Shown in pieces: positions 1 through 64,000 of a stretch of 64,000 nucleotides of DNA (position 1 is the stretch's first letter; every line of letters starts with the position of its first letter). The stretch is taken from positions 1 to 64,000 of the forward strand of contig NZ_NDFH01000002.1 of NCBI RefSeq assembly GCF_002239585.1, given 5' to 3'. Both the position numbers and the translations under genes were made by a program. This stretch comes from Psychromonas sp. CD1. Lineage in GTDB: Bacteria; Pseudomonadota; Gammaproteobacteria; Enterobacterales; Psychromonadaceae. The notes beneath the pieces were generated by a model. The model ran no database searches, was not told the origin of the DNA, and worked only from the letters and a program-made list of their open reading frames with translations.

Positions 1-71
1 GCGATTAAGTTCACTCATAAAGTGAATAATGACAACGTACCTTAACGGTTAAAAATTTTAAGGGGCATAGA

Positions 72-1598
72 ATGAGCCAGCAAAGTATTTACGATATTAT
101 TAGTAATGCTAATTTATCCGTAAAACAAAAAACACAATACTTAGCATTAGAGGCAGAGGCAAGTTTACCGTATCTGGATGTCAATAAAAAAGTAAGAGAT
201 GCATTAAATGAAGGTATTTTATGTGATATGTTTGAAGGGAACGCTCCTTTCAAAGCGCGTTATGTATTACCGGATTATGCTAAGTTTCTAGCACAAGGTT
301 CAAAATATCTTGAATTAAACGCAGCGACTAATTTCGATGAAGCATTAAACTTGCTAACGATTCTATATCATCATGTACCTTCAGTAACAACGATTCCGGT
401 TTATTTAGGTCATCTTGATAATGTACTTTTACCTTATGTAGATGACTTAACGGAAGATAATATTTATCAAAAATTAAAATTATTTTGGATAATGTTAGAT
501 CGTACGCTCCCAGATGCTTTTATGCATGTAAATATAGGACCAACAGATAATATTATTTGTCGAACTATTTTAAGGATTGATGCAGAGTTAAAGCAAATAG
601 CGCCCAATTTAACTTTTATGTATGATGCTAGCGTGACCCCAGATGATTTATTGCGTCAAGTGACAAAAAACATATGTGAGTGTAGTAAACCACATATTGC
701 TAATTATGTGTTACATGCGGCGTCGTTTGATGCGAGTGGTTTTGGTATTGTGAGTTGTTATAATTCATTACCACTAGGCGGTGGAGCGAACACATTAGTG
801 CGCATGAATTTAAAAAAGGTTGCTGAAAAATCTAAAAATAAAGATGATTTTATAAATATTCAGTTACCTAAATATAGCGCACTATTGTTTGATTTAATAA
901 ATATTAGGAGTAGTTTTCTGCATGAAAAATCACATTTTTTTAGTGAGTTTTTAGTGACAGAAGGCTTAATTTATGAAGATAGGTTCGCGCCTATGTTTGG
1001 TATTTATGCAATGGCTGAGGCCGTTGAAACTCTTCTTAAAAAAGATAATATAAAAAGTTGTTATGGTCAGGATAAAGTCGCGAATACATTATCTTATACT
1101 ATTTCCAAAAAACTCTCCGACATTGTTACGTCGACACCCGTAAAATATGGCTATCATGGACGCGCATTATTGCACGCGCAAGGGGGAATAAGCTTAGATA
1201 AAGATTGCACACCAGGTGTGAGGATTGCTTATGGAAAAGAGCCCGATCCGATTGCTTACATTCAAGCAACTGCACCACATCACCAATATTATCGTGCAGG
1301 AATTAGCGATATTTTAAGTATCGATGTAACGGTAAAATCTAATCCTGAAGCGTTGTATTATCTCGCTAAAGGATCACTAAAAATGGGTTATCGTGAATTT
1401 ACCGCAAATATCGAAAGTAATGATTTAGTGAGGGTAACCGGTTATATGGTAAAGCGGTCATCTATTGCTAAGTTTGCACAGCAAGGTTCGCGTATTAATA
1501 CTACGGTATTAGGCGCAGAGGCTTTACAAAATACGCATATATTAAAACGTAGGGCACGAGTAATTAGCCTAGAAAGCACACCGATAATACATAAATAA
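72..1598 (+). CDS. yjjI: YjjI-family glycyl radical enzyme
   Basis: 508-residue protein resembling the YjjI (DUF3029) family of glycyl radical enzymes; the substrate of this family is not established. The C-terminal radical motif RVTGY is present with the radical glycine at about Gly457, 51 residues from the end, where family members carry it. A cysteine at about Cys229, in SCYNSLPLGGG, is the likely thiyl-radical residue. An AAGGGG ribosome binding site precedes the ATG. The next gene, 14 bp downstream, encodes the matching activase, so the two very probably form one operon. The enzyme should be oxygen-sensitive and act under anaerobic conditions (family knowledge). The pairing makes the assignment firm; the reaction remains unknown. 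Confidence 0.9.
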   Translation: MSQQSIYDIISNANLSVKQKTQYLALEAEASLPYLDVNKKVRDALNEGILCDMFEGNAPFKARYVLPDYAKFLAQGSKYLELNAATNFDEALNLLTILYHHVPSVTTIPVYLGHLDNVLLPYVDDLTEDNIYQKLKLFWIMLDRTLPDAFMHVNIGPTDNIICRTILRIDAELKQIAPNLTFMYDASVTPDDLLRQVTKNICECSKPHIANYVLHAASFDASGFGIVSCYNSLPLGGGANTLVRMNLKKVAEKSKNKDDFINIQLPKYSALLFDLINIRSSFLHEKSHFFSEFLVTEGLIYEDRFAPMFGIYAMAEAVETLLKKDNIKSCYGQDKVANTLSYTISKKLSDIVTSTPVKYGYHGRALLHAQGGISLDKDCTPGVRIAYGKEPDPIAYIQATAPHHQYYRAGISDILSIDVTVKSNPEALYYLAKGSLKMGYREFTANIESNDLVRVTGYMVKRSSIAKFAQQGSRINTTVLGAEALQNTHILKRRARVISLESTPIIHK

Positions 1599-1612
1599 GA
1601 CTTGTATAGGCC

Positions 1613-2512
1613 ATGATTAATTTAGATAAAAAGGGATTTATTCATAAAATAATTTATTTTTCTTGCGTAGATGGGCCAGGAAGTCGCGCTGTTATTTTTT
1701 TGCAGGGTTGTAATTATAATTGTAAAACATGTCATAACCCGCAAACTATCAATCTTTGTAATGACTGTGCACAGTGCGTTGCTGTTTGCCCTCAGCAAGC
1801 GTTGAAGTTGATTTCGGGCAAGGTAAAATGGGATAAATCTTTATGTATTGCGTGTGATCAATGTATTGATGCTTGCCCATTGCAGTCAAGCCCTAAGATT
1901 AATTCATATTCGGTGCAACAAGTGATATCTCTTTTAATCAATAAACAAATGTTTTTAAGTGGTATTACCGTGTCAGGTGGAGAAGCGACATTACAATTGG
2001 CTTTTGTTATTCAATTGTTTAAAGCAATAAAGTCCTCGACACTGTTGTCTCACTTAACTTGTTTTATTGATAGTAATGGTAGTCTCTCGACACGGGGTTG
2101 GCAGAGAATTATGCCTTATCTTGATGGTGTAATGATCGATTTAAAAGCGTGGAAAAATGAAACTCATTTTGGCTTGGTAGGGCGAAAAAATAATCGTGTA
2201 TTTAAAAGTATCGAACAGTTAGAAAAAGAGGGGAAACTATACGAAGTGCGTTTGTTATACATCCCGGATAAAACAGATTTATTAACAGAAATAGATGCAC
2301 TGGGAATTTATTTAAAGAATTTAAAAAGTGAGGTTAAAATTCGTATTAATGCTTTTCAACATGCAGGTGTTGTGGGAGAGGCATTGAAATGGAATAGCGC
2401 GACACAATCTCAGATACAGTTGTTTAAACAAAAACTAGAGTCTTATATTGGCCGAGAAGTTTACATTCCTACCTTATATGAAAATATGGCTAAGGGCATT
2501 TCGAAGATATGA
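1613..2512 (+). CDS. yjjW: YjjW-type glycyl radical enzyme activase (radical SAM)
   Basis: 299-residue radical SAM protein. The SAM-cluster motif CNYNCKTC places cysteines at 33, 37 and 40. It is followed by a ferredoxin-like insert with two CxxCxxCxxxC sets (Cys49/52/55/59 and Cys78/81/84/88) that should hold two extra [4Fe-4S] clusters, as in glycyl-radical activases. VSGGEATLQ matches the conserved GGE motif that contacts SAM. It would reductively cleave SAM to abstract hydrogen from Gly457 of the upstream YjjI protein. Located 14 bp after yjjI in the same direction. Convergent with kdgR downstream. Confidence 0.9.
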   Translation: MINLDKKGFIHKIIYFSCVDGPGSRAVIFLQGCNYNCKTCHNPQTINLCNDCAQCVAVCPQQALKLISGKVKWDKSLCIACDQCIDACPLQSSPKINSYSVQQVISLLINKQMFLSGITVSGGEATLQLAFVIQLFKAIKSSTLLSHLTCFIDSNGSLSTRGWQRIMPYLDGVMIDLKAWKNETHFGLVGRKNNRVFKSIEQLEKEGKLYEVRLLYIPDKTDLLTEIDALGIYLKNLKSEVKIRINAFQHAGVVGEALKWNSATQSQIQLFKQKLESYIGREVYIPTLYENMAKGISKI

Positions 2513-2621
2513 GAGTCTGTTGTATTAGTTATTTTTTTGTTTCATTCTTTTGTTGAGCATTACCTTTGAAATGAGCAACGGAGATAGATATATTTTAACG
2601 TGATGACTAGCAGGAACGGCC

Positions 2622-2670
2622 TTGCATAAGAGGTTACTTATGCAATAGCCAATAGCCAATAGCCAATAGA
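2622..2670. repeat. Hairpin overlapping four 7-bp tandem repeats
   Basis: In the convergent gap between yjjW and kdgR, a perfect 9-bp inverted repeat (TTGCATAAG / CTTATGCAA, 6-nt loop, 2622-2645) runs into four head-to-tail copies of CAATAGC at 2643-2670, the last ending in A. The hairpin has no T-run on either strand, so it is not a classic terminator, though it could stabilise 3' ends of the converging transcripts. Confidence 0.6.
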
Positions 2671-2676
2671 TATTGT

Positions 2677-3471
2677 TTATGTTATTTCTGGGTAGTTATA
2701 ATATCCAAGTTGTTCTGAAATGTTTTTAGCCGCCTCTTTTAATAGTTTAACATAATAAGATTTACGCTTTTTATCAAATCGAAGCGTGGGGAATGATATT
2801 GATAGACCATAAATAATATGGCCAAAGCGATCATATACAGGTACCGCTATGCAATAAATACCCTGTTCTTGCTCTTCATTATCTTCTGCATAATTTTGTT
2901 TTTTTACAATCTCTAATTCGGCAATCAGTTGTTCAATATTTTTTAGCGTTTTATCTGTATGCATTTTAAAGACAACGTTTTGCAATTTATCACGAATAAA
3001 ATCGGGCTTATTATCCGAGAGGAGAATCTTCCCTATTGCGGTGCTATAGAGAGGGTTACGTCGACCTATTCTTGAATGCATACGTAAACTATAGCTAGAG
3101 TCTATTTTATGAATATAAATAATTGAATGATCTTCTAAGTCCAATGCTCCTAAATGTATAGTTTCACTGGTTTGCTCAGAAATATAACGCATCTGTTTTT
3201 CTGCTAAGGTGACGACATCTAAATATTGCAGAGACTGAGCGCCAAGTTCAAACATTTTTAATGTTAAGGAATATTTATCGGCTTGACCTTCTTGAGATAC
3301 ATACCCTAAAGACATCATCGTTTGTAAAAAACGATAGGTAGTTGCTTTAGAGGTCATTAATCTTTGTGATAATTCGGAAACGCCAATTTCTTTTTGCTCT
3401 CCGAGTGCTTCTAAGATGCTAAACACCTTCAGAACGGAAGAGACTGCTTCGGGTTGTGTTACTTTGCTCAT
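2677..3471 (-). CDS. kdgR: IclR-family repressor KdgR of ketodeoxygluconate metabolism
   Basis: 264-residue IclR-family regulator, very close to enterobacterial KdgR in length and sequence: SVLKVFSILEALGE at the N-terminus, a winged-helix reading head at about residues 20-70 (TSKATTYRFLQTMMSLGYV), and the effector domain stretches SRIGRRNPLYSTAIGK and EDNEEQEQG. KdgR binds 2-keto-3-deoxygluconate and is released from its operators (family knowledge). It is divergent from kduD, with a KdgR-like operator in the shared intergenic region, so it probably controls kduD-kdgK-eda and itself. Confidence 0.93.
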   Translation of the reverse strand: MSKVTQPEAVSSVLKVFSILEALGEQKEIGVSELSQRLMTSKATTYRFLQTMMSLGYVSQEGQADKYSLTLKMFELGAQSLQYLDVVTLAEKQMRYISEQTSETIHLGALDLEDHSIIYIHKIDSSYSLRMHSRIGRRNPLYSTAIGKILLSDNKPDFIRDKLQNVVFKMHTDKTLKNIEQLIAELEIVKKQNYAEDNEEQEQGIYCIAVPVYDRFGHIIYGLSISFPTLRFDKKRKSYYVKLLKEAAKNISEQLGYYNYPEIT

Positions 3472-3606
3472 GTTTTACCTTCTATTGATCTATAAGTGCA
3501 GATTATAGCGAATACCCAGTAATGTGCTAGGTATTTTAAAAAAACTGAGACATTCATCATTTTAGTTTTTGCATTTAAATTAAAATAAACAAAACAATCA
3601 AAAATT

Positions 3607-3627
3607 AAATAAAAAGCCGTTTCATTT
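3607..3627. promoter_or_regulatory. Putative KdgR operator
   Basis: Two 9-bp arms, AAATAAAAA and GTTTCATTT, are separated by GCC. The enterobacterial KdgR consensus as I recall it is AAATGAAAC-ANT-GTTTCATTT, giving 16 of 18 arm matches with the correct 3-bp spacer. It lies about 95 bp upstream of kduD and 136 bp upstream of kdgR. A TTGACA hexamer (3631-3636) follows at once, with TATTGT 18 bp further on as a possible -10, so the site would overlap a kduD promoter. Inferred from pattern matching. Confidence 0.6.
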
Positions 3628-3722
3628 AATTTGACATGAAGGTCTATTTATTGCTATTGTTATATAATTAGGATGTTATTTATACAACAACACTTTACAT
3701 AAAAAGTAATAAGGAAATATCT

Positions 3723-4484
3723 ATGATTCTTAATTCGTTTGATCTAAAAGGAAAAATCGCGCTAGTTAGCGGATGTGATACAGGCTTAGGGCAAGGAATG
3801 GCACTTGGTTTAGCAAATGCTGGTTGTGATATTGTCGGAATCAATATTGTTGAACCGAAAGAGACTATTGAGAGAATGGCCGAAACTGGGCGACGTTTTT
3901 TAGATATTCGTGCTGATCTTATGGGGCTAAATGATATTCCTCGTATTATAGAAAGTGCGTTAAGTGAATTTGGACGTATTGATATTCTTGTCAATAATGC
4001 TGGTATTATTCGTCGTAATGATGCAATCGATTTCTCTGAAAAAGATTGGGATGATGTCATGGATCTCAATATAAAATCATTATTCTTTTTATCGCAAGCG
4101 GTTGCAAAGCAGTTTATTGCCCAAAAAGATGGAGGCAAAATTATTAATATTGCTTCAATGCTTTCTTATCAAGGTGGGATCCGAGTCCCTTCATATACTG
4201 CATCTAAAAGTGCAGTAATGGGTGTTACGCGTCTAATGGCTAATGAGTGGGCAAAAGAAGGCATTAATGTTAATGCTATTGCTCCTGGTTATATGGCGAC
4301 TAATAATACAAAAGCATTACGTGCAGACGTTGAGCGTAATAAAAGTATTTTAGAGCGTATCCCAGCCGAGCGTTGGGGAACACCGGATGATCTTGCTGGG
4401 CCATGTGTTTTTCTTGCTTCTAAAGCATCTGACTATATTAATGGCTCAACCATTCCAGTTGATGGTGGTTGGTTAGCAAGATAA
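3723..4484 (+). CDS. kduD: 2-dehydro-3-deoxy-D-gluconate 5-dehydrogenase (SDR family)
   Basis: 253-residue short-chain dehydrogenase, the same length as E. coli KduD. The nucleotide-binding glycine motif SGCDTGLGQG is at 16-25, NNAG at 91-94, and the catalytic triad is Ser145, Tyr158, Lys162. KduD interconverts 2,5-diketo-3-deoxygluconate and 2-keto-3-deoxygluconate using NAD(H) in pectin- and uronate-derived sugar breakdown. It is divergent from kdgR. No kduI isomerase is adjacent, so the enzyme may instead reduce alginate-derived 4-deoxy-L-erythro-5-hexoseulose uronate, a role described for related SDRs; the sequence alone does not decide. Confidence 0.88.
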   Translation: MILNSFDLKGKIALVSGCDTGLGQGMALGLANAGCDIVGINIVEPKETIERMAETGRRFLDIRADLMGLNDIPRIIESALSEFGRIDILVNNAGIIRRNDAIDFSEKDWDDVMDLNIKSLFFLSQAVAKQFIAQKDGGKIINIASMLSYQGGIRVPSYTASKSAVMGVTRLMANEWAKEGINVNAIAPGYMATNNTKALRADVERNKSILERIPAERWGTPDDLAGPCVFLASKASDYINGSTIPVDGGWLAR

Positions 4485-4549
4485 TAGTGGTAAATAAATA
4501 ATATTTTTATTTATGCACCGTCTTAAATTACGTGTTGCAACCTTTTATG

Positions 4550-4570
4550 AAAGGAAACATCGTGATTTTA
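4550..4570. promoter_or_regulatory. Weak half-site resembling a KdgR operator upstream of kdgK
   Basis: AAAGGAAAC followed by a 3-bp spacer matches the left arm of the KdgR consensus at 8 of 9 positions, but the right arm matches only about 4 of 9. It sits about 220 bp before kdgK in the 292-bp gap after kduD. No other regulatory signal was recognised in this gap. Confidence 0.2.
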
Positions 4571-4776
4571 AGTATTAGAGTGCATGTATAAATCAAATAT
4601 TTTTACATTTTTTACTAAGTGAATAATCTGTTGGGGCTATCTTACTTTTAACAATGTGTATTGGTTCTTGTCTACTTGTAAATCTTTTTGATTATATATC
4701 AAAGTGTTATGTATAAGTTTAAGAGTTCTCGTGCATTTTATATTGCAGTTAGGTAGCTAAATAGAGGGGGGATTTA

Positions 4777-5703
4777 ATGAAAATCAGTCGTATTGCCATT
4801 ATTGGTGAGTGTATGTTGGAACTTAAAACTGTGAATAAGGTATTAGAGCAGGGCTTTGGTGGAGACAGCTTAAATACGGCTATTTATTTCTCTCGGTTAA
4901 CGCATAGTCATGCTATTACCACTTCTTATGTCACGGGTATGGGTGAAGATCCTTTTAGTGAAAATATGATCCAGGCTTGGGAAAATGAAAACATCAATAC
5001 GAAAATGGTGTTTTTATCCAAAGATAAGTTACCGGGTATTTATGCTATCCAAACTGATGCACAGGGCGAGCGCCATTTTTATTATTGGCGTAATGACTCA
5101 GCAGCTAAATTCTGGCTTAAAACACAAAAAATCAGCACTTTAGTAAAAGATTTGTCGAAACATCAAATGATTTATTTAAGTGGTGTTAGTTTAGCTATCT
5201 TGTCGAATGAGTGTCGCGAGATATTATTAAATGTATTAGATATTTGCCATAAAAAAGGTGTGCGTATTGTCTTTGATAATAATTATCGAGCATCTCTTTG
5301 GGAAAATATTGAAGTAGCACAATATTATTATCAAAAAATACTTGCAATAACCAGTATTGCTTTTTTAACTTACGATGACGATGTGTTGTTGTGGGGAGAT
5401 AAAAAAGAAGAAGAATGTATTACGCGTACGCAAGCATTGGGTGTTTCTGAAATAGTACTTAAACGTGGTGCGGATGCGTGCATTATTGTTTGTGACAAAC
5501 AGTGTTATGAGGTCAATGCAGAAAAGATCCTTCAAATTATTGATACAACAGCCGCTGGCGACTCCTTTAGTGCTGCTTATTTGGCAAAACGAGTGTTAGG
5601 TGGAGATTGTATTGCATCGGCGAAGGCGGGGCATAAAGTTGCCGGCGTAGTAATACAACATCATGGCGCCATCATTGCGCATGAAGTAATGCCCACTATT
5701 TAA
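4777..5703 (+). CDS. kdgK: 2-keto-3-deoxygluconate kinase (PfkB family)
   Basis: 308-residue PfkB-family sugar kinase. The signature DTTAAGDSFSAAYLA near residues 256-270 contains the catalytic base Asp262 and the anion-hole glycine. GFGGDSLNTA at 27-36 is the substrate-side motif typical of KdgK. It phosphorylates KDG to KDPG. The start is preceded by GAGGGGGGA, a strong ribosome binding site. eda follows 17 bp later, so the two are surely cotranscribed and yield pyruvate and glyceraldehyde-3-phosphate. Confidence 0.9.
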   Translation: MKISRIAIIGECMLELKTVNKVLEQGFGGDSLNTAIYFSRLTHSHAITTSYVTGMGEDPFSENMIQAWENENINTKMVFLSKDKLPGIYAIQTDAQGERHFYYWRNDSAAKFWLKTQKISTLVKDLSKHQMIYLSGVSLAILSNECREILLNVLDICHKKGVRIVFDNNYRASLWENIEVAQYYYQKILAITSIAFLTYDDDVLLWGDKKEEECITRTQALGVSEIVLKRGADACIIVCDKQCYEVNAEKILQIIDTTAAGDSFSAAYLAKRVLGGDCIASAKAGHKVAGVVIQHHGAIIAHEVMPTI

Positions 5704-5720
5704 TGACTTAAGGAATATAA

Positions 5721-6347
5721 ATGAAAGATTTAAATGCTCAATTAGAAGCGATTAAAGTCGTCCCTGTTATTGCAATTAAAGATGCATCCAAAGCAGTTAA
5801 ATTAGCACAAGTATTAATTGAAAATGGCCTGCCTTGTGCAGAAGTTACGTTTAGAACTGAGCAAGCGGTATCAGCGATTAAACTGATGCGTCAGGCTTAC
5901 CCTGATATGTTAATTGGTGCGGGCACTGTTTTAACAACAGAGCAAGTTGACATGGCGATTGATGCTGGTGTGAATTTTATTGTGAGTCCTGGTTTTAATC
6001 CGAAAATTGTACAATATTGTCAGCAGCGTGGCATTACTATTATACCGGGAATAAATTGCCCGAGTCATGTAGAACAAGCGATGCAAATGGGCTTGCGTAC
6101 CTTGAAGTTTTTCCCTGCGGAAGCATCTGGTGGCGTGGCGATGTTAAAGGCACTTTCTGCGGTTTATCCTATTAAATTTATGCCTACGGGTGGTGTTAAT
6201 CCAAGTAATATTAATGATTATTTAAGCTTGCCGAGTGTGCTAGCATGTGGCGGTACTTGGATGGTGCCGAATGCTTTAATTGAACAGGACCGTTGGTCTG
6301 AACTTGCGCAACTTGTGGCGGATGTTGCTGGAATTATTGGTAAATAA
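5721..6347 (+). CDS. eda: KDPG/KHG aldolase
   Basis: 208-residue class I aldolase. The Schiff-base lysine is Lys129 in RTLKFFPAE, and the catalytic glutamate is Glu41 in AEVTFRT. GAGTVLT and VSPGFNP are the usual phosphate and substrate loops. It cleaves KDPG to pyruvate and glyceraldehyde-3-phosphate. It sits 17 bp after kdgK, giving the last two steps of uronate breakdown in one operon. Length is typical (E. coli Eda has 213 residues). Confidence 0.93.
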   Translation: MKDLNAQLEAIKVVPVIAIKDASKAVKLAQVLIENGLPCAEVTFRTEQAVSAIKLMRQAYPDMLIGAGTVLTTEQVDMAIDAGVNFIVSPGFNPKIVQYCQQRGITIIPGINCPSHVEQAMQMGLRTLKFFPAEASGGVAMLKALSAVYPIKFMPTGGVNPSNINDYLSLPSVLACGGTWMVPNALIEQDRWSELAQLVADVAGIIGK

Positions 6348-6436
6348 AAGAGCATTTATCACCATATATTAGGCGCTATTTACAAATTATTGCGGTTGTG
6401 AATTGCGCTTTATTATATTAAATCGGAATTTTAAAT

Positions 6437-6904
6437 ATGTTATTTGGCAACGTAGAACAATTAAATTTATGCTTGTATACACATAAAAATATTCGCGTTT
6501 GGATTAAAAAAGCACTCGATATTGCTAAAAAAAATCAAGATGGAAAATATTTGATCGGTGATGATGGTGTCTTTGTGGTTTTGGCTTCGTCAATAACCGA
6601 ACCAGAGCTAGATAGAAAAGCTGAGTTCCATCGAGTTTATATTGATATACATATCATTTTACAAGGTCATGAGCGTCTCGGTTATAGTAATGAGTTAAGC
6701 GTTAAGGATATGGAAAAAAGCAATACGGATAATGATTTATATTTTGTGGATAAAGTGGCCAATGAAAATTTTGTGAATTTAAGTTGTGGAGACTATGTCT
6801 TGTTTTATCCCGGGCAAATACACCGCCCTTTGTGTGCAGTTAAAGACGCGGGATCGATAAGAAAAGCGATAATTAAGATCCCCGTGACATTATTTAAAGC
6901 CTGA
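6437..6904 (+). CDS. YhcH/YjgK/YiaL family protein (DUF386)
   Basis: 155-residue cupin-fold protein of the YhcH/EbgC family. Candidate metal ligands are Glu63 and His65 plus His72 in EFHRVYIDIH, and His129 in FYPGQIHRP, matching the family pattern. Members are linked to sialic-acid and other sugar-acid catabolism, perhaps as anomerases or lactonase-like enzymes, but the reaction is not settled. It lies 89 bp after eda, so a role in handling uronate intermediates is an inference from position. Confidence 0.8.
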   Translation: MLFGNVEQLNLCLYTHKNIRVWIKKALDIAKKNQDGKYLIGDDGVFVVLASSITEPELDRKAEFHRVYIDIHIILQGHERLGYSNELSVKDMEKSNTDNDLYFVDKVANENFVNLSCGDYVLFYPGQIHRPLCAVKDAGSIRKAIIKIPVTLFKA

Positions 6905-7032
6905 TTATTTATAGTGATGCTGTTATTTCTTTTATTGGGAAGTATTGGCTTCAATTCAACCTACCTAGATCCTTATTTTGTTTTGTTATAACATAACACT
7001 TTATCTGCTTTTTAAAATGAGGACATTTGGTT

Positions 7033-8898
7033 ATGTTATTAATCTTGAGCATATTTGCCCTTTTTCTCGGCCCATTAACATATCGTTTGTTACAGCGGCA
7101 ACCTGGTTGGTTAGACTTGCTTGATGCTTTTATTTTTGTGACGATATCCGGATTGGTTTTATTTCATATCTTCCCTGAAGTGTTGCGCGCCGGTGGTTTA
7201 ATTGTATTCGTACTCATGGCGTTTGGTTTGTTGGCTCCAAGTTGGATAGAAAAATACTTTCATAAAGCGGCCCATCAAGCACATCAAATGACCTTGTTTC
7301 TCGGTATTTTGGGTTTAGTGTTACATGCAAGTATTGATGGATCCGCATTGAATGCAGATATATCTGAGCAAACCGGTTGGTTATTAGCTTTAGGGGTGCT
7401 ACTGCATCGCTTCCCTGTGGGTTTAACTATCTGGTGGTTATTGCGTCCTCAATATGGGCGTTTATTACCAATGGCTATTCTTAGCCTTATGTCAGTGGCT
7501 ACAGTATTGGGCGCTTTGTTTTCTGAGTACTCTTTAACGCAACTCGATGGTCAATGGTTAGCTTGGTTCCAAGCTTTTATCATGGGATCAATTATGCACG
7601 TTGTCTTACATCGCCCTTATTTGAAGGGACAAGCTCCTCGAGAAGAAAAAGAAAATAAATATGCTGCTGGTATTGGAAGTGTTGTTGGGTTGATTGTTTT
7701 AGGTGCGTTATTATTACCGCATTGGTTAGGTTATGCTTTACACGAACATGAATATCAACAAGTGCTGATTGTTGAGCCACCTGCACAGGTCTCAACACGC
7801 TCTGATAATACTCTTTTGGCATCGGTAGAGCATGAAATAGATATTAATCATGATATCGAAGAGTATAAAACGGCTCTTACGTTAGAAAATCTTAAACAAC
7901 TCGCATTGTATACGGCACCTTTTTTACTTATTGCTTACTTCCTAAGTGGTTTAATGCATTACTTTAAACCAACTTATTTGAGCTTACCTAAACAAGATAG
8001 TTGTTCCTTTGCTAACGATAGTGTTAAAGGGCTTGTATATGGTTTAGCTCTCCCTGTATGTTCAAAGCAAGCGAATACAATTTATCAGCAATTATTGGCA
8101 AGTGGTGTCAATCAAACCTTTGCTCTCGCTTTTTTGATTGCAACACCTATCATCGCTTTTGATTCCTTGTTAATTTCATTACCATTATTAAACATGGAAA
8201 TGGTAGGGCTCAGGTTATTATTAGGTGCTATTTTAGCTTTTTTAATATCTTATTTTTTAGGGCGGCACTTCAAAAATATATACGTTAGCAATACAGGTGT
8301 GAGTCAGGTTGAAAAACGTTCAGACTCGCGGTTTTTAGCTTCGATTAAACAAGGATATTTACACCAGTTAGATCATACCGCTCCTTGGGTTATACTCGGA
8401 TGGGCATTAGCATCGACATTATCAGTCAACTCGGCTTGGGCCTTTTTTGATCAAGCCTTATGGTTACAAGTGTTAGTGATGATATTGGTTGCCTTTCCTT
8501 TTTCATTATGCGCAACGGGAGTGACACCCGTGATAGCATTATTGATAATGGCGGGTCTTTCACCCGGAGCGGGAATGGCCTTCTTGTTAATCGCACCGAG
8601 CATTAGTTTGCAACTATTAAGTTCAATTAAGAAGCAACAAGGGATCTTTGCTTCTATTAGTTTGCTATTGTTTATGTTTGGTGTCGCTTTTATTGTTGGT
8701 TTAGGAATGAATCAGTTTTTAATCTGTAATACACAAACGATGTTTGAGTTGCATCAAGGCAATTATGCTTGGTGGGAATATTTAAGTCTAGGAATCATTT
8801 TAGCTCTTTATTTAGGCTCGTTATTACGCCGTGGGGCGCGTGATTTTATCGCAGAGCTGATTCCCAAAGGTTTTTTAAAAGGGCATCATCATCATTAA
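7033..8898 (+). CDS. Two-part membrane permease: ZIP-like N-terminus, ArsP/DUF318-like C-terminus
   Basis: About 621 residues with many hydrophobic segments. I chose ATG 7033 over TTG 7027 because TGAGGA (7018-7023) is well spaced for it. The N-terminal ~200 residues resemble a ZIP metal transporter: FHIFPEV, then LHASIDGSAL and LHRFPVGLT, like the paired helix-4/5 metal motifs. From about residue 290, after a soluble acidic linker, the protein resembles the DUF318/ArsP permease family, with GLALPVCSKQAN in place of the family's cysteine-rich motif. It ends in GHHHH. Followed 248 bp later by an ScsB-like disulfide reductase. The substrate is unknown; a metal or metalloid is a reasonable guess. 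Confidence 0.65.
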   Translation: MLLILSIFALFLGPLTYRLLQRQPGWLDLLDAFIFVTISGLVLFHIFPEVLRAGGLIVFVLMAFGLLAPSWIEKYFHKAAHQAHQMTLFLGILGLVLHASIDGSALNADISEQTGWLLALGVLLHRFPVGLTIWWLLRPQYGRLLPMAILSLMSVATVLGALFSEYSLTQLDGQWLAWFQAFIMGSIMHVVLHRPYLKGQAPREEKENKYAAGIGSVVGLIVLGALLLPHWLGYALHEHEYQQVLIVEPPAQVSTRSDNTLLASVEHEIDINHDIEEYKTALTLENLKQLALYTAPFLLIAYFLSGLMHYFKPTYLSLPKQDSCSFANDSVKGLVYGLALPVCSKQANTIYQQLLASGVNQTFALAFLIATPIIAFDSLLISLPLLNMEMVGLRLLLGAILAFLISYFLGRHFKNIYVSNTGVSQVEKRSDSRFLASIKQGYLHQLDHTAPWVILGWALASTLSVNSAWAFFDQALWLQVLVMILVAFPFSLCATGVTPVIALLIMAGLSPGAGMAFLLIAPSISLQLLSSIKKQQGIFASISLLLFMFGVAFIVGLGMNQFLICNTQTMFELHQGNYAWWEYLSLGIILALYLGSLLRRGARDFIAELIPKGFLKGHHHH

Positions 8899-9146
8899 TT
8901 ATAATTTCTTGGAGTATTAGTCGCAGGTGAAGTTATAGGTGTGGTTAAATATATGGATATGTTTTTTGGTGTTTAGGCACTGAATATGTAAAAATAAGCT
9001 TGGAATGTCATATAAAACAGGTAGATATTGTGACATGTGTTTTTATGAGTTCTTCCTTGAATGTTGCGTTAGGCTCTTTTGTATAGAAGTGTATTAAATC
9101 TCACGTAATACACTTTAATCTCTTTATAGTTATTTTGGAGTGTGAC

Positions 9147-11303
9147 ATGTTGCAACGGCTTACTCGATTGTTTTTAAGTTCCATGTTGGTATCTGGGATA
9201 TTTCTCAGCTCTTTTGTTTGGGCGAGTTCATTACAACAGACAGAAACTGGCTTGCTGATTGATATTCAGCATCCTCCTGTTAGCGTAAGTATGACATTAA
9301 CACAGCAGGTCGATAAAACGGCGCAAACAGTTAATGCATTATTAGATATAACCTTACAAGATCCTTGGAAAACATATTGGCGTTCTCCGGGTGAAGGAGG
9401 CGTTGCACCTCAATTTAACTGGCAAAAAGAATCGACAAATATTACTTCGATTGATTGGTTGTGGCCAGTGCCTAAATATTACTCTGTTGCGGGTATTGAT
9501 ACGCTTGGTTATAAAGATCAAATTCATTTCCCTATCACTCTACACCTTAAAAATATTAATAGATCTGCACATTTAAAAGGCCGCCTAACATTAGCGTCAT
9601 GCACGACAATTTGCGTACTTAGTGATTATGATATTGATTTGCAATTTGATCCTGCGCAATTCATTTTTGATGGTGATTTAGCATTTTCATACGCACAAGC
9701 TTTAAGTCAAATACCGATTAAAATTAAACTTACTGAGCTCAGCAATACGCAGAATAAGGGTATTGTGCAAAAATTTAGTAGTACGTGGGATCAACAACAA
9801 CAACAATTAGTTGTAGAAGTTACGGGGAAAGTTGATTGGCACAAGGTGAATTTGTTTAGTGATATTTTAGAAACAAAATATGCGCAAGTATTTTTTAGTA
9901 AACCTTCTATTCAGGTGCAAGGTAAAAAAATAATTGCGCGTTTTCAGGCGTCGAGTTGGGCTGGGGATGTTGATTTGAGTGAGGCTGAAATTCACACAAC
10001 ATTAGTTGATAAAAATATTGCAGTAGAGTTAATTGCAGTACCTAGTATATTAACTAACGATTTGGCTCGGATAACGAGGGATGATTCTTCTACGAATATT
10101 TTATTCATCTTTTTATTCGCGTTGATTGGCGGAATGATTTTAAATATCATGCCTTGTGTTTTACCGGTATTAGGTATGAAGTTAAGTGTTATTTTATCTT
10201 CGCATGGAATGCCTCGCGCAGTTATCCGCAAACAATTTCTTGCGTCTTCTTTTGGCATACTGAGTTCATTTTGGTTAATCGCTATTTTCTTATTGTTATT
10301 GAAATTTTCAGGGCAGGCATTAGGCTGGGGAATACAGTTTCAAAGTCCTTATTTTCTTGGGTTTATGGTCATTATCACCGGCGCCTTTTCGCTCAATATG
10401 TTGGGTTTTTTTGAAATACAATTACCGAGTAAATGGCAAACTTGGCTGGCTATGAAAGGTGGTAATAATTATATTGGGCATTATTTACAAGGTATGTTTG
10501 CAACGTTGTTGGCAACGCCTTGTAGTGCCCCTTTCTTAGGAACCGCAATCGCTTATGCATTAGGTGCATCGAGTATTGAATTATTTGCTGTTTTCACCGC
10601 GTTAGGTTTGGGTATGGCGTTACCTTGGTTATGTATTGCATTTTTTCCCCAGTTAGCTTTATTTTTGCCAAAGCCTGGTAAGTGGATGTCTTCTCTTAAA
10701 GTTATATTCTCGATAATGATGTTACTTACCTGTTTTTGGTTGTTGAGTTTAATGGTGCGTTTTATTGGCTTATTCGTTGCTCTTATGATTGTCATTGTCT
10801 TTTTATTAATATTAGGGGCGTTAATTTTTAGACAATACGGCAAGAAAGTGTTTTGTGTTATTGCTATTAGCACGATGTTCAGTATCGTTACTGTTTTCTT
10901 GTTGTTTAACGTTAGTCAAAAATATGGTGCTACAGCACTGAATCAAGTATTACCATGGAAAGTATTGAATACGGCCGAAATAGCACAAAAAGTAGGTCAA
11001 GGAAAAACAGTTTTTGTGGATGTAACGGCTGATTGGTGCGTGACGTGTAAAGCGAATAAAATAGGTGTTTTACGACAACAGCCTGTCTATAGTGCGTTGC
11101 AGAAGGATAATATTATATTGATGCAAGGTGATTGGACCATTCGTGCGGATGATATAACGCAGTATTTGCATACATACGGGCGTTACGGCGTGCCATTTAA
11201 TATTGTTTATGGGCCAAATGCACCACAAGGTATTATATTGCCAACACTGCTTACTAATAAAATTGTGCTTGATGCACTAGCGAAGGCCTCCAAGCCACGA
11301 TAG
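9147..11303 (+). CDS. ScsB/DsbD-like protein-disulfide reductase
   Basis: 718 residues from ATG 9147, chosen for the GGAG at 9137-9140; an upstream TTG is less likely. A signal peptide (about residues 1-28) leads to a periplasmic domain of about 290 residues of the ScsB type. A DsbD-type membrane domain follows, with paired redox cysteines in MPCVLPVLG and TPCSAPFLG, and a C-terminal thioredoxin domain with ADWCVTCKAN. Such proteins carry electrons from cytoplasmic thioredoxin to periplasmic thiol proteins and are often tied to copper tolerance. The neighbouring metal-type permease fits that theme, but the partner is not visible here. Confidence 0.85.
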   Translation: MLQRLTRLFLSSMLVSGIFLSSFVWASSLQQTETGLLIDIQHPPVSVSMTLTQQVDKTAQTVNALLDITLQDPWKTYWRSPGEGGVAPQFNWQKESTNITSIDWLWPVPKYYSVAGIDTLGYKDQIHFPITLHLKNINRSAHLKGRLTLASCTTICVLSDYDIDLQFDPAQFIFDGDLAFSYAQALSQIPIKIKLTELSNTQNKGIVQKFSSTWDQQQQQLVVEVTGKVDWHKVNLFSDILETKYAQVFFSKPSIQVQGKKIIARFQASSWAGDVDLSEAEIHTTLVDKNIAVELIAVPSILTNDLARITRDDSSTNILFIFLFALIGGMILNIMPCVLPVLGMKLSVILSSHGMPRAVIRKQFLASSFGILSSFWLIAIFLLLLKFSGQALGWGIQFQSPYFLGFMVIITGAFSLNMLGFFEIQLPSKWQTWLAMKGGNNYIGHYLQGMFATLLATPCSAPFLGTAIAYALGASSIELFAVFTALGLGMALPWLCIAFFPQLALFLPKPGKWMSSLKVIFSIMMLLTCFWLLSLMVRFIGLFVALMIVIVFLLILGALIFRQYGKKVFCVIAISTMFSIVTVFLLFNVSQKYGATALNQVLPWKVLNTAEIAQKVGQGKTVFVDVTADWCVTCKANKIGVLRQQPVYSALQKDNIILMQGDWTIRADDITQYLHTYGRYGVPFNIVYGPNAPQGIILPTLLTNKIVLDALAKASKPR

Positions 11304-11367
11304 GTTAGCTTTACTTATATTTGTGCGCGTGTGTGATCCTTGCATATTTTGTTTAAATTTCATGTTG

Positions 11368-11404
11368 AATAAGGATGAGTCTGCGAGACAAACTCTTATT
11401 TTTT
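11368..11404 (+). terminator. Rho-independent terminator after the ScsB-like gene
   Basis: AATAAG / CTTATT arms enclose a second pairing GAGT / ACTC, followed by a T-run at 11399-11404. It lies between converging genes and overlaps the 3' end of the DUF3820 gene. Confidence 0.6.
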
Positions 11405-11614
11405 AATTAAAGGCTGGAGCATGCTCTCTAAGCCATTTAGCTTTATTTCATACATGAGGGCGAGCTGTCTACCTATTTTCCCCGGGGGCAGTCCGTTTTT
11501 ATTAAACCAAACTAAATAAGGCTCAGGTAAATAAATGAGTTTTGTTCCTGCATATTTTCCAAAAGGCATAATGCAGTTAATAGTTTCTATTAGTTCGCGA
11601 GGATCATCAAACAA
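11396..11614 (-). CDS. DUF3820 family protein
   Basis: Small 72-residue protein with the DUF3820 pattern: MPFGKYAGTKLIYLPEPYLVWF followed by a short helical tail. The family is widespread and uncharacterised; one structural homologue was labelled a quorum-sensing-regulated factor. It is the last gene of the minus-strand group that includes tsaC, 55 bp upstream. No catalytic residues can be named. Confidence 0.75.
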   Translation of the reverse strand: MFDDPRELIETINCIMPFGKYAGTKLIYLPEPYLVWFNKNGLPPGKIGRQLALMYEIKLNGLESMLQPLIKK

Positions 11615-11669
11615 GAGTATTCCTTTTTATCTTCTATTTTAGTGTGAACTTGAGGTTCAACGAAAAAGT

Positions 11670-12233
11670 TTAGCGTAAGCGTTCACCGCTCAAAGCGTCA
11701 TAAATTTTAGATGGACTATCACTTTTTCCTACTGATGCGCGGAGGATAGTGCCTAATAAGGGTGAATTTAAGAACATTTCTTCTACTTGTGTCGCAGTTT
11801 GACAAGCCTCTAAACCGGAAAGGTTCGCACTGGTTGAAATAATAGGTTTGTTAAACATAAGGCATAATTCACTTACAAGAGGGTGTGCACTTACTCTTAC
11901 CGCCACACTTTTAAAATGTCCTGTTATTAGAGGGTGTAAAGTGCTTTTCGCGGGAACTATCCAAGTAACGGGACCCGGCCATGTTGATTGGATCCGAGTG
12001 ATTTGTATTTCGTTTAATTGTGAAAAATCGGCGTAGTTTTGTAATTGCTCACTATTTGCAGCAATGAGAATAAGGCCTTTATGGGCGGAGCGTTGTTTTA
12101 TCTGCAATATTTTATTAAGTGCAACTTCACTGTCAGGATCGCAACCTAACCCAAAAACAGACTCTGTGGGGTATGCAATAACACCCTGATTTTTTAATGT
12201 GATCAGGGCATTTGTAAGATCTGTTTTTAACAC
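11670..12233 (-). CDS. tsaC: L-threonylcarbamoyladenylate synthase (YrdC/Sua5 domain)
   Basis: 187 residues, the usual length for TsaC. Motifs include YPTESVFGLGCDP near the N-terminus, KQRSAHKGLILIA, and PIISTSANLSG, all typical of the nucleotide/bicarbonate pocket. It makes threonylcarbamoyl-AMP for t6A37 modification of ANN-decoding tRNAs. The start is GTG, 3 bp after the purE stop codon, indicating translational coupling. aroE, its common neighbour, is not present here. Confidence 0.92.
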   Translation of the reverse strand: MLKTDLTNALITLKNQGVIAYPTESVFGLGCDPDSEVALNKILQIKQRSAHKGLILIAANSEQLQNYADFSQLNEIQITRIQSTWPGPVTWIVPAKSTLHPLITGHFKSVAVRVSAHPLVSELCLMFNKPIISTSANLSGLEACQTATQVEEMFLNSPLLGTILRASVGKSDSPSKIYDALSGERLR

Positions 12234-12236
12234 AAG

Positions 12237-12746
12237 TTATTCATTGCTTAATTTTTCTTGTAATGCACGATCTTTTTCTTGTACTGCCAGCGCATTTTGT
12301 GCGCGATCTTCTCGCACTTTAAGTGCTAAGTCATCATCGGCAATAGCGAGCATTTGCACAGCAAGATAAGCTGCATTTTTAGCGCCAGCGCTACCAATCG
12401 CGACCGTTGCAACAGGAACACCTGCAGGCATCATTACTGTTGAAAGCAAAGCGTCATGCCCGCGTAGAGGGCCACACTCAATGGGAACTCCAATAATAGG
12501 GCGAGTTGTGATACCTGCTACTGCGCCCGCTAGATGAGCGGCTAAGCCTGCTGCACAGATAAAGACTTTACAGCCACGTTTTTCAGCATCCGTGACATAT
12601 GCGTGAGTCGCTGCAGGTGTGCGATGTGCGGAAGTTATTTTCACTTCATAGCGCACTGAAAAAGATTTTAGGATCTCAATAGTTTTTTGCATGCTAGGTA
12701 GATCTGAATCTGAGCCCATTAAAATGGCAACAAATACATTTTTCAT
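12237..12746 (-). CDS. purE: N5-carboxyaminoimidazole ribonucleotide mutase
   Basis: 169-residue class I PurE: GSDSDLPSM for the phosphate site, SAHRTPAATHAY containing the active-site His, and AAGLAAHLAGAVAG. It converts N5-CAIR to CAIR in purine synthesis. Bacterial class I PurE needs PurK to supply N5-CAIR; in vibrios purK usually lies beside purE, but none is here, the next gene being tsaC. The last ~20 residues form a charged helix absent from short homologues. Confidence 0.95.
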   Translation of the reverse strand: MKNVFVAILMGSDSDLPSMQKTIEILKSFSVRYEVKITSAHRTPAATHAYVTDAEKRGCKVFICAAGLAAHLAGAVAGITTRPIIGVPIECGPLRGHDALLSTVMMPAGVPVATVAIGSAGAKNAAYLAVQMLAIADDDLALKVREDRAQNALAVQEKDRALQEKLSNE

Positions 12747-12809
12747 TGTGTTTCCTCACAGGATATATTGGCGAACAAAAATAAAAAAATATTAAACAAA
12801 GTCTATATA

Positions 12810-13361
12810 TTATATCGGCTTGCTACGATAACCACACCCTTTTTTTGGGCAGATAAGACGTAAAGTTTGTGCGCTTTGGCGCTTAACTAAGATAGGCCAA
12901 TGGCAATCAGGACAGAATTCATTAACCGGCTTATCGTTGACTGCATATTTACAACAGGGGTAACTATCACAGGCGTAAAATGTTTTACCATAGCGTGATT
13001 GGCGCTTTACTAGTTGTTCTTTTTTACAAAGAGGGCAAGTTATATGTGTATTATTTTCTTCGGTTTTTTTATTATCGGTGAGAGGTGCTATATAGTGACA
13101 TTGAGGATAATCGCTACAACCAATAAAAAGACCATATCGGCCTTGCTTTAAAACTAATTCTTTGTGGCAGAGAGGGCAATGAGATCCATTGAGTCTTTTT
13201 TTTATCTCGTTTTTTTCATGTAAAGGACGAAGATGATCACACGTTGGATAATTAGAGCAACATAAAAATGCGCCTTGTCTACTATTACGAATGTGTAAAG
13301 CTTGACCACACTGCGGGCAAAGTTCTTCGGTTTTTTTATGTTGGATTAAAGATGCATTCAT
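12810..13361 (-). CDS. Topoisomerase-type C4 zinc-finger protein (YrdD-like)
   Basis: 183 residues built of about four C4 zinc ribbons, each CPxC...C...C: CPQCGQALHIR, CPLCHKELVLK, CPLCKKEQLVK and CPDCHWPILVK. These resemble the C-terminal DNA-binding fingers of topoisomerase I, without any catalytic domain. A stand-alone gene of this kind is conserved between smg and purE in vibrios. It probably binds single-stranded nucleic acid. The smg stop codon lies 1 bp away, so they are coupled. Confidence 0.8.
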   Translation of the reverse strand: MNASLIQHKKTEELCPQCGQALHIRNSRQGAFLCCSNYPTCDHLRPLHEKNEIKKRLNGSHCPLCHKELVLKQGRYGLFIGCSDYPQCHYIAPLTDNKKTEENNTHITCPLCKKEQLVKRQSRYGKTFYACDSYPCCKYAVNDKPVNEFCPDCHWPILVKRQSAQTLRLICPKKGCGYRSKPI

Positions 13362-13362
13362 T

Positions 13363-13836
13363 TTAATGGATCAATCCATCTTGAAAATCTAATAACATGG
13401 ACTCGAATTGTAAGAATGCATCGCTACTATCAGGATCGTTAAATAAGACCATTAAAATCAACCATTTTAAATTTTGTAATGATAAATCGAGCATTTCTAA
13501 CGAGATAATGCTCTCAATTACTATTTCCATTGTCCGTGTGTTAAGAATTTTTGCTTGTTCTAAATAAGCGATATAGCCTTGTGCATTACAATTAATATAC
13601 ATTTTTTCCATTGCACTATAAATACGGTGTGAATTTTCTTGTGCTTCTTGCTCATGATGTTGTGCTTTATTTTCATGTAAAGTAGCTAATGTATCCAACC
13701 AAGCTAATGCGGTAGATATTTCTTCATCAGAAAACCCTTCACTTAAAAGCTCTTCGGTGATCTCTTCTGCGTCGACTTCAATACTTTGATCCAGTTGCAT
13801 ATAACTTTCAAAGAGATAAATAATTACTTCAAACAT
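13363..13836 (-). CDS. smg: Smg protein (DUF494)
   Basis: 157-residue acidic, helical protein with the Smg start MFEVIIYLFESYM and the conserved LEMLDLSLQNLKWLILMVLFN segment near residue 110. It lies between dprA and the zinc-finger gene in the order conserved across gammaproteobacteria, with 2-bp gaps on both sides. The function is not known. Confidence 0.88.
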   Translation of the reverse strand: MFEVIIYLFESYMQLDQSIEVDAEEITEELLSEGFSDEEISTALAWLDTLATLHENKAQHHEQEAQENSHRIYSAMEKMYINCNAQGYIAYLEQAKILNTRTMEIVIESIISLEMLDLSLQNLKWLILMVLFNDPDSSDAFLQFESMLLDFQDGLIH

Positions 13837-13838
13837 TT

Positions 13839-14960
13839 TTAGCCTTTTAACTTGAGATAACCGTGTACGGTAAGCGTAATACTACCATCTATCTCCAATT
13901 CTATTAACTGCTTTTGTAAAGAGAGTAAATCTAAACCACTACGTTGTAATAACTGATCAAGTGTCGTGTGATTAAAATCAATATGTTGTAATAGAGATGA
14001 AGTTTTTAATTGAACCTTAGAAGGATGATGTTTTGGACAATTAAATAAATTAAGATGTTGAAACTCTGTAATGATATCTTGGCTTTTCGTTATCAATTTC
14101 CCTCCTTGTTGAATGAGTTTATGGCATCCACATGCTTCAGGATTATCGATAGACCCAGGCAAGGCAAAAACGTCTCTGTTTTGTTCATTTGCATAACGAG
14201 CGGTGATTAATGAGCCACTGCGTATCGAAGCTTCAATGACAAAAACACCTAAGCTTAACCCTGAAATAATGCGATTTCGACGCGGGAAATGTGCACTTAA
14301 AGGGAAGGCATCTGGCCAGAATTCTGAAATTAATAGACCTTCTTGACTGATTTGCTTTGCAAGTTTCAGATGTCTTTTGGGGTAAATGTTATTTAACCCG
14401 GATCCGAGTACTGCCAGCGTTTTTTGCTCGGCGTCTAAAGCACCTTGATGTGCGAATCCATCTACACCTATGGCGAGACCACTTGTAATACTAAAACCTG
14501 CAGTGCTTAACTGTTGTGCAAATTGATATGCTTTTTGTTGTCCGTAATGTGTGCAAGAACGACTTCCAACAATGGCGATTTGTGGTGTGCATAAAAGGCT
14601 TATATCACCTTGTAAATAGAGTAATAGTGGAGGGTTAGATATTTCTTTGAGTAGCGGGGGATAGCGTGGGTCGTCAAAAGCAATGATATATTTGTTTTCT
14701 TGCGTATCTTGCCAGTTTAGATTATTTTGTATTTTCTGCTCATCTGGGTTTTTTAACGCCTGTATCTGTTTATCATTAAATTTATATTGTTGTAATTGAA
14801 TGGTGGGAATAGTATTTAATTGACCAATACAATGGCGACGCAATAAAGAAAATAATATGCGTTTGGAGAGTCGAGGAACGGCATCTAATATCATCCACTG
14901 ATATAGATGGCGTTGCTCGAAATTAAAAGAGTCTATTTGTGCAAAGAGATTTTTTTGCAT
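13839..14960 (-). CDS. dprA: DNA-processing protein DprA (Smf)
   Basis: 373-residue DprA. The Rossmann-like core shows AIVGSRSCTHYGQQKA, GLAIGVDGFAHQGAL, GSGLNNIYPKRH and RSGSLITARYA; a winged-helix DML1-like tail follows. It loads RecA on incoming single-stranded DNA during transformation. The start is problematic: a 42-bp duplication upstream contains an in-frame ATT at 15000-15002 with AAGAGG at good spacing, while the ATG at 14958-14960 has no ribosome binding site. Translation may begin at ATT, adding 14 residues, or be weak. See the repeat at 14925-15007. Confidence 0.9.
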   Translation of the reverse strand: MQKNLFAQIDSFNFEQRHLYQWMILDAVPRLSKRILFSLLRRHCIGQLNTIPTIQLQQYKFNDKQIQALKNPDEQKIQNNLNWQDTQENKYIIAFDDPRYPPLLKEISNPPLLLYLQGDISLLCTPQIAIVGSRSCTHYGQQKAYQFAQQLSTAGFSITSGLAIGVDGFAHQGALDAEQKTLAVLGSGLNNIYPKRHLKLAKQISQEGLLISEFWPDAFPLSAHFPRRNRIISGLSLGVFVIEASIRSGSLITARYANEQNRDVFALPGSIDNPEACGCHKLIQQGGKLITKSQDIITEFQHLNLFNCPKHHPSKVQLKTSSLLQHIDFNHTTLDQLLQRSGLDLLSLQKQLIELEIDGSITLTVHGYLKLKG

Positions 14961-15007
14961 AAGCGTAAAAGAGTCTATTTGTGCAAAGAGATTTTTTTGA
15001 ATAAGCG
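14925..15007. repeat. 42-bp tandem duplication at the dprA start
   Basis: Two copies, 14925-14965 and 14967-15007, with a period of 42 bp (14 codons, in frame) and a single mismatch at 14958 versus 15000. That mismatch turns the start codon ATG of one copy into ATT in the other. The copy next to the AAGAGG ribosome binding site (15008-15013) is the one that lost ATG. Confidence 0.95.
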
Positions 15008-15017
15008 CCTCTTAACC

Positions 15018-16100
15018 TTAAAAGTTTAAACCCTGAATTAGTGCGTGTGAGTTAATGACATTTGTGCTACTCATAATGAGTGCAATACTGGTTTTTTTAT
15101 ATATTTTAAAAACCATTAACTCGCCCACTTTCTGCTTGGGTAATGAAATATCTTTTTTCCCCAGGCGCTTAAATATAGATGTTTTTTCTTTGTAAAACAT
15201 CTCTTTGTCATTAACCAAGATGGCAGGTCCGCCGCGCATTATTGAAAACATTGCACCCGGTTCAATTCCATCTCTACGTCCTTTATTTAGCATTACAACA
15301 TCCCCTTTCCCGAGCAAAGATGTTGCATTTAACGAGCCTAACAATTGGCCAGTAAGCGACTTGTCCACCGAGGTTGGTAAAAAATAGGCGGGTAAAAAAT
15401 CCTGCTCGGGTAAAGGGAGGAGTAAATCTCCTTGACGAGCTTCTTGGGTGCTTTTTATTAAATACATGGCAGTAACTTGTTCATTAGAATATACATTTTT
15501 ATCTTTTGATACTTTGCTAATACCTATAAAAGTCAGTAGGGAACCTAAGTTTTCCTCGGTTTTTGGGTCAATAAGTGCTTCATTTAAACGATAAATGCCG
15601 TACAGTTTATCGTTATCATATTGTCCTTGTGCATAAATAACATCACCGGCAATAAAATGTTGCATAGAGTTTGCATTACCGACTAAGCGCGGTGAATTTT
15701 TAACTAACGTTGCATCAATAATATGGTCGCGTGAGAGAAAGGTTGCGATGCGGTTTAAGGGTATCATTGGAATGGCTTTTTCTTTTCGGTGTAAACGTAT
15801 CGTTGGAGACAATTTAACGGTACGTTTACGGACTAATTGTGGCTCGCCATTAACCCAAATAAGATTTAATTTATCGCCGGGGTAGATCCAGTGTGGGTCA
15901 GAAATTTGTTTGTTTGTTTTCCATAGGTGGGGCCATAACCAAGGGCTTTTTAAAAAGAGAGATGAGATATCCCATAATGTGTCACCTTTAACAACTTGAT
16001 ACGTTTGAGGGTGTGCCTCTTGTAGTTGCAATTTTTCTGCATATAAATTAAAAGAGCTAAGAGTGAGGCATAATGCATACGTTATCATTTTTAATTTCAT
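15018..16100 (-). CDS. Exported LysM-domain protein
   Basis: 360 residues with a signal peptide (about 1-21, cleaved after LYA) and one N-terminal LysM domain: YQVVKGDTLWDISSLFLKSPWLWPHLWKTN...IYPGDKLNLIW, at about 33-80. The rest has no recognised domain. The gene upstream of dprA in vibrios and shewanellas encodes the same kind of protein. It likely binds peptidoglycan in the periplasm. Divergent from def; dprA follows 57 bp downstream. Confidence 0.88.
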   Translation of the reverse strand: MKLKMITYALCLTLSSFNLYAEKLQLQEAHPQTYQVVKGDTLWDISSLFLKSPWLWPHLWKTNKQISDPHWIYPGDKLNLIWVNGEPQLVRKRTVKLSPTIRLHRKEKAIPMIPLNRIATFLSRDHIIDATLVKNSPRLVGNANSMQHFIAGDVIYAQGQYDNDKLYGIYRLNEALIDPKTEENLGSLLTFIGISKVSKDKNVYSNEQVTAMYLIKSTQEARQGDLLLPLPEQDFLPAYFLPTSVDKSLTGQLLGSLNATSLLGKGDVVMLNKGRRDGIEPGAMFSIMRGGPAILVNDKEMFYKEKTSIFKRLGKKDISLPKQKVGELMVFKIYKKTSIALIMSSTNVINSHALIQGLNF

Positions 16101-16271
16101 AACAATCCTTGTAGATTTACGTATAATTTACGCATAAATAGCAATTATAATGCAAGATTATAGGTGTGGTGGCATGCTCTTTAAGAGACAAGCTCTACTG
16201 AATTTGCATGTATACATCATATTAGTATAAAATTACGTTTCTTAAAAATTAACTATAGAATAAATAACCAC

Positions 16272-16784
16272 ATGGCCATACTTGACGTATTACATTTTCC
16301 AGATCCTCGACTGCGTACTGTGGCGAAAATGGTGACCGACTTTACTCCTAAACTCCTTGATATTACGAGAAATATGTTGGACACCATGTATGACGAGAAC
16401 GGTGTTGGTCTGGCTGCAACGCAGGTGAATATTCATCGGAGTATCGCGGTTATAGATATTTCAGATGATCGTAATGACCCGATTATTTTAATCAATTCTG
16501 AAATTATTATGCAATCAGGAGAAGAGTGTTCCCAAGAAGGCTGTCTTTCTGTTCCAGAAATAAATGCAGATATTACACGCGCTGAGTTTGTGACAGTTAA
16601 ATTTCAAGATGTTACTGGAAAGGTGTGTCAACTTGAAGCGGATGGTTTATTAGCTGTTTGTATTCAGCACGAATTGGATCATCTGCAAGGAAAGTTGTTT
16701 ATTGATTACCTCTCTCCTTTTAAGCAAAAGCGGATTAAAACCAAGCTTGAAAAATTACAACGTCAAAATGAAAAATTTATCTGA
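16272..16784 (+). CDS. def: Peptide deformylase
   Basis: 170 residues with all three deformylase motifs: GVGLAATQ (45-52), EGCLSVP with metal ligand Cys91, and QHELDHLQG with His133, Glu134, His137. It removes the formyl group from nascent N-terminal methionine using Fe2+. First gene of the conserved def-fmt-rsmB-trkA string; fmt starts 21 bp downstream. Confidence 0.97.
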   Translation: MAILDVLHFPDPRLRTVAKMVTDFTPKLLDITRNMLDTMYDENGVGLAATQVNIHRSIAVIDISDDRNDPIILINSEIIMQSGEECSQEGCLSVPEINADITRAEFVTVKFQDVTGKVCQLEADGLLAVCIQHELDHLQGKLFIDYLSPFKQKRIKTKLEKLQRQNEKFI

Positions 16785-16805
16785 TCTTTTTAATTAAGGT
16801 GTTAT

Positions 16806-17762
16806 GTGGAAAACTTAAATATTATTTTTGCGGGAACGCCCGATTTTGCGGCCCAGCATTTATGTGCATTACTTGCGTCTAAGTACAATATTGTTGCTGT
16901 GTATACGCAGCCTGATAGGCGCGCAGGGCGAGGGAAAAAATTAATGATGAGTGCGGTAAAAAAACTTGCACTTGCTAATGATATTCCTATTTATCAGCCA
17001 CAAAATTTTAAGCTCGAAAGTACGTTATCTGAATTTTCAATACTTAATGCAGATCTAATGATTGTCGTCGCATATGGATTAATATTACCTAAAGCATTGT
17101 TAAAAATGCCACGATTGGGTTGTTTAAATGTGCATGGGTCGTTATTACCACGCTGGCGTGGAGCCGCGCCGATACAGCGTGCAATTTGGGCTGGCGATAC
17201 GGAAACCGGTATTACTATTATGCAAATGGATGCAGGTCTTGATACTGGGGCGATGCTTTCTAAAGTTATCTGCCCTATTAGTGCGCAGGAAAGTAGCGCT
17301 AGCTTATATGAAAAATTAGCGGAAAAAGCACCTTCAGCATTGATTGATACAATCGATAAGTTAATAAAAGGCGAAATTGAACCTGAACAACAAGATGATA
17401 ATTTAGCGACGTATGCTAAAAAGTTAAGCAAAGAGGAAGCATTAATAAATTGGCGTGATGATGCTCAATTAATATCTCGTTGTGTGCGCGCGTTTAATCC
17501 GTGGCCCATGAGTTATTTTAAGTTATCGGACAAATTTATTAAAGTGCATCAAGTGAGTGTACTTGATATACAAACGGACGCATTGCCCGGTACGATTCTT
17601 GAATCTTATAAAACGGGTATTCAGATAGCGACAGGGTGCGGTGTTCTGAATTTAGAAGTTCTCCAGTTAGAGGGGAAAAAAGCAATGCCAGTACAAGATA
17701 TTTTAAATTCTCGTCGTGAATTATTTGCGCCGGGTCGTGTGTTATGTGTAGAAGGTAGATAA
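16806..17762 (+). CDS. fmt: Methionyl-tRNA formyltransferase
   Basis: 318 residues, start codon GTG after TAAGG. Active-site residues Asn108, His110 and Asp146 fall in [17 protein letters not shown] and DAGLDTG. The C-terminal OB-like domain that binds the tRNA acceptor is complete. It formylates initiator Met-tRNA, the counterpart of the deformylase just upstream. Confidence 0.97.
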
Positions 17763-17765
17763 AGA

Positions 17766-19070
17766 ATGAATGTTCGAGCTTTGGCCGCGAAAGTACTCAA
17801 TCAAGTTGTTGAGCAAGGTCAATCATTATCACAAGCGTTGCCAGTGTTGCAACAAGACTTGAGTCCTAAAGATAAAGCGTTACTGCAAATGCTTTGTTAT
17901 GGTGTTTTACGTACTTTACCGCGGTTGGATTTTTTCTGTCGTTCTTTAATGCAAAAACCATTGAAGGGTAAACAGCGTGTTTTTCACTTTTTGATTTTAG
18001 TGGGTATTTATCAATTATTATATACGAGAATTCCGAGTCATGCAGCCGTAGGTGAAACTGTTAATGGTGCAAAAGCGTTAAACAAACAGGCGCTTAAAGG
18101 CATGGTCAATGGCGTATTACGTAATTTTTTACGTGAACAAGAAGCCTTAATTGAAAAAGCAGATCAAAATGATACGCTAGTATATTGTCATCCGGGATGG
18201 TTGGTTAAACGTTTGCAAAATGCTTATGGCAAAGATAAAGCCGCATCTATTATGTTGGCAAATAATCAACAGGCCCCAATGTGGTTGCGTGTGAATGCTC
18301 AACATCATAATGTTGAAAGTTATCAATTGTTATTAGAAGAACTCGATTTATCTTCTTATGTTGCCAGTGATAATGAGAACAAAAATGCATTGTGTTTAAA
18401 TAAAGCGACAGATGTTTATAAACTACCTGGTTTTGAACAAGGTTGGGTTTCTGTGCAAGATGGAGCCGCTCAACTCGCCGCTCACTATTTAGATGCCCAG
18501 CCTGGCGATCTTATTTTAGATGCGTGTGCAGCGCCTGGTGGGAAAACTGTACATTGTTTAGAATTACAGCCTAAAATTGCTCAGATGGTCGCGGTCGATG
18601 CAGATGCGACGCGTTTATTGCGTGTGCAAGAAAATTTAGATCGTCTCAAATTAACCGCTACGATTATCCATGGTGATGCATCTGAACCTGATTTATGGTG
18701 GGAAGGTGAGATGTTTGATCGCATCTTATGTGATGCTCCTTGTAGTGCTACGGGTGTTATTCGTCGTCATCCAGATATTCGCTGGTTACGTCGTGACAGT
18801 GATATTAGTGAGCTAGTGGCATTACAAAAAAGTATATTAAATGCACTCTGGAAAAAGTTAAAGGTTGGAGGCACTTTGCTCTATGCTACGTGTTCAATTT
18901 TGCCGGAGGAAAATGATTTACAAATTAAGGCTTTTTTAAAACAGCATCAAGATGCTTGTTTGATCCCATTATCAAAAAAATACGATGATATATTGCAGGG
19001 TCGACAACTATTACCAAATGAAGATGCAATGGATGGTTTCTATTATGCGAAACTTAAGAAGACATCTTAA
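17766..19070 (+). CDS. rsmB: 16S rRNA (cytosine-967-C5) methyltransferase
   Basis: 434 residues. An N-terminal NusB-like RNA-binding domain (about 1-140) precedes a SAM methyltransferase domain with CAAPGGKTVH, DAPCSATGVIRRHPDIRWLR and YATCSILPEEND; the latter two carry the motif IV and VI cysteines of m5C methyltransferases. It starts 3 bp after fmt. Confidence 0.96.
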   Translation: MNVRALAAKVLNQVVEQGQSLSQALPVLQQDLSPKDKALLQMLCYGVLRTLPRLDFFCRSLMQKPLKGKQRVFHFLILVGIYQLLYTRIPSHAAVGETVNGAKALNKQALKGMVNGVLRNFLREQEALIEKADQNDTLVYCHPGWLVKRLQNAYGKDKAASIMLANNQQAPMWLRVNAQHHNVESYQLLLEELDLSSYVASDNENKNALCLNKATDVYKLPGFEQGWVSVQDGAAQLAAHYLDAQPGDLILDACAAPGGKTVHCLELQPKIAQMVAVDADATRLLRVQENLDRLKLTATIIHGDASEPDLWWEGEMFDRILCDAPCSATGVIRRHPDIRWLRRDSDISELVALQKSILNALWKKLKVGGTLLYATCSILPEENDLQIKAFLKQHQDACLIPLSKKYDDILQGRQLLPNEDAMDGFYYAKLKKTS

Positions 19071-19156
19071 TGTTTTATTCAAAATAAAAAGAAAGGTAAA
19101 ATAGTGAATTTTGCTATATTACCTCGAATCACTCATCAACATAAAAGTGAAATAGT

Positions 19157-20533
19157 GTGAAAATTATAATTTTAGGTGCAGGGCAGGTAGGTGCATCTCT
19201 TGCTGAGAATTTAGTGGGTGAAAACAACGATATAACTGTTGTGGATAACTCGCCTGAGAAATTGCAAGAACTTCAAGATCGTTTTGACTTACGAGTTGTG
19301 CTTGGGAGTGCGTCTAGCCCAGTAACTCTTGCAGAGGCAGGAGCCGCTGACTCCGAAATGTTGATTGCGGTGACTAATTCAGATGAAGTGAATATGGTGG
19401 CGTGTCAGATAGCCTTTACACTTTTTAACGTACCTAAAAAAATAGCTCGAATTCGTTCTCAAAGTATTGTTATGTATGAGAAAGAGCTGTTTAACAGTGA
19501 TGCTTTTCCTATTGATCATATGATTGCCCCTGAAAAATTAGTTAGTGATTATATTTTTCAACTCATTGAGCATCCTGGTGCTTTGCAAGTGGCTTATTTT
19601 GCCGAAGGTAAAGTCGGTCTAGTTGCAATAAAAGCCTATTATGGAGGCTCTTTAGTAGGTAGTGCTATTTCAACATTGAAAGAGCATATGCCAAATATGG
19701 AGGCGCGAGTAGCAGCTATTTTTCGTCGTGGAAAAGCGATTAGACCACAAGGCTCAACGATTATTGAAGCTGATGATGAAGTCTTTTTTATCACGGCGAG
19801 TCAACATATCAAAGCGATTATGAGTGAGATGCAAAAATTAGAGCTTCCGTATAAGCGCATTATGATAGCGGGGGGTGGTTATATAGGAGAAAGTCTGGCA
19901 AAGCGCCTTGAAAAAGGAAATTCGGTTAAATTAATCGAAAAAAATATTAAACGAGCAGAGTATTTATCTGAAACTTTATCGAATACTTTAGTTTTTTGTG
20001 GCGACTCGTCAGATCAAGAATTATTACTGGAAGAGCATATTGATCAAATTGATTTGTTTATTACAGTAACGAATGATGACGAAGCAAATATAATGTCTGC
20101 CATGCTTGCTAAACGTATGGGCGCCCGAAAAGTTATGGTGCTTATCCAACGTAAAGCTTACATTGATTTAGTGCAAGGCAATATTCTTGATATTGCAATT
20201 TCACCGCAACAAGTTACCATTTCTGAGTTATTAACCCATGTGCGAAAAGCAGATCTTAAATATGTTTATTCGTTGCGTGAAGGTATGGCGGAAGCGATAG
20301 AAATTGTGGCGCGTGGTGATCATATTACATCTAAAGTTGTAGGGCGTGAGATCCGGCAGTTGAAACTACCAAAAGGAACCAGTATTGGTGCGATAGTACG
20401 CAATGATGAAGTGTTGATAGCACATGATAATACGATAATAGAAAGTAATGATCATGTCATTTTATTTTTAGTGAATAAAAAATATATTACTGAAATTGAA
20501 AAATTATTTCAGCCAAGTCCCTTCTTTTTATAA
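19157..20533 (+). CDS. trkA: Trk potassium uptake regulatory subunit TrkA
   Basis: 458 residues made of two RCK repeats, each with a Rossmann NAD-binding start ([14 protein letters not shown] at residue 4 and [14 protein letters not shown] at about 235) and a TrkA-C domain. It gates the TrkH channel at the inner face of the membrane. The start is GTG. trkH follows 16 bp later, an arrangement seen in vibrios. Confidence 0.96.
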
Positions 20534-20549
20534 TATAAGCGCGTAGATA

Positions 20550-21995
20550 ATGGTTTATCGTCCTCTTTTTTTTATTACCGGTCTAGTTTTATCTAAAATG
20601 GCTGTTTTTATGTATTTCCCTATGGCTTTGGCCTTTTATAATAACTCATTAGGCGGTGTTGAATTTTTTGCTGCCATTGTTATCACTCATTTATTTTCAT
20701 TTTTGTTTATTTATTTAGGCGATGAAAAGGAACGTTCTCGCTTAGGTGTACGTGAAATGTTTTTGTTAACAACCGGCGTTTGGGTGTTAGCGAGTTTATT
20801 TGCTGCGTTGCCTTTTGTCTTTATTGAGAATATTAGTTATACCGATGCTTTTTTTGAAACAATGTCGGGCATAACGACGACAGGGAGTACGGTTTTACAT
20901 AATTTAGATACAATGCCACATAGCATTTTATTATGGCGTTCTATTTTACAGTGGTTGGGTGGTGTTGGATTTATTGTGATGGGTGTGGCTATTTTACCCT
21001 ACCTTAATGTTGGTGGGATGCGTTTATTCCAAACTGAATCTTCAGATTGGTCTGAAAAAGCGGAGTCAAAAACAAGGCAAGTTGCTTTAGATATATTAAT
21101 GGTTTATTTATTACTCAGTATTTGTTGTTTTATAGGTTATCTGTTTACCGGGATGACGATATTTGAAGCTATTAACCATAGTATGACAACCATTTCAACC
21201 GGAGGATATTCGACTTCGGATAGTTCGATGGGCCACTTCTCTAATGGCGCACATTGGAATGCGATTATTTTTATGTTCTTAGGTGGGCTTCCTTTCTTAT
21301 TGCTTATTCGAGCTTTTAATCGACGCAAGTTAAGCGCTATTTATAAAGATGCTCAAGTCTGTGGTTTTTTTATATTAGTCATCGTTTTTTCATCAATACT
21401 AACCTTGTATTTAACGTTAACAGATCAATTTTATTGGCTAGATGCATTACGCTTAAGTTTGTTTAATGTGGTCTCGGTTTTGACAACGACAGGCTACGGT
21501 TTAGATGACTTTGTGCAGTGGGGTGACTTTTGTATTATCATATTTTTGGGGTTACTGTTTGTCGGTGCATGCTCGGGATCAACCGCGGGAGGCATTAAAA
21601 TATTTCGTTTTCAAATTGCAATGAGCTTATTAAAACGACAATTACTTTTGTTGATGCATCCGCGCGGTATTTTCCCTCAAAAATATAATAATCGTATTGT
21701 GAGTGATGACATTCTGCGTTCATTAATTGCCTTTGTTTTAGCTTATTTAATGACCATTGGTTTGTCGACGTTACTCTTAAGTTTTTTCGGATCTCCTGCA
21801 TTTGAAGCTTTTAGCGCATCGATTACTGCAGTTTCTAATGTTGGACCAGGATTAACGGCATCGATAGGTCCGTCGGGAAATTTTTCTCATTTTTCGAATA
21901 TTTCAAAATGGGTATTGTCAATTGGAATGCTAATGGGGCGCCTTGAAATATTAACCGTCGTTGTGCTATTTACACGTCATTTTTGGCGTAAATAG
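20550..21995 (+). CDS. trkH: Trk potassium uptake channel TrkH
   Basis: 481 residues, a multi-span channel protein with four pore loops whose selectivity-filter glycines appear in SGITTTGSTV, STGGYSTSD, TTGYGLDD and AVSNVGPGL. Length matches TrkH (483 in E. coli). It conducts K+ with TrkA. Located 16 bp downstream of trkA. Confidence 0.96.
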   Translation: MVYRPLFFITGLVLSKMAVFMYFPMALAFYNNSLGGVEFFAAIVITHLFSFLFIYLGDEKERSRLGVREMFLLTTGVWVLASLFAALPFVFIENISYTDAFFETMSGITTTGSTVLHNLDTMPHSILLWRSILQWLGGVGFIVMGVAILPYLNVGGMRLFQTESSDWSEKAESKTRQVALDILMVYLLLSICCFIGYLFTGMTIFEAINHSMTTISTGGYSTSDSSMGHFSNGAHWNAIIFMFLGGLPFLLLIRAFNRRKLSAIYKDAQVCGFFILVIVFSSILTLYLTLTDQFYWLDALRLSLFNVVSVLTTTGYGLDDFVQWGDFCIIIFLGLLFVGACSGSTAGGIKIFRFQIAMSLLKRQLLLLMHPRGIFPQKYNNRIVSDDILRSLIAFVLAYLMTIGLSTLLLSFFGSPAFEAFSASITAVSNVGPGLTASIGPSGNFSHFSNISKWVLSIGMLMGRLEILTVVVLFTRHFWRK

Positions 21996-22157
21996 ACGCC
22001 ATACATGGTAAATAAGATTTCATCGAGTTGATATTATGTAATGCACTTCGAGACTTACCCCTCTCCGTATAACACACTGTAGAACCATTTTTTTCTAGTA
22101 CTTAATGACACTGCCATAGATCAATAAAGGTCTATTTTTAATTCATAAGGATAGTAA

Positions 22158-23189
22158 ATGAAAACGCTCGGTGAACACATAGTAGACAAACAAGCAGAAT
22201 TTCCAGATGCTACGGGAGAGCTAACCTCTTTGCTTTCATCGATTAAACTCGCAGCTAAAGTGGTTAATAGAGATATTAATAAAGCCGGTTTAGTCGATAT
22301 TATTGGCGCGACAGGCGTGCATAATATACAAGGCGAAGAGCAACAAAAGATGGATCTTTTTGCTAATGAAAAGTTTAAAGCCGCTTTAGAGGCGCGTGGT
22401 GAAGTGTGTGGTATTGCCTCTGAAGAGGAAGATGAAATAATCGTTTTTCACAGTGAGCGGGGGCGTAATGGCAAATATGTTGTGCTTATTGATCCACTTG
22501 ATGGGTCGTCTAATATTGATGTAAATGTTTCAGTGGGAACTATTTTTTCGATTTATAGGCGCTTGAGTGCACGAGGTAATGCGCCAACATTAGAAGATTT
22601 TTTACAGCCTGGTCGCGATCAGGTGGCTGCTGGTTATATCATTTATGGCTCATCAACCATGCTCGTTTATAGTACGGGGTTTGGGGTAAATGGTTTTACT
22701 TGTGATCCTTCTTTAGGTGTTTTTTATCTTTCTCATGAAAATATGCAGATCCCCGAAGATGGACGTATTTATTCAATTAATGAAGGCAATTATTTAGCTT
22801 TTCCATTAGGGGTAAAAAAGTACATAAAATATTGCCAAGAAGAGCATCAAGAGAGTGATCGTCCGTATACGTCGCGTTATATTGGCTCCTTAGTCTCTGA
22901 TTTTCACCGTAATTTATTAAAAGGAGGTATATATATGTATCCTTCTACGGGCACCTTAAAATGCGGTAAATTACGTTTATTATATGAATGTAATCCATTA
23001 GCTTTTTTAATAGAACAAGCAGGGGGGCGTGCGAGTAATGGCTTTACACGTATTTTAGATATTAAACCCAAGGAAGTGCACCAAAGGGTGCCTTTTTATT
23101 GTGGCAGTGTAAATATGGTCAATAAAGTTGAAAGTATGATTCAAACTTATGCTGATCAAGATAAAGCGAAAGATTCAGACGTTAGTTAG
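22158..23189 (+). CDS. fbp: Fructose-1,6-bisphosphatase class I
   Basis: 343 residues with the metal-binding signature [19 protein letters not shown] and SEEEDE upstream, both typical of class I FBPase. [26 protein letters not shown] near residue 275 is the sugar-phosphate site. It is the gluconeogenic enzyme and goes with pckA, also in this window. About 10 residues longer than E. coli Fbp at the C-terminus. Confidence 0.97.
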
Positions 23190-23357
23190 TATTGTCATAA
23201 GATTTTTTATGTGTGTTCTGCATGATGTATGCACATAAAAATCAATTGTTCGTATTGGATAATGACAATAAATGCAATAAAATATCTCCTTTTTAAATAT
23301 GCGATATGCTTAAATTATCAATTCGTGATAATAACATTAACGTATGGAGATTTTATT

Positions 23358-24029
23358 TTGTCTATTGAGTCAGGTTACCCATTAATGGAAATCCCCTTTG
23401 CACATCGCTATCAGTGTTGGTTTTGTGGTGAGCCTAAAGATAGGGAGATTTCTTTTCCTAAAGAAAAATCATCTAATACATTGTTAACTCACCCCCCCCT
23501 TAGCATTCCTTGTTGTAATGAATGTGCGACATTAATAAAACGTTGCGCGTTTGAATCAATATTCGTTTATCGTTATGCCGTAAAAAAAGAATTAGCCAAG
23601 AAACATCAAAAAACATTAAGTATAGGCTCGCGTTGGACAGAAGTTGAGCTTCAAGAGTCTCAACTTGAGGGCTCTGCTTTTGAAGGATTTAAGCGTAGCG
23701 CTTGGTTTATGTTTAAATTACAGCAGGCTCGCATTAATTTTATGGGTTGGCCAATATATATAGATGGAAAATCATTGGAAGTTGAAGATACTCAGTATGG
23801 CTTTGCGTTTGATGGCACTATTTATGCTGATTTAGATGGTGCAATAAATCATGTTATTGATGCTTTTTATTTAGATGAACTATTGTTCACCCGCGTGTTA
23901 GCTTTATTGGGAAAAGATAAATTTGCGTACGCTATTCGGCTCTGTCGTTTATATCCAAAATTAAGTACAACAACCAGAGAGTCTGTGTTTTTAGAGATAG
24001 TGGAAAGCCTTGCTATCGAAGAAACATAA
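23358..24029 (+). CDS. Conserved hypothetical protein with zinc-ribbon-like cysteines
   Basis: 223 residues from TTG 23358, chosen because GGAGA (23346-23350) is 7 bp upstream; the frame is open 43 codons further, but that stretch is hydrophobic and unlike coding sequence. An N-terminal CWFCGEP and later CCNEC suggest one zinc site, followed by a mostly helical domain with GWPIYIDGKSLEVEDTQYGFAFDG. Similar proteins occur in vibrios and shewanellas without known function. Confidence 0.72.
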   Translation: MSIESGYPLMEIPFAHRYQCWFCGEPKDREISFPKEKSSNTLLTHPPLSIPCCNECATLIKRCAFESIFVYRYAVKKELAKKHQKTLSIGSRWTEVELQESQLEGSAFEGFKRSAWFMFKLQQARINFMGWPIYIDGKSLEVEDTQYGFAFDGTIYADLDGAINHVIDAFYLDELLFTRVLALLGKDKFAYAIRLCRLYPKLSTTTRESVFLEIVESLAIEET

Positions 24030-24085
24030 ATGTCTCTACTTATATGGAAATAAAATAAAACCGTTTAAAGACATAAGGATAAAAA

Positions 24086-24745
24086 ATGCATTATACCGCG
24101 GCCATTTTTGATATGGATGGATTATTACTCGATACAGAAAAAGTTTGTCAGAATGCTTTTCGTGAAGCATGTCAGTATTTAGCGTTACCAATGTTAGAAG
24201 ACATTTATTTAGGCATAATCGGTTGTAATTCTGAAGGAATAAAACAGGTGATTTGCAAAGGATATGGCGAAAGTTTAGATTATGATATTCTTAGATATGA
24301 GTGGATGAAGCGCTATCATCGAATTGTTTATCATCAAGCTATACCGGTAAAATTGGGAGTGATAGCTTTACTTGATTGGCTTCAAGCACAGTCTATTCCG
24401 ATGGCTATTGCTACTTCAACCGATAAAAAATTGTCTAAAATAAAATTACAACGCGCAGGACTATTGCATTATTTCACGTGTTTTAGTAATGGTTGTGAAG
24501 TAAAAAAAGGTAAGCCAGATCCTGAGATTTTTCTACTTGCAGCAAAGCGATTAAACGTTTCGCCTCGTGAATGTATTGTTTTTGAAGATTCAAGTAATGG
24601 TGTGCGATCTGCAATTAGTGCGGGTATGCAGGTTTATCAAGTCCCTGATTTAGTAGAGCCAAATGCAGGTATTCGTGCGTTAGGACAAAAAATCAGCACA
24701 TCTTTGGTGGAGGTGTTGTGTCATTTACAGTGTTCTAAATTATAA
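24086..24745 (+). CDS. HAD-superfamily phosphatase (beta-phosphoglucomutase-like)
   Basis: 219 residues with the full HAD motif set: DMDGLLLDTE (nucleophile Asp9 and acid Asp11), ATSTDKK (motif II), KKGKPDPEIF (motif III) and FEDSSNGVRSA (motif IV). The helical cap between residues 15 and 80 places it with YfbT/YieH-type sugar-phosphate phosphatases. The substrate cannot be told. Confidence 0.85.
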   Translation: MHYTAAIFDMDGLLLDTEKVCQNAFREACQYLALPMLEDIYLGIIGCNSEGIKQVICKGYGESLDYDILRYEWMKRYHRIVYHQAIPVKLGVIALLDWLQAQSIPMAIATSTDKKLSKIKLQRAGLLHYFTCFSNGCEVKKGKPDPEIFLLAAKRLNVSPRECIVFEDSSNGVRSAISAGMQVYQVPDLVEPNAGIRALGQKISTSLVEVLCHLQCSKL

Positions 24746-24970
24746 ATAAACATTTAAAATAATCATGATGACTTTTACTTTGTTATGATTTGATAAAAAT
24801 ATGTGAAAGGTAGATTCGTAGTTGTTTTATGTTTAAAGCGTCAAGCTAAGTGGCTCTATTTGTTTTCAAAGAGGATAAATCGTTATCAGTTTGTTGCGAG
24901 ATGGATGTCGAGCAAAGATATTTTGTTATAATGTTTTATTTTGGTATTTATGAAAACAAATGAGGTTTAT

Positions 24971-27520
24971 ATGATCAAAATGAAATTAGTGATCATTGGT
25001 AATGGGATGGTAGGGCATCGTTTTATTGATGATTTTATAGAAAAAGCTAATTTAGACGAATATGAAATCACCGTGTTTTGTGAAGAACCTCGTGTTGCTT
25101 ATGATCGCGTTCATCTTTCTTCTTATTTCTCACATCATACCGCAGATGAACTTTCATTAGTTAAAGATGGTTTTTACGCTAAGCACAGTATTAAGGTTTT
25201 ACTTGGAGAGCGAGCAATAAGCATTAACCGCCAGGAAAAAGTAATTTATTCACAAACGGGTCGTGTTGTTAACTATGATAAATTAATTATGGCAACGGGC
25301 TCTTATCCATGGGTACCACCCATAAAAGGCAATGAAGGACCCGATTGTTTTGTGTATCGCACGATTGAAGATTTAGATGCGATTGAAAGCAGTGCACGGC
25401 GGAGTCAGGTCGGCGTTGTCGTCGGCGGTGGGCTGTTGGGCTTAGAAGCTGCCGGTGCATTAAAAGCGTTGGGCATTGAAACACATGTTGTCGAATTTTC
25501 TTCTGTTTTAATGGCAGAGCAATTGGATGCGCAAGGCGGTCAAATGTTGCGTGATAAAATTGAAAATATCGGCGTGAAAGTACATACAAGTAAAAATACA
25601 CAAGAGATAGTACGTGGTGGGGGAAATGCACGCAATACGATGAAATTTGCGGATGGAACAAGTCTGGAAGTGGATTTGATTGTGTTTTCTACGGGTATTC
25701 GTCCCCAAGATAAATTAGCGCAACAATGTGGTTTGAAAATAGGGGCTCGTGGTGGAGTTGCCATTAATAATCAGTGTAAAACATCGGATAATGATGTTTA
25801 TGCCATTGGTGAATGTGCCTCGTGGGAGGATAAATTATTTGGTTTAGTAGCGCCAGGCTATAATATGGCTAAAGTTGCTGTGGATGATATTTTAGGGCGA
25901 GAAAATGTATTTTCTGGCGCAGATCTTAGTGCAAAGTTAAAATTGCTTGGTGTGGATGTTGCAAGTATTGGCGATGCGAATGGGCGCACGCCAAATAGTA
26001 AAAGTTATGTTTATTTAAATGAACAAGAATCTGTTTATAAACGGATCGTTGTATCTGAAGATGGTAAACAGTTATTAGGTGCCGTTCTTGTTGGAGACAC
26101 TGAGAGTTATAGCGATCTACTTCAGTATAAATTGAATAATATAGAGCTACCTAAGCATCCTGATACGCTTATATTACCAGCTTATTCCGGATCGGGGAAA
26201 GTGGCTTTAGGGGTTGATGCTCTGCCAGATTCTGCGCAAGTTTGTTCTTGTTTTGATGTTAAAAAATCAGATATAGCAGACGCCGTTGTAGCCGGGCATT
26301 GTACTATTGAAGCGCTAAAAATAGAAACGGGAGCTGGTACGGGTTGTGGTGGGTGTATTCCTCTGATAACTCAATTACTTAATGCCGAACTAAGTAAGCA
26401 AGGTGTTGAAATTAAAAATCACATCTGTAAACATTTCGAATATTCGCGTCAAGAATTATACCATCTGATCCGTATTGAAAAAATAAAAACATTCAAAGAG
26501 TTATTGGGTAAATATGGTAAAGGCTATGGCTGTGAGGTATGTAAACCGACAGTAGGCTCTATTTTAGCATCATGCTGGAATGAATATATATTATCAAGTG
26601 AGCATAATAGTCTACAAGAGACCAATGATGCTTTTTTGGGAAATATGCAAAAAGACGGAACTTATTCTGTGATCCCAAGAATGGCTGGGGGTGAGGTGAC
26701 AGCAGAAGGCTTAGCCGTTATTGCGCAAGTTGCATTGCAGTATGATCTGTATACTAAAATAACAGGTGCACAACGGATAGCTCTTTTTGGCGCACATAAA
26801 TCAGATCTTCCCGCCATTTGGCAACAACTTATCAATGCAGGATTTGAAACGGGACAGGCTTACGCAAAAGCACTACGCATGGTAAAGACGTGTGTTGGCA
26901 GTAATTGGTGTCGTTATGGCGTGCAAGATAGTGTTGGTTTTGGCGTTGAGCTAGAGCATCGTTATAAAGGTCTTCGAACTCCCCATAAAATGAAATTTGG
27001 AGTGTCAGGTTGTACTCGTGAATGTGCAGAAGCACAGAGTAAAGATGTGGGTATTATCGCAACGGATACTGGATGGAATCTCTATGTGTGTGGTAACGGT
27101 GGTATGAAACCTACCCATGCATCATTACTCGCTTCAGATCTGAATAAAGAAACCTTATTAAAATATTTAGATCGCTTTATGATGTTTTATGTACGCACCG
27201 CAGATAAGTTAACGCGTACTTCTGTTTGGTTACAAAATCTCGAAGGGGGCATTGATTATTTACATGATGTCATCGTAAATAATAAGCTAGGAATAAATAA
27301 TCAGCTTGAAGCAGAGATGGCAACTTCGATTGCAAGTTATAAATGTGAGTGGAAAGCGACGTTAAATAACGAAGCGCAATTACAACGTTTCGCACACTTT
27401 ATTAACAGTGATAAGCAAGATGATAATGTTGTTTTTATACCTCAACGCGGTCAAAAGCGTCCCGCTTTTCATCAGGAAAAAGTATCGATATATAATATTC
27501 ACTTGGAGAAAAGCGAATGA
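24971..27520 (+). CDS. nirB: NADH-dependent nitrite reductase large subunit
   Basis: 849 residues from ATG 24971, preceded by TGAGG; upstream ATG and TTG codons are less well placed. Domains in order: FAD/NAD(P)H oxidoreductase (GNGMVGHRF, VVGGGLLGLEAAGAL), a BFD-like [2Fe-2S] region (CSCFDVKKSD...GAGTGCGGCIP), then the sulfite/nitrite reductase domain with the siroheme/[4Fe-4S] cysteines in CVGSNWC and SGCTRECAEA. It reduces nitrite to ammonia in the cytoplasm. Overlaps nirD by 4 bp (ATGA). Confidence 0.97.
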   Translation: MIKMKLVIIGNGMVGHRFIDDFIEKANLDEYEITVFCEEPRVAYDRVHLSSYFSHHTADELSLVKDGFYAKHSIKVLLGERAISINRQEKVIYSQTGRVVNYDKLIMATGSYPWVPPIKGNEGPDCFVYRTIEDLDAIESSARRSQVGVVVGGGLLGLEAAGALKALGIETHVVEFSSVLMAEQLDAQGGQMLRDKIENIGVKVHTSKNTQEIVRGGGNARNTMKFADGTSLEVDLIVFSTGIRPQDKLAQQCGLKIGARGGVAINNQCKTSDNDVYAIGECASWEDKLFGLVAPGYNMAKVAVDDILGRENVFSGADLSAKLKLLGVDVASIGDANGRTPNSKSYVYLNEQESVYKRIVVSEDGKQLLGAVLVGDTESYSDLLQYKLNNIELPKHPDTLILPAYSGSGKVALGVDALPDSAQVCSCFDVKKSDIADAVVAGHCTIEALKIETGAGTGCGGCIPLITQLLNAELSKQGVEIKNHICKHFEYSRQELYHLIRIEKIKTFKELLGKYGKGYGCEVCKPTVGSILASCWNEYILSSEHNSLQETNDAFLGNMQKDGTYSVIPRMAGGEVTAEGLAVIAQVALQYDLYTKITGAQRIALFGAHKSDLPAIWQQLINAGFETGQAYAKALRMVKTCVGSNWCRYGVQDSVGFGVELEHRYKGLRTPHKMKFGVSGCTRECAEAQSKDVGIIATDTGWNLYVCGNGGMKPTHASLLASDLNKETLLKYLDRFMMFYVRTADKLTRTSVWLQNLEGGIDYLHDVIVNNKLGINNQLEAEMATSIASYKCEWKATLNNEAQLQRFAHFINSDKQDDNVVFIPQRGQKRPAFHQEKVSIYNIHLEKSE

Positions 27521-27846
27521 GTAACTGGATTGGTGTTTGTACCTTAGAGAAAATTATTCCCGGAACGGGTATTTGCGCTTTAGTGGAAAATAAACAAGTT
27601 GCTATTTTTCGTCCAGATCTAAGTGAAATTGTTTATGCAATTTCGAACATGGATCCTTTTGCGCATTCTAATGTCTTATCTCGCGGCATAATTTGTGAGC
27701 ATGATGGACAATATTGGGTTGCGTCTCCGTTAAAAAAACAACGCTTTAATTTAGTCGATGGTCATTGTTTAGAAGATAAAAATGTTTTTGTAGACGTATA
27801 TAAGACGCGTATTGTAGAGGAAAATGTTGAGGTTTGTATCTCTTAA
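27517..27846 (+). CDS. nirD: Nitrite reductase small subunit NirD
   Basis: 109 residues of Rieske-like fold. As in enterobacterial NirD, the Rieske ligand pattern is not fully conserved: CEHDGQYWVASPLKKQ lacks the second Cys-His pair. It partners NirB and starts inside the last codon of nirB. nirC would be next but is damaged. Confidence 0.93.
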   Translation: MSNWIGVCTLEKIIPGTGICALVENKQVAIFRPDLSEIVYAISNMDPFAHSNVLSRGIICEHDGQYWVASPLKKQRFNLVDGHCLEDKNVFVDVYKTRIVEENVEVCIS

Positions 27847-27995
27847 ACATTGTCAGCATTTACCTTTAAAGTCGGAATGAATTTTCATATTTAAAAAATG
27901 GTCAAAACCAATTCAAAACTGGAGAGCTGCGATGAATCGGTTTATAATTGAGTTTGAAGACCGTTTAAAGCGCCACCTGTAAAATGGTAATTACA

Positions 27996-28094
27996 CAGAA
28001 TTATTTACAGGGTCGTTCGAACACTTGTCATGGGTAGTTTTTTTGGCATAGCATTAACATTAGTCATCATTGCGGGCTCAGAATTATTTACAGG
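27996..28094. repeat. 16-bp direct repeat bracketing the broken nirC start
   Basis: CAGAATTATTTACAGG occurs at 27996-28011 and again at 28079-28094, 83 bp apart. The second copy codes for the SELFTG segment of NirC; the first lies where the missing N-terminal codons should be. This points to a rearrangement that copied or misjoined part of nirC. Confidence 0.85.
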
Positions 28095-28638
28095 TCATAC
28101 GATGTTTTTAACTTTTGGCGCTCTCACCAAACAAATCACTTGGAAAGATAATATTATCGTGTTGCCACAAACATGGATAGCTAATTTAATAGGCTCTATT
28201 TTTGTGGCTTATCTTTTCTATCTTGCTGGAGGTGGTAAATTATTAAATTTTGAAGACAGTTTATTACATAATGTAGCTTTTGCAAAAACACAAGCACCTG
28301 CCATGGTTCTCTTTGCAAAAGGAATACTTTGTAATTGGTTGGTCTGTTTAGCTATTTGGATGGCGTTAAGTTGTGAAGGCAGTGCTAAATTTATTGCGAT
28401 TTGGTGGTGTTTATTGGCATTTATAGCATCGGGTTATGAGCACAGTATTGCGAATATGACTATTTTTGCATTGTCTTGGTTTGGAGATGCGAAAGAAGGT
28501 TTTACAATGGCGGGTATTGGGCATAATTTATTATGGGTCTCACTTGGCAATATGGTCGGTGGTGCGTTATTTATGGGGGGAGGGTATTGGTTATCAACCC
28601 CTAAAAGCGAGCGATTAAAACTAATATTCAAAAAATAA
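28030..28638 (+). pseudogene. nirC: 5'-truncated formate/nitrite transporter NirC
   Basis: 202 residues against 268 in E. coli NirC. The sequence MGSFFGIALTLVIIAGSELFTGHTMF matches the E. coli protein from about residue 62, so the first one to two membrane helices are missing. The same frame extends only 13 codons further upstream (…RVVRTLV, comparable to family sequence SVRPLV) before a stop at 27988-27990. No good ribosome binding site precedes ATG 28030. The rest is well conserved, including ANMTIFALSW. A five-or-fewer-helix product is unlikely to form the channel pentamer. Located just after nirBD. Confidence 0.8.
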
Positions 28639-28652
28639 GATCATATTACAAT

Positions 28653-28694
28653 AAAGGTTATCTGTGTTTTTTAACGTGTACAGATAACCTTTTT
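28653..28694. terminator. Bidirectional terminator between nirC and the antiporter
   Basis: A perfect 13-bp inverted repeat (AAAGGTTATCTGT / ACAGATAACCTTT) with a 14-nt loop, followed by T5 on the plus strand and preceded by A-rich sequence that gives U's on the minus strand. It serves the two converging genes. Confidence 0.9.
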
Positions 28695-28706
28695 AATCGT
28701 GTTATT

Positions 28707-29702
28707 TTAGCTAACGAAGAGACAATACATATAGGCGAAGTAAGCGCCTAATAGCAACCCGCCTTTAGCTCTACATAAATGACCTGTTTTACCTGTTTTA
28801 CCTTTTTTCCAAGCGATAGAAAATAATATTAATACTAAGGTTAAGCCTATCATAACGGGGAAATCACGATGAAGGACTGCTACCTCAATTGACCCTGGAT
28901 GAATAAGTCCGGGAAGTGCTAGTACGCCTAATAAATTGAAAATATTTGATCCAATGATATTGCCAACAGCTAAATCAAATTCTTTTTTTCTGGCAGCAGC
29001 TAATGTCGTCGCAAGTTCAGGCAAGCTAGTGCCAATAGCGACAATAGTTAATCCTATAATTAAATCACTAACATGGTAATACTGTGCAATTTCAACCGCT
29101 CCCCAAACTAAAATACGAGATGAAACAATTAAGATAACGATACCTATGATCAACCATTTTAAGGCTTCTTTTTTAGATATGTTTTTAGGAATATCATCTA
29201 AAATTTCTTGTGCTAAATTGTTTTTCTTCTGCTTTTTGGCTTCGAAAATAGTGAATGTTAGCATCGCAAACATGGTGCAAAGTAGAATCAAGCCATTGAA
29301 GAAACTGAGGTATAAGTCAGACAGAAGAAAATAGGTAAATGCTGTGATCAAGAGTAAGGCTGGCATTTCTCGTTTAAGTAATTTAGAGTGAATCTCTAGG
29401 GGATAAATAAGAGCGGTTAAACCAAGCATTAAACCTATATTTGTTATGTTTGAGCCAATGGCATTACCGACTGAAAGCCCCGTTTTTCCAGAAAAAGCCG
29501 CCATGGCTGAGACCAGCATTTCAGGAGCTGAAGTACCTAACCCTACGATGACAACACCTACAATTAAAGGTGATATTGAGAAGCTTTGTGCTGTACTTGA
29601 CGCTCCTAAAACAAATTTATCTGCACTCCAGATGAGTAAAATAAAACCAAGAAGAATGGCTAAAGACGCATATAACAAAGTGAACAAATTGTTTTTCTCC
29701 AA
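28707..29702 (-). CDS. Calcium/sodium antiporter (CaCA family, YrbG-like)
   Basis: 331 residues with about ten membrane segments and the two inverted alpha-repeats of the CaCA family: GLGTSAPEMLVSAMAA...GNAIGSNITNIG and AIGTSLPELATTLAAA...GNIIGSNIFNLLG. It exchanges Ca2+ for Na+ or H+. The start is only 2 bp after the rpoZ terminator, so its promoter must overlap that hairpin or lie upstream with read-through. Confidence 0.9.
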   Translation of the reverse strand: MEKNNLFTLLYASLAILLGFILLIWSADKFVLGASSTAQSFSISPLIVGVVIVGLGTSAPEMLVSAMAAFSGKTGLSVGNAIGSNITNIGLMLGLTALIYPLEIHSKLLKREMPALLLITAFTYFLLSDLYLSFFNGLILLCTMFAMLTFTIFEAKKQKKNNLAQEILDDIPKNISKKEALKWLIIGIVILIVSSRILVWGAVEIAQYYHVSDLIIGLTIVAIGTSLPELATTLAAARKKEFDLAVGNIIGSNIFNLLGVLALPGLIHPGSIEVAVLHRDFPVMIGLTLVLILFSIAWKKGKTGKTGHLCRAKGGLLLGAYFAYMYCLFVS

Positions 29703-29704
29703 AT

Positions 29705-29740
29705 AAAAAAAACGCCGTACATTTACATGGACGACGTTTT
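29705..29740 (-). terminator. Rho-independent terminator after rpoZ
   Basis: On the minus strand AAAACG-CGT-CAT pairs with ATG-ACG-CGTTTT, with two single mismatches and a 4-nt loop, followed by a run of eight U's (29705-29712). Confidence 0.8.
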
Positions 29741-29763
29741 AAATAAAGTTTTAATGGGGGCGA

Positions 29764-30039
29764 TTATCCTCGTCCCTCGGCAATAGCTGCAACGGCTGCA
29801 AATTCAGCTGCCTGTTTTTCATGTTTTTCTTGGCGATCCTGAAGATCCATGATTTCATTTGTTATCAAACCTTCTTCAATTTCACGCAATGCGATAACAG
29901 TTGGCTTATCATTTTCTGGGTCAACTAAAGGAGTTTTTCCTTGTGTTGCAAGTTGGCGAGCTCGACGAGATGCCATTAAGATAAGATCAAAACGATTTCC
30001 AACTACATTTACTGCATCTTCAACGGTTACACGTGCCAT
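29764..30039 (-). CDS. rpoZ: RNA polymerase omega subunit
   Basis: 91 residues from the ATG at 30037-30039, exactly the length of E. coli omega; the frame is open further upstream but that part is not omega-like. [29 protein letters not shown] is characteristic. Follows gmk as usual, but a terminator comes directly after and spoT, the normal next gene, is not here. Confidence 0.97.
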
Positions 30040-30228
30040 GATTGCACTCCAAAAGTTAATTACATAAAAACGGGCGCTTATTGTACACCTAGAAGATGCG
30101 TATGCCAAGCAGTATGCGAAAGTGTTTAAAAAACAGCCAGCAGGAGATGCAGGCGCTGATGTACGCACAAATTATTTGGCGTAAAAAAAACTTAAAAAAG
30201 GTGATTTTTCATTGCCTATCTATTTGAT

Positions 30229-30852
30229 TTAATTCAATAATCTTTCTATTGTTTTTTTATGTTGCTCTATTTTATTTTTTGTTAAATTGCGTTTAGCGCT
30301 AACAATACTGGATAATTCATAACAGGCTTTTTCAAAATCATTATTAATAATTAAATAATCATACTCATCATAGTGTGACATTTCAGCTTGTGCTTGTTGC
30401 ATACGCTTAGTTATCACGTCGGCGTTATCTTGACCTCGATTTGTAAGGCGTTTTTCTAATTCAGCTAAACTTGGAGGTAGAATAAAGATGCCGACAGCAT
30501 CGGGCTTCATTTTGCGAACTTGACGTGCGCCTTGCCAATCAATATCTAAAAATATATCAATTCCATTTTGCAGTGCTTCGTCAATGTTGAGAAGTGAAGT
30601 GCCATAATAATTAGTGAAAACTTTTGCCCATTCAATAAATGTATTATTATCAATCATCTGCTTAAAGTCGTCAATATTGGTAAAATGGTAATGCTCTCCA
30701 TCTATTTCGCCATCACGCGGTGCACGTGTAGTATGGGAAACGGAAAACTGTAATGTCCAGTCTCTTTTTTCTGCTAATAATGCGTTAATAAGACTTCCCT
30801 TACCTGCGCCACTTGGGGCCGATATAATATAAAGCGTGCCAACTTGGGACAT
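30229..30852 (-). CDS. gmk: Guanylate kinase
   Basis: 207 residues from ATG 30850-30852, the same as E. coli Gmk; a longer open frame upstream is not conserved. P-loop SAPSGAGKGSL at 10-20, GMP-binding SHTTRAPRDGEIDGEHYHF and the lid TNRGQDNADVI. It phosphorylates GMP to GDP. rpoZ follows about 190 bp downstream. Confidence 0.97.
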   Translation of the reverse strand: MSQVGTLYIISAPSGAGKGSLINALLAEKRDWTLQFSVSHTTRAPRDGEIDGEHYHFTNIDDFKQMIDNNTFIEWAKVFTNYYGTSLLNIDEALQNGIDIFLDIDWQGARQVRKMKPDAVGIFILPPSLAELEKRLTNRGQDNADVITKRMQQAQAEMSHYDEYDYLIINNDFEKACYELSSIVSAKRNLTKNKIEQHKKTIERLLN

Positions 30853-30988
30853 AAATCTATTTTCCTGATGCGGTGTATTTGATGGGCGCGGATTATCGCC
30901 TATTTTAAGTGCAATGTCCCTTTTATTTAGTAGTTGAAACGACAAGTTCCACAAGAAAACAAAACTGTTATCTTGTGGATTATCGCCT

Positions 30989-31552
30989 TTAATCTACAAA
31001 AAGATGTCTAATCTTTTCTAAATCTTTTTTACCATGTAATATTTCTTCTGCCGTTAATCCAGATACTTCGTGTGGAAATACCAACCAGTCCTCAGATTTA
31101 TGGATATAATAATCAGGAACAATATCCACCATTTTATTTTTTGGTTTGTAGTAAGGGGTGGCAATTCGAACATCTTTAGGCATGTTTAGGCGCATTTTTT
31201 CAAAAAGTTTTTCTTTTAAAGCAACAACGCTACGGCCAGAATCAAAAACGTCATCCACAATTAATAACGCATCATCGGCATTGGCATTCTCAACAATGTA
31301 ATGTAATCCATGTACTTGGATGGTTTTACTTTGTTTGTCGATACCATAATAAGAAGAAGTACGTACTGCAATGTGATCGGTTTCTACTTTTTTAAAATCG
31401 AAATATTCTTGTACGGCAATACCAATGGGTGCGCCACCACGCCAAATTCCGACAATAAATTGTGGGCGAAAACCACTCTCATAAACCTGAGAGGCTAATA
31501 GAAACGAATCTTCTAATAATGTTTGAGCGCTAATAAATACTTTGTTTGACAT
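30989..31552 (-). CDS. Purine-type phosphoribosyltransferase
   Basis: 187 residues of type I PRTase fold. The PRPP loop is LLIVDDVFDSGRSV, and IVGIWRGGAPIG is the pyrophosphate loop. It resembles the proteins annotated as hypoxanthine or xanthine phosphoribosyltransferase in vibrios, distinct from classic Hpt. The base specificity is not determined. Separate from gmk by about 135 bp. Confidence 0.8.
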   Translation of the reverse strand: MSNKVFISAQTLLEDSFLLASQVYESGFRPQFIVGIWRGGAPIGIAVQEYFDFKKVETDHIAVRTSSYYGIDKQSKTIQVHGLHYIVENANADDALLIVDDVFDSGRSVVALKEKLFEKMRLNMPKDVRIATPYYKPKNKMVDIVPDYYIHKSEDWLVFPHEVSGLTAEEILHGKKDLEKIRHLFVD

Positions 31553-31638
31553 GAGCCTCTCCTAATAATTTTGTGCAAAGTTTAGAGCAATGCTTGTACA
31601 GAATCTACACATCATTATTATTTATTCTTTGTTGAAGT

Positions 31639-31676
31639 AATGCAGGCTTGGAGGGGAAATTATCCATGCCTGCATT
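31639..31676 (-). terminator. Hairpin downstream of pckA
   Basis: AATGCAGGC / GCCTGCATT (9 bp) extends inward by TGGA / TCCA after one T:T mismatch. There is no U-run on the minus strand, so it may act as a 3'-end stabiliser or a Rho-dependent end. Confidence 0.5.
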
Positions 31677-31684
31677 GGTACTAA

Positions 31685-33316
31685 TTAAGCGACGACGTTA
31701 GTTAGTTTTGGTCCTGCACTAAGTAGCGCTTTTCCTTTGAGTTTGTCCGTGTATTGAATGAAATTTTCAATAAATAATGCGGCTAATTTTTCGGCTTTAT
31801 TATTCCATTCTTCGACGGTGGCATAGGTATCTCTTGGATCTAAAATATGACTATCTACACCCGGAAGAGCAATGGGAACACAAAGGTCAAAAAGTGGTAT
31901 TTGTATGCATTCAGCATCCTCTATTGAGCCATCTAAAATAGCGTCAATGATGGCGCGAGTATCTTCAATTGAAATACGTTTACCTGATCCATTCCAGCCA
32001 GTATTAACCAGATAAGCTTGAGCATCACAAGCTAACATGCGCTTGCTTAGTTGCTCTGCGTATTGTGTGGGGTGTAATGTTAAAAACGCCGCGCCAAAAC
32101 AAGGTGAGAAAGTGGGTGTTGGTTCGGTTATACCACGCTCTGTACCAGCAAGTTTAGCGGTAAAACCAGAAAGGAAATGATATTGCGTTTGCGCTTTGGT
32201 TAGTTTTGAAACTGGCGGTAATACGCCAAATGCATCCGCTGTTAAAAAGATAACTTTTTTAGCGTGCCCACCTCGAGAATGTGGTTTTACAATATTATCA
32301 ATGTGGTAAATCGGATAAGAAACACGTGCATTTTCAGTTTTAGTCGCATCATCATATTGCACCTGTGCATCATCATTAAGCGTGACATTTTCAAGCAGAG
32401 CATCGCGGCGTATTGCACCATAAATATCGGGCTCTGCTTCTGCATTTAAACGAATAGTTTTAGCATAGCAGCCGCCTTCAAAATTAAAGATGCCATCATC
32501 ATCCCACCCATGTTCATCATCACCAATTAAAGCGCGTTTGGGGTCTGTTGAAAGAGTGGTTTTACCTGTTCCAGAAAGACCAAAGAAAATGGCAGTATCA
32601 CCTTTCGCATTCATGTTGGCAGAGCAATGCATCGATGCCATGCCTCGGAGTGGGAGGAGATAGTTCATTATAGAGAACAGGCCTTTTTTCATTTCACCAC
32701 CATACCAAGTGCCTCCTATAACAAGGATGTTTTCGGTGAGATTAAAAGCCACAAAGTTTTCTGAATTAAGACCTTGTTTTTTCCAATCAGGGTTATTTGT
32801 TTTAGACCCATTAAGGAGTACAAAATCAGGCTCAAAATTGATAAGCTCTTCTTCACTTGGCCGAATAAACATATTTTTCACAAAATGAGCTTGCCATGCG
32901 ACTTCCATCACAAAACGTACTTTTAAACGAGAGTTCACATTAGTACCACAATAAGCATCTACTACAAATAAGCGTTTCTGAGAGAGTTCTGTGGTGACAA
33001 TATTTTTAAGGTGTGTCCATGTTGCTTGTTCAATGGGATGATTATCATTTTTACCCTGATCGCTCCACCAAATGGTATCGCGTGTCGTATCATCTTTTAA
33101 AATGTATTTATCTTTAGGGGAGCGTCCCGTAAATATACCAGTATCAACGGCTACGGCTCCTTGTTTAGTGAGAGTTCCTTTTTCAAAACCACTTAAATTA
33201 GCCTTCATTTCTTCGTTAAATAACGTTTCATAGCTGGGATTGTATACGATATTGGAAATGTTTTTAATTCCATACTGATTTAGTGATTCAGTACATGATA
33301 GGTTTTTTTTCGTCAT
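31685..33316 (-). CDS. pckA: Phosphoenolpyruvate carboxykinase (ATP)
   Basis: 543 residues, typical for ATP-type PEPCK. The P-loop [11 protein letters not shown] and kinase-2 segment [24 protein letters not shown] are intact, with the GRSPKDKYI substrate loop near residue 65. It decarboxylates and phosphorylates oxaloacetate for gluconeogenesis. It follows hslR-hslO as in many gammaproteobacteria. Its leader contains a striking nested palindrome that overlaps the ribosome binding site. Confidence 0.97.
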
Positions 33317-33324
33317 ACTGGTCT

Positions 33325-33392
33325 CCTTTAAGCGGTTATAATTTCATTCTATATAGAATATATAGTGAGTTAAATTATAACCGCTTAAAAGG
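33325..33392 (-). promoter_or_regulatory. Nested palindrome in the pckA leader
   Basis: Two ~20-bp arms, 33325-33344 and 33372-33392, are inverted repeats of each other with a single extra A as the only flaw. Between them sits a perfect 14-bp palindrome ATTCTATATAGAAT (33346-33359). The proximal arm ends in AAAGG, which is part of the AAGGAGA ribosome binding site of pckA. It may be an RNA stem that hides the ribosome binding site, or a two-arm operator around a promoter, since the centre is rich in TATA-like hexamers. Confidence 0.75.
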
Positions 33393-33536
33393 CGAAAGGA
33401 GCAATAAAAGGATGAGAGCTAAGTCATAGATTTGGTATAAAGAAGAGCTCAATGTGATTCTAAAGTTCTTGTTTTAGCAAAGCGAATACTAGAGAGCAGA
33501 CGTTCGTCTCTTTTTTAAAAGATAACGTCTCTAAAA

Positions 33537-34406
33537 TTAATGTTGTTGCTCATTTGTGTCGGTTAATAAAATCTGTAGGTCGTTTATATCAAAACGATAA
33601 TCTTTTGCACAATATTCACAGTGCATTTCAATGACGCTTTCTTCTTTTAAAATTTCTAATATTTCTTTTGGTTGGATAGATGCGAGTGATGAAATACAGC
33701 GTTCTTTAGAGCATGAGCATTGATAAATGATGCTTTGCTCATCAAATAAACGCACTTTATCTTGATGGTATAATCTAAATAGTAATTCATCATGCGTTAA
33801 TTCATAAAGCTCTGTTGCTTTGACAGTATGTGCTAAAGCACAAACATGTTGAAAGTCATCGTCATGTTCTTTCTCTTCTACATCTGCCATGGGTAATGTC
33901 TGTAATAATAATCCAGCACATTGCATATTATTTTGGCTGTTAGCGTGTAAAATAATTCGTGTTGCGAGTTGCTCTGATTGTGCAAAATAATTTTCGATAC
34001 AAGCGCTCAATGATGTTTTATCGAGTGCAACAATACCTTGGTAGCGCTCGCCATTTTTAGGCGTAATGGATATCATTAAATGCCCTTCGCCCACCAATTG
34101 AGCAAAAGATAACCCGCTTGTTTCACCGTCGACATTAGCTGTGCCACGTAGCACCAAGTCTTGGCTGATATTAATAACTGCCATTTTCAAAGGGCCATCC
34201 CCTTGTAATTGAACGGTTATTTTACCTTCAAATTTAAGCATGGCAGTAAGTAATGTAGCTGCAATTAATAATTCGCCCATTAAATTACGTACTTCTTCTG
34301 TGTAATTGTGATTGGCAAGTAGTTCACGAAAGCTATTATCTGCATTGGCTATCTCGCCTCGAATTTGGAAATCTTCAAATAGAAAACGTTGTAGTTGATC
34401 TTTCAT
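33537..34406 (-). CDS. hslO: Hsp33 redox-regulated chaperone
   Basis: 289 residues. The C-terminal zinc switch is present as CSC (in YQCSCSKERC) and CEYC, the cysteines that release zinc and form disulfides under oxidation. It starts 11 bp after hslR. Function: ATP-independent holdase under oxidative heat stress. Confidence 0.95.
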   Translation of the reverse strand: MKDQLQRFLFEDFQIRGEIANADNSFRELLANHNYTEEVRNLMGELLIAATLLTAMLKFEGKITVQLQGDGPLKMAVINISQDLVLRGTANVDGETSGLSFAQLVGEGHLMISITPKNGERYQGIVALDKTSLSACIENYFAQSEQLATRIILHANSQNNMQCAGLLLQTLPMADVEEKEHDDDFQHVCALAHTVKATELYELTHDELLFRLYHQDKVRLFDEQSIIYQCSCSKERCISSLASIQPKEILEILKEESVIEMHCEYCAKDYRFDINDLQILLTDTNEQQH

Positions 34407-34417
34407 AATATCTCTTC

Positions 34418-34822
34418 TTAATCAAATATTGCAGTGTTGCGTTGAATTTTAGCTTGTATCAGCTCTCGGCGTTGTTTTTTGTTGGGTTTTTTGTCTGGAT
34501 GAGGTGCATTTTGTAAACTTAATCTACGTAGTTCTGAGTATTGTTCTTGTTTTTTTATGCTTTCGGGTGTTTCTGTGTATAAAGTAACGGCAATGATTGC
34601 ACTTCTGCGTTGGTCGGATAATTGCTCAATATGCACTTGTTTACTGACGTCCCCTTGACGGATAGTGAGCACTGCGCCTATCTCAATGGTCTTACTTGCT
34701 TTTGTGCGCTGGCTATTATAATGAACCTTGCCACCATTGATCATATCACGAGCAATACTGCGTGTTTTATAAAAACGGGCTGCCCATAACCATTTATCTA
34801 GGCGAATTTTTTTTTCTGACAT
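34418..34822 (-). CDS. hslR: Hsp15 ribosome-associated heat-shock protein
   Basis: 134 residues from the ATG at 34820-34822, placed by an AAGAGG ribosome binding site; an earlier in-frame start adds 11 unlikely residues. S4 domain RLDKWLWAARFYKTRSIARDMINGGKVHYN, then a basic tail (KKPNKKQRREL). It binds free 50S subunits carrying nascent chains. Confidence 0.94.
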   Translation of the reverse strand: MSEKKIRLDKWLWAARFYKTRSIARDMINGGKVHYNSQRTKASKTIEIGAVLTIRQGDVSKQVHIEQLSDQRRSAIIAVTLYTETPESIKKQEQYSELRRLSLQNAPHPDKKPNKKQRRELIQAKIQRNTAIFD

Positions 34823-35117
34823 ATTGACCTCTTTAGCGAAAGTTGAGTATAGCAAAGAGTAAGAGTGATTTTAAGGGTTTAAGGAGTGCTACATCGCAAC
34901 GGAGACACATCAATATTTGTAGTAAGTTTTGGTGATCGTTAAAATATAAAATAGGCGATAAAGATTAAAAATATAAAACAAACAAACAGATCTACATGGA
35001 TGTAATTTATAAGAATGCATTTAAATGCCTGCTAATTGTTATTATTTGTGATAAATAAAGTGGATCCTAAAGTCTCTAAAATCATCCATGTGATGGATGT
35101 AGGTTATCGAGTCGTAT
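34823..35117. other. Intergenic region before the T2SS operon
   Basis: 295 bp between the divergent hslR and gspC genes. Very AT-rich. Both promoters should lie here, but no convincing hexamer pair, operator or RNA structure was recognised. Confidence 0.5.
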
Positions 35118-36011
35118 GTGCTAAAAGTTTTTTCTTATGCTCGTATGGCAATCTATTATTTGACAAGGTTTTTTGTGTTGTTATCTCCTCATTTAGAAAA
35201 GTTATCGATAATCATGTTGCTGATGGGAGAGGCTTTTGTCGCTTATCAATTAGCTTTACTTACTTGGTTTTTGTTGTCTCCTCCTCTGACAGTAGCAGTT
35301 TGGACTGCCCCTATTGTAACTCAGCAGCAACAAGATATGCGCCTTAGAACACAGATACTACAATCCGTGTTTCTTTTTGGACAACAAAAAATAGCTCCTC
35401 AAAAGATAACACAGAAGAGCAAATCAGAAATAGCGCCTAAAACAACATTAAAATTAACGTTGGTTGGCGTCGTTGCTGCTTCAGATCCTGCTTATTCAAG
35501 CGCTATTATTACTTACGAAGGACAGCAAGATAGTTATTTTATTGATTCAACGCTTGCTAATAATCAAGCCAGTATTCTTGAAATACTTGCAGATCGTATT
35601 ATTTTAAATGTTCGAGGAGCTCGGCAAACATTAATGCTAGATGGCGCAGAAGAAGAATTTGATAATATGTCATCGGTAGAAACAAAAATGACGACGAGTG
35701 TGATCACACTTAATTTAGATAGAAATATGTTACTTAAAAATCCAAGTTCTATCTTGAATTATATTAATATTTATCCGATTAAAGACGCTGGCCGTATGCA
35801 AGGTTATCGACTCTCCCCAGGACGAAATCCTGAATTATTTAGTGACTCTGGTTTACATACAGGGGATCTTGCGGTGCAATTAAATGGGGTTGATCTGACA
35901 GATAGACAAAAATCTTTAGCATTAATGAAAGATTTTAAGACAATGACTGAAATGAAGATAACGGTTCAACGACAAGGGGAATTATATGATATCTATTTTG
36001 CTATGCCCTAA
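35118..36011 (+). CDS. gspC: Type II secretion protein GspC
   Basis: About 297 residues from a GTG start, or about 288 from ATG 35145; neither has a clear ribosome binding site. One membrane segment (about 28-52), an HR domain with LKLTLVGVVAASDPAYSSAIIT, and a C-terminal PDZ-like domain (YRLSPGRNPELFSDSGLHTGDLAVQLNGVDL). It connects the inner-membrane platform to the secretin GspD. First gene of the operon; it appears intact. Confidence 0.9.
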   Translation: MLKVFSYARMAIYYLTRFFVLLSPHLEKLSIIMLLMGEAFVAYQLALLTWFLLSPPLTVAVWTAPIVTQQQQDMRLRTQILQSVFLFGQQKIAPQKITQKSKSEIAPKTTLKLTLVGVVAASDPAYSSAIITYEGQQDSYFIDSTLANNQASILEILADRIILNVRGARQTLMLDGAEEEFDNMSSVETKMTTSVITLNLDRNMLLKNPSSILNYINIYPIKDAGRMQGYRLSPGRNPELFSDSGLHTGDLAVQLNGVDLTDRQKSLALMKDFKTMTEMKITVQRQGELYDIYFAMP

Positions 36012-36062
36012 AAAAAGAGAATTTAAATGTTAAAATTGATAATCGTGTGGGGTTTGGGATAA

Positions 36063-38103
36063 ATGAAATTTTTAATGCATAAAGGTAAGATATTAAGTTT
36101 TATATTGTGTCTCTTACTCGTGCCCAATGCCTTTTCCACTGAGTATTCTGCGAGTTTTAAAAATGCAGATATTAATGAATTTATTAATATAGTCGGCAAG
36201 AATCTACATAAAACGATTATCATCGATCCCGCGGTCCGTGGGAAAATAAATGTACGTAGTTATGATCTTCTGAATGAAGATCAATATTATCAATTCTTCT
36301 TAAACGTTTTAGAAGTATATGGTTTTGCTACGGTTGAAACAGCGGATAACGTTATCAAAGTTATTCGTGCTAAAGATGCGAAAGTGGCAGCGATACCGGT
36401 TGTTGATGATGGAGAAATTTATAAAGGTGATGAAATGGTCACGCGTGTTGTGCCTGTGCTCAATGTTTCTGTTCGTGAGTTAGCCCCGTTATTACGTCAA
36501 CTTAATGATAATGCAGGGGGTGGTAATGTTGTGCATTATGGACCATCTAATGTTTTGATGATTACGGGCCGTGCAGCGGTGGTTAATCGACTCGTGGAAA
36601 TCGTGCACCGTGTCGATAAAGCGGGTAATCAAGACGTTGACATTATTAAATTAAAATATGCGAGTGCTCTAGATTTAGTTAATCTGATCACCGAGATACA
36701 GACGCCAGCAAAGGGCTCGTCAAGTAATATCCCTAGTATTTTAAAACCACATGTGGTGGCAGATGAACGTACTAATTCTATTATTATTAGTGGAGATCCT
36801 AAAACAAGATCTCGAATTATAGCCTTAGTGAAAGAGCTAGATAATGAGCTTAAAAGTAATGGTAATACCCGTGTTTTTTATCTTAAATATGCTAAAGCAG
36901 AAGAGGTCGCAGATGTTTTAAAAGGGATAAGTGACGGTATGACTAGTGTTTCTTCTGGATCTAATAATAAAAGTTCAACCCAAGATGGCTTGGCGATTGA
37001 GTCGCACGAAGGTACGAATGCTATCATTATATCTGCGCAACCGGCACTAATGGCCTCGTTAAGTAGTGTTATTCGACAATTAGATATTCGTCGCGCGCAA
37101 GTATTAGTAGAAGCAATTATTGTTGAGATAACTGAAGGTCACGGTATTAATTTAAGTGTGCAATTTGCAACGCCTGGAGGCGGAACACAATTTCTGGGTA
37201 ATGGAGGTCTTACAACGGGAGATGCTATTAACTCTATGCGGAACACAATTTCTGGGTAATGGAGGTCTTACAACGGGAGATGCTATTAACTCTATGTACA
37301 CAATAAATAATAATGATGGTGGTGATTTAAGCGATGTCGGCTCTGCATTAAGTAAAATAGACGGCGGAATAATAGGTTATATAGGCTCTAATTGGGGGGT
37401 GATGTTACAGGCGATTAGTCGTACAACGGGGTCAAATATATTATCAACACCAAGTATTATGACCTTAGATAATCAAGAGGCTAGCTTTTTAGTTGGGGAT
37501 GAAGTTCCTGTTTTAACGGGGTCAACCTCGAGTTCAGATAATGATAACCCTTTCCAAACGATTGAGCGTAAGGATATTGGGGTGAAATTAAATGTAACAC
37601 CACAGATTAATGAAGGTGATTCGGTGCAGTTGTTGATAGAGCAAGAAGTCTCATCGATTAAAGATAGCACTAATACAGTAGATGTTGTGTTTTCAACGCG
37701 TTCAATAAAAACAACCGTATTGGTAAAATCAGGACAAACGATTGTTCTTGGTGGTTTAATCGATGATAAAGTCATTGAGTCTGTAGATAAAGTTCCCATA
37801 CTTGGCGATATCCCTTGGTTAGGTAATTTGTTTAAATCAACGATAAGTACGACTGAAAAACGGAATTTAATGATTTTTTTACGGGCAACAATTATTCGGG
37901 ATGAAGATACAATGAATAAGCTAAGCATGCGTAAATATTCACTTATTCGAGCGATGCAAAAAACACAACGTGATATTGGTATTAATTTGATGCCAAGCGA
38001 GAAAGCACCAATATTACCGAAATGGAAAAAAAGTAAAAAAGTAGACGTTAAGGATTTTGTAAAGAAAGGTAAATCATTAAAGCCCGGGGATGATAATGCC
38101 TAA
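36063..38103 (+). pseudogene. gspD: Frameshifted secretin GspD
   Basis: Signal peptide (about 1-26), N0-N3 domains and the start of the secretin core are in the first frame, which ends early at 37259 after NSMRNTISG. The remaining ~270 residues, with the secretin core (VPVLTGSTSS, VSSIKDS, VLGGLIDDK...VPILGDIPWLGNLF), continue in another frame to 38103. The cause is visible: a perfect 58-bp tandem duplication at 37180-37295. Removing one copy leaves exactly 661 codons, a normal secretin length. The first-frame product would lack the membrane beta-barrel. Downstream gspE is 6-14 bp away. Confidence 0.92.
37180..37295. repeat. Perfect 58-bp tandem duplication inside gspD
   Basis: Copy 1 is 37180-37237 and copy 2 is 37238-37295, identical at every base. 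58 is not a multiple of three, so the duplication shifts the reading frame by +1. Perfect identity implies it is recent, or an assembly error. Confidence 0.97.
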
Positions 38104-39640
38104 TCTAGAGCCTTCTCTGTCAGGGACTGAGGATGAGGTAGATAATATTATTACTCCTTATGGTCAGCTCCCTTTTGCGTTTTCAAAAAAGCATGAAGTA
38201 GTTATTACCTATAGCGCTGATACAATAAAGCTTTCTTATCTTAATTCCCTGAGTGTAGATTTATTATTTGAGGTGCGCCGAGTTATTGGGTGTTCGTATA
38301 TATTACAAAAAGTTAAGCAAGCTCTCTTTAACGAATTGGTGGCGAATGCTTATCAATCATCTTCATCTGAAGCGCAGCAACTTATGCAAGATATAGGCAG
38401 TGATGACTTGTTCTCACTTGCAGAGGATATGCCTGCAAACGAAGATCTTCTTGAGACAGAAGGTGATGCGCCTATTATCAAATTGATCAATGCATTATTG
38501 GGCGAAGCGATTAAAGAAGAAGCCTCTGACATTCACATCGAAACGTTTGAAAACACATTAATTATCCGTTTTAGAATTGATGGTATTTTACGTGAAATTT
38601 TAAAGCCACAGCGCAAAATAGCGGCGTTATTAGTATCAAGAATTAAAGTCATGGCGAAGCTTGATATAGCCGAAAAGCGGGTGCCACAAGATGGTCGAAT
38701 CTCATTGCGTATCGGAGGGCGCGCTGTAGATGTGCGAGTTTCGACTATGCCGGCAAGTCATGGCGAGCGAGTTGTGCTGCGATTACTGGATAAGAATGCC
38801 ATAAAACTGGATCTTGCAACGCTAGGAATGACTAAAAGAAATCATCAGTTAATGCGAAGCTTAATTAAAAAACCACATGGTATTGTATTAGTGACTGGCC
38901 CTACCGGTTCGGGTAAAAGTACGACTTTATATGCATCATTAATGGAAATAAATGCTAAAGATCGTAATATTTTAACCATTGAAGATCCCATTGAATATGC
39001 AATTGAGGGGATAGGGCAAACACAAGTAAATAATAAAGTGGATATGACTTTTTCACGGGGTTTACGGGCTATTTTACGCCAAGATCCTGATGTGGTTATG
39101 ATTGGTGAAATCCGAGATCTTGAAACTGCACAAATATCGGTACAGGCCAGTTTAACTGGGCATTTAGTTTTTTCGACATTACATACTAATAGTGCCGTTG
39201 GTGCGGTAACGCGTTTGCGTGATATGGGTGTTGAGCCATTTCTACTTTCATCAAGCCTATTAGGTGTGCTTGCACAACGTCTTGTGCGCCGTTTATGTGT
39301 GCATTGTAAGGTTGCACATGTTGCGAGTTTAGAAGAAAAAAATATTTTAGGTATGTCTGCGGACAAAGACGTGACGTTCTATAATGCGCAAGGGTGTGAA
39401 CATTGTAATGCAACAGGTTACCGAGGTCGAATGGGGATCCATGAATTGTTGATTGTCACTGATGTGGTTCGAGAATTGGTGCATACGGGAGCGGGTGAGA
39501 AAGCGATTGAAAAAGAGATCCGTCAAACGTCGCCGAGTATTCGCCAAGATGGTATGGAAAAAGTGTGCCAAGGTTTAACAACATTAGAAGAAATATTACG
39601 TGTAACGAGTGAGGATGAATGTGCCAACCTTCTTATATAA
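38096..39640 (+). CDS. gspE: Type II secretion ATPase GspE
   Basis: About 514 residues from ATG 38096 (GGGGA 5 bp upstream). An N-terminal cytoplasmic domain with [24 protein letters not shown], then Walker [14 protein letters not shown], the Asp box, Walker [12 protein letters not shown] and a C4 zinc site (CVHC...CEHC). Nearly identical in layout to V. cholerae EpsE. It powers pseudopilus assembly and binds GspL, which is truncated here. It overlaps gspF by 20 bp. Confidence 0.95.
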
Positions 39641-40835
39641 AGCATTAGATCAGAAAGGAAAACCTATAAAAGGAACTTTAGAAGCCGATTCCTCTCGTTT
39701 ATTAAGGCAAAAATTGCGCGCGAAAGGTTATATGCCATTACATGTTGAAATTGTGAGTCAACAGTCAAGTAATAGTATTAAACGCTTGTATCGTTGTAAA
39801 ATAAAAACAGCGGAATTGGCTTTGATAACACGTCAGCTTTCAACGTTGGTCGCATCTTCTATTCCGATTGAAGAGTGTTTACAAGCTGTTTTTGAGCAAT
39901 GTGATAAAGAAAGTTTGAAAACGATTATCGCCTCTGTGCGGGGCTCTGTCATCGAAGGGCATAATTTGGCCGATAGTTTGAATACATTTCCTTTTGTATT
40001 TGATACTTTATTTTGTGCAATGGTTGCAGCGGGAGAGCGTTCGGGACATTTAGATAAAGTGCTAGATAAACTCGCCGATTATGCAGAGCAACGTCAAGCC
40101 ATGAAGAGCACCATTCAGCAAGCCATGATTTATCCTTTTGTTTTAACATTGGTAGCGGTTGGTGTTGTGTCTATATTATTGACCGCGGTTGTGCCACAAG
40201 TGGTGGGTCAATTTGAGCATATGGGAGCGGAGTTACCTGCTACAACGACCTTATTAATTGCGATAAGTGATTCACTTAGGGCTTATGGTTTGTATTTTCT
40301 GGGGGGGGTATGGTTGTCTTTAATGGCTCTAAAACAGTTTTTGAAAAAAGAAAAGAATAAGTTAATATTTTCTGAATATTTATTACGTTTACCTGTAATT
40401 GGTAATGTATCGAAAGAGCTAAATACGGCTCGTTTTGCTCGTACGTTAAGTATTTTAAATAGTAGCGCGGTGCCTTTATTAGAGGCAATGGGGATCGCGG
40501 GTAATGTTCTGGGTAATCCCTTTATTCGTTTGCGTGTAGCAGAGGCAACCGAGTGTGTACGTTCAGGAGTGAGTCTAGGGCTTGCGCTTAGAAATACAAA
40601 ATTATTTCCACCGATGATGCTACACATGATTGCGAGTGGAGAACGCAGTGGAGAACTTGGTAATATGCTTTCTCGCTCTGCGGATAATCAAGATAAACAA
40701 TTTGCAGCGCAAGTGAGTATTGCAATTGGTTTATTTGAACCTGCGTTGATAGTTTCAATGGCAGGAGTGGTTCTTTTTATTGTGATGGCAATATTAGAGC
40801 CGATACTGCAGCTTAATAATTTAGTTTCAGCTTAA
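39621..40835 (+). CDS. gspF: Type II secretion inner-membrane protein GspF
   Basis: 404 residues from GTG 39621, placed by GAGGA at 39611-39615. [18 protein letters not shown] is the usual GspF start. Two GspF/PilC repeats with three membrane segments, including [28 protein letters not shown]. It is intact. Confidence 0.94.
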
Positions 40836-40850
40836 TCAAAGGAAAATAAA

Positions 40851-41273
40851 GTGCTTAAAAATAATAAACAAAAAGGTTTTACATTACTTGAAATCATGGT
40901 GGTTATTGTGATTTTGGGTGTACTTGCATCGCTTGTCGTGCCTAATTTAATGGGTAATAAAGATAAAGCGGATCGCCAAAAAGTTATCTCAGATCTGGTG
41001 GCATTGGAAAATGCGTTAGATATGTATAAATTAGATAATTCTCGTTATCCAACAACGGACCAAGGTTTAAATGCACTTTTAGAAAAACCGAGTGGTTCAC
41101 CTGAGCCTCGTAATTATGCCGAAGATGGTTATATTAAACGTTTACCACAAGATCCATGGGGTAATGATTATATTTTAAATAGTCCGGGTGAGCATAGTAA
41201 AATTGACGTTTTATCTGTAGGGCAAGATGCAGAAGAAGATACCGGAGACGATATTGGAAACTGGGATTTGTAG
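40851..41273 (+). CDS. gspG: Major pseudopilin GspG
   Basis: 140 residues, start GTG. A prepilin peptidase site QKG/FTLLEIMVVIVILGVLASLVVPNLMG lies at residues 8-9. TTDQGLNALLEKP and LPQDPWGNDYILNSPGEH are diagnostic of GspG, as is the acidic C-terminal Ca2+ loop. Intact. Confidence 0.97.
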   Translation: MLKNNKQKGFTLLEIMVVIVILGVLASLVVPNLMGNKDKADRQKVISDLVALENALDMYKLDNSRYPTTDQGLNALLEKPSGSPEPRNYAEDGYIKRLPQDPWGNDYILNSPGEHSKIDVLSVGQDAEEDTGDDIGNWDL

Positions 41274-41293
41274 TTTAATACATTATATTTAAT

Positions 41294-41848
41294 ATGGCAG
41301 ATTTTAAAAATAAGCAACAAGGGTTTACATTACTTGAGATAATGTTGGTCGTTTTGATAATGGCGATGGTGTCTGTCGGTGTAGTGATGAATTTACCAAA
41401 AATCACACAACAAGATGAAGATCTAAATTGGCAAACTCAGCGTTTTGTTACCTTGTTGCATTTTTTTCAAGATGAAGCGCTAATGTCAGGTAAAGAATTA
41501 GGTATTATCTTAAGGGATAATGGTTATCAATTTATTGTATATCAATATACAGATAAAGAGTGGCAGAAATTAACCATTAAAAGAGTAACGACGCAAGTGA
41601 CTTTACCGGAATCTTTGACATTAAAATTTACGTTACAAGGAGCTGTATGGGAAGAGCTTGATAGTGCGGATGTAGAAGTAAACAAAGATGCTTTAATTCC
41701 ACAAGTATATGTTATGTCTAGTGGCGAAGTTACACCCTTTAGTATTGAATTTTTGAATGGTTCGTTTGTTGATAAGAAGAATCCCGGATTGATCACGATT
41801 AACATGAGTGGTGAAATAGAGTATGAAGATGCGCATAAAGCGGAGTGA
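41294..41848 (+). CDS. gspH: Minor pseudopilin GspH
   Basis: 184 residues with prepilin site QQG/FTLLEIMLVVLIMAMVSVGVVMNL and the GspH-type GVVMNLP. The C-terminal globular part is complete (SGEVTPFSIEFL). It overlaps gspI by 26 bp. Confidence 0.9.
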   Translation: MADFKNKQQGFTLLEIMLVVLIMAMVSVGVVMNLPKITQQDEDLNWQTQRFVTLLHFFQDEALMSGKELGIILRDNGYQFIVYQYTDKEWQKLTIKRVTTQVTLPESLTLKFTLQGAVWEELDSADVEVNKDALIPQVYVMSSGEVTPFSIEFLNGSFVDKKNPGLITINMSGEIEYEDAHKAE

Positions 41849-42203
41849 CGTACAAGGAATGACTTTATTAGAGGTGATGTTGGCTTTGGTTATCTTGGCT
41901 ACTGCGGGTTTAGCTGTGATGCAAGCCGCATCAAATGTACTTAATAATCAAGCACGATTAGAAGATAAAAGTTTTGCTACTTGGATCGCAAGTAATGCAC
42001 TCGTGGAATTAAAGTTAGAAGAATTATGGCCGACATCGACTTGGAAAAATAGCACTATGGAATTTGCCGATATACAGTGGTTTATTCGTTATAAAGCAGA
42101 TCAAACGGGCGATAGCCAATTTATAGCGGTTGATATGGAAGTACGTAAAGAGGAAAAAGGTGAAGCGTTGGCTTCTATTAGGACGTATTTTGCTAAGCAT
42201 TAA
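41823..42203 (+). CDS. gspI: Minor pseudopilin GspI
   Basis: 126 residues with prepilin site VQG/MTLLEVMLALVILATAGLAVMQ. Length and the W-P-rich middle are typical. The 3' end overlaps what remains of gspJ. Confidence 0.92.
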   Translation: MKMRIKRSDVQGMTLLEVMLALVILATAGLAVMQAASNVLNNQARLEDKSFATWIASNALVELKLEELWPTSTWKNSTMEFADIQWFIRYKADQTGDSQFIAVDMEVRKEEKGEALASIRTYFAKH

Positions 42204-42258
42204 GCGTCGGCATGCTCAGTTATCAGGTTTCACGCTGATTGAAATGCTTGTTGCTATT
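42190..42258 (+). pseudogene. gspJ: Remnant of pseudopilin gene gspJ
   Basis: About 23 codons remain, TTG start through SGFTLIEMLVAI, the canonical GspJ leader and the first turn of its N-terminal helix. After 42258 the DNA passes into gspK sequence in a different frame. Roughly 170-180 codons of a normal GspJ are missing, so this is a deletion. Confidence 0.85.
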
Positions 42259-43240
42259 GAAAACAGGCAGACAAAAAGGTATGGCATTGATTATTGTTTT
42301 AATGGTTTTAGCTATTATGGTATTACTTGCCAGCTCAATGACGGAGCGCTTGACGTTAAGTTTAAAACGTACCCAAGGGGTAATGTTAAGTCAAGGTAGT
42401 TATTGGTATGCCCAAGCAACCACAGAGCTTGCTAAAATGATTTTAGAAAATGACTTTTCAAGTGAAGAGCGGGTGAGTTTAGATCAAGACTGGGCGACGC
42501 CCGACACCGTATTTCCATTGGAAAATGGCAATATCAGAGGCACAATTAAAGACATGCGTAGCTGTTTTAATATCAACGCGATTGCAAAGCAGGACAAAGA
42601 TGAAGTACGTGCAGAAGGTGTACAGCAATTACAGCGATTACTTGAAGCATTAGATGTGGACGATTACAGTGCAGAAACTATCGCAGACTCGACACGAGAC
42701 TGGATTGATGCTGATACTGATAGTCTTGCCGCACAAGGAGCAGAAGATAGCTTCTATGAGGGATTATCGGTTGCGCATTTAACCGCTAATGAACTAATGA
42801 TTGATATAAGTGAATTGCGTGCGGTGCGCGGAGTTAGTCAAAATATTTTTGCGAAAATAGCGCCTTATTTGTGCGCAATACCCTCGGCAACTCAAAGAAT
42901 AAATGTTAATACAGTGCCTGTTGATCAACCTGAAATCTTATATGCACTTTTTCCTGAATCTTTAAATTTAAGTATTCGAGATTTCGAACAGTTATTAGAA
43001 AATCGAAGTGACAGTGGCTGGGCAAATGTCGATGCATTCTTAGCTGAGGATACTTTTAGCAGTAGTGCTTCCAACATTTCGGCTCAGTTAAAAAGTCAAT
43101 TGAGCGTAAAGAGTGAGTTCTTTCAGCTTAACGGCATCGTACAATTTGCAGAACGGTTATTAAAAATTAAATTGTTGTTTAAAATGGAAAATCAGAAAGC
43201 ATATACTATCCGGTATCAATCATCAGGGCTAGGCTCATAA
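42239..43240 (+). CDS. gspK: Minor pseudopilin GspK with altered 5' end
   Basis: About 333 residues if begun at TTG 42239, which lies in former gspJ sequence; the first 8-9 residues (MKCLLLLK) are out-of-frame gspJ. The GspK body is intact from GRQKG/MALIIVLMVLAIMVLLASSM, with both SAM-like helical domains and CFNINAIA. ATG 42281 could also start it but would leave no leader peptide. The native start codon seems to have been removed by the same deletion that destroyed gspJ. Confidence 0.85.
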   Translation: MKCLLLLKTGRQKGMALIIVLMVLAIMVLLASSMTERLTLSLKRTQGVMLSQGSYWYAQATTELAKMILENDFSSEERVSLDQDWATPDTVFPLENGNIRGTIKDMRSCFNINAIAKQDKDEVRAEGVQQLQRLLEALDVDDYSAETIADSTRDWIDADTDSLAAQGAEDSFYEGLSVAHLTANELMIDISELRAVRGVSQNIFAKIAPYLCAIPSATQRINVNTVPVDQPEILYALFPESLNLSIRDFEQLLENRSDSGWANVDAFLAEDTFSSSASNISAQLKSQLSVKSEFFQLNGIVQFAERLLKIKLLFKMENQKAYTIRYQSSGLGS

Positions 43241-43328
43241 TCCTCTGTAGGTTTACTTTGGTTGGCGCAAACAGGTTTATATAGTAGAAAGGTAATAGTA
43301 ATTATATGGTGATAATTGGAGAGTTGGC

Positions 43329-43970
43329 GTGACTGAACAGTTAATTATTCGCTTGGCAAGTGAATCTACACAGAAAAATCACTGGTTAATTTGGTCAGAA
43401 ACTGAAAATGAGATCATTGCATCTGGCGAGGTTGACGATGCATTACAACTTAATTTATTAACTGAAAAAGCGCAGAATCGCTTAGTTATTTGTCTATTAC
43501 CGGGTGTGGATGTCAATATTAGAGCGGTACCGATAAAAGGAAAATATAATCGGCATATACAACAAGCTTTACCTTACTTATTAGAAGATGACTTAGCGAC
43601 AGATGTAGAAAAATTACATTTTAATGTGTTTTCCAAAGAGCGAGATTTAATTCATGTGGCATATTGCACCCAAAAAAAAATGCATATGTGGCTACATTGG
43701 CTTAGTGAAGCGCAACTAAATTGTCTGCAAATGATCCCTGAAGGGTTAGTTTTACCGATAGCTGAAGAAGGGCATTGGTCTGCAATTGAACTCGGTGAAC
43801 AAGTAATTGTTCGTGAGAATAAAGAGATAGCTTGGAGTTGTGATCGATGCATGCTTTCAATCATTTTAGAAAGTAAAGCTCAAGAAAAATTAGATGATGA
43901 TGATCTAATAAAAATTGATACTTATTCTGCCTCGTTATCTTTTTTGTTTGTTTTTATGTGTTGTCGCTAA
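43329..43970 (+). pseudogene. gspL: C-terminally deleted GspL
   Basis: 213 residues against about 390-400 for GspL. The actin-like cytoplasmic domain is recognisable (LLPGVDVNIRAVPIKGKYNRHIQQALPYLLEDDLATDVEKLH). The frame then runs into gspN membrane-segment DNA at about 43930 and stops with FLFVFMCCR. The transmembrane helix, the periplasmic domain and all of gspM are absent. Start is GTG 43329. Confidence 0.88.
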
Positions 43971-44671
43971 TAGCAACGCTTCCTGCAACATTATTACTAC
44001 CTTTTTTAGCGGAAAATAAAGTATTAAAAGTGGATACGTTATCGGGAACAATATGGCATGGCTATGCGCAACAAATACGTTATCAGAAAAGCTATCGCTT
44101 AAGTGATCTTGAATGGTCGTTAAATGTGTGGTCTTTGTTAGCCCTCAAACTCAACGTTGATGTTAAATTTGCTAATAGTGCTCCTCGTTTTCAGGGGAAA
44201 GGTCAGGTGTCATTGAGTCTTACAGAGGCAAATATAAATCACCTCACAATGAATTTGGAGGCGACAGAGGTCTCACCTTATTTGGCATTACCTATTCCTA
44301 TCGAGACACAAGGAGACATACAATTAGTGATCCAACAGGCAACTTTCGAAGGATTAAATTGTAAAAATATAGATGCGAGTGTGACTTGGCAAGATGCACG
44401 TATAAGCTCTGATGTGGGTAATATTAATTTAGCCAATGTAGATGTTGATTTAAGTTGTGCAAGGAACAGTTATATTGCAGAAGTGCTACAAGTCTCATCG
44501 GATTTAAAAACGGAAATACGAATTGATTTAAAAACCAATGGGAGTTATACACTGACTGGGAATATAAAAGAAGGTACCACGCTGGCAAAAAACATCCAAC
44601 AAGGCTTGTCTTTTTTAGGTAAAAAAGAGCCCAATGGTAGCTTTGCATTATCATTTAATGGTCGTTTATAA
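43958..44671 (+). pseudogene. gspN: GspN lacking its N-terminal end
   Basis: 237 residues from GTG 43958. SLIATLPATLLLPFL...GTIWHGYAQQ...LEWSL is the typical GspN body and reaches the normal C-terminus. The first part of the membrane helix (FFVCFYV) is still in frame upstream but a stop at 43916-43918 precedes any ATG, so the native start codon was lost in the gspL-gspN deletion. It overlaps the gspL frame by 13 bp. A shortened protein may still be made. Confidence 0.8.
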
Positions 44672-45121
44672 ATGTTTAAATTATGTCTCATAATATTATG
44701 TGTTTTTAGCCTATCTTCTTGTTTTGAAAAGCAAGATAAATTAGATCTTATGTACGCAGATAAAAGTAATGCATTAGAAAAAAGTCGGGATGATATTGCT
44801 TATCTAGAGTTTCTTTATAAGCAACAACGCAGTGCGAATATCAGCGCGCAAGGGCGAGTAATAAAAAGTTTACCAACACAATTAATCCCATATAAAGCCC
44901 AAATGTTTTTAGTGCGTTTAACATCAGGACAAAAATTAATTATTAAGCATAACATTGATACGGGGCAAGCCTTACCTGACTTAAAAGAAGGCGCCTTATT
45001 GACCTTTAAAGGTTTGTATAAATGGAATCGCCGAGGTGGAATGATTATTTTCACTTCACATAAAAACAAGAAAAACAAATTATCAGGTTGGTTAAAATAC
45101 AACGATATCATTTATCAATAG
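44672..45121 (+). CDS. DUF3465 lipoprotein
   Basis: 149 residues beginning immediately after gspN. Lipobox LSSC at about 14-17 marks a lipoprotein. The DUF3465 domain follows, with QGRVIKSLP...FLVRLTSGQKLIIKHNID...KGLYKWNRRGGMIIFT. The family is uncharacterised and looks like an OB-type beta barrel. It may be transcribed with the T2SS operon. Confidence 0.8.
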   Translation: MFKLCLIILCVFSLSSCFEKQDKLDLMYADKSNALEKSRDDIAYLEFLYKQQRSANISAQGRVIKSLPTQLIPYKAQMFLVRLTSGQKLIIKHNIDTGQALPDLKEGALLTFKGLYKWNRRGGMIIFTSHKNKKNKLSGWLKYNDIIYQ

Positions 45122-45150
45122 ACTAGCTTAATGTCATGTATAGATATACA

Positions 45151-45166
45151 CTGTCTATATCAACAG
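45151..45166. promoter_or_regulatory. LexA operator (SOS box)
   Basis: CTGTCTATATCAACAG fits CTGT-N8-ACAG exactly and lies 20 bp upstream of lexA, where autoregulation is expected. Confidence 0.93.
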
Positions 45167-45185
45167 TTTATGCTCGGAGATAGAA

Positions 45186-45815
45186 ATGAAAGACTTAACC
45201 AAACGTCAAAATGAAGTGTTAGATGTTATCAAGGCATGTATTGAAAAAACGGGTATGCCCCCGACACGTGTTGAGTTGGCTAATTTACTTGGATTTCGTA
45301 GTGCGAATGCAGCAGAAGAGCATTTAAAAGCATTAGCTCGTAAAGGCGCTATTGAAATATTATCAGGTACTTCACGTGGTATTCGAATTATTACTACACA
45401 TAAAAGTAATCAAGTTGTCATTGAAAAGGGCCTGCCATTAGTGGGCAAAGTCGCCGCAGGATCGCCAATTTTAGCGACGGAGCATATTGAAACACACTAT
45501 GCGGTAGATCCTGCTTTATTTCACCCGCATGCGGATTTTTTATTGCGCGTGCAAGGTGAAAGTATGAAAAATATTGGCATTATGGATGGTGATTTATTAG
45601 CGGTACATAAAACACAAGACATTAATAACGGTCAAGTGGTGGTAGCTCGCATTGATGATGAAGTGACGGTAAAACGTTTTTACAAAAAAGGCAACGAGGT
45701 GTTATTAAAACCTGAAAATGAGGGTTTTAGCACCATAAAAATCGATCTTGAATTTGAATCTTGTACTATTGAAGGTATTGCTGTTGGCGTTATTCGCACG
45801 ACAGATTGGATGTAA
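45186..45815 (+). CDS. lexA: LexA SOS repressor
   Basis: 209 residues. Winged helix in the first 70 residues, self-cleavage bond Ala91-Gly92 (VAAGSP), catalytic Ser126 (GESM) and Lys163. RecA-stimulated cleavage induces the SOS response. Preceded by a perfect SOS box. Confidence 0.97.
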
Positions 45816-45958
45816 TTAAACGCTTACAGCCACATTTTTCTCTACGGACGAATTATTATTTTGAATACTAGGTCGCCATAGATAAATAAGCATCAGAAAG
45901 AAGGTGTATGCTTGAAAGACCTTCTTACTGTGTAATACCGAGTGAATAAGTGTGATAT

Positions 45959-46100
45959 TTAAGCGGATAAATGTTTATTCCAAAAAAGAGTTGTTCCTTG
46001 TTTCTCATCTTCTTGTAGGTCGGTATAACCTTGTTTTTTATAAATATTTTTGGCTATATTATTACTGGCGATAACTTCAAGATGATAAGTCCCTAGTTCT
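45959..46100 (-). pseudogene. 3' remnant of a GNAT acetyltransferase gene
   Basis: The last ~47 codons of a GNAT protein are readable on the minus strand: ELGTYHLEVIASNNIAKNIYKKQGY, then a short tail ending at a TAA (45959-45961). The 5' portion is replaced by IS3-type DNA. The Asn-Ala-Y-x-K-x-GF-like segment is the classic acetyl-CoA motif B region. The sequence from 45816 to 45958 before it holds nothing recognisable. Confidence 0.75.
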
Positions 46101-46904
46101 CTAGACAGATTTCAAGTTCTCAAAGTACACTTTTTCAAATTCATGAGGACTTACACCATTATTAGTACCATGTCTTCTTTTGGGATTATAGAAAAATTCA
46201 ATGTAGTTAAAAACATCAGCCTTGGCTTCATCCCTTGTCTTGTAGATTTTACGCTTGATCCGCTCTTTTTTTAAGTTAGAGAAAAAACTTTCTGCTACCG
46301 AGTTATCATGACAATTTCCACGACGACTCATACTGACTTCCAGATTGTTCGCTTTAGTGAAAGCATGCCAATCATTACAAGTATATTGAACACCTTGATC
46401 GGAATGTATCAACACTTTATGTTTAGGCTTTCGTCGCCAAATAGCCATTAATAATGCATCGATTACCAAATCAGCACGGGGATCTTTTTTCATCGACCAA
46501 CCAATCACTTTCCGTGAGAACAAGTCAATAACAACGGTTAAGTACAACCAACCTTGATGTGTTCGGATATAAGTAAAATCGGTTACCCAATATTTATTCG
46601 GTTCAGCTACATCAAACTGACGCTGTAACGTATTTTCAGCAATATGATGAACATTGCCTCCAGTAAAACCTCTATGGCGTTTATAACCTCGTATCGCTTT
46701 AATACCCGCTTGTTTCATGATTTTATAAACACGATTCTTGCCACACGTTTCACCTTCATCTTTTAAATCAAGCGTAATATTACGGTGGCCGTAAACAAAA
46801 CCACTCTCGAGCCAGTATTGCTTAATTTTACCAAGTAAACGTTCATCCTCAATAGTTCGTTTACTTTTGGGCTGTTTTAGCCAAGCATAAAAGCCACTAC
46901 GATT
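46101..46904 (-). mobile_element. Partial IS3-family element
   Basis: Only the orfB segment survives. Its left boundary abuts the GNAT remnant at about 46100, and its right side is replaced by IS30-family DNA. No terminal inverted repeat or orfA was found. Confidence 0.75.
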
Positions 46905-47066
46905 AGCAAAGTAAACACCACATTTTAAATGCTCTGTCATCACTTCATGATATGCAAATTCTTTACCGTTATCTGCTGTGATAGTAAAGACGGCCCCTTT
47001 AAAGGGCTGTAATAGCGCAATAGTCGCTGCGGTCACCGATCTCGCTGATTTGTCGTCAACCCGCAT
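46101..47066 (-). pseudogene. Chimeric transposase frame: IS30 fragment joined to IS3 OrfB
   Basis: 321 codons. Residues 1-54 are an IS30-family piece (FTITADNGKEFAYHEVM); from residue 55 (NRSGFYAWL) on it is an IS3-family OrfB with VTDFTY, HSDQGVQYT and NSVAESFF carrying the D-D-E residues. The frame reads unbroken upstream to about 47103 with more IS30-like residues (VTIVERKTSFTVS). The IS3 part lacks orfA and its N-terminal residues, so it should be inactive. Confidence 0.85.
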
Positions 47067-47103
47067 AGAGACTGTAAAACTGGTTTTCCGTTCGACAATA
47101 GTG
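46905..47103 (-). mobile_element. Fragment of a first IS30-family element
   Basis: About 66 codons matching the central DDE region of IS30 transposases, related to but clearly different from the complete copy next to it (ADNGKEFAYHEVM versus FDNGKEFAYHAQI). It ends where the terminal repeat of the complete element begins, which suggests nested insertion. Confidence 0.75.
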
Positions 47104-48191
47104 ACGCGGATTTCAGTCGCCAGTGCGACACCGCTTAATTATGCTACTAAACACATCGCATCGTAAACCTCATTTGGTGTTTTATAACCCAGTAATTTTC
47201 TAGGCCTGTTATTGAGTTTATTTTGAATCAAGGTAATTTCATCATCAGTGACTTTATCCAACGGCATGCCTTTGGGAAGATACTGACGTATTAGTCCATT
47301 ATGGTTCTCATTTAGCCCGCGTTCCCAGGAATGGTAAGGATGCGCGAAATAGTTATCAGCACCCAGAGCCTTCTTTATTTGAGCGTGGTAAGCAAACTCT
47401 TTTCCATTATCAAACGTAATCGTGTGAAGTTGCTCTTTCTCTGGTAGTAGCAACTTAATAATAGCGGCGGTAACAACCTCAGCATGCTTTGATGGAACAT
47501 GTGCAATCAGTGTCTTTTTACTCACGCGATCAGCTAATGTTACTAGGACTCCTTTATGGCCTTTACCAATGACAGTGTCAGCTTCCCAATCACCTATACG
47601 TACTTTATCCTCAACAATGCTAGGTCTTTCATCTATTGATATACGCCCAATTATTTGGCCTCTAGTCTCTGATGAACCTGTTCGTCTTTTATAAGGTTTT
47701 CTATGACGAAGATGTTTATGGAGTTCGCCTCCAGAGGCTTTATCTTTCTGAATAAACCCGTAAATAGTCGTAGCACAGACCCTCGTAAGTCCCTCCTTTT
47801 TAAGCCGACCTTTTATCTGCTCTGGACTCCATTGATGCATAATATTATCAGTAATCAGTGCTTGTACATCGGAGGTTAATTTTATATGCCTAGGTTTATT
47901 TTTGTGTCGTTGTTGTGCTACTTCTTGGGCTTGTTTAGGTCGATAACCTCGTAAACCGGTGTTACGTTTCACTTCTTTAGAAACCGTGCTGTGGTGCTTG
48001 TTAATTAAAGTCGCTATTTCACGATGAGAACGTTTTTCTGTTACCCCCTCATAAATTTGGTATCGTTCATCTTCGGTCAGTCGGGTATATGTATCTGGCA
48101 TAGTGATCTCACATTGGGTTTTAGTCGACCGTGAGTTTCACCCACTGGCCATAAAAATTCAATGTGTCGCACTAGCGACTGAAATCCGCGT
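47104..48191 (-). mobile_element. Complete IS30-family insertion sequence
   Basis: Bounded by 28-bp terminal inverted repeats at 47104-47131 and 48164-48191 that differ at one base. Total 1,088 bp with a single transposase gene. Flanks show no clear target duplication, consistent with later rearrangement on one side. Confidence 0.9.
47139..48101 (-). CDS. IS30-family transposase
   Basis: 320 residues, full length. An N-terminal helix-turn-helix (RSHREIATLINKHHSTVSKEVKRN) precedes the DDE core: GDWEADTVIG, FDNGKEFAYH and the glutamate in SWERGLNENHNGL. It appears intact and may be active. Confidence 0.95.
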   Translation of the reverse strand: MPDTYTRLTEDERYQIYEGVTEKRSHREIATLINKHHSTVSKEVKRNTGLRGYRPKQAQEVAQQRHKNKPRHIKLTSDVQALITDNIMHQWSPEQIKGRLKKEGLTRVCATTIYGFIQKDKASGGELHKHLRHRKPYKRRTGSSETRGQIIGRISIDERPSIVEDKVRIGDWEADTVIGKGHKGVLVTLADRVSKKTLIAHVPSKHAEVVTAAIIKLLLPEKEQLHTITFDNGKEFAYHAQIKKALGADNYFAHPYHSWERGLNENHNGLIRQYLPKGMPLDKVTDDEITLIQNKLNNRPRKLLGYKTPNEVYDAMCLVA

Positions 48192-48321
48192 TTTAAAAAG
48201 TACACCCTAAGTCATAAATATTTACATTTATTTTCCATTATTTTTGTTTTGAGTTATTGATCCCATTATTTTAAGGCGGGAATTTACACAATGATTCTAT
48301 AATTTTATGGGGAGTTGTTTA

Positions 48322-49860
48322 ATGAGTTACACTATTGTTGCAATAACAGCTTGTGCTACGGGGATTGCACATACATATATGGCTGCTGAGGCATTTGAAA
48401 TCGCGGCCGAAGATAATGCTTTTAAAATAAAAGTTGAAACCCAAGGTTCAATCGGAGCTGAAAACATATTGACAGAAGACGATATTTTAAATGCCGATGT
48501 GGTGATCATCGCATCGGATATTGATATTGATCTTACTCGGTTTGTGGGAAAAAAATTATATCAAACCCGCCCTAAGATGGCGATTAAAGATGCGATGGCT
48601 TTAGTTGAAATTGCCATCAAAGAAGGTGTTGTTTATGCCGACGAGGACTCGGAGTTAAGTTATATTAGCCTTGGTAAAACATCGGAAAATAGTTTTATTA
48701 AACATATAATGAGTGGCATCTCATATATGATACCGATGGTTATCTCTGCAGGTTTACTCTTGGCGATCGCTAATATTTATGCTTTTCAAAAAGATGATCT
48801 TGGGCATTTAGTGACATGGGGGTTTGATAAGTCAGATCCTATTGGTAATTTAATGTACCACCTATTTTTAGTCGGCAAAATTGGTTTTACGTTAATGATC
48901 CCTCTATTTGCTGGCTTTGTTGCAAACTCTATTGCCTCTCGGCCCGCTATTGCCCCTGCAATGATTGGTGCTTATATCGCTAACGATCCAAGTTTTCTCG
49001 GTACGGATACAGGGGGGGGCTTCTTATCTGCCATTTTAGTTGCTTTCCTTGTCGGCTACTTTGTTCGCTATCTCAAAATGTTACCTTGGCCTAAAATATT
49101 AAAACCTTTGTTACCGATTATGATTTTACCACTGTTAGCGACCCTATTTATTACGATGGTTGTGTTTTATTTGATAGGTGGACCAATCGCATCGGGTATG
49201 GGTGCATTATACGAGTGGCTTACTTGGTTAACGGCTAATTATTCGTCGTCTACATTCATCATCGGTGCGATTATTGGGGCTATGATAGGTTTTGATTTTG
49301 GAGGGCCGGTAAACAAAACAGCGTTAATATTTGGTACCGCTGTTTTTACCGATACGGTTGCTAAATATGGTATAGAAGGGGCAAATTTTGTACCTGCAAC
49401 GGCCGCGCAAGCCGCTATTTCGGTTGCACCTTTAGGAATATTTCTAGCCTCTATTTTGTTTAAAAATAAGTTTACCGAGACGGAAAAGGTGTCTGCAAAT
49501 TCAGCTTTTGGGATGGGAATTGTTGGTGTTACGGAAGGCGCAATCCCTTTTGCTGCTGCCAATCCGATACAAATGATCACTGCCAGTGTCATCGGCTCTG
49601 CATTAGCGGGTGGGTTAGTAGGTATATTTAATGTGAAATTTTATGGCGGTATTGGCTCGCCACTGGGCACTTTTGTAGGTTATATAGAACAACCTATTCC
49701 TTTTGTCACTTGGCTATTTTGTACTCTCTCAGGGATAACTGTAACCGCTCTTATTATAGGGTTTTGGCGTAAGCCTATTGTTGAGCTGAATAAATTAAAA
49801 ACGAAACAAGAAATATCCGAAGAATCGATATCTATTAAAAAAATTAAGGAGTCACCATGA
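48322..49860 (+). CDS. Fructose/mannosylglycerate-type PTS EIIBC
   Basis: 512 residues from ATG 48322, set by GGGGAG at 48309-48314. The EIIB domain is first (AITACATGIAHTYMAAEA, phospho-cysteine Cys11), followed by an eight-to-ten-helix EIIC domain with GFDFGGPVNKTA and TEGAIPFAAANP. Downstream genes supply a separate EIIA and an alpha-mannosidase, the layout of a 2-O-alpha-mannosylglycerate system (mngA/mngB in E. coli), so that or a similar mannoside is the likely substrate. It overlaps the EIIA gene by 4 bp. Confidence 0.88.
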   Translation: MSYTIVAITACATGIAHTYMAAEAFEIAAEDNAFKIKVETQGSIGAENILTEDDILNADVVIIASDIDIDLTRFVGKKLYQTRPKMAIKDAMALVEIAIKEGVVYADEDSELSYISLGKTSENSFIKHIMSGISYMIPMVISAGLLLAIANIYAFQKDDLGHLVTWGFDKSDPIGNLMYHLFLVGKIGFTLMIPLFAGFVANSIASRPAIAPAMIGAYIANDPSFLGTDTGGGFLSAILVAFLVGYFVRYLKMLPWPKILKPLLPIMILPLLATLFITMVVFYLIGGPIASGMGALYEWLTWLTANYSSSTFIIGAIIGAMIGFDFGGPVNKTALIFGTAVFTDTVAKYGIEGANFVPATAAQAAISVAPLGIFLASILFKNKFTETEKVSANSAFGMGIVGVTEGAIPFAAANPIQMITASVIGSALAGGLVGIFNVKFYGGIGSPLGTFVGYIEQPIPFVTWLFCTLSGITVTALIIGFWRKPIVELNKLKTKQEISEESISIKKIKESP

Positions 49861-50303
49861 AAGCCGTATTTAAACCTGAACATATATTGCTCGATACGGA
49901 ATCAAAGACGAAACTGCAAGCTTTCGCATTTATAGCCTCTCATGTAAAAGCGTTGGGTTATGTCTCCGATGCTAAAATTTATGAAGCGGGTTTAATTGAT
50001 CGTGAAAATCAATCGAGTACAGGATTTACAGGAGGAATAGCTATTCCTCACTGTAAAGATGCAGTCGCGCTGTATGCTGGATTATTTGTCGTACGTTTTA
50101 GTCACCCAATTGAATGGGAAACGATGGATGAACAGTTGGTTAATACAGCAGTAGCATTAAGTATTCCAGAAGATGGAGATGACAGTAATATTCGTCTATT
50201 GACTAAATTATCACGCTCTATGATGCGAAAACCGTTTCGAGATGCTCTACAAAAAGGTGATGTTAATCAAGTTCAAGATGTGATTGCGATTGTGATTGCA
50301 TAA
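49857..50303 (+). CDS. PTS EIIA component, fructose/mannitol type
   Basis: 148 residues. The phospho-accepting histidine is His65 in GGIAIPHCKD. It starts with ATGA overlap of the EIIBC gene and is followed 27 bp later by the alpha-mannosidase gene. It would pass phosphate from HPr to the EIIB domain of the preceding protein. Confidence 0.9.
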   Translation: MKAVFKPEHILLDTESKTKLQAFAFIASHVKALGYVSDAKIYEAGLIDRENQSSTGFTGGIAIPHCKDAVALYAGLFVVRFSHPIEWETMDEQLVNTAVALSIPEDGDDSNIRLLTKLSRSMMRKPFRDALQKGDVNQVQDVIAIVIA

Positions 50304-50330
50304 TCACTCTTGTTAAAAAAAGGCAGACTT

Positions 50331-51809
50331 ATGACTAAAACATTTCATGTTATCGCACATACGCATTGGGATTTTGAATGGTATTTTTCTGCAAATGAGT
50401 CGCTTATTCAACTTGTTTATCATATGGATGAGGTGATGAGTGGCCTAGAAAGTGGACAATGTGATACCTATCTTCTTGATGGTCAGCTGAGTATTGTCGA
50501 GGAGTATCTCGCCCATTGCCCAGAGCAAACTGAGCGTTTTACGCGTTTAGTTCAGCAAGGTAAATTAAAAATTGGCCCTTGGTATACGCAAACGGATCAA
50601 TTGATAATTGGAGGCGAGTCCATTGTGCGTAACTTAGTTGCGGGAATTAGACTCGGAGAAAAGTATGGTCTAGTAGAAAAAATCGGCTACGTGCCGGATG
50701 CGTTTGGGCAAAGTATTGATATGCCTAAAATTTACCGGGGTGTAGGTATTGATAAAACAGTATTTTGGCGTGGTTTATCTTCTGATATTTGTCAAAGTAG
50801 AGAGTTCACTTGGCAATGTGAAGATGGCAGTTCGGTGCTGGCTTATAATATTAAAGATGGTTACTTTGTTGGTTCGTATATTATTAATTTTGATGATCCA
50901 ACTCCTCTTTGTTTGCAAGCTGAAAAAGGGGCGATGGCAAACAATATAGTGATCCCCTTAGGTGGAGATCAGCGTTACATAGATTTGAATATAAAAGAGC
51001 GTCTCGCTATTTGTGCATTGACTACTGCAAAGTATAAACTGATAGAAAGCAGCTATGCGCAATTTTTTGATGCTTTAGATAAAGAAAACCGAGAATTACC
51101 TCGTGTCAGTGGTGAATTTATTGATGCTCAGGTGTCTAAAATTCATCGCTCAATTTATTCTTCACGTTATGATCATAAGTATTTAAATGATAAAATAGAG
51201 CGTTGTTTGAGTTATCAGCTTGAACCTTTAATGGTCATGGCGGATGCGCTAGGAATCAAATCGAAAGTTTACCTCATTAACAGCATCTGGAAAACTATCA
51301 TGCGCAGTCATGCACATGATAGTGCGGGAGGCTGTAATACAGATAAAACGAATAAAATCATATTATCGCGTTATGAAAAAGCAGATCAGATGTCGAGCTC
51401 TACGGTTGATTATTTAATTAGGAAAATGTCAGAATCTCAAATGCCGGAGGGTGATGGGGGGTTAGAAGGGCGATTAACATTATTTAATACATTACCTTAT
51501 GAGCGACAACAAGAAATAATAGTGACAATATCAACGCAGAATCCCCATTTCATTTTACGTGATATGAATGGTGAAATCATTTATTTTGATGTTATTAAAA
51601 TAAAAAAAACCTATCGAGGTTGTTTGAAAATAGATGAGGCTGAACATGATCCTGAACATTACTATTATCAAATCAAGATTGAATTTATTTATGCATTGCC
51701 TGCTTCAGGCTTTGTTAGTTTACAAGTTTGTGGTCAATCTCAGATAGAAATGACATCTAATCTGTCAATATCAATGCCAATATGCATATTTGCATTCCTA
51801 AAGGAATAA
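50331..51809 (+). pseudogene. Truncated GH38 alpha-mannosidase (MngB-like)
   Basis: 492 residues from ATG 50331 (AAGGCAG upstream), versus 877 in E. coli MngB. The catalytic half is present: zinc site HTHWD at 10-14, nucleophile Asp123 in PDAFGQS, and MRSHAHDSAGGCNTD. The beta-sandwich C-terminal half is gone; after about residue 477 the sequence (SISMPICIFAFLKE) no longer looks like the family. A terminator follows at once, so an internal deletion that kept the 3' end is likely. GH38 enzymes need the C-terminal domains, so activity is doubtful. Confidence 0.78.
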
Positions 51810-51813
51810 GGTG

Positions 51814-51847
51814 GCCCTAAAAATAAATATATAGGGCTATTCTTTTT
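51814..51847 (+). terminator. Terminator after the alpha-mannosidase
   Basis: GCCCTA / TAGGGC stem (51814-51819, 51832-51837) with AT-rich loop, followed by TTCTTTTT. Confidence 0.7.
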
Positions 51848-51858
51848 ATAGGAGAGCT

Positions 51859-52713
51859 ATGTCAGATACATTTTATAATTTAATTGATACGCTTTTATCG
51901 GAAGCTGAAGAAATAGATAATATTTTCTTTGCGTATGATACACAAACACCTCCGCAATTTAGTTACCAAGTTAATTTTTCTCGTTTAGAATTAGTTATCT
52001 CGGGTACTTATAAAAATATCATAGAAGATAAACAAAAAAACATCGTAGAAGTGATCCTTCATGCTGGTGAGGTACTTTATATTCCTCCTAATTGTTGGAA
52101 TAAACCTGCTTGGGATTCTAGTTGCTCTGTTTTGAGTATTTTGTTTGGTAAGCGCCAAGTGGGATTTAGCTTAGTGAGTAAAAATAAAAATGAGAAAGGG
52201 TTTTATGATGTACAAAAAGACAGTATACAAACGCGAGTTGGGCATAGTTTAGACTATATTCTGGCTGCGATTAATATATTGGCAAAAGAGAAAAACATAC
52301 AATCAATAGATAAACATCTTATTTTAGCGTTACTAAGTTATTGCCAATCTATGTTATTTACTCCCAAACGCGATGTGAAAAAACGCAGTGAAGATTTATA
52401 TCAAGGGATTTGCGTGTATGTGCAAGAAAATTTTCACCAACCTATTACTCGCTCAAGTATTGCTAAAAACTTTAATATTTCAGCAAATCATTTATCACGT
52501 TTATTTAAAAAACAAGGTTATATAACCTTAATTGATTATATTGTTTGGGTGCGTATTGATAGAGCTAAGTTTATGCTAAAAAAATATTCTTTGCGTTTAA
52601 ATGAAATATCAACACGTTGTGGCTTTAAAGACGCAAACTATTTTTTGCGTGTTTTTAAAAATAAAACAGGCTACACACCTTCAGAATACCGTTCATTACA
52701 TCATTTGATTTAG
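51859..52713 (+). CDS. AraC-family transcriptional regulator
   Basis: 284 residues. The N-terminal cupin-like sensor (VEVILHAGEVLYIPPNCWNKPAW) precedes a C-terminal double helix-turn-helix from about 185: TRSSIAKNFNISANHLSRLFKKQGY and LNEISTRCGFKDANYFLRVFKNKTGYTPSEYR. It sits between two PTS clusters and probably controls one or both. It ends tail-to-tail with the next gene, overlapping by 4 bp. Confidence 0.9.
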   Translation: MSDTFYNLIDTLLSEAEEIDNIFFAYDTQTPPQFSYQVNFSRLELVISGTYKNIIEDKQKNIVEVILHAGEVLYIPPNCWNKPAWDSSCSVLSILFGKRQVGFSLVSKNKNEKGFYDVQKDSIQTRVGHSLDYILAAINILAKEKNIQSIDKHLILALLSYCQSMLFTPKRDVKKRSEDLYQGICVYVQENFHQPITRSSIAKNFNISANHLSRLFKKQGYITLIDYIVWVRIDRAKFMLKKYSLRLNEISTRCGFKDANYFLRVFKNKTGYTPSEYRSLHHLI

Positions 52714-53480
52714 TACTTAAAACAATAAATAAGTAACGTTTCGATTTCTAGCGGATCATTAGATTGCAGCAATAGCTGGCTGAACGCAGGGTTAAGTAAC
52801 ATACAACTTAGCTTTATTATGCTTTTAAAAACTTGTGTAGATGCATTGCGGGGAAGAATGATTGCAATGATCAAATGAATATTAGAAAAGTGTGATGACC
52901 AATAAATATTTTTATCGGAGGGTAAAACAATAATCCATGGCTTATCGACGAGATCACTGATTATATGAGGCATGGCAATTTTACTGCTAATTCCGGTTGC
53001 TGATATTTTTTCACGCTCCAGTAATGCGCTTAATAAGGGCTTATAGTGAGTGCTCGTAATCATACGAGCCAAAGATAATAATATTTTGTTTTTTTTATAT
53101 TGTGTCTCGGGATCTACCTTTTGCTGATGAAAGTAAAAGGGAAAAGGGGATTCGAGAGAATGTTGATAGGATAGAGTAACCTCATGTGCTACACGTTTAT
53201 GATTGGTGTACAACATCTGAAAATAATCATTAATCAGGTCTGTAAACACCATACAACTTAGTTCTGCGTCTAAGCCTTCTATTTTTATTTGACATAAATC
53301 TCCAACGCGCCAATTTAAGCTCATTACTTTTAGAGCATATTTACAGTTGGCAAAACCACCTCTACTAATATTATGAATTTGAATCAGTGAATTAAAAAAA
53401 CCAGCACTTCTTTTTAGAGCGCTTATTTCGCGCATCTCTAAAGCGGGTTTTTGGATAGAAAAAAAAATATGTTTTTGCAT
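52710..53480 (-). CDS. HPr-like domain fused to PTS EIIA (fructose type)
   Basis: 256 residues. The first ~85 residues can be aligned to HPr (SALKRSAGFFNSLIQIHN...WRVGDLCQIKIEGLDAEL), but the phosphorylated histidine of HPr is replaced by Glu15, with Arg17 kept. The C-terminal domain is EIIA, with His172 in SSKIAMPH. It begins in the stop codon of the EIIB gene (TAATG). A gene of this kind beside an AraC regulator and small EIIB exists in V. cholerae, as I recall. A regulatory rather than transport role is plausible. Confidence 0.72.
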   Translation of the reverse strand: MQKHIFFSIQKPALEMREISALKRSAGFFNSLIQIHNISRGGFANCKYALKVMSLNWRVGDLCQIKIEGLDAELSCMVFTDLINDYFQMLYTNHKRVAHEVTLSYQHSLESPFPFYFHQQKVDPETQYKKNKILLSLARMITSTHYKPLLSALLEREKISATGISSKIAMPHIISDLVDKPWIIVLPSDKNIYWSSHFSNIHLIIAIILPRNASTQVFKSIIKLSCMLLNPAFSQLLLQSNDPLEIETLLIYCFKY

Positions 53481-53785
53481 TATTTAGGTAGGCATGTTTT
53501 AAGTGTTTTTATTGCATCAATGAGGATGTCTTCAATGTTTAAAAAGAAAATATGAGAGCTATCGAAGCGATGAAGCTCATTTATTTTTATGTCGGATGCA
53601 ATGATAACAATGTCTGCATTAGCTATTTCTTGGGCATTTAATTTATGTTCTATGCCCATTGCGCCTTGTGTTTCAACTTTTATATGTAAACCAAGGCTCT
53701 GTGCAGCTTGGGTTAATTTTTCGGCCGCCATATAAGTATGTGCTATACCCGTTGGACAAGCAGTTACTGCTACGATTTTTTGCAT
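53480..53785 (-). CDS. Stand-alone PTS EIIB, fructose type
   Basis: 101 residues from ATG 53783-53785. VTACPTGIAHTYMAAEKL carries the phospho-cysteine, and the protein is clearly paralogous to the EIIB domains of the two larger PTS genes nearby. No separate EIIC gene accompanies it. It could take phosphate from the adjacent EIIA and pass it to the EIIABC permease or act in regulation. Confidence 0.88.
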   Translation of the reverse strand: MQKIVAVTACPTGIAHTYMAAEKLTQAAQSLGLHIKVETQGAMGIEHKLNAQEIANADIVIIASDIKINELHRFDSSHIFFLNIEDILIDAIKTLKTCLPK

Positions 53786-53834
53786 TTTATTGTTCCTTCT
53801 CATATTGTAAGGCTAGTTGTTTGATCTTATAGAG

Positions 53835-53866
53835 AAATGCTTAACAACCGAAGTTGTTAAGCATTT
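53835..53866. terminator. Perfect 14-bp hairpin between EIIABC and EIIB genes
   Basis: AAATGCTTAACAAC / GTTGTTAAGCATTT with a CGAA loop on plus, which is C(UUCG)G on the minus strand, an extra-stable tetraloop. On the minus strand the tail is UUCUCU, a poor U-run, so it may attenuate rather than end the EIIABC transcript before the EIIB gene. Confidence 0.75.
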
Positions 53867-53910
53867 TATAATTTAGAAACCTTACTGCATATCATTTATT
53901 ACACATAAAC

Positions 53911-55782
53911 TTATTTGTTTTTAACATAAGCTTGTAATATTTGTTCTGCATTCCTCATCGCGTCTTTAGTGGTGGTCTCTATACGTGTAATATTGTTAAA
54001 GCGATGTACGTCTTTGACTGCAATATCATGTGCCATAATAACAACCTCAGCATTGTTAATATCGAGAGCGGTTAGGCGATTGCCAATACCATTACCGCTT
54101 TGCGTCTCTACTTTTATTTTTATACCTAATTTACGCGCAGCTTTTTCTAAGCTTTTAGCTGCGAGGAAAGTGTGCGCTACACCTGATGGGCATGCCGTAA
54201 GAGCAAGCACTTGCGCTTCACCTTCTGCACAAACTTCGATAATGGCATCTTCGAGAGAATCATCATCATCATCGTCTTCACAAATTGGTTTTTTAAGTAA
54301 GTTAACAATGATTGCTGTAGTGAGTGCGCCTGCAATAGTACCTACAATATAGCCAATTTTACCCTCAACAACCGGTAAGACAATCCAGCCACCCCAAGGT
54401 GCATGGTTAATCACTTGCATCATAAAGCCGACGATATTACCGACCATTCCCCCTGCAACGATGGCTGGAATAACGCGCAATGGATCTGCTGCAGCAAAAG
54501 GAATAGCGCCTTCTGTTATGCCTATCATACCCATAATAGCCGCCGCTTTACCTTCTGCGCGTTCATCTTTTTTATAGCGTTTAGGTGACAATATTGTTGC
54601 CAGAGCCATACCAAGAGGAGGTACACAAATGGCGATGCCCACGCCTCCCATTAGCCAAGGTTGATCTTGAACTTGAGTTTGTGCAAATAAGGTGGCGACC
54701 TTATTAATCGGGCCTCCCATATCAAAGGCAGTCATACCGCCCAGAATGGCGCCTAATAACATTTTACCACTGCCAGCCATACCACTTAACCAAAGGTTTA
54801 ATGATTCCATCATATTAGCAATCGGTTGGCCGATAACCCACATTACCACTGCACAGGTTAAGAAAGTGCCGACAAGAGGGAATATAAAAATAGTACCTAA
54901 GGATGTCATTGCTTCAGACAGTTTGATGCGTTTAAGTTGTAACACAATAAATCCGGCAACAAACCCGACAACGATAGCGCCTAAGAAACCAGTATGATAT
55001 TGATTAACAGCAATGTATGAGCCAATCATACCAGGGGCTAAACCTGGTTTGTCGGCAATAGAAAAAGCGATATAACCACCGAGTATCGCGGTAAATAAAG
55101 TGAGTCCTGCGATACCCATATTCCATATGTCGAGCAACACACCTGTTTTAGGGACATCACCTTTACCGAGTAACATCACGGAGAGAGAGAGTAAAACACC
55201 ACCTGCCACAATGAAAGGGATCATATGCGAAGTACCGAACAATAAATGTTGTTTCATTCGCACTGTAAAAGGAGGTTGTGCCATTGTTTGTGTTCTAGGG
55301 GGAGTAGCTTGGGGTTTTGTTTGTGCTTTTTTTTCTTTTGCGGTTATTAATGCATATGCAGCATCGATACTTTTTGCTTGGCGAAGTTTGTCAATAAAAC
55401 CATCTTCGATTAATTTTGTGGAAATTTGCGCTAAAACTTCAATATGCTGATTATCGCCACCATCTGGCGATGCAATGAGAAAAAACACATGTGATTTTTC
55501 ATTGTCATCTGCGCCATAATCAATACCATTATGACTAATGCCTATTGCGACTGCTGGTTTTAATACTGCTTTACTTTTGGCATGTGGAATTGCGATACCT
55601 TCATCGAAACCGGTATTTGCTACATTCTCTCTTGTCCATACGTCTTTTAAAAATGCATCTTTATCCGATAAACATTGTGCTTTATCTAATAAATCAACCA
55701 TTTCAATTAAGACATCAGTTTTATTATTTGCTTGTAAATTTAAGCAAATTAAATTTCGGGTTATCACTGATTCAATCTTCAT
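53911..55782 (-). CDS. Fructose-family PTS EIIABC
   Basis: 623 residues from ATG 55780-55782, placed by GGAGAG; an ATG four codons earlier is less well placed. Domain order is EIIA (His67 in GIAIPHAKS), a Q/P-rich linker around residues 155-175, EIIC (FDMGGPINKVA, TEGAIPFAAADP), an Asp-rich linker (six Asp near 515), then EIIB (ALTACPSGVAHTFLAA). It takes up and phosphorylates fructose or a related sugar. A long regulatory region lies upstream. Confidence 0.92.
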   Translation of the reverse strand: MKIESVITRNLICLNLQANNKTDVLIEMVDLLDKAQCLSDKDAFLKDVWTRENVANTGFDEGIAIPHAKSKAVLKPAVAIGISHNGIDYGADDNEKSHVFFLIASPDGGDNQHIEVLAQISTKLIEDGFIDKLRQAKSIDAAYALITAKEKKAQTKPQATPPRTQTMAQPPFTVRMKQHLLFGTSHMIPFIVAGGVLLSLSVMLLGKGDVPKTGVLLDIWNMGIAGLTLFTAILGGYIAFSIADKPGLAPGMIGSYIAVNQYHTGFLGAIVVGFVAGFIVLQLKRIKLSEAMTSLGTIFIFPLVGTFLTCAVVMWVIGQPIANMMESLNLWLSGMAGSGKMLLGAILGGMTAFDMGGPINKVATLFAQTQVQDQPWLMGGVGIAICVPPLGMALATILSPKRYKKDERAEGKAAAIMGMIGITEGAIPFAAADPLRVIPAIVAGGMVGNIVGFMMQVINHAPWGGWIVLPVVEGKIGYIVGTIAGALTTAIIVNLLKKPICEDDDDDDSLEDAIIEVCAEGEAQVLALTACPSGVAHTFLAAKSLEKAARKLGIKIKVETQSGNGIGNRLTALDINNAEVVIMAHDIAVKDVHRFNNITRIETTTKDAMRNAEQILQAYVKNK

Positions 55783-55898
55783 ATTACTCTCCATGTGTTA
55801 CTTACTTACTTTTTCTAAATATTACTTAAAAAATGTTTTTATTTTTGCTTTTTATCAAGGAACATTGTGTTATTTAAGTATATAAAAACTAAAACGGA

Positions 55899-56002
55899 GG
55901 ATTTGTTATTACGGCATATCAGTTTTTAGTAAGATCTCACCAATAAAGAAGGTGTTTACTGCAAACGCTTCTACCTGATTGGGATCTGGATGAGATCTTT
56001 TT
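55899..56002 (+). ncRNA. Candidate structured RNA, unit 1
   Basis: A 30-bp element (55899-55928, core TTGTTATT and CATATCAGTTT) leads straight into an outer stem AAGATCTCA (55931-55939) / TGAGATCTT (55991-55999) followed by T5. Inside is a second hairpin, GAAG-TGTTT / AAACG-CTTC. The whole resembles unit 2 in plan. No known RNA family was recognised. Confidence 0.4.
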
Positions 56003-56065
56003 ATTACAGAAGAAAACTTTGTAGTAGAACGCTGGTGACTATTTGTTTTATTTACTAACATGGGG

Positions 56066-56170
56066 GGATTTGTTATTGCTTCATATCAGTTTGTAAAAAA
56101 GGTGATCAATGTTCGGAGCTCACGAAATTAAGTAGCTCATCGCCTTATCGGCTTATTAATCACCTTTTTT
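56066..56170 (+). ncRNA. Candidate structured RNA, unit 2
   Basis: The 30-bp element recurs at 56066-56095, 26 of 30 bases identical to unit 1 and 167 bp downstream of it. It runs directly into a 12-bp outer stem AAAAAAGGTGAT (56095-56106) / ATCACCTTTTTT (56159-56170) ending in T6. Inside are a GAGCT / AGCTC hairpin and a GCC / GGC pair. The stem sequences differ completely from unit 1 while the plan is the same. Confidence 0.4.
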
Positions 56171-56360
56171 CTGACCAGATAGTTGATCGTAAAATAAGAT
56201 AATAGAGTGAGTATTAATGCATTGTTATGTTTTGCTGTTTCATTTAGGTAAGAACAGAAATCTATATCACGCAAAAAAATAGAGTTCTGTAATTTGCGTT
56301 AATAAAGTATCAAGAAACCTTATTGCGATGACTTTATTGTATTTTAATTAATTAATTTAA

Positions 56361-56387
56361 ACGAGCTGTTTTTAGGCTCGTTTTTTT
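56361..56387 (+). terminator. Rho-independent terminator
   Basis: ACGAGC / GCTCGT with a 9-nt loop and seven T's. No plus-strand gene lies before it within the gap, so it presumably ends a non-coding transcript coming from 56171-56360 or from the two upstream units. Confidence 0.85.
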
Positions 56388-56538
56388 ATGCGTAGTTTTT
56401 ATACCTCGCTCATATGAAGCGCTTCCCCTGCTGAAAACGTAAACTTATCTTTGCAAATAGCCTTTATATATACGAGAGATAAGAATATATATGAAAAAGT
56501 AGGATTAACTCTTTATTTATAAGCAATACCTCTTTAAT

Positions 56539-59500
56539 ATGATGGATCCATTCTTACCGTTGGTTACCTACATGCCTAAGATCACTGCACACGATATATC
56601 TACTAGTTTTGGCCGTAATATTATTGAAAGAGGCACTCTTTATTTTAAAGAATGCAGAGTATTATCTTGTGAGTTTGACGAAACAAATCATAAACTCAGT
56701 GGCAGTGTAAAAGGCAGAGCAGAAACACCTTATCAAACTAGTGCGAGTATAAACGTCTCGAATAAAGGTGGGTTTATCATTCAAAGTAATTGTACTTGTC
56801 CGGTGGGATGGAACTGTAAACATGCTGTCGCACTATTACTTGCTTATCAAGCAGACACGCCTAATTACAATATAGAAAACAGTTATAAAACTTGGTTTGA
56901 AACCTTGCAAGGGCAGTTACATAAGAAGAAAGAAAATACAATTCATAGTGCTTATCAAGGCTATTTCCGTCTTTCTTTTATTAAAACTGCTTATGATCAT
57001 GGTTTACAATATATTCAAGTTGAATATGGATCTTTGCGTTTCCTTAAAGGTGAAAACATCAGTGTTTTTGTTGAAAAAGATCTGATTTCTATTGTTAATA
57101 ATGAATCGTGGATGGAAAGTTATAAATGGGTTAAGACTGAAGATATTAATATTTTACAGTTATTGTTAGCAAAAGAAGGACGCGTGCCAAAGTTGCTTAA
57201 AACGACGTTACATACTGAGAATGATCAGTTGGCATTGCAAAAAATATTAGCAACAGGGCGTTGTTTTTGGAATGAATTTAGTTTGATTTTACACCCTTCT
57301 GAATCACGAGACTTGGCATTAGATTGGCATGATGATGAAGATTTTAAACAGCTTAATGTGAGTTTGGATGGTATTGATAACTGGTTGTTATTACCAACGC
57401 CAGAGCCGTTTTATATTGATACCGACAGTGGTAATGTCGGTCTTATCCAAAGTTCTTTTGGTCGTGAATGGATATTATCATTCTTACAAACGCCACCCTT
57501 AGCAAAAGAGCAATGTCAGCATTTCACCCAAGAAGTCTCATTACTTTTCCCCCAAAATGTACTTGCCAATCCCATCTACTATCCAACACGAGACATCTCA
57601 TCCCCATTACGAGTAGTTTTATCCTTGAATGAGAAAAGAATAAAAGGTGAATTACTTTTTGTGGCTCGTTTATGTTTTCATTATGCAGAGTTACAACTTG
57701 ATCCGATAGTTATTGAAACCCCGAAGCGTACTCAATTTATGTTTAATGATGAAATAATTAATATTAAACGAGATATTGAAGGTGAAACGTTAGCTATCTA
57801 TGAATTTGAACAGTTGTGCTTATTAGACATTAGTATGTATGATCCGAAGCAAATTAAAACGTCTCATTTGTCAGGTATTTTAGCCCCTGAGCTCGGAGGA
57901 TCTCAACAGTTTCAATGGTTATCTTTGTTAACTGCCCATAAAGCGCGTTTAGAAGTTTTGAATTGGGAATTTGATATTGCGGCGGATCTTGCTTTAAGTA
58001 GTGAAAAAATTGAGAGTATTGACATCGCTGTCGAAGATCAAGGTAATTGGTTTGATTTAGGTGTTTCAATTGAGGTTGAAGGTAAACGTATTGAACTTTT
58101 ACCCTTATTATTAGAGTGGTTGCGTAATAATGAAAATTGGCGCCAAAATGATTTTGATATTCTTTTGGTGCAAGGCAACTCGCGTCCGTTGCGTGTTAAG
58201 CGTAGTTCAATTCAACCTATTTTATCTATTTTACAAGAACTGGGTGAAGTTCATAATGAGTCGATTAAACTACCTAAAAGCCATGCCGCATTACTCGCTC
58301 AACTTCCGGATATTAATAATTGGATTGGTGGTGAGCACATTCAAGCATTGGCCAGCAAATTAACATCTTTTAAAGGAATACAAGAGGTGCAGGTGCCGAG
58401 TTCACTCTGTGCTACATTACGTGATTATCAACTACATGGTTTAAATTGGTTACTTTTTTTAAATGAATATGGATTTTCAGGTGTATTAGCAGATGATATG
58501 GGCTTGGGTAAAACAGTACAAACATTAGCCTATCTGTTATATAAAAAAGAACAAAAAATGAGTTCTGCTCCTGCCTTAGTAATATGCCCTACGTCTTTGA
58601 TTGGGAATTGGCTGAGTGAAACGAAGAAGTTCACCCCGACGATTAAAGTTTTAGTTTTGCATGGCGTAGAAAGGCATCAACATTTTGATACTCTTACCGA
58701 ATATGATTTGGTGATCACCACTTATCCGCTTATTGGTCGTGATTTTAAGCATCTTAAAGAAATTGTTTTCTCAGATCTTATCTTGGATGAAGCTCAGACA
58801 ATTAAAAATCCATTAGCTAAAATGACAAAAAGTATTAAGCAATTGAATGCTAAATGTAGATTATGTTTAACCGGTACTCCAATGGAGAATCATTTAGGGG
58901 AATTGTGGTCTTTGTTTGACTTTTTAATGCCTGGTTTCTTGGGTAATTACAGTACATTTAATCGTGTTTATCGAAAAGGTATTGAAGGCGAGGGAAATCA
59001 GCAGATACAAAGTTGGTTAATACAAAAAACCCAACCTTTTTTATTGCGTCGAACGAAAGATGAAGTTGCCAAAGAATTACCTGAAAAAACCGAAATTATA
59101 CATAAAATAATATTACCGAATGATCAACGAACTTTATATGAAAGCATTCGTATTACGATGGAAGCTAAAGTTCGTGATTTACTAAAAGAAAAAGGGATGG
59201 CTCGTAGTCGTATTGAGTTTTTAGATGCGCTATTAAAATTACGACAAGCGTGTTGTGATCCTCGTTTAGTTAAGCTAGAGCATGCTAAAGAAGTAAAAAG
59301 CTCTGCTAAATTAGATTTTTTAATGCATATGTTATTAGAAATGGTAGAAGAAGGGCGTCGTATTTTAATATTTTCTCAATTTGCAACTATGCTAACTTTA
59401 ATAGAAGAAGAATTGATCGCTAAGAATATAGATTTTGTGAAATTAACGGGGCAAACTCGAGATCGCAGTACCATTATAGATCGCTTTCAAAGTGGTGAAG

Positions 59501-59814
59501 TACCTATCTTTTTGATCTCTTTAAAAGCCGGTGGAGTAGGCTTAAATCTAACTGCCGCTGATACGGTTATTCATTATGATCCATGGTGGAATCCTGCGGT
59601 AGAGAATCAGGCAACGGATAGGGCTTATCGTATTGGCCAAGATAAACCTGTTTTTGTGTATAAATTGATTTGTGAGCAAACGGTTGAAGAGCGCGTATTG
59701 GCGTTACAAGCGCGTAAACAGAAACTGGCTGACAGCGTGTATGGTAAAGATCAACATGCTAAGTACGCACCAGATAATAGTGATGCTTTACTAAAATTAT
59801 TTGAGCGTTATTAA
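56539..59814 (+). CDS. SNF2-family helicase with SWIM zinc finger
   Basis: 1,091 residues. An N-terminal SWIM finger CxC...CxH is formed by Cys85, Cys87, Cys93 and His95. A long middle region of unknown fold precedes the two-lobe SNF2 ATPase: ADDMGLGKTVQT (motif I), LILDEAQTIKN (motif II, DEAQ in place of DEAH), TGTPMENHL (III), and helicase-C with SLKAGGVGLNLTAADTVIHYDPWWNPAVENQATDRAYRIGQ. It would remodel protein-DNA or nucleic-acid complexes. Start uncertain: ATG 56539 and 56572 both lack a good ribosome binding site. Confidence 0.92.
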   Translation: MMDPFLPLVTYMPKITAHDISTSFGRNIIERGTLYFKECRVLSCEFDETNHKLSGSVKGRAETPYQTSASINVSNKGGFIIQSNCTCPVGWNCKHAVALLLAYQADTPNYNIENSYKTWFETLQGQLHKKKENTIHSAYQGYFRLSFIKTAYDHGLQYIQVEYGSLRFLKGENISVFVEKDLISIVNNESWMESYKWVKTEDINILQLLLAKEGRVPKLLKTTLHTENDQLALQKILATGRCFWNEFSLILHPSESRDLALDWHDDEDFKQLNVSLDGIDNWLLLPTPEPFYIDTDSGNVGLIQSSFGREWILSFLQTPPLAKEQCQHFTQEVSLLFPQNVLANPIYYPTRDISSPLRVVLSLNEKRIKGELLFVARLCFHYAELQLDPIVIETPKRTQFMFNDEIINIKRDIEGETLAIYEFEQLCLLDISMYDPKQIKTSHLSGILAPELGGSQQFQWLSLLTAHKARLEVLNWEFDIAADLALSSEKIESIDIAVEDQGNWFDLGVSIEVEGKRIELLPLLLEWLRNNENWRQNDFDILLVQGNSRPLRVKRSSIQPILSILQELGEVHNESIKLPKSHAALLAQLPDINNWIGGEHIQALASKLTSFKGIQEVQVPSSLCATLRDYQLHGLNWLLFLNEYGFSGVLADDMGLGKTVQTLAYLLYKKEQKMSSAPALVICPTSLIGNWLSETKKFTPTIKVLVLHGVERHQHFDTLTEYDLVITTYPLIGRDFKHLKEIVFSDLILDEAQTIKNPLAKMTKSIKQLNAKCRLCLTGTPMENHLGELWSLFDFLMPGFLGNYSTFNRVYRKGIEGEGNQQIQSWLIQKTQPFLLRRTKDEVAKELPEKTEIIHKIILPNDQRTLYESIRITMEAKVRDLLKEKGMARSRIEFLDALLKLRQACCDPRLVKLEHAKEVKSSAKLDFLMHMLLEMVEEGRRILIFSQFATMLTLIEEELIAKNIDFVKLTGQTRDRSTIIDRFQSGEVPIFLISLKAGGVGLNLTAADTVIHYDPWWNPAVENQATDRAYRIGQDKPVFVYKLICEQTVEERVLALQARKQKLADSVYGKDQHAKYAPDNSDALLKLFERY

Positions 59815-59994
59815 AGATAATTGTTATCTAAAAATCAAGTGTGAAGTATTAACAATTTCGTTGTAATAAAGGAGTACCTAAAAGAGATATATGGAGATTA
59901 TATTAAATATAATCTCCATTCATGTAACCATCTCATTAAATACATTGATAGCAATGAGGTGGTATTCTAAATGTTATATGACGGAGGATAGAGT

Positions 59995-62190
59995 ATGCAT
60001 TCGAAATCTACTTTAGAAAAAGCCAATCATTCTTTCCGTTTCTCTGCTCTTATTATCCGAGCGATTAGGCGCTTTAGCCGTACCTCCGTATCGATAGAAG
60101 GAGAGGAAAATCTACGCAGTGCTCCCACTATTTTTGTTGTTAATCATTTTACGCGTTTAGAGACTGGGTTATTACCGCAAATATTATATAGCTACAATGA
60201 GCAAATGGTGCATTCACTTGCAGATAGTGCTTTATTTGAGGGTAAATTCGCTCAATATTTAGAATCAATCGGCGCTTTTCCGGTTAATTTGCCCGGACGA
60301 GATGAAAAAATCATTGCGGAATTGATGCGAGGCTCTTATAACTGGATAATTTTTCCAGAAGGAGCAATGATAAAAAACAAAAAAGTTGTTGGAAAAAGGT
60401 GCTTTCAATTAGAGTTAAGTGGCAACATACGAGCACCACATACAGGGGCTGCTATTTTGGCCTTAAAGTGCTATTTAATCAAAAAAGAATATAAGAAAGC
60501 ATTATCGGAAAACAATATAGAATTGGTACGTTTTTATGAAAAAACGTACCAATTAAATGGTACACATGATCTTGCACCTTTAGATTTATGCATTATCCCT
60601 GTTAATATCACTTATTATCCTTTGCGCCCAGGTAAAAATCTATTGGCAACTGGGGTAAGTTTATTGATTAAAGATCTTTCACCTAAATTAGAAGAAGAGT
60701 TATTAGTTGAGGGCAAAATATTATTTAATAAAGATAGTGACATATCAATAACTTTTGGCAAAGCTATTGATTTACAAGATTTCAGTAAATCATATCGGCG
60801 TATTTTTGATTATTTGCTACCCTTTTTATCTCCTAGTATGCGTATTAATTGTTTAATAAAATTAATGGGGTCGCGTTTGACCCAACTTTTTATGGGCCGA
60901 ATTTATCGACGATTATCCATTAACATGGATCATATTATTGCAACTCAGTTACGGTTTGTACCGTTAGCGGGGATTAATGAATTTATTTTTAAACAACAAA
61001 TATATTTGGCTTGTATTATTATAAAATCGCGTGATCAGCGCCATTTACACCATAGTTTAAACAATCATATTATTAATTTGATTGTGAAATCGTCCTATCA
61101 GCCTTACGATAATTTTATGGCGTTAGCTTTAAAAGAAAAAGTGATATCGATAAAAGATAAGCGTATTTTTGTACATCCTGAAGTGCTTTTTTCTGGGGCG
61201 CCTTTTCATAGCATGCGCATTGATAATATTATTGCAGTATTATTAAATGAATTTGAAGTCATGAAGCATTCTGTCGCTCTGATCAAAAAAATTAGTCGTT
61301 ATTCTGAAAAAAAACTTGTTAAGGAAATTGCGCGAGTGACGCAACAACGAGATCTTAGAATTTACGAGCAAGAAAGGCAATGTTATACACGACAAGAAGC
61401 GTTAAAAAGGAAGGATATTGGGAAACCTCGTTTTTTAATGGGTGATAAAAAAAAATTAGGCATTGTTTTAGCACATGGTTTTTTAGCCTCTCCGGGCGAA
61501 GTATTAATGCTTGCACAAGCGTTAAATAAATTGGGGTATGGTGTTTATATAGTGCGTTTAATTGGTCATGGCACGCACCCTGAAGCGTTACAAGGCATTA
61601 CAGTTGCAGACTGGCGTTTGTCTTATCAGCGCGCTTATTCTATTGTAAGTTGTCACCATGATAAAGTGCTATTGACTGGGTTTTCTGCGGGGGCATTATT
61701 GGCTTTACTGCAAGCAGCCCAAGGCGATGAAAATCTATTTGCTACGGTGCTGGTGAATCCAGCATTGAATTTATGCAAAAAAAGTGCTTATTTTTTACCT
61801 TTTTTTGAACGTTGGGACCAAACGATGCAATATTTATCTTTACCCGCGGGTAAGGTGAATTATATTGAAAATAAAACCCAATATAAAGAAACAAACTATA
61901 CAAAAATGTATATTTCTGGACTGAGCTGTTTAATTCAATTACAAGATCTTTGTGTTGAAGCTTTACCCCAAATAAAAACACCTTTATTTGTAATTCAATC
62001 GGATAGGGATCCTATTGTTGATGTAAGTGGCGCTCAAAAAATAATCAAAAATGTCGCTTCATTACATAAACAATTGTTATGTATAAAAAGTACAGAGCAT
62101 CATATTATTCGCACGGATAATGGTGAATTTATTGCAAAATTAATGCATAAGTTTATTCAAAATCTACAAAATAAATCGGTAGTGGATTGA
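59995..62190 (+). CDS. Fused PlsC-like acyltransferase and alpha/beta hydrolase
   Basis: 731 residues, GGAGG upstream. The N-terminal part resembles glycerolipid acyltransferases: VVNHFTRLE carries the HX4D box as His51...Glu56, and IFPEGAMIKNK is the second block. After a ~200-residue helical middle, an alpha/beta hydrolase begins at about residue 480 (LGIVLAHGFLASPGEVLMLAQAL), with nucleophile Ser564 in GFSAG, an Asp in SDRDPIVD and His in TEHH. It may acylate a lipid and hydrolyse an ester, but no substrate is known to me. Unlinked to obvious lipid genes. Confidence 0.75.
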   Translation: MHSKSTLEKANHSFRFSALIIRAIRRFSRTSVSIEGEENLRSAPTIFVVNHFTRLETGLLPQILYSYNEQMVHSLADSALFEGKFAQYLESIGAFPVNLPGRDEKIIAELMRGSYNWIIFPEGAMIKNKKVVGKRCFQLELSGNIRAPHTGAAILALKCYLIKKEYKKALSENNIELVRFYEKTYQLNGTHDLAPLDLCIIPVNITYYPLRPGKNLLATGVSLLIKDLSPKLEEELLVEGKILFNKDSDISITFGKAIDLQDFSKSYRRIFDYLLPFLSPSMRINCLIKLMGSRLTQLFMGRIYRRLSINMDHIIATQLRFVPLAGINEFIFKQQIYLACIIIKSRDQRHLHHSLNNHIINLIVKSSYQPYDNFMALALKEKVISIKDKRIFVHPEVLFSGAPFHSMRIDNIIAVLLNEFEVMKHSVALIKKISRYSEKKLVKEIARVTQQRDLRIYEQERQCYTRQEALKRKDIGKPRFLMGDKKKLGIVLAHGFLASPGEVLMLAQALNKLGYGVYIVRLIGHGTHPEALQGITVADWRLSYQRAYSIVSCHHDKVLLTGFSAGALLALLQAAQGDENLFATVLVNPALNLCKKSAYFLPFFERWDQTMQYLSLPAGKVNYIENKTQYKETNYTKMYISGLSCLIQLQDLCVEALPQIKTPLFVIQSDRDPIVDVSGAQKIIKNVASLHKQLLCIKSTEHHIIRTDNGEFIAKLMHKFIQNLQNKSVVD

Positions 62191-62370
62191 GTTGCTGAAT
62201 ATAAAACTTCGGTATATTAAGGGCAATATCGCAACGTATTGATATCTTGTTGTTAAATCATGGGCGGTGTTATTTTAAAGGATACCTAAAGAGTGATGGC
62301 GTTAATTCAGTAGAAGAATATTAATTTCCTGGTCAATTAACGTCATCATTTTTTATATTAAAGAAAACCT

Positions 62371-63063
62371 TTATTTGATACTGCTTATCTCTTTTTCTGT
62401 TAAATAACGCCATTCACCTAGTGCGAGTTTGCTATCTAGCTCAATGTCGCCAATCTTCTCTCTATGTAGCTCTATTACTAAATTTCCAACCGCCGCAAAC
62501 ATCCGTTTTACTTGATGGTATTTACCTTCGGCAATGCTTAATATAACCTCAGTTGAAGACAAAATCTCCAATTCTGCAGGTAAACAAGGCAGTGGTTCAC
62601 TTTTAAGTTGAACGCCTGTTTTGAAAAGTGCGATCGCATCTTCACTAATAGGAGCATCGAGTCCCACTCTATAACGTTTAATGCATTTATTACGTGGGCT
62701 AGTAATTTTATGCGACCATTTCCCGTCATCGGTGATTAATGTAAGACCCGTTGTATCTTCATCTAAACGGCCAGCAATAAAGAGTTGTTCTTTTTTATCG
62801 GCTTCAATGAGGTTAAATAAACTAGGTAATTGCTCATCTACATTCGAGCAAATATAATGCTCGGGTTTATTGAGCATGATATAACGTGGCCCTCTGATTG
62901 AAATGGCTTTGCCATCAAAAAATATTTGCGCGTTTTTCTTGGGTTTATAAGCGCAACTACGGATGATTTTATCATCACAAGTAATACGGCCTTGGCTAAT
63001 GACTTTTTTAGCTTGGCTACGAGTGAGGGTGGTTGACTCACAAATGGTTTTATCTAAGCGCAT
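62371..63063 (-). CDS. rsuA: 16S rRNA pseudouridine-516 synthase
   Basis: 230 residues, one fewer than E. coli RsuA. N-terminal S4 domain (TTLTRSQAKKVISQGRITCDDK), then the pseudouridine synthase core with catalytic Asp101 in GRLDEDTTGL and EGKYHQVKRMFAAVGN. It overlaps the tmcA end by 10 bp. Confidence 0.93.
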   Translation of the reverse strand: MRLDKTICESTTLTRSQAKKVISQGRITCDDKIIRSCAYKPKKNAQIFFDGKAISIRGPRYIMLNKPEHYICSNVDEQLPSLFNLIEADKKEQLFIAGRLDEDTTGLTLITDDGKWSHKITSPRNKCIKRYRVGLDAPISEDAIALFKTGVQLKSEPLPCLPAELEILSSTEVILSIAEGKYHQVKRMFAAVGNLVIELHREKIGDIELDSKLALGEWRYLTEKEISSIK

Positions 63064-64000
63064 GATATTTCTTCTATTAATTGTTTAATGGTAGTACGTA
63101 ACGTAAATTGAGCTTGTTGCTTTCCTTGCATATGGCAGTGAAGACAAATTTCAGCCCAACTTTTATTTTGGATGATTTTTTGTATTGTAAGCTTTTGTTG
63201 CGCTTTATCCAACACACATAACGAATTGTTAAAAATAAGTGCAATTAAAGATTGCTCAACAAACTCATAAGGTAACTTGCCATTAATATAACTATTGAGC
63301 GAGACCAGATCTTGTGGTGCCGTTTGTTTTTTTAGATGCACCTCTTTGAGTAGATGAACAATTAAGGAACTATCAAGTTGCTGTAAATGACGAGTTATTT
63401 GAGTGCTCAATTGTTGATGGAATGGTTGTTGAATCTTTAGATGTAATTGTTGTGCGCGAACGGAAAGAGGGAGGTTTACGATAAAAGAGTGCGTCGCACT
63501 GCTTTTGTCTTGGGTCATGCCGATACGTAATGTACTAAAGCCTAAGCTTTGCCAAAAAGGCAGTAATTGTTTTGTGGCTCCAAAAGAAGCACAGAGATGA
63601 TCCATATTATGTTGTATGGCCCAATGTTTTATTTTTTGTAAAAAAATATGTCCTAAACCTTGCCCTTGGAGGGTCGGATGAATTGCAATTCGTTGAATTC
63701 GCGCATAGCGATGCTCTGCTGCATTTATTTGAGCGCAGTGAAAAGTTAGAGATTGAGCGACTAAATGACCTTTAATTCGCCGTTTCCCTAAATAGATATC
63801 TTCACATAACGCCGCGCTTAGCTCGCCTTCATTGTTAATTATGGCGACACCGAGCAGTTGTTTTTGTTGGCAAAGAAGCAAAATAGATAATTGTGGGTTA
63901 TTAAGTAGTTGCTCTAAATCAGAAGGTTTAGTTTGGTAGTGTGCAATGACTAAAAGTGAGAATAAAGTGGTTAGTAAAGATGCATCCTGAACTAATTCTA
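63054..64000 (-). CDS. tmcA: tRNA(Met) cytidine acetyltransferase, C-terminal part (cut by window edge)
   Basis: The frame is open from the window end through 63054, about 315 codons; the start lies outside. The visible part contains the GNAT domain (RIQRIAIHPTLQGQGLGHIFL, FWQSLGFSTLRIG), preceded by LVIAHYQTKPSDLEQLL typical of TmcA, and the C-terminal tail. The ATPase part is beyond the window. TmcA makes N4-acetylcytidine at the wobble position of elongator tRNA-Met. Overlaps rsuA by 10 bp. Confidence 0.85.
   Translation of the reverse strand, partial: ELVQDASLLTTLFSLLVIAHYQTKPSDLEQLLNNPQLSILLLCQQKQLLGVAIINNEGELSAALCEDIYLGKRRIKGHLVAQSLTFHCAQINAAEHRYARIQRIAIHPTLQGQGLGHIFLQKIKHWAIQHNMDHLCASFGATKQLLPFWQSLGFSTLRIGMTQDKSSATHSFIVNLPLSVRAQQLHLKIQQPFHQQLSTQITRHLQQLDSSLIVHLLKEVHLKKQTAPQDLVSLNSYINGKLPYEFVEQSLIALIFNNSLCVLDKAQQKLTIQKIIQNKSWAEICLHCHMQGKQQAQFTLRTTIKQLIEEISCA

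Follow-up and report, generated by a model that had tools for sequence, protein, structure and literature searches.

Is type II secretion in this Psychromonas switched on and off, or is it being lost? The secretin gene gspD carries a perfect tandem duplication of 58 bp, and a first-pass annotation of the window (the whole stretch of DNA analyzed, 64,000 nucleotides) proposed that slippage between the copies might switch secretion at the level of the population. We found that the duplication breaks the gspD reading frame and that other parts of the same operon are missing from the assembly. The duplication is probably a recent, frame-breaking event in a type II secretion operon that was already being lost from a reduced genome. 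If the assembly is correct, the presumed switch is thereby recast as a decay event.

The duplicated segment in gspD

The two copies lie side by side on the forward strand as identical direct repeats at 37180-37237 and 37238-37295. The unit occurs only these two times in the 64-kb window and not at all on the opposite strand. TRF scored 37180-37296 at 100%, with one matching base beyond two full copies. For periods of 30-200, the longest perfect tandem run in the window was 59, compared with 11-14 in 20 first-order resamples, which rules out a chance origin. The first-pass annotation was right that the copies are perfect and that their period is indivisible by three: 58 leaves a remainder of one, and a change in copy number toggles the frame. 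From start to stop gspD measures 2041 nt, and removing 58 nt leaves 1983 nt, or 661 codons including the stop. The first-pass annotation had given "661 codons" after excision, which stands as a codon count but corresponds to 660 residues; the figure comes from the coordinates alone.

How does the duplication divide the gene? Copy 1 lies in the native gspD frame, and copy 2 shifts the remainder out of the frame set by the start. The 5' part (36063-37259, forward strand) encodes the N0 domain and three Secretin_N stretches and terminates at a stop codon within copy 2. The 3' part (37156-38103, forward strand) encodes the Secretin domain; it is a mechanically called ORF that begins with a GTG in the alternative frame of copy 1. 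These domains bear out the earlier identification of the gene as a split type II secretin. A functional type II secretion system requires GspD in a single frame, and here that frame is split at 37180-37295.

Among the genus-mates, G010 has the most similar gspD (80% identity), with a single copy of the unit at this place in a 658-aa frame. It was the one genome aligned at the site, and the two gspD pieces match overlapping stretches of its single-copy gene. The N-terminal part of gspD was found in 22 of the 23 other genomes of the genus and lies in a single open frame in 21 of those 22. The genome with no gspD match, G012, is 51% complete. In G022 gspD is split between frames elsewhere in the gene. 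In that single-contig Psychromonas genome (L075:7891-10835), gspC and gspD are both split between frames and gspJ, gspL, and gspM are kept; it is possible that these splits reflect independent decay or sequencing error.

Short duplications and the quality of the assembly

The assembly comprises 1,688,234 bases in three contigs, with a completeness of 79.91%, and the window is the beginning of contig C2 (G000:C2:1-64000), which has a G+C content of 37.1%. From the agreement in size, contig number, and G+C content, we infer that it is probably strain CDP1, a bacterium of the deep-trench amphipod gut. PMC5893861 describes CDP1 as a genome-reduced gut bacterium of Hirondellea gigas, a hadal amphipod, with 1,688,241 bp in three contigs, 36.9% G+C, and a completeness of 99.3%, compared with 79.91% here. 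The published size exceeds that of the assembly by 7 bases.

Is the duplication real? The first-pass annotation allowed for an assembly error, and the history of the genome lends this some weight. According to the same paper, the genome was reassembled from the pooled reads of six metagenomes, and Sanger reads linked by hand bridged eight gaps (PMC5893861). An overlap between a contig end and a hand-linked Sanger read, or a join between pooled strains, could have been left in twice. The state of alaS points the same way, as only an internal fragment is present (L136:9786-10829, residues 324-671 of 869), flanked by ORFs that we take to be gshA and an asparaginase gene. Because alaS is essential in model bacteria and yet fragmentary here, sequence is probably missing or misjoined. 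Given this and the pooled, hand-linked assembly, faults of assembly could account for some of the lesions.

The gspD duplication belongs to a larger class. With TRF at a period of at least 30, copies at least 90% alike, and at most 2.5 copies, we counted 17 two-copy tandem duplications of 33-83 bp in 1,070,614 bases, or 63% of the genome. Nine of them are perfect over two full copies, with periods of 40, 43, 52, 52, 55, 58, 67, 75, and 78. The further perfect duplications of this 40-78 bp class lie between genes or at gene edges at L103:2900-3033, L103:14454-14610, L107:18730-18836, L109:5948-6034, L113:11047-11158, L120:13859-14008, and L124:3723-3804, and between two ORFs at L136:14055-14158. 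With a G+C content of 43%, compared with 15-28% in seven other perfect units, the gspD unit is compositionally atypical of its class.

The count leaves out several repeats found in the same stretches. These are L101:14093-14446 (2.6 copies, 95% alike, between ORFs), three more divergent cases (L087:14254-14713, 78-84%; L100:12221-12278, 78%; L121:3370-3432, 81%), the overlapping rows L101:12769-12888 and L111:3879-4040, a run of N, and shorter perfect repeats, including those of 25 and 27 bp in L112 and L127. Also left out was an array of 18-bp units at L115:5586-5710, which lies within a 969-aa ORF and is in frame by its length. Within the window there is an imperfect 42-bp tandem duplication (14924-15007, 97% alike) at the edge of the ORF at 13839-14960, and the heptamer CAATAGC is repeated 3.9 times between two ORFs (2643-2669).

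Where the duplications lie bears on whether they are real. Sixteen of the 17 are between genes or at gene edges, and that of gspD alone is gene-internal. When 15 of these 16 were placed against crude ORFs of at least 90 aa, none lay inside an ORF and the largest overlap was 44%, whereas in simulation random placement gives an overlap of half or less about 12% of the time. The resulting probability products, with independence assumed, are 3.6e-7 for the seven other perfect duplications then known and 1.2e-14 for all 15. The sixteenth, L136:14055-14158, came from a stretch fetched for alaS, so it is no blind sample and stands outside the simulation. This distribution favors real mutation and selection over assembly error, an argument that would weaken if artifacts favor A+T-rich spacers. 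Moreover, the varied periods rule out a fixed k-mer overlap, imperfect copies (93-98% alike) occur as well, as they would for real events that have aged, and both gspD copies (117 bp) fit within one 150-bp read.

How unusual is this number of duplications? Under the same TRF rule, G010 has 2 in 500,000 bases, other stretches from the genus have 3 in 214,771, and 36 loci of other bacteria have none in 706,961. The rates per 100 kb are 1.59 in this genome and 1.40 in the other stretches from the genus, which are so close that this genome does not demonstrably exceed its genus as a whole. For perfect full pairs the excess is clearer, with nine of 40-78 bp in 1,070,614 bases compared with none in 1,421,732 control bases, a control sample that is not random because many of its stretches are centered on type II secretion genes. 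Two control repeats come near without being full perfect pairs: a perfect 1.8-copy repeat of period 93 in G010 (L143) and, where a stretch of G001 ends (L077), a 79-bp repeat in which 73 bases match. The assembly procedure could also cause an excess of perfect pairs. Altogether, an assembly fault at gspD seems unlikely, as the genome-wide pattern of similar duplications argues against it.

At the nine perfect duplications the end homology is 0-3 bp. This hints at an origin by break repair or template switching, and not by slippage between repeats that were already there. We raise tentatively that the lineage has a shifted indel spectrum, in which low-homology duplications of 33-83 bp arise often and persist under weak selection, perhaps through loss of RecA and RecJ with RecB and ExoI kept; the gspD duplication would then be one caught in a dying gene. 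RecB and ExoI were found in the assembly. It gave no match to RecA (PF00154), present in six of six other genomes, or to RecJ (TIGR00644), present in 11 of 12 others. The absence of recA is unsafe because alaS, its neighbor in G004, is only a fragment. The recJ counterpart is absent beside an xerD-like gene within the fully covered contig C2, and its loss is better supported than that of recA, if not conclusively. The set of short duplications may offer a small test case for the indel mechanisms that dominate in a shrinking genome.

The gsp operon and the rest of the genome

The operon follows the gene order C D E F G H I J K L M N, as in G010, and the Pfam domains agree. On the forward strand, gspC (35169-36011), gspE (38096-39640), gspF (39609-40835), gspG (40851-41273), gspH (41294-41848), and gspI (41823-42203) are open frames. 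Relative to G010, a deletion of roughly 0.55 kb has removed most of gspJ and reaches into the start of gspK. The gspJ remnant (42190-42258, forward strand) keeps about the first 23 codons and then runs out of frame into gspK (42239-43240, forward strand), which lacks about six native first codons and is otherwise open. A further deletion of roughly 1.1 kb, with its junction at 43934-43970 on the forward strand, spans the C-terminal half of gspL, the whole of gspM, and the start of gspN. What is left of gspL (43329-43970, forward strand) encodes about 204 of the 402 residues in G010 and then passes out of frame into gspN (43958-44671, forward strand), which lacks its first few codons and is otherwise open.

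Which parts of a working system remain? The GspE ATPase, GspF, and the major pseudopilin GspG are encoded by open frames with 83-93% identity to G010. A prepilin peptidase (PF06750, 301 aa) is present at G000:C2:121323 and may serve type IV pili instead. In model systems, secretion requires GspL, GspM, and GspJ. The families of the GspL C-terminal half (GspL_C, PF12693), GspM (T2SSM, PF04612), and the minor pseudopilin GspJ (T2SSJ, PF11612) were not found in the whole assembly; all three are present in 14 of 14 genus-mates and in seven of nine same-order genomes searched. Elsewhere the assembly encodes a second secretin in a 724-aa frame. In G010, a block of genes that includes a second secretin adjoins gspC (L071:1240-18365); the window lacks an equivalent block there, and the 670,614 bases compared from this genome gave a single weak match to it.

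These losses decide against the proposed switch. Perfect tandem copies with a frame-shifting period are what reversible phase variation by slippage would need, and RecA-independent loss of one copy is a known type of event. However, an "on" state would not yield a working product, as gspJ, the gspL C-terminal half, and gspM are deleted, with no replacement from their families elsewhere in the assembly. Sixteen similar duplications lie outside gene interiors, so the gspD repeat looks like a member of a mutational class and not a switch. Furthermore, there is one copy in G010, the sole genome aligned at the site, and gspD occupies one open frame in nearly all genus-mates. The repeat resembles known tandem-repeat phase variation in being a perfect frame-shifting repeat within a gene, but it consists of two long copies rather than a multi-unit array, and the system has lost further parts to deletion. 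We therefore reject phase variation as very improbable, and a population-level secretion switch is unsupported. That the two gspD ORFs together make a working split secretin is scarcely credible: the second ORF holds the entire Secretin domain and overlaps the first, but GspM and the GspL C-terminal half are missing, and the export signal, which in GspD sits at the N terminus, would be carried by the first ORF.

How old is the damage? The ratio of mean protein distance to outgroups in this genome to that in G010 is 0.93-1.16 for eleven pieces of the secretion system and 0.94-1.10 for five genes outside it (two of them with three outgroups only). The two gspD pieces have the highest ratios of the system (1.16 and 1.12). 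Because the two sets of ratios are similar, this weak test gives little indication of a long period of relaxed evolution; a system still in use would also fit unaccelerated and mostly open frames. Together with the identical copies, these observations make the recency that the first-pass annotation ascribed to the gspD lesion look right.

Is damage confined to this operon? We compared 323 ORFs of G010 of at least 150 aa with the stretches from this genome: an intact counterpart exists for 152, no match for 115, and only a match below 55% identity for 26; a further 12 run off a stretch, and 18 were flagged. The flagged ORFs comprise gspD, gspL, two partial matches, and 14 that we looked at more closely. 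Seven of the 14 have stops in the first 20 residues only and one has a stop only seven residues from the end; these eight are likely start or end differences. The other six may represent damage beyond the operon: one contains three internal stops, four are only partly covered, and one is split in frame. Broken genes are thus few, and the secretion operon stands out.

Origin and meaning of the gspD lesion

In the reading that we favor, the gspD lesion is recent, probably real, and of an ordinary kind, and the secretion operon that it breaks is dying. Most likely, a staggered break or a template switch with 1 bp of end homology duplicated the 58 bp once. The duplication probably escaped purging by selection because the secretion system was already unneeded or non-working. 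Precise loss of one copy by slippage is physically possible, and to that extent the reversibility proposed earlier holds. However, secretion would not return with it, because the operon has also lost GspJ, GspM, and the C-terminal half of GspL.

Provided that the assembly is right, it captures the ongoing loss of type II secretion in a gut bacterium of an amphipod from the deepest trench. A word search of the main text of PMC5893861 finds "secretion" once, in the reference list, and this loss is not mentioned; the word was not found in the available text of PMC8216301. In the one literature collection searched, PMC5893861 was the only paper found on CDP1, and none was found on type II secretion pseudogenes in Psychromonas.

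How does the locus compare with known systems? It is recognizably a type II secretion (gsp) operon by its gene order relative to G010 and its Pfam domains. Unlike a complete gsp operon, it lacks gspJ, the gspL C-terminal half, and gspM, and its gspD is split. It also resembles pseudogene formation in recently host-restricted bacteria, with a reduced genome, a frame-breaking indel and deletions in one operon, and most compared genes intact. It differs in that perfect short tandem duplications are more common here than in control sequence.
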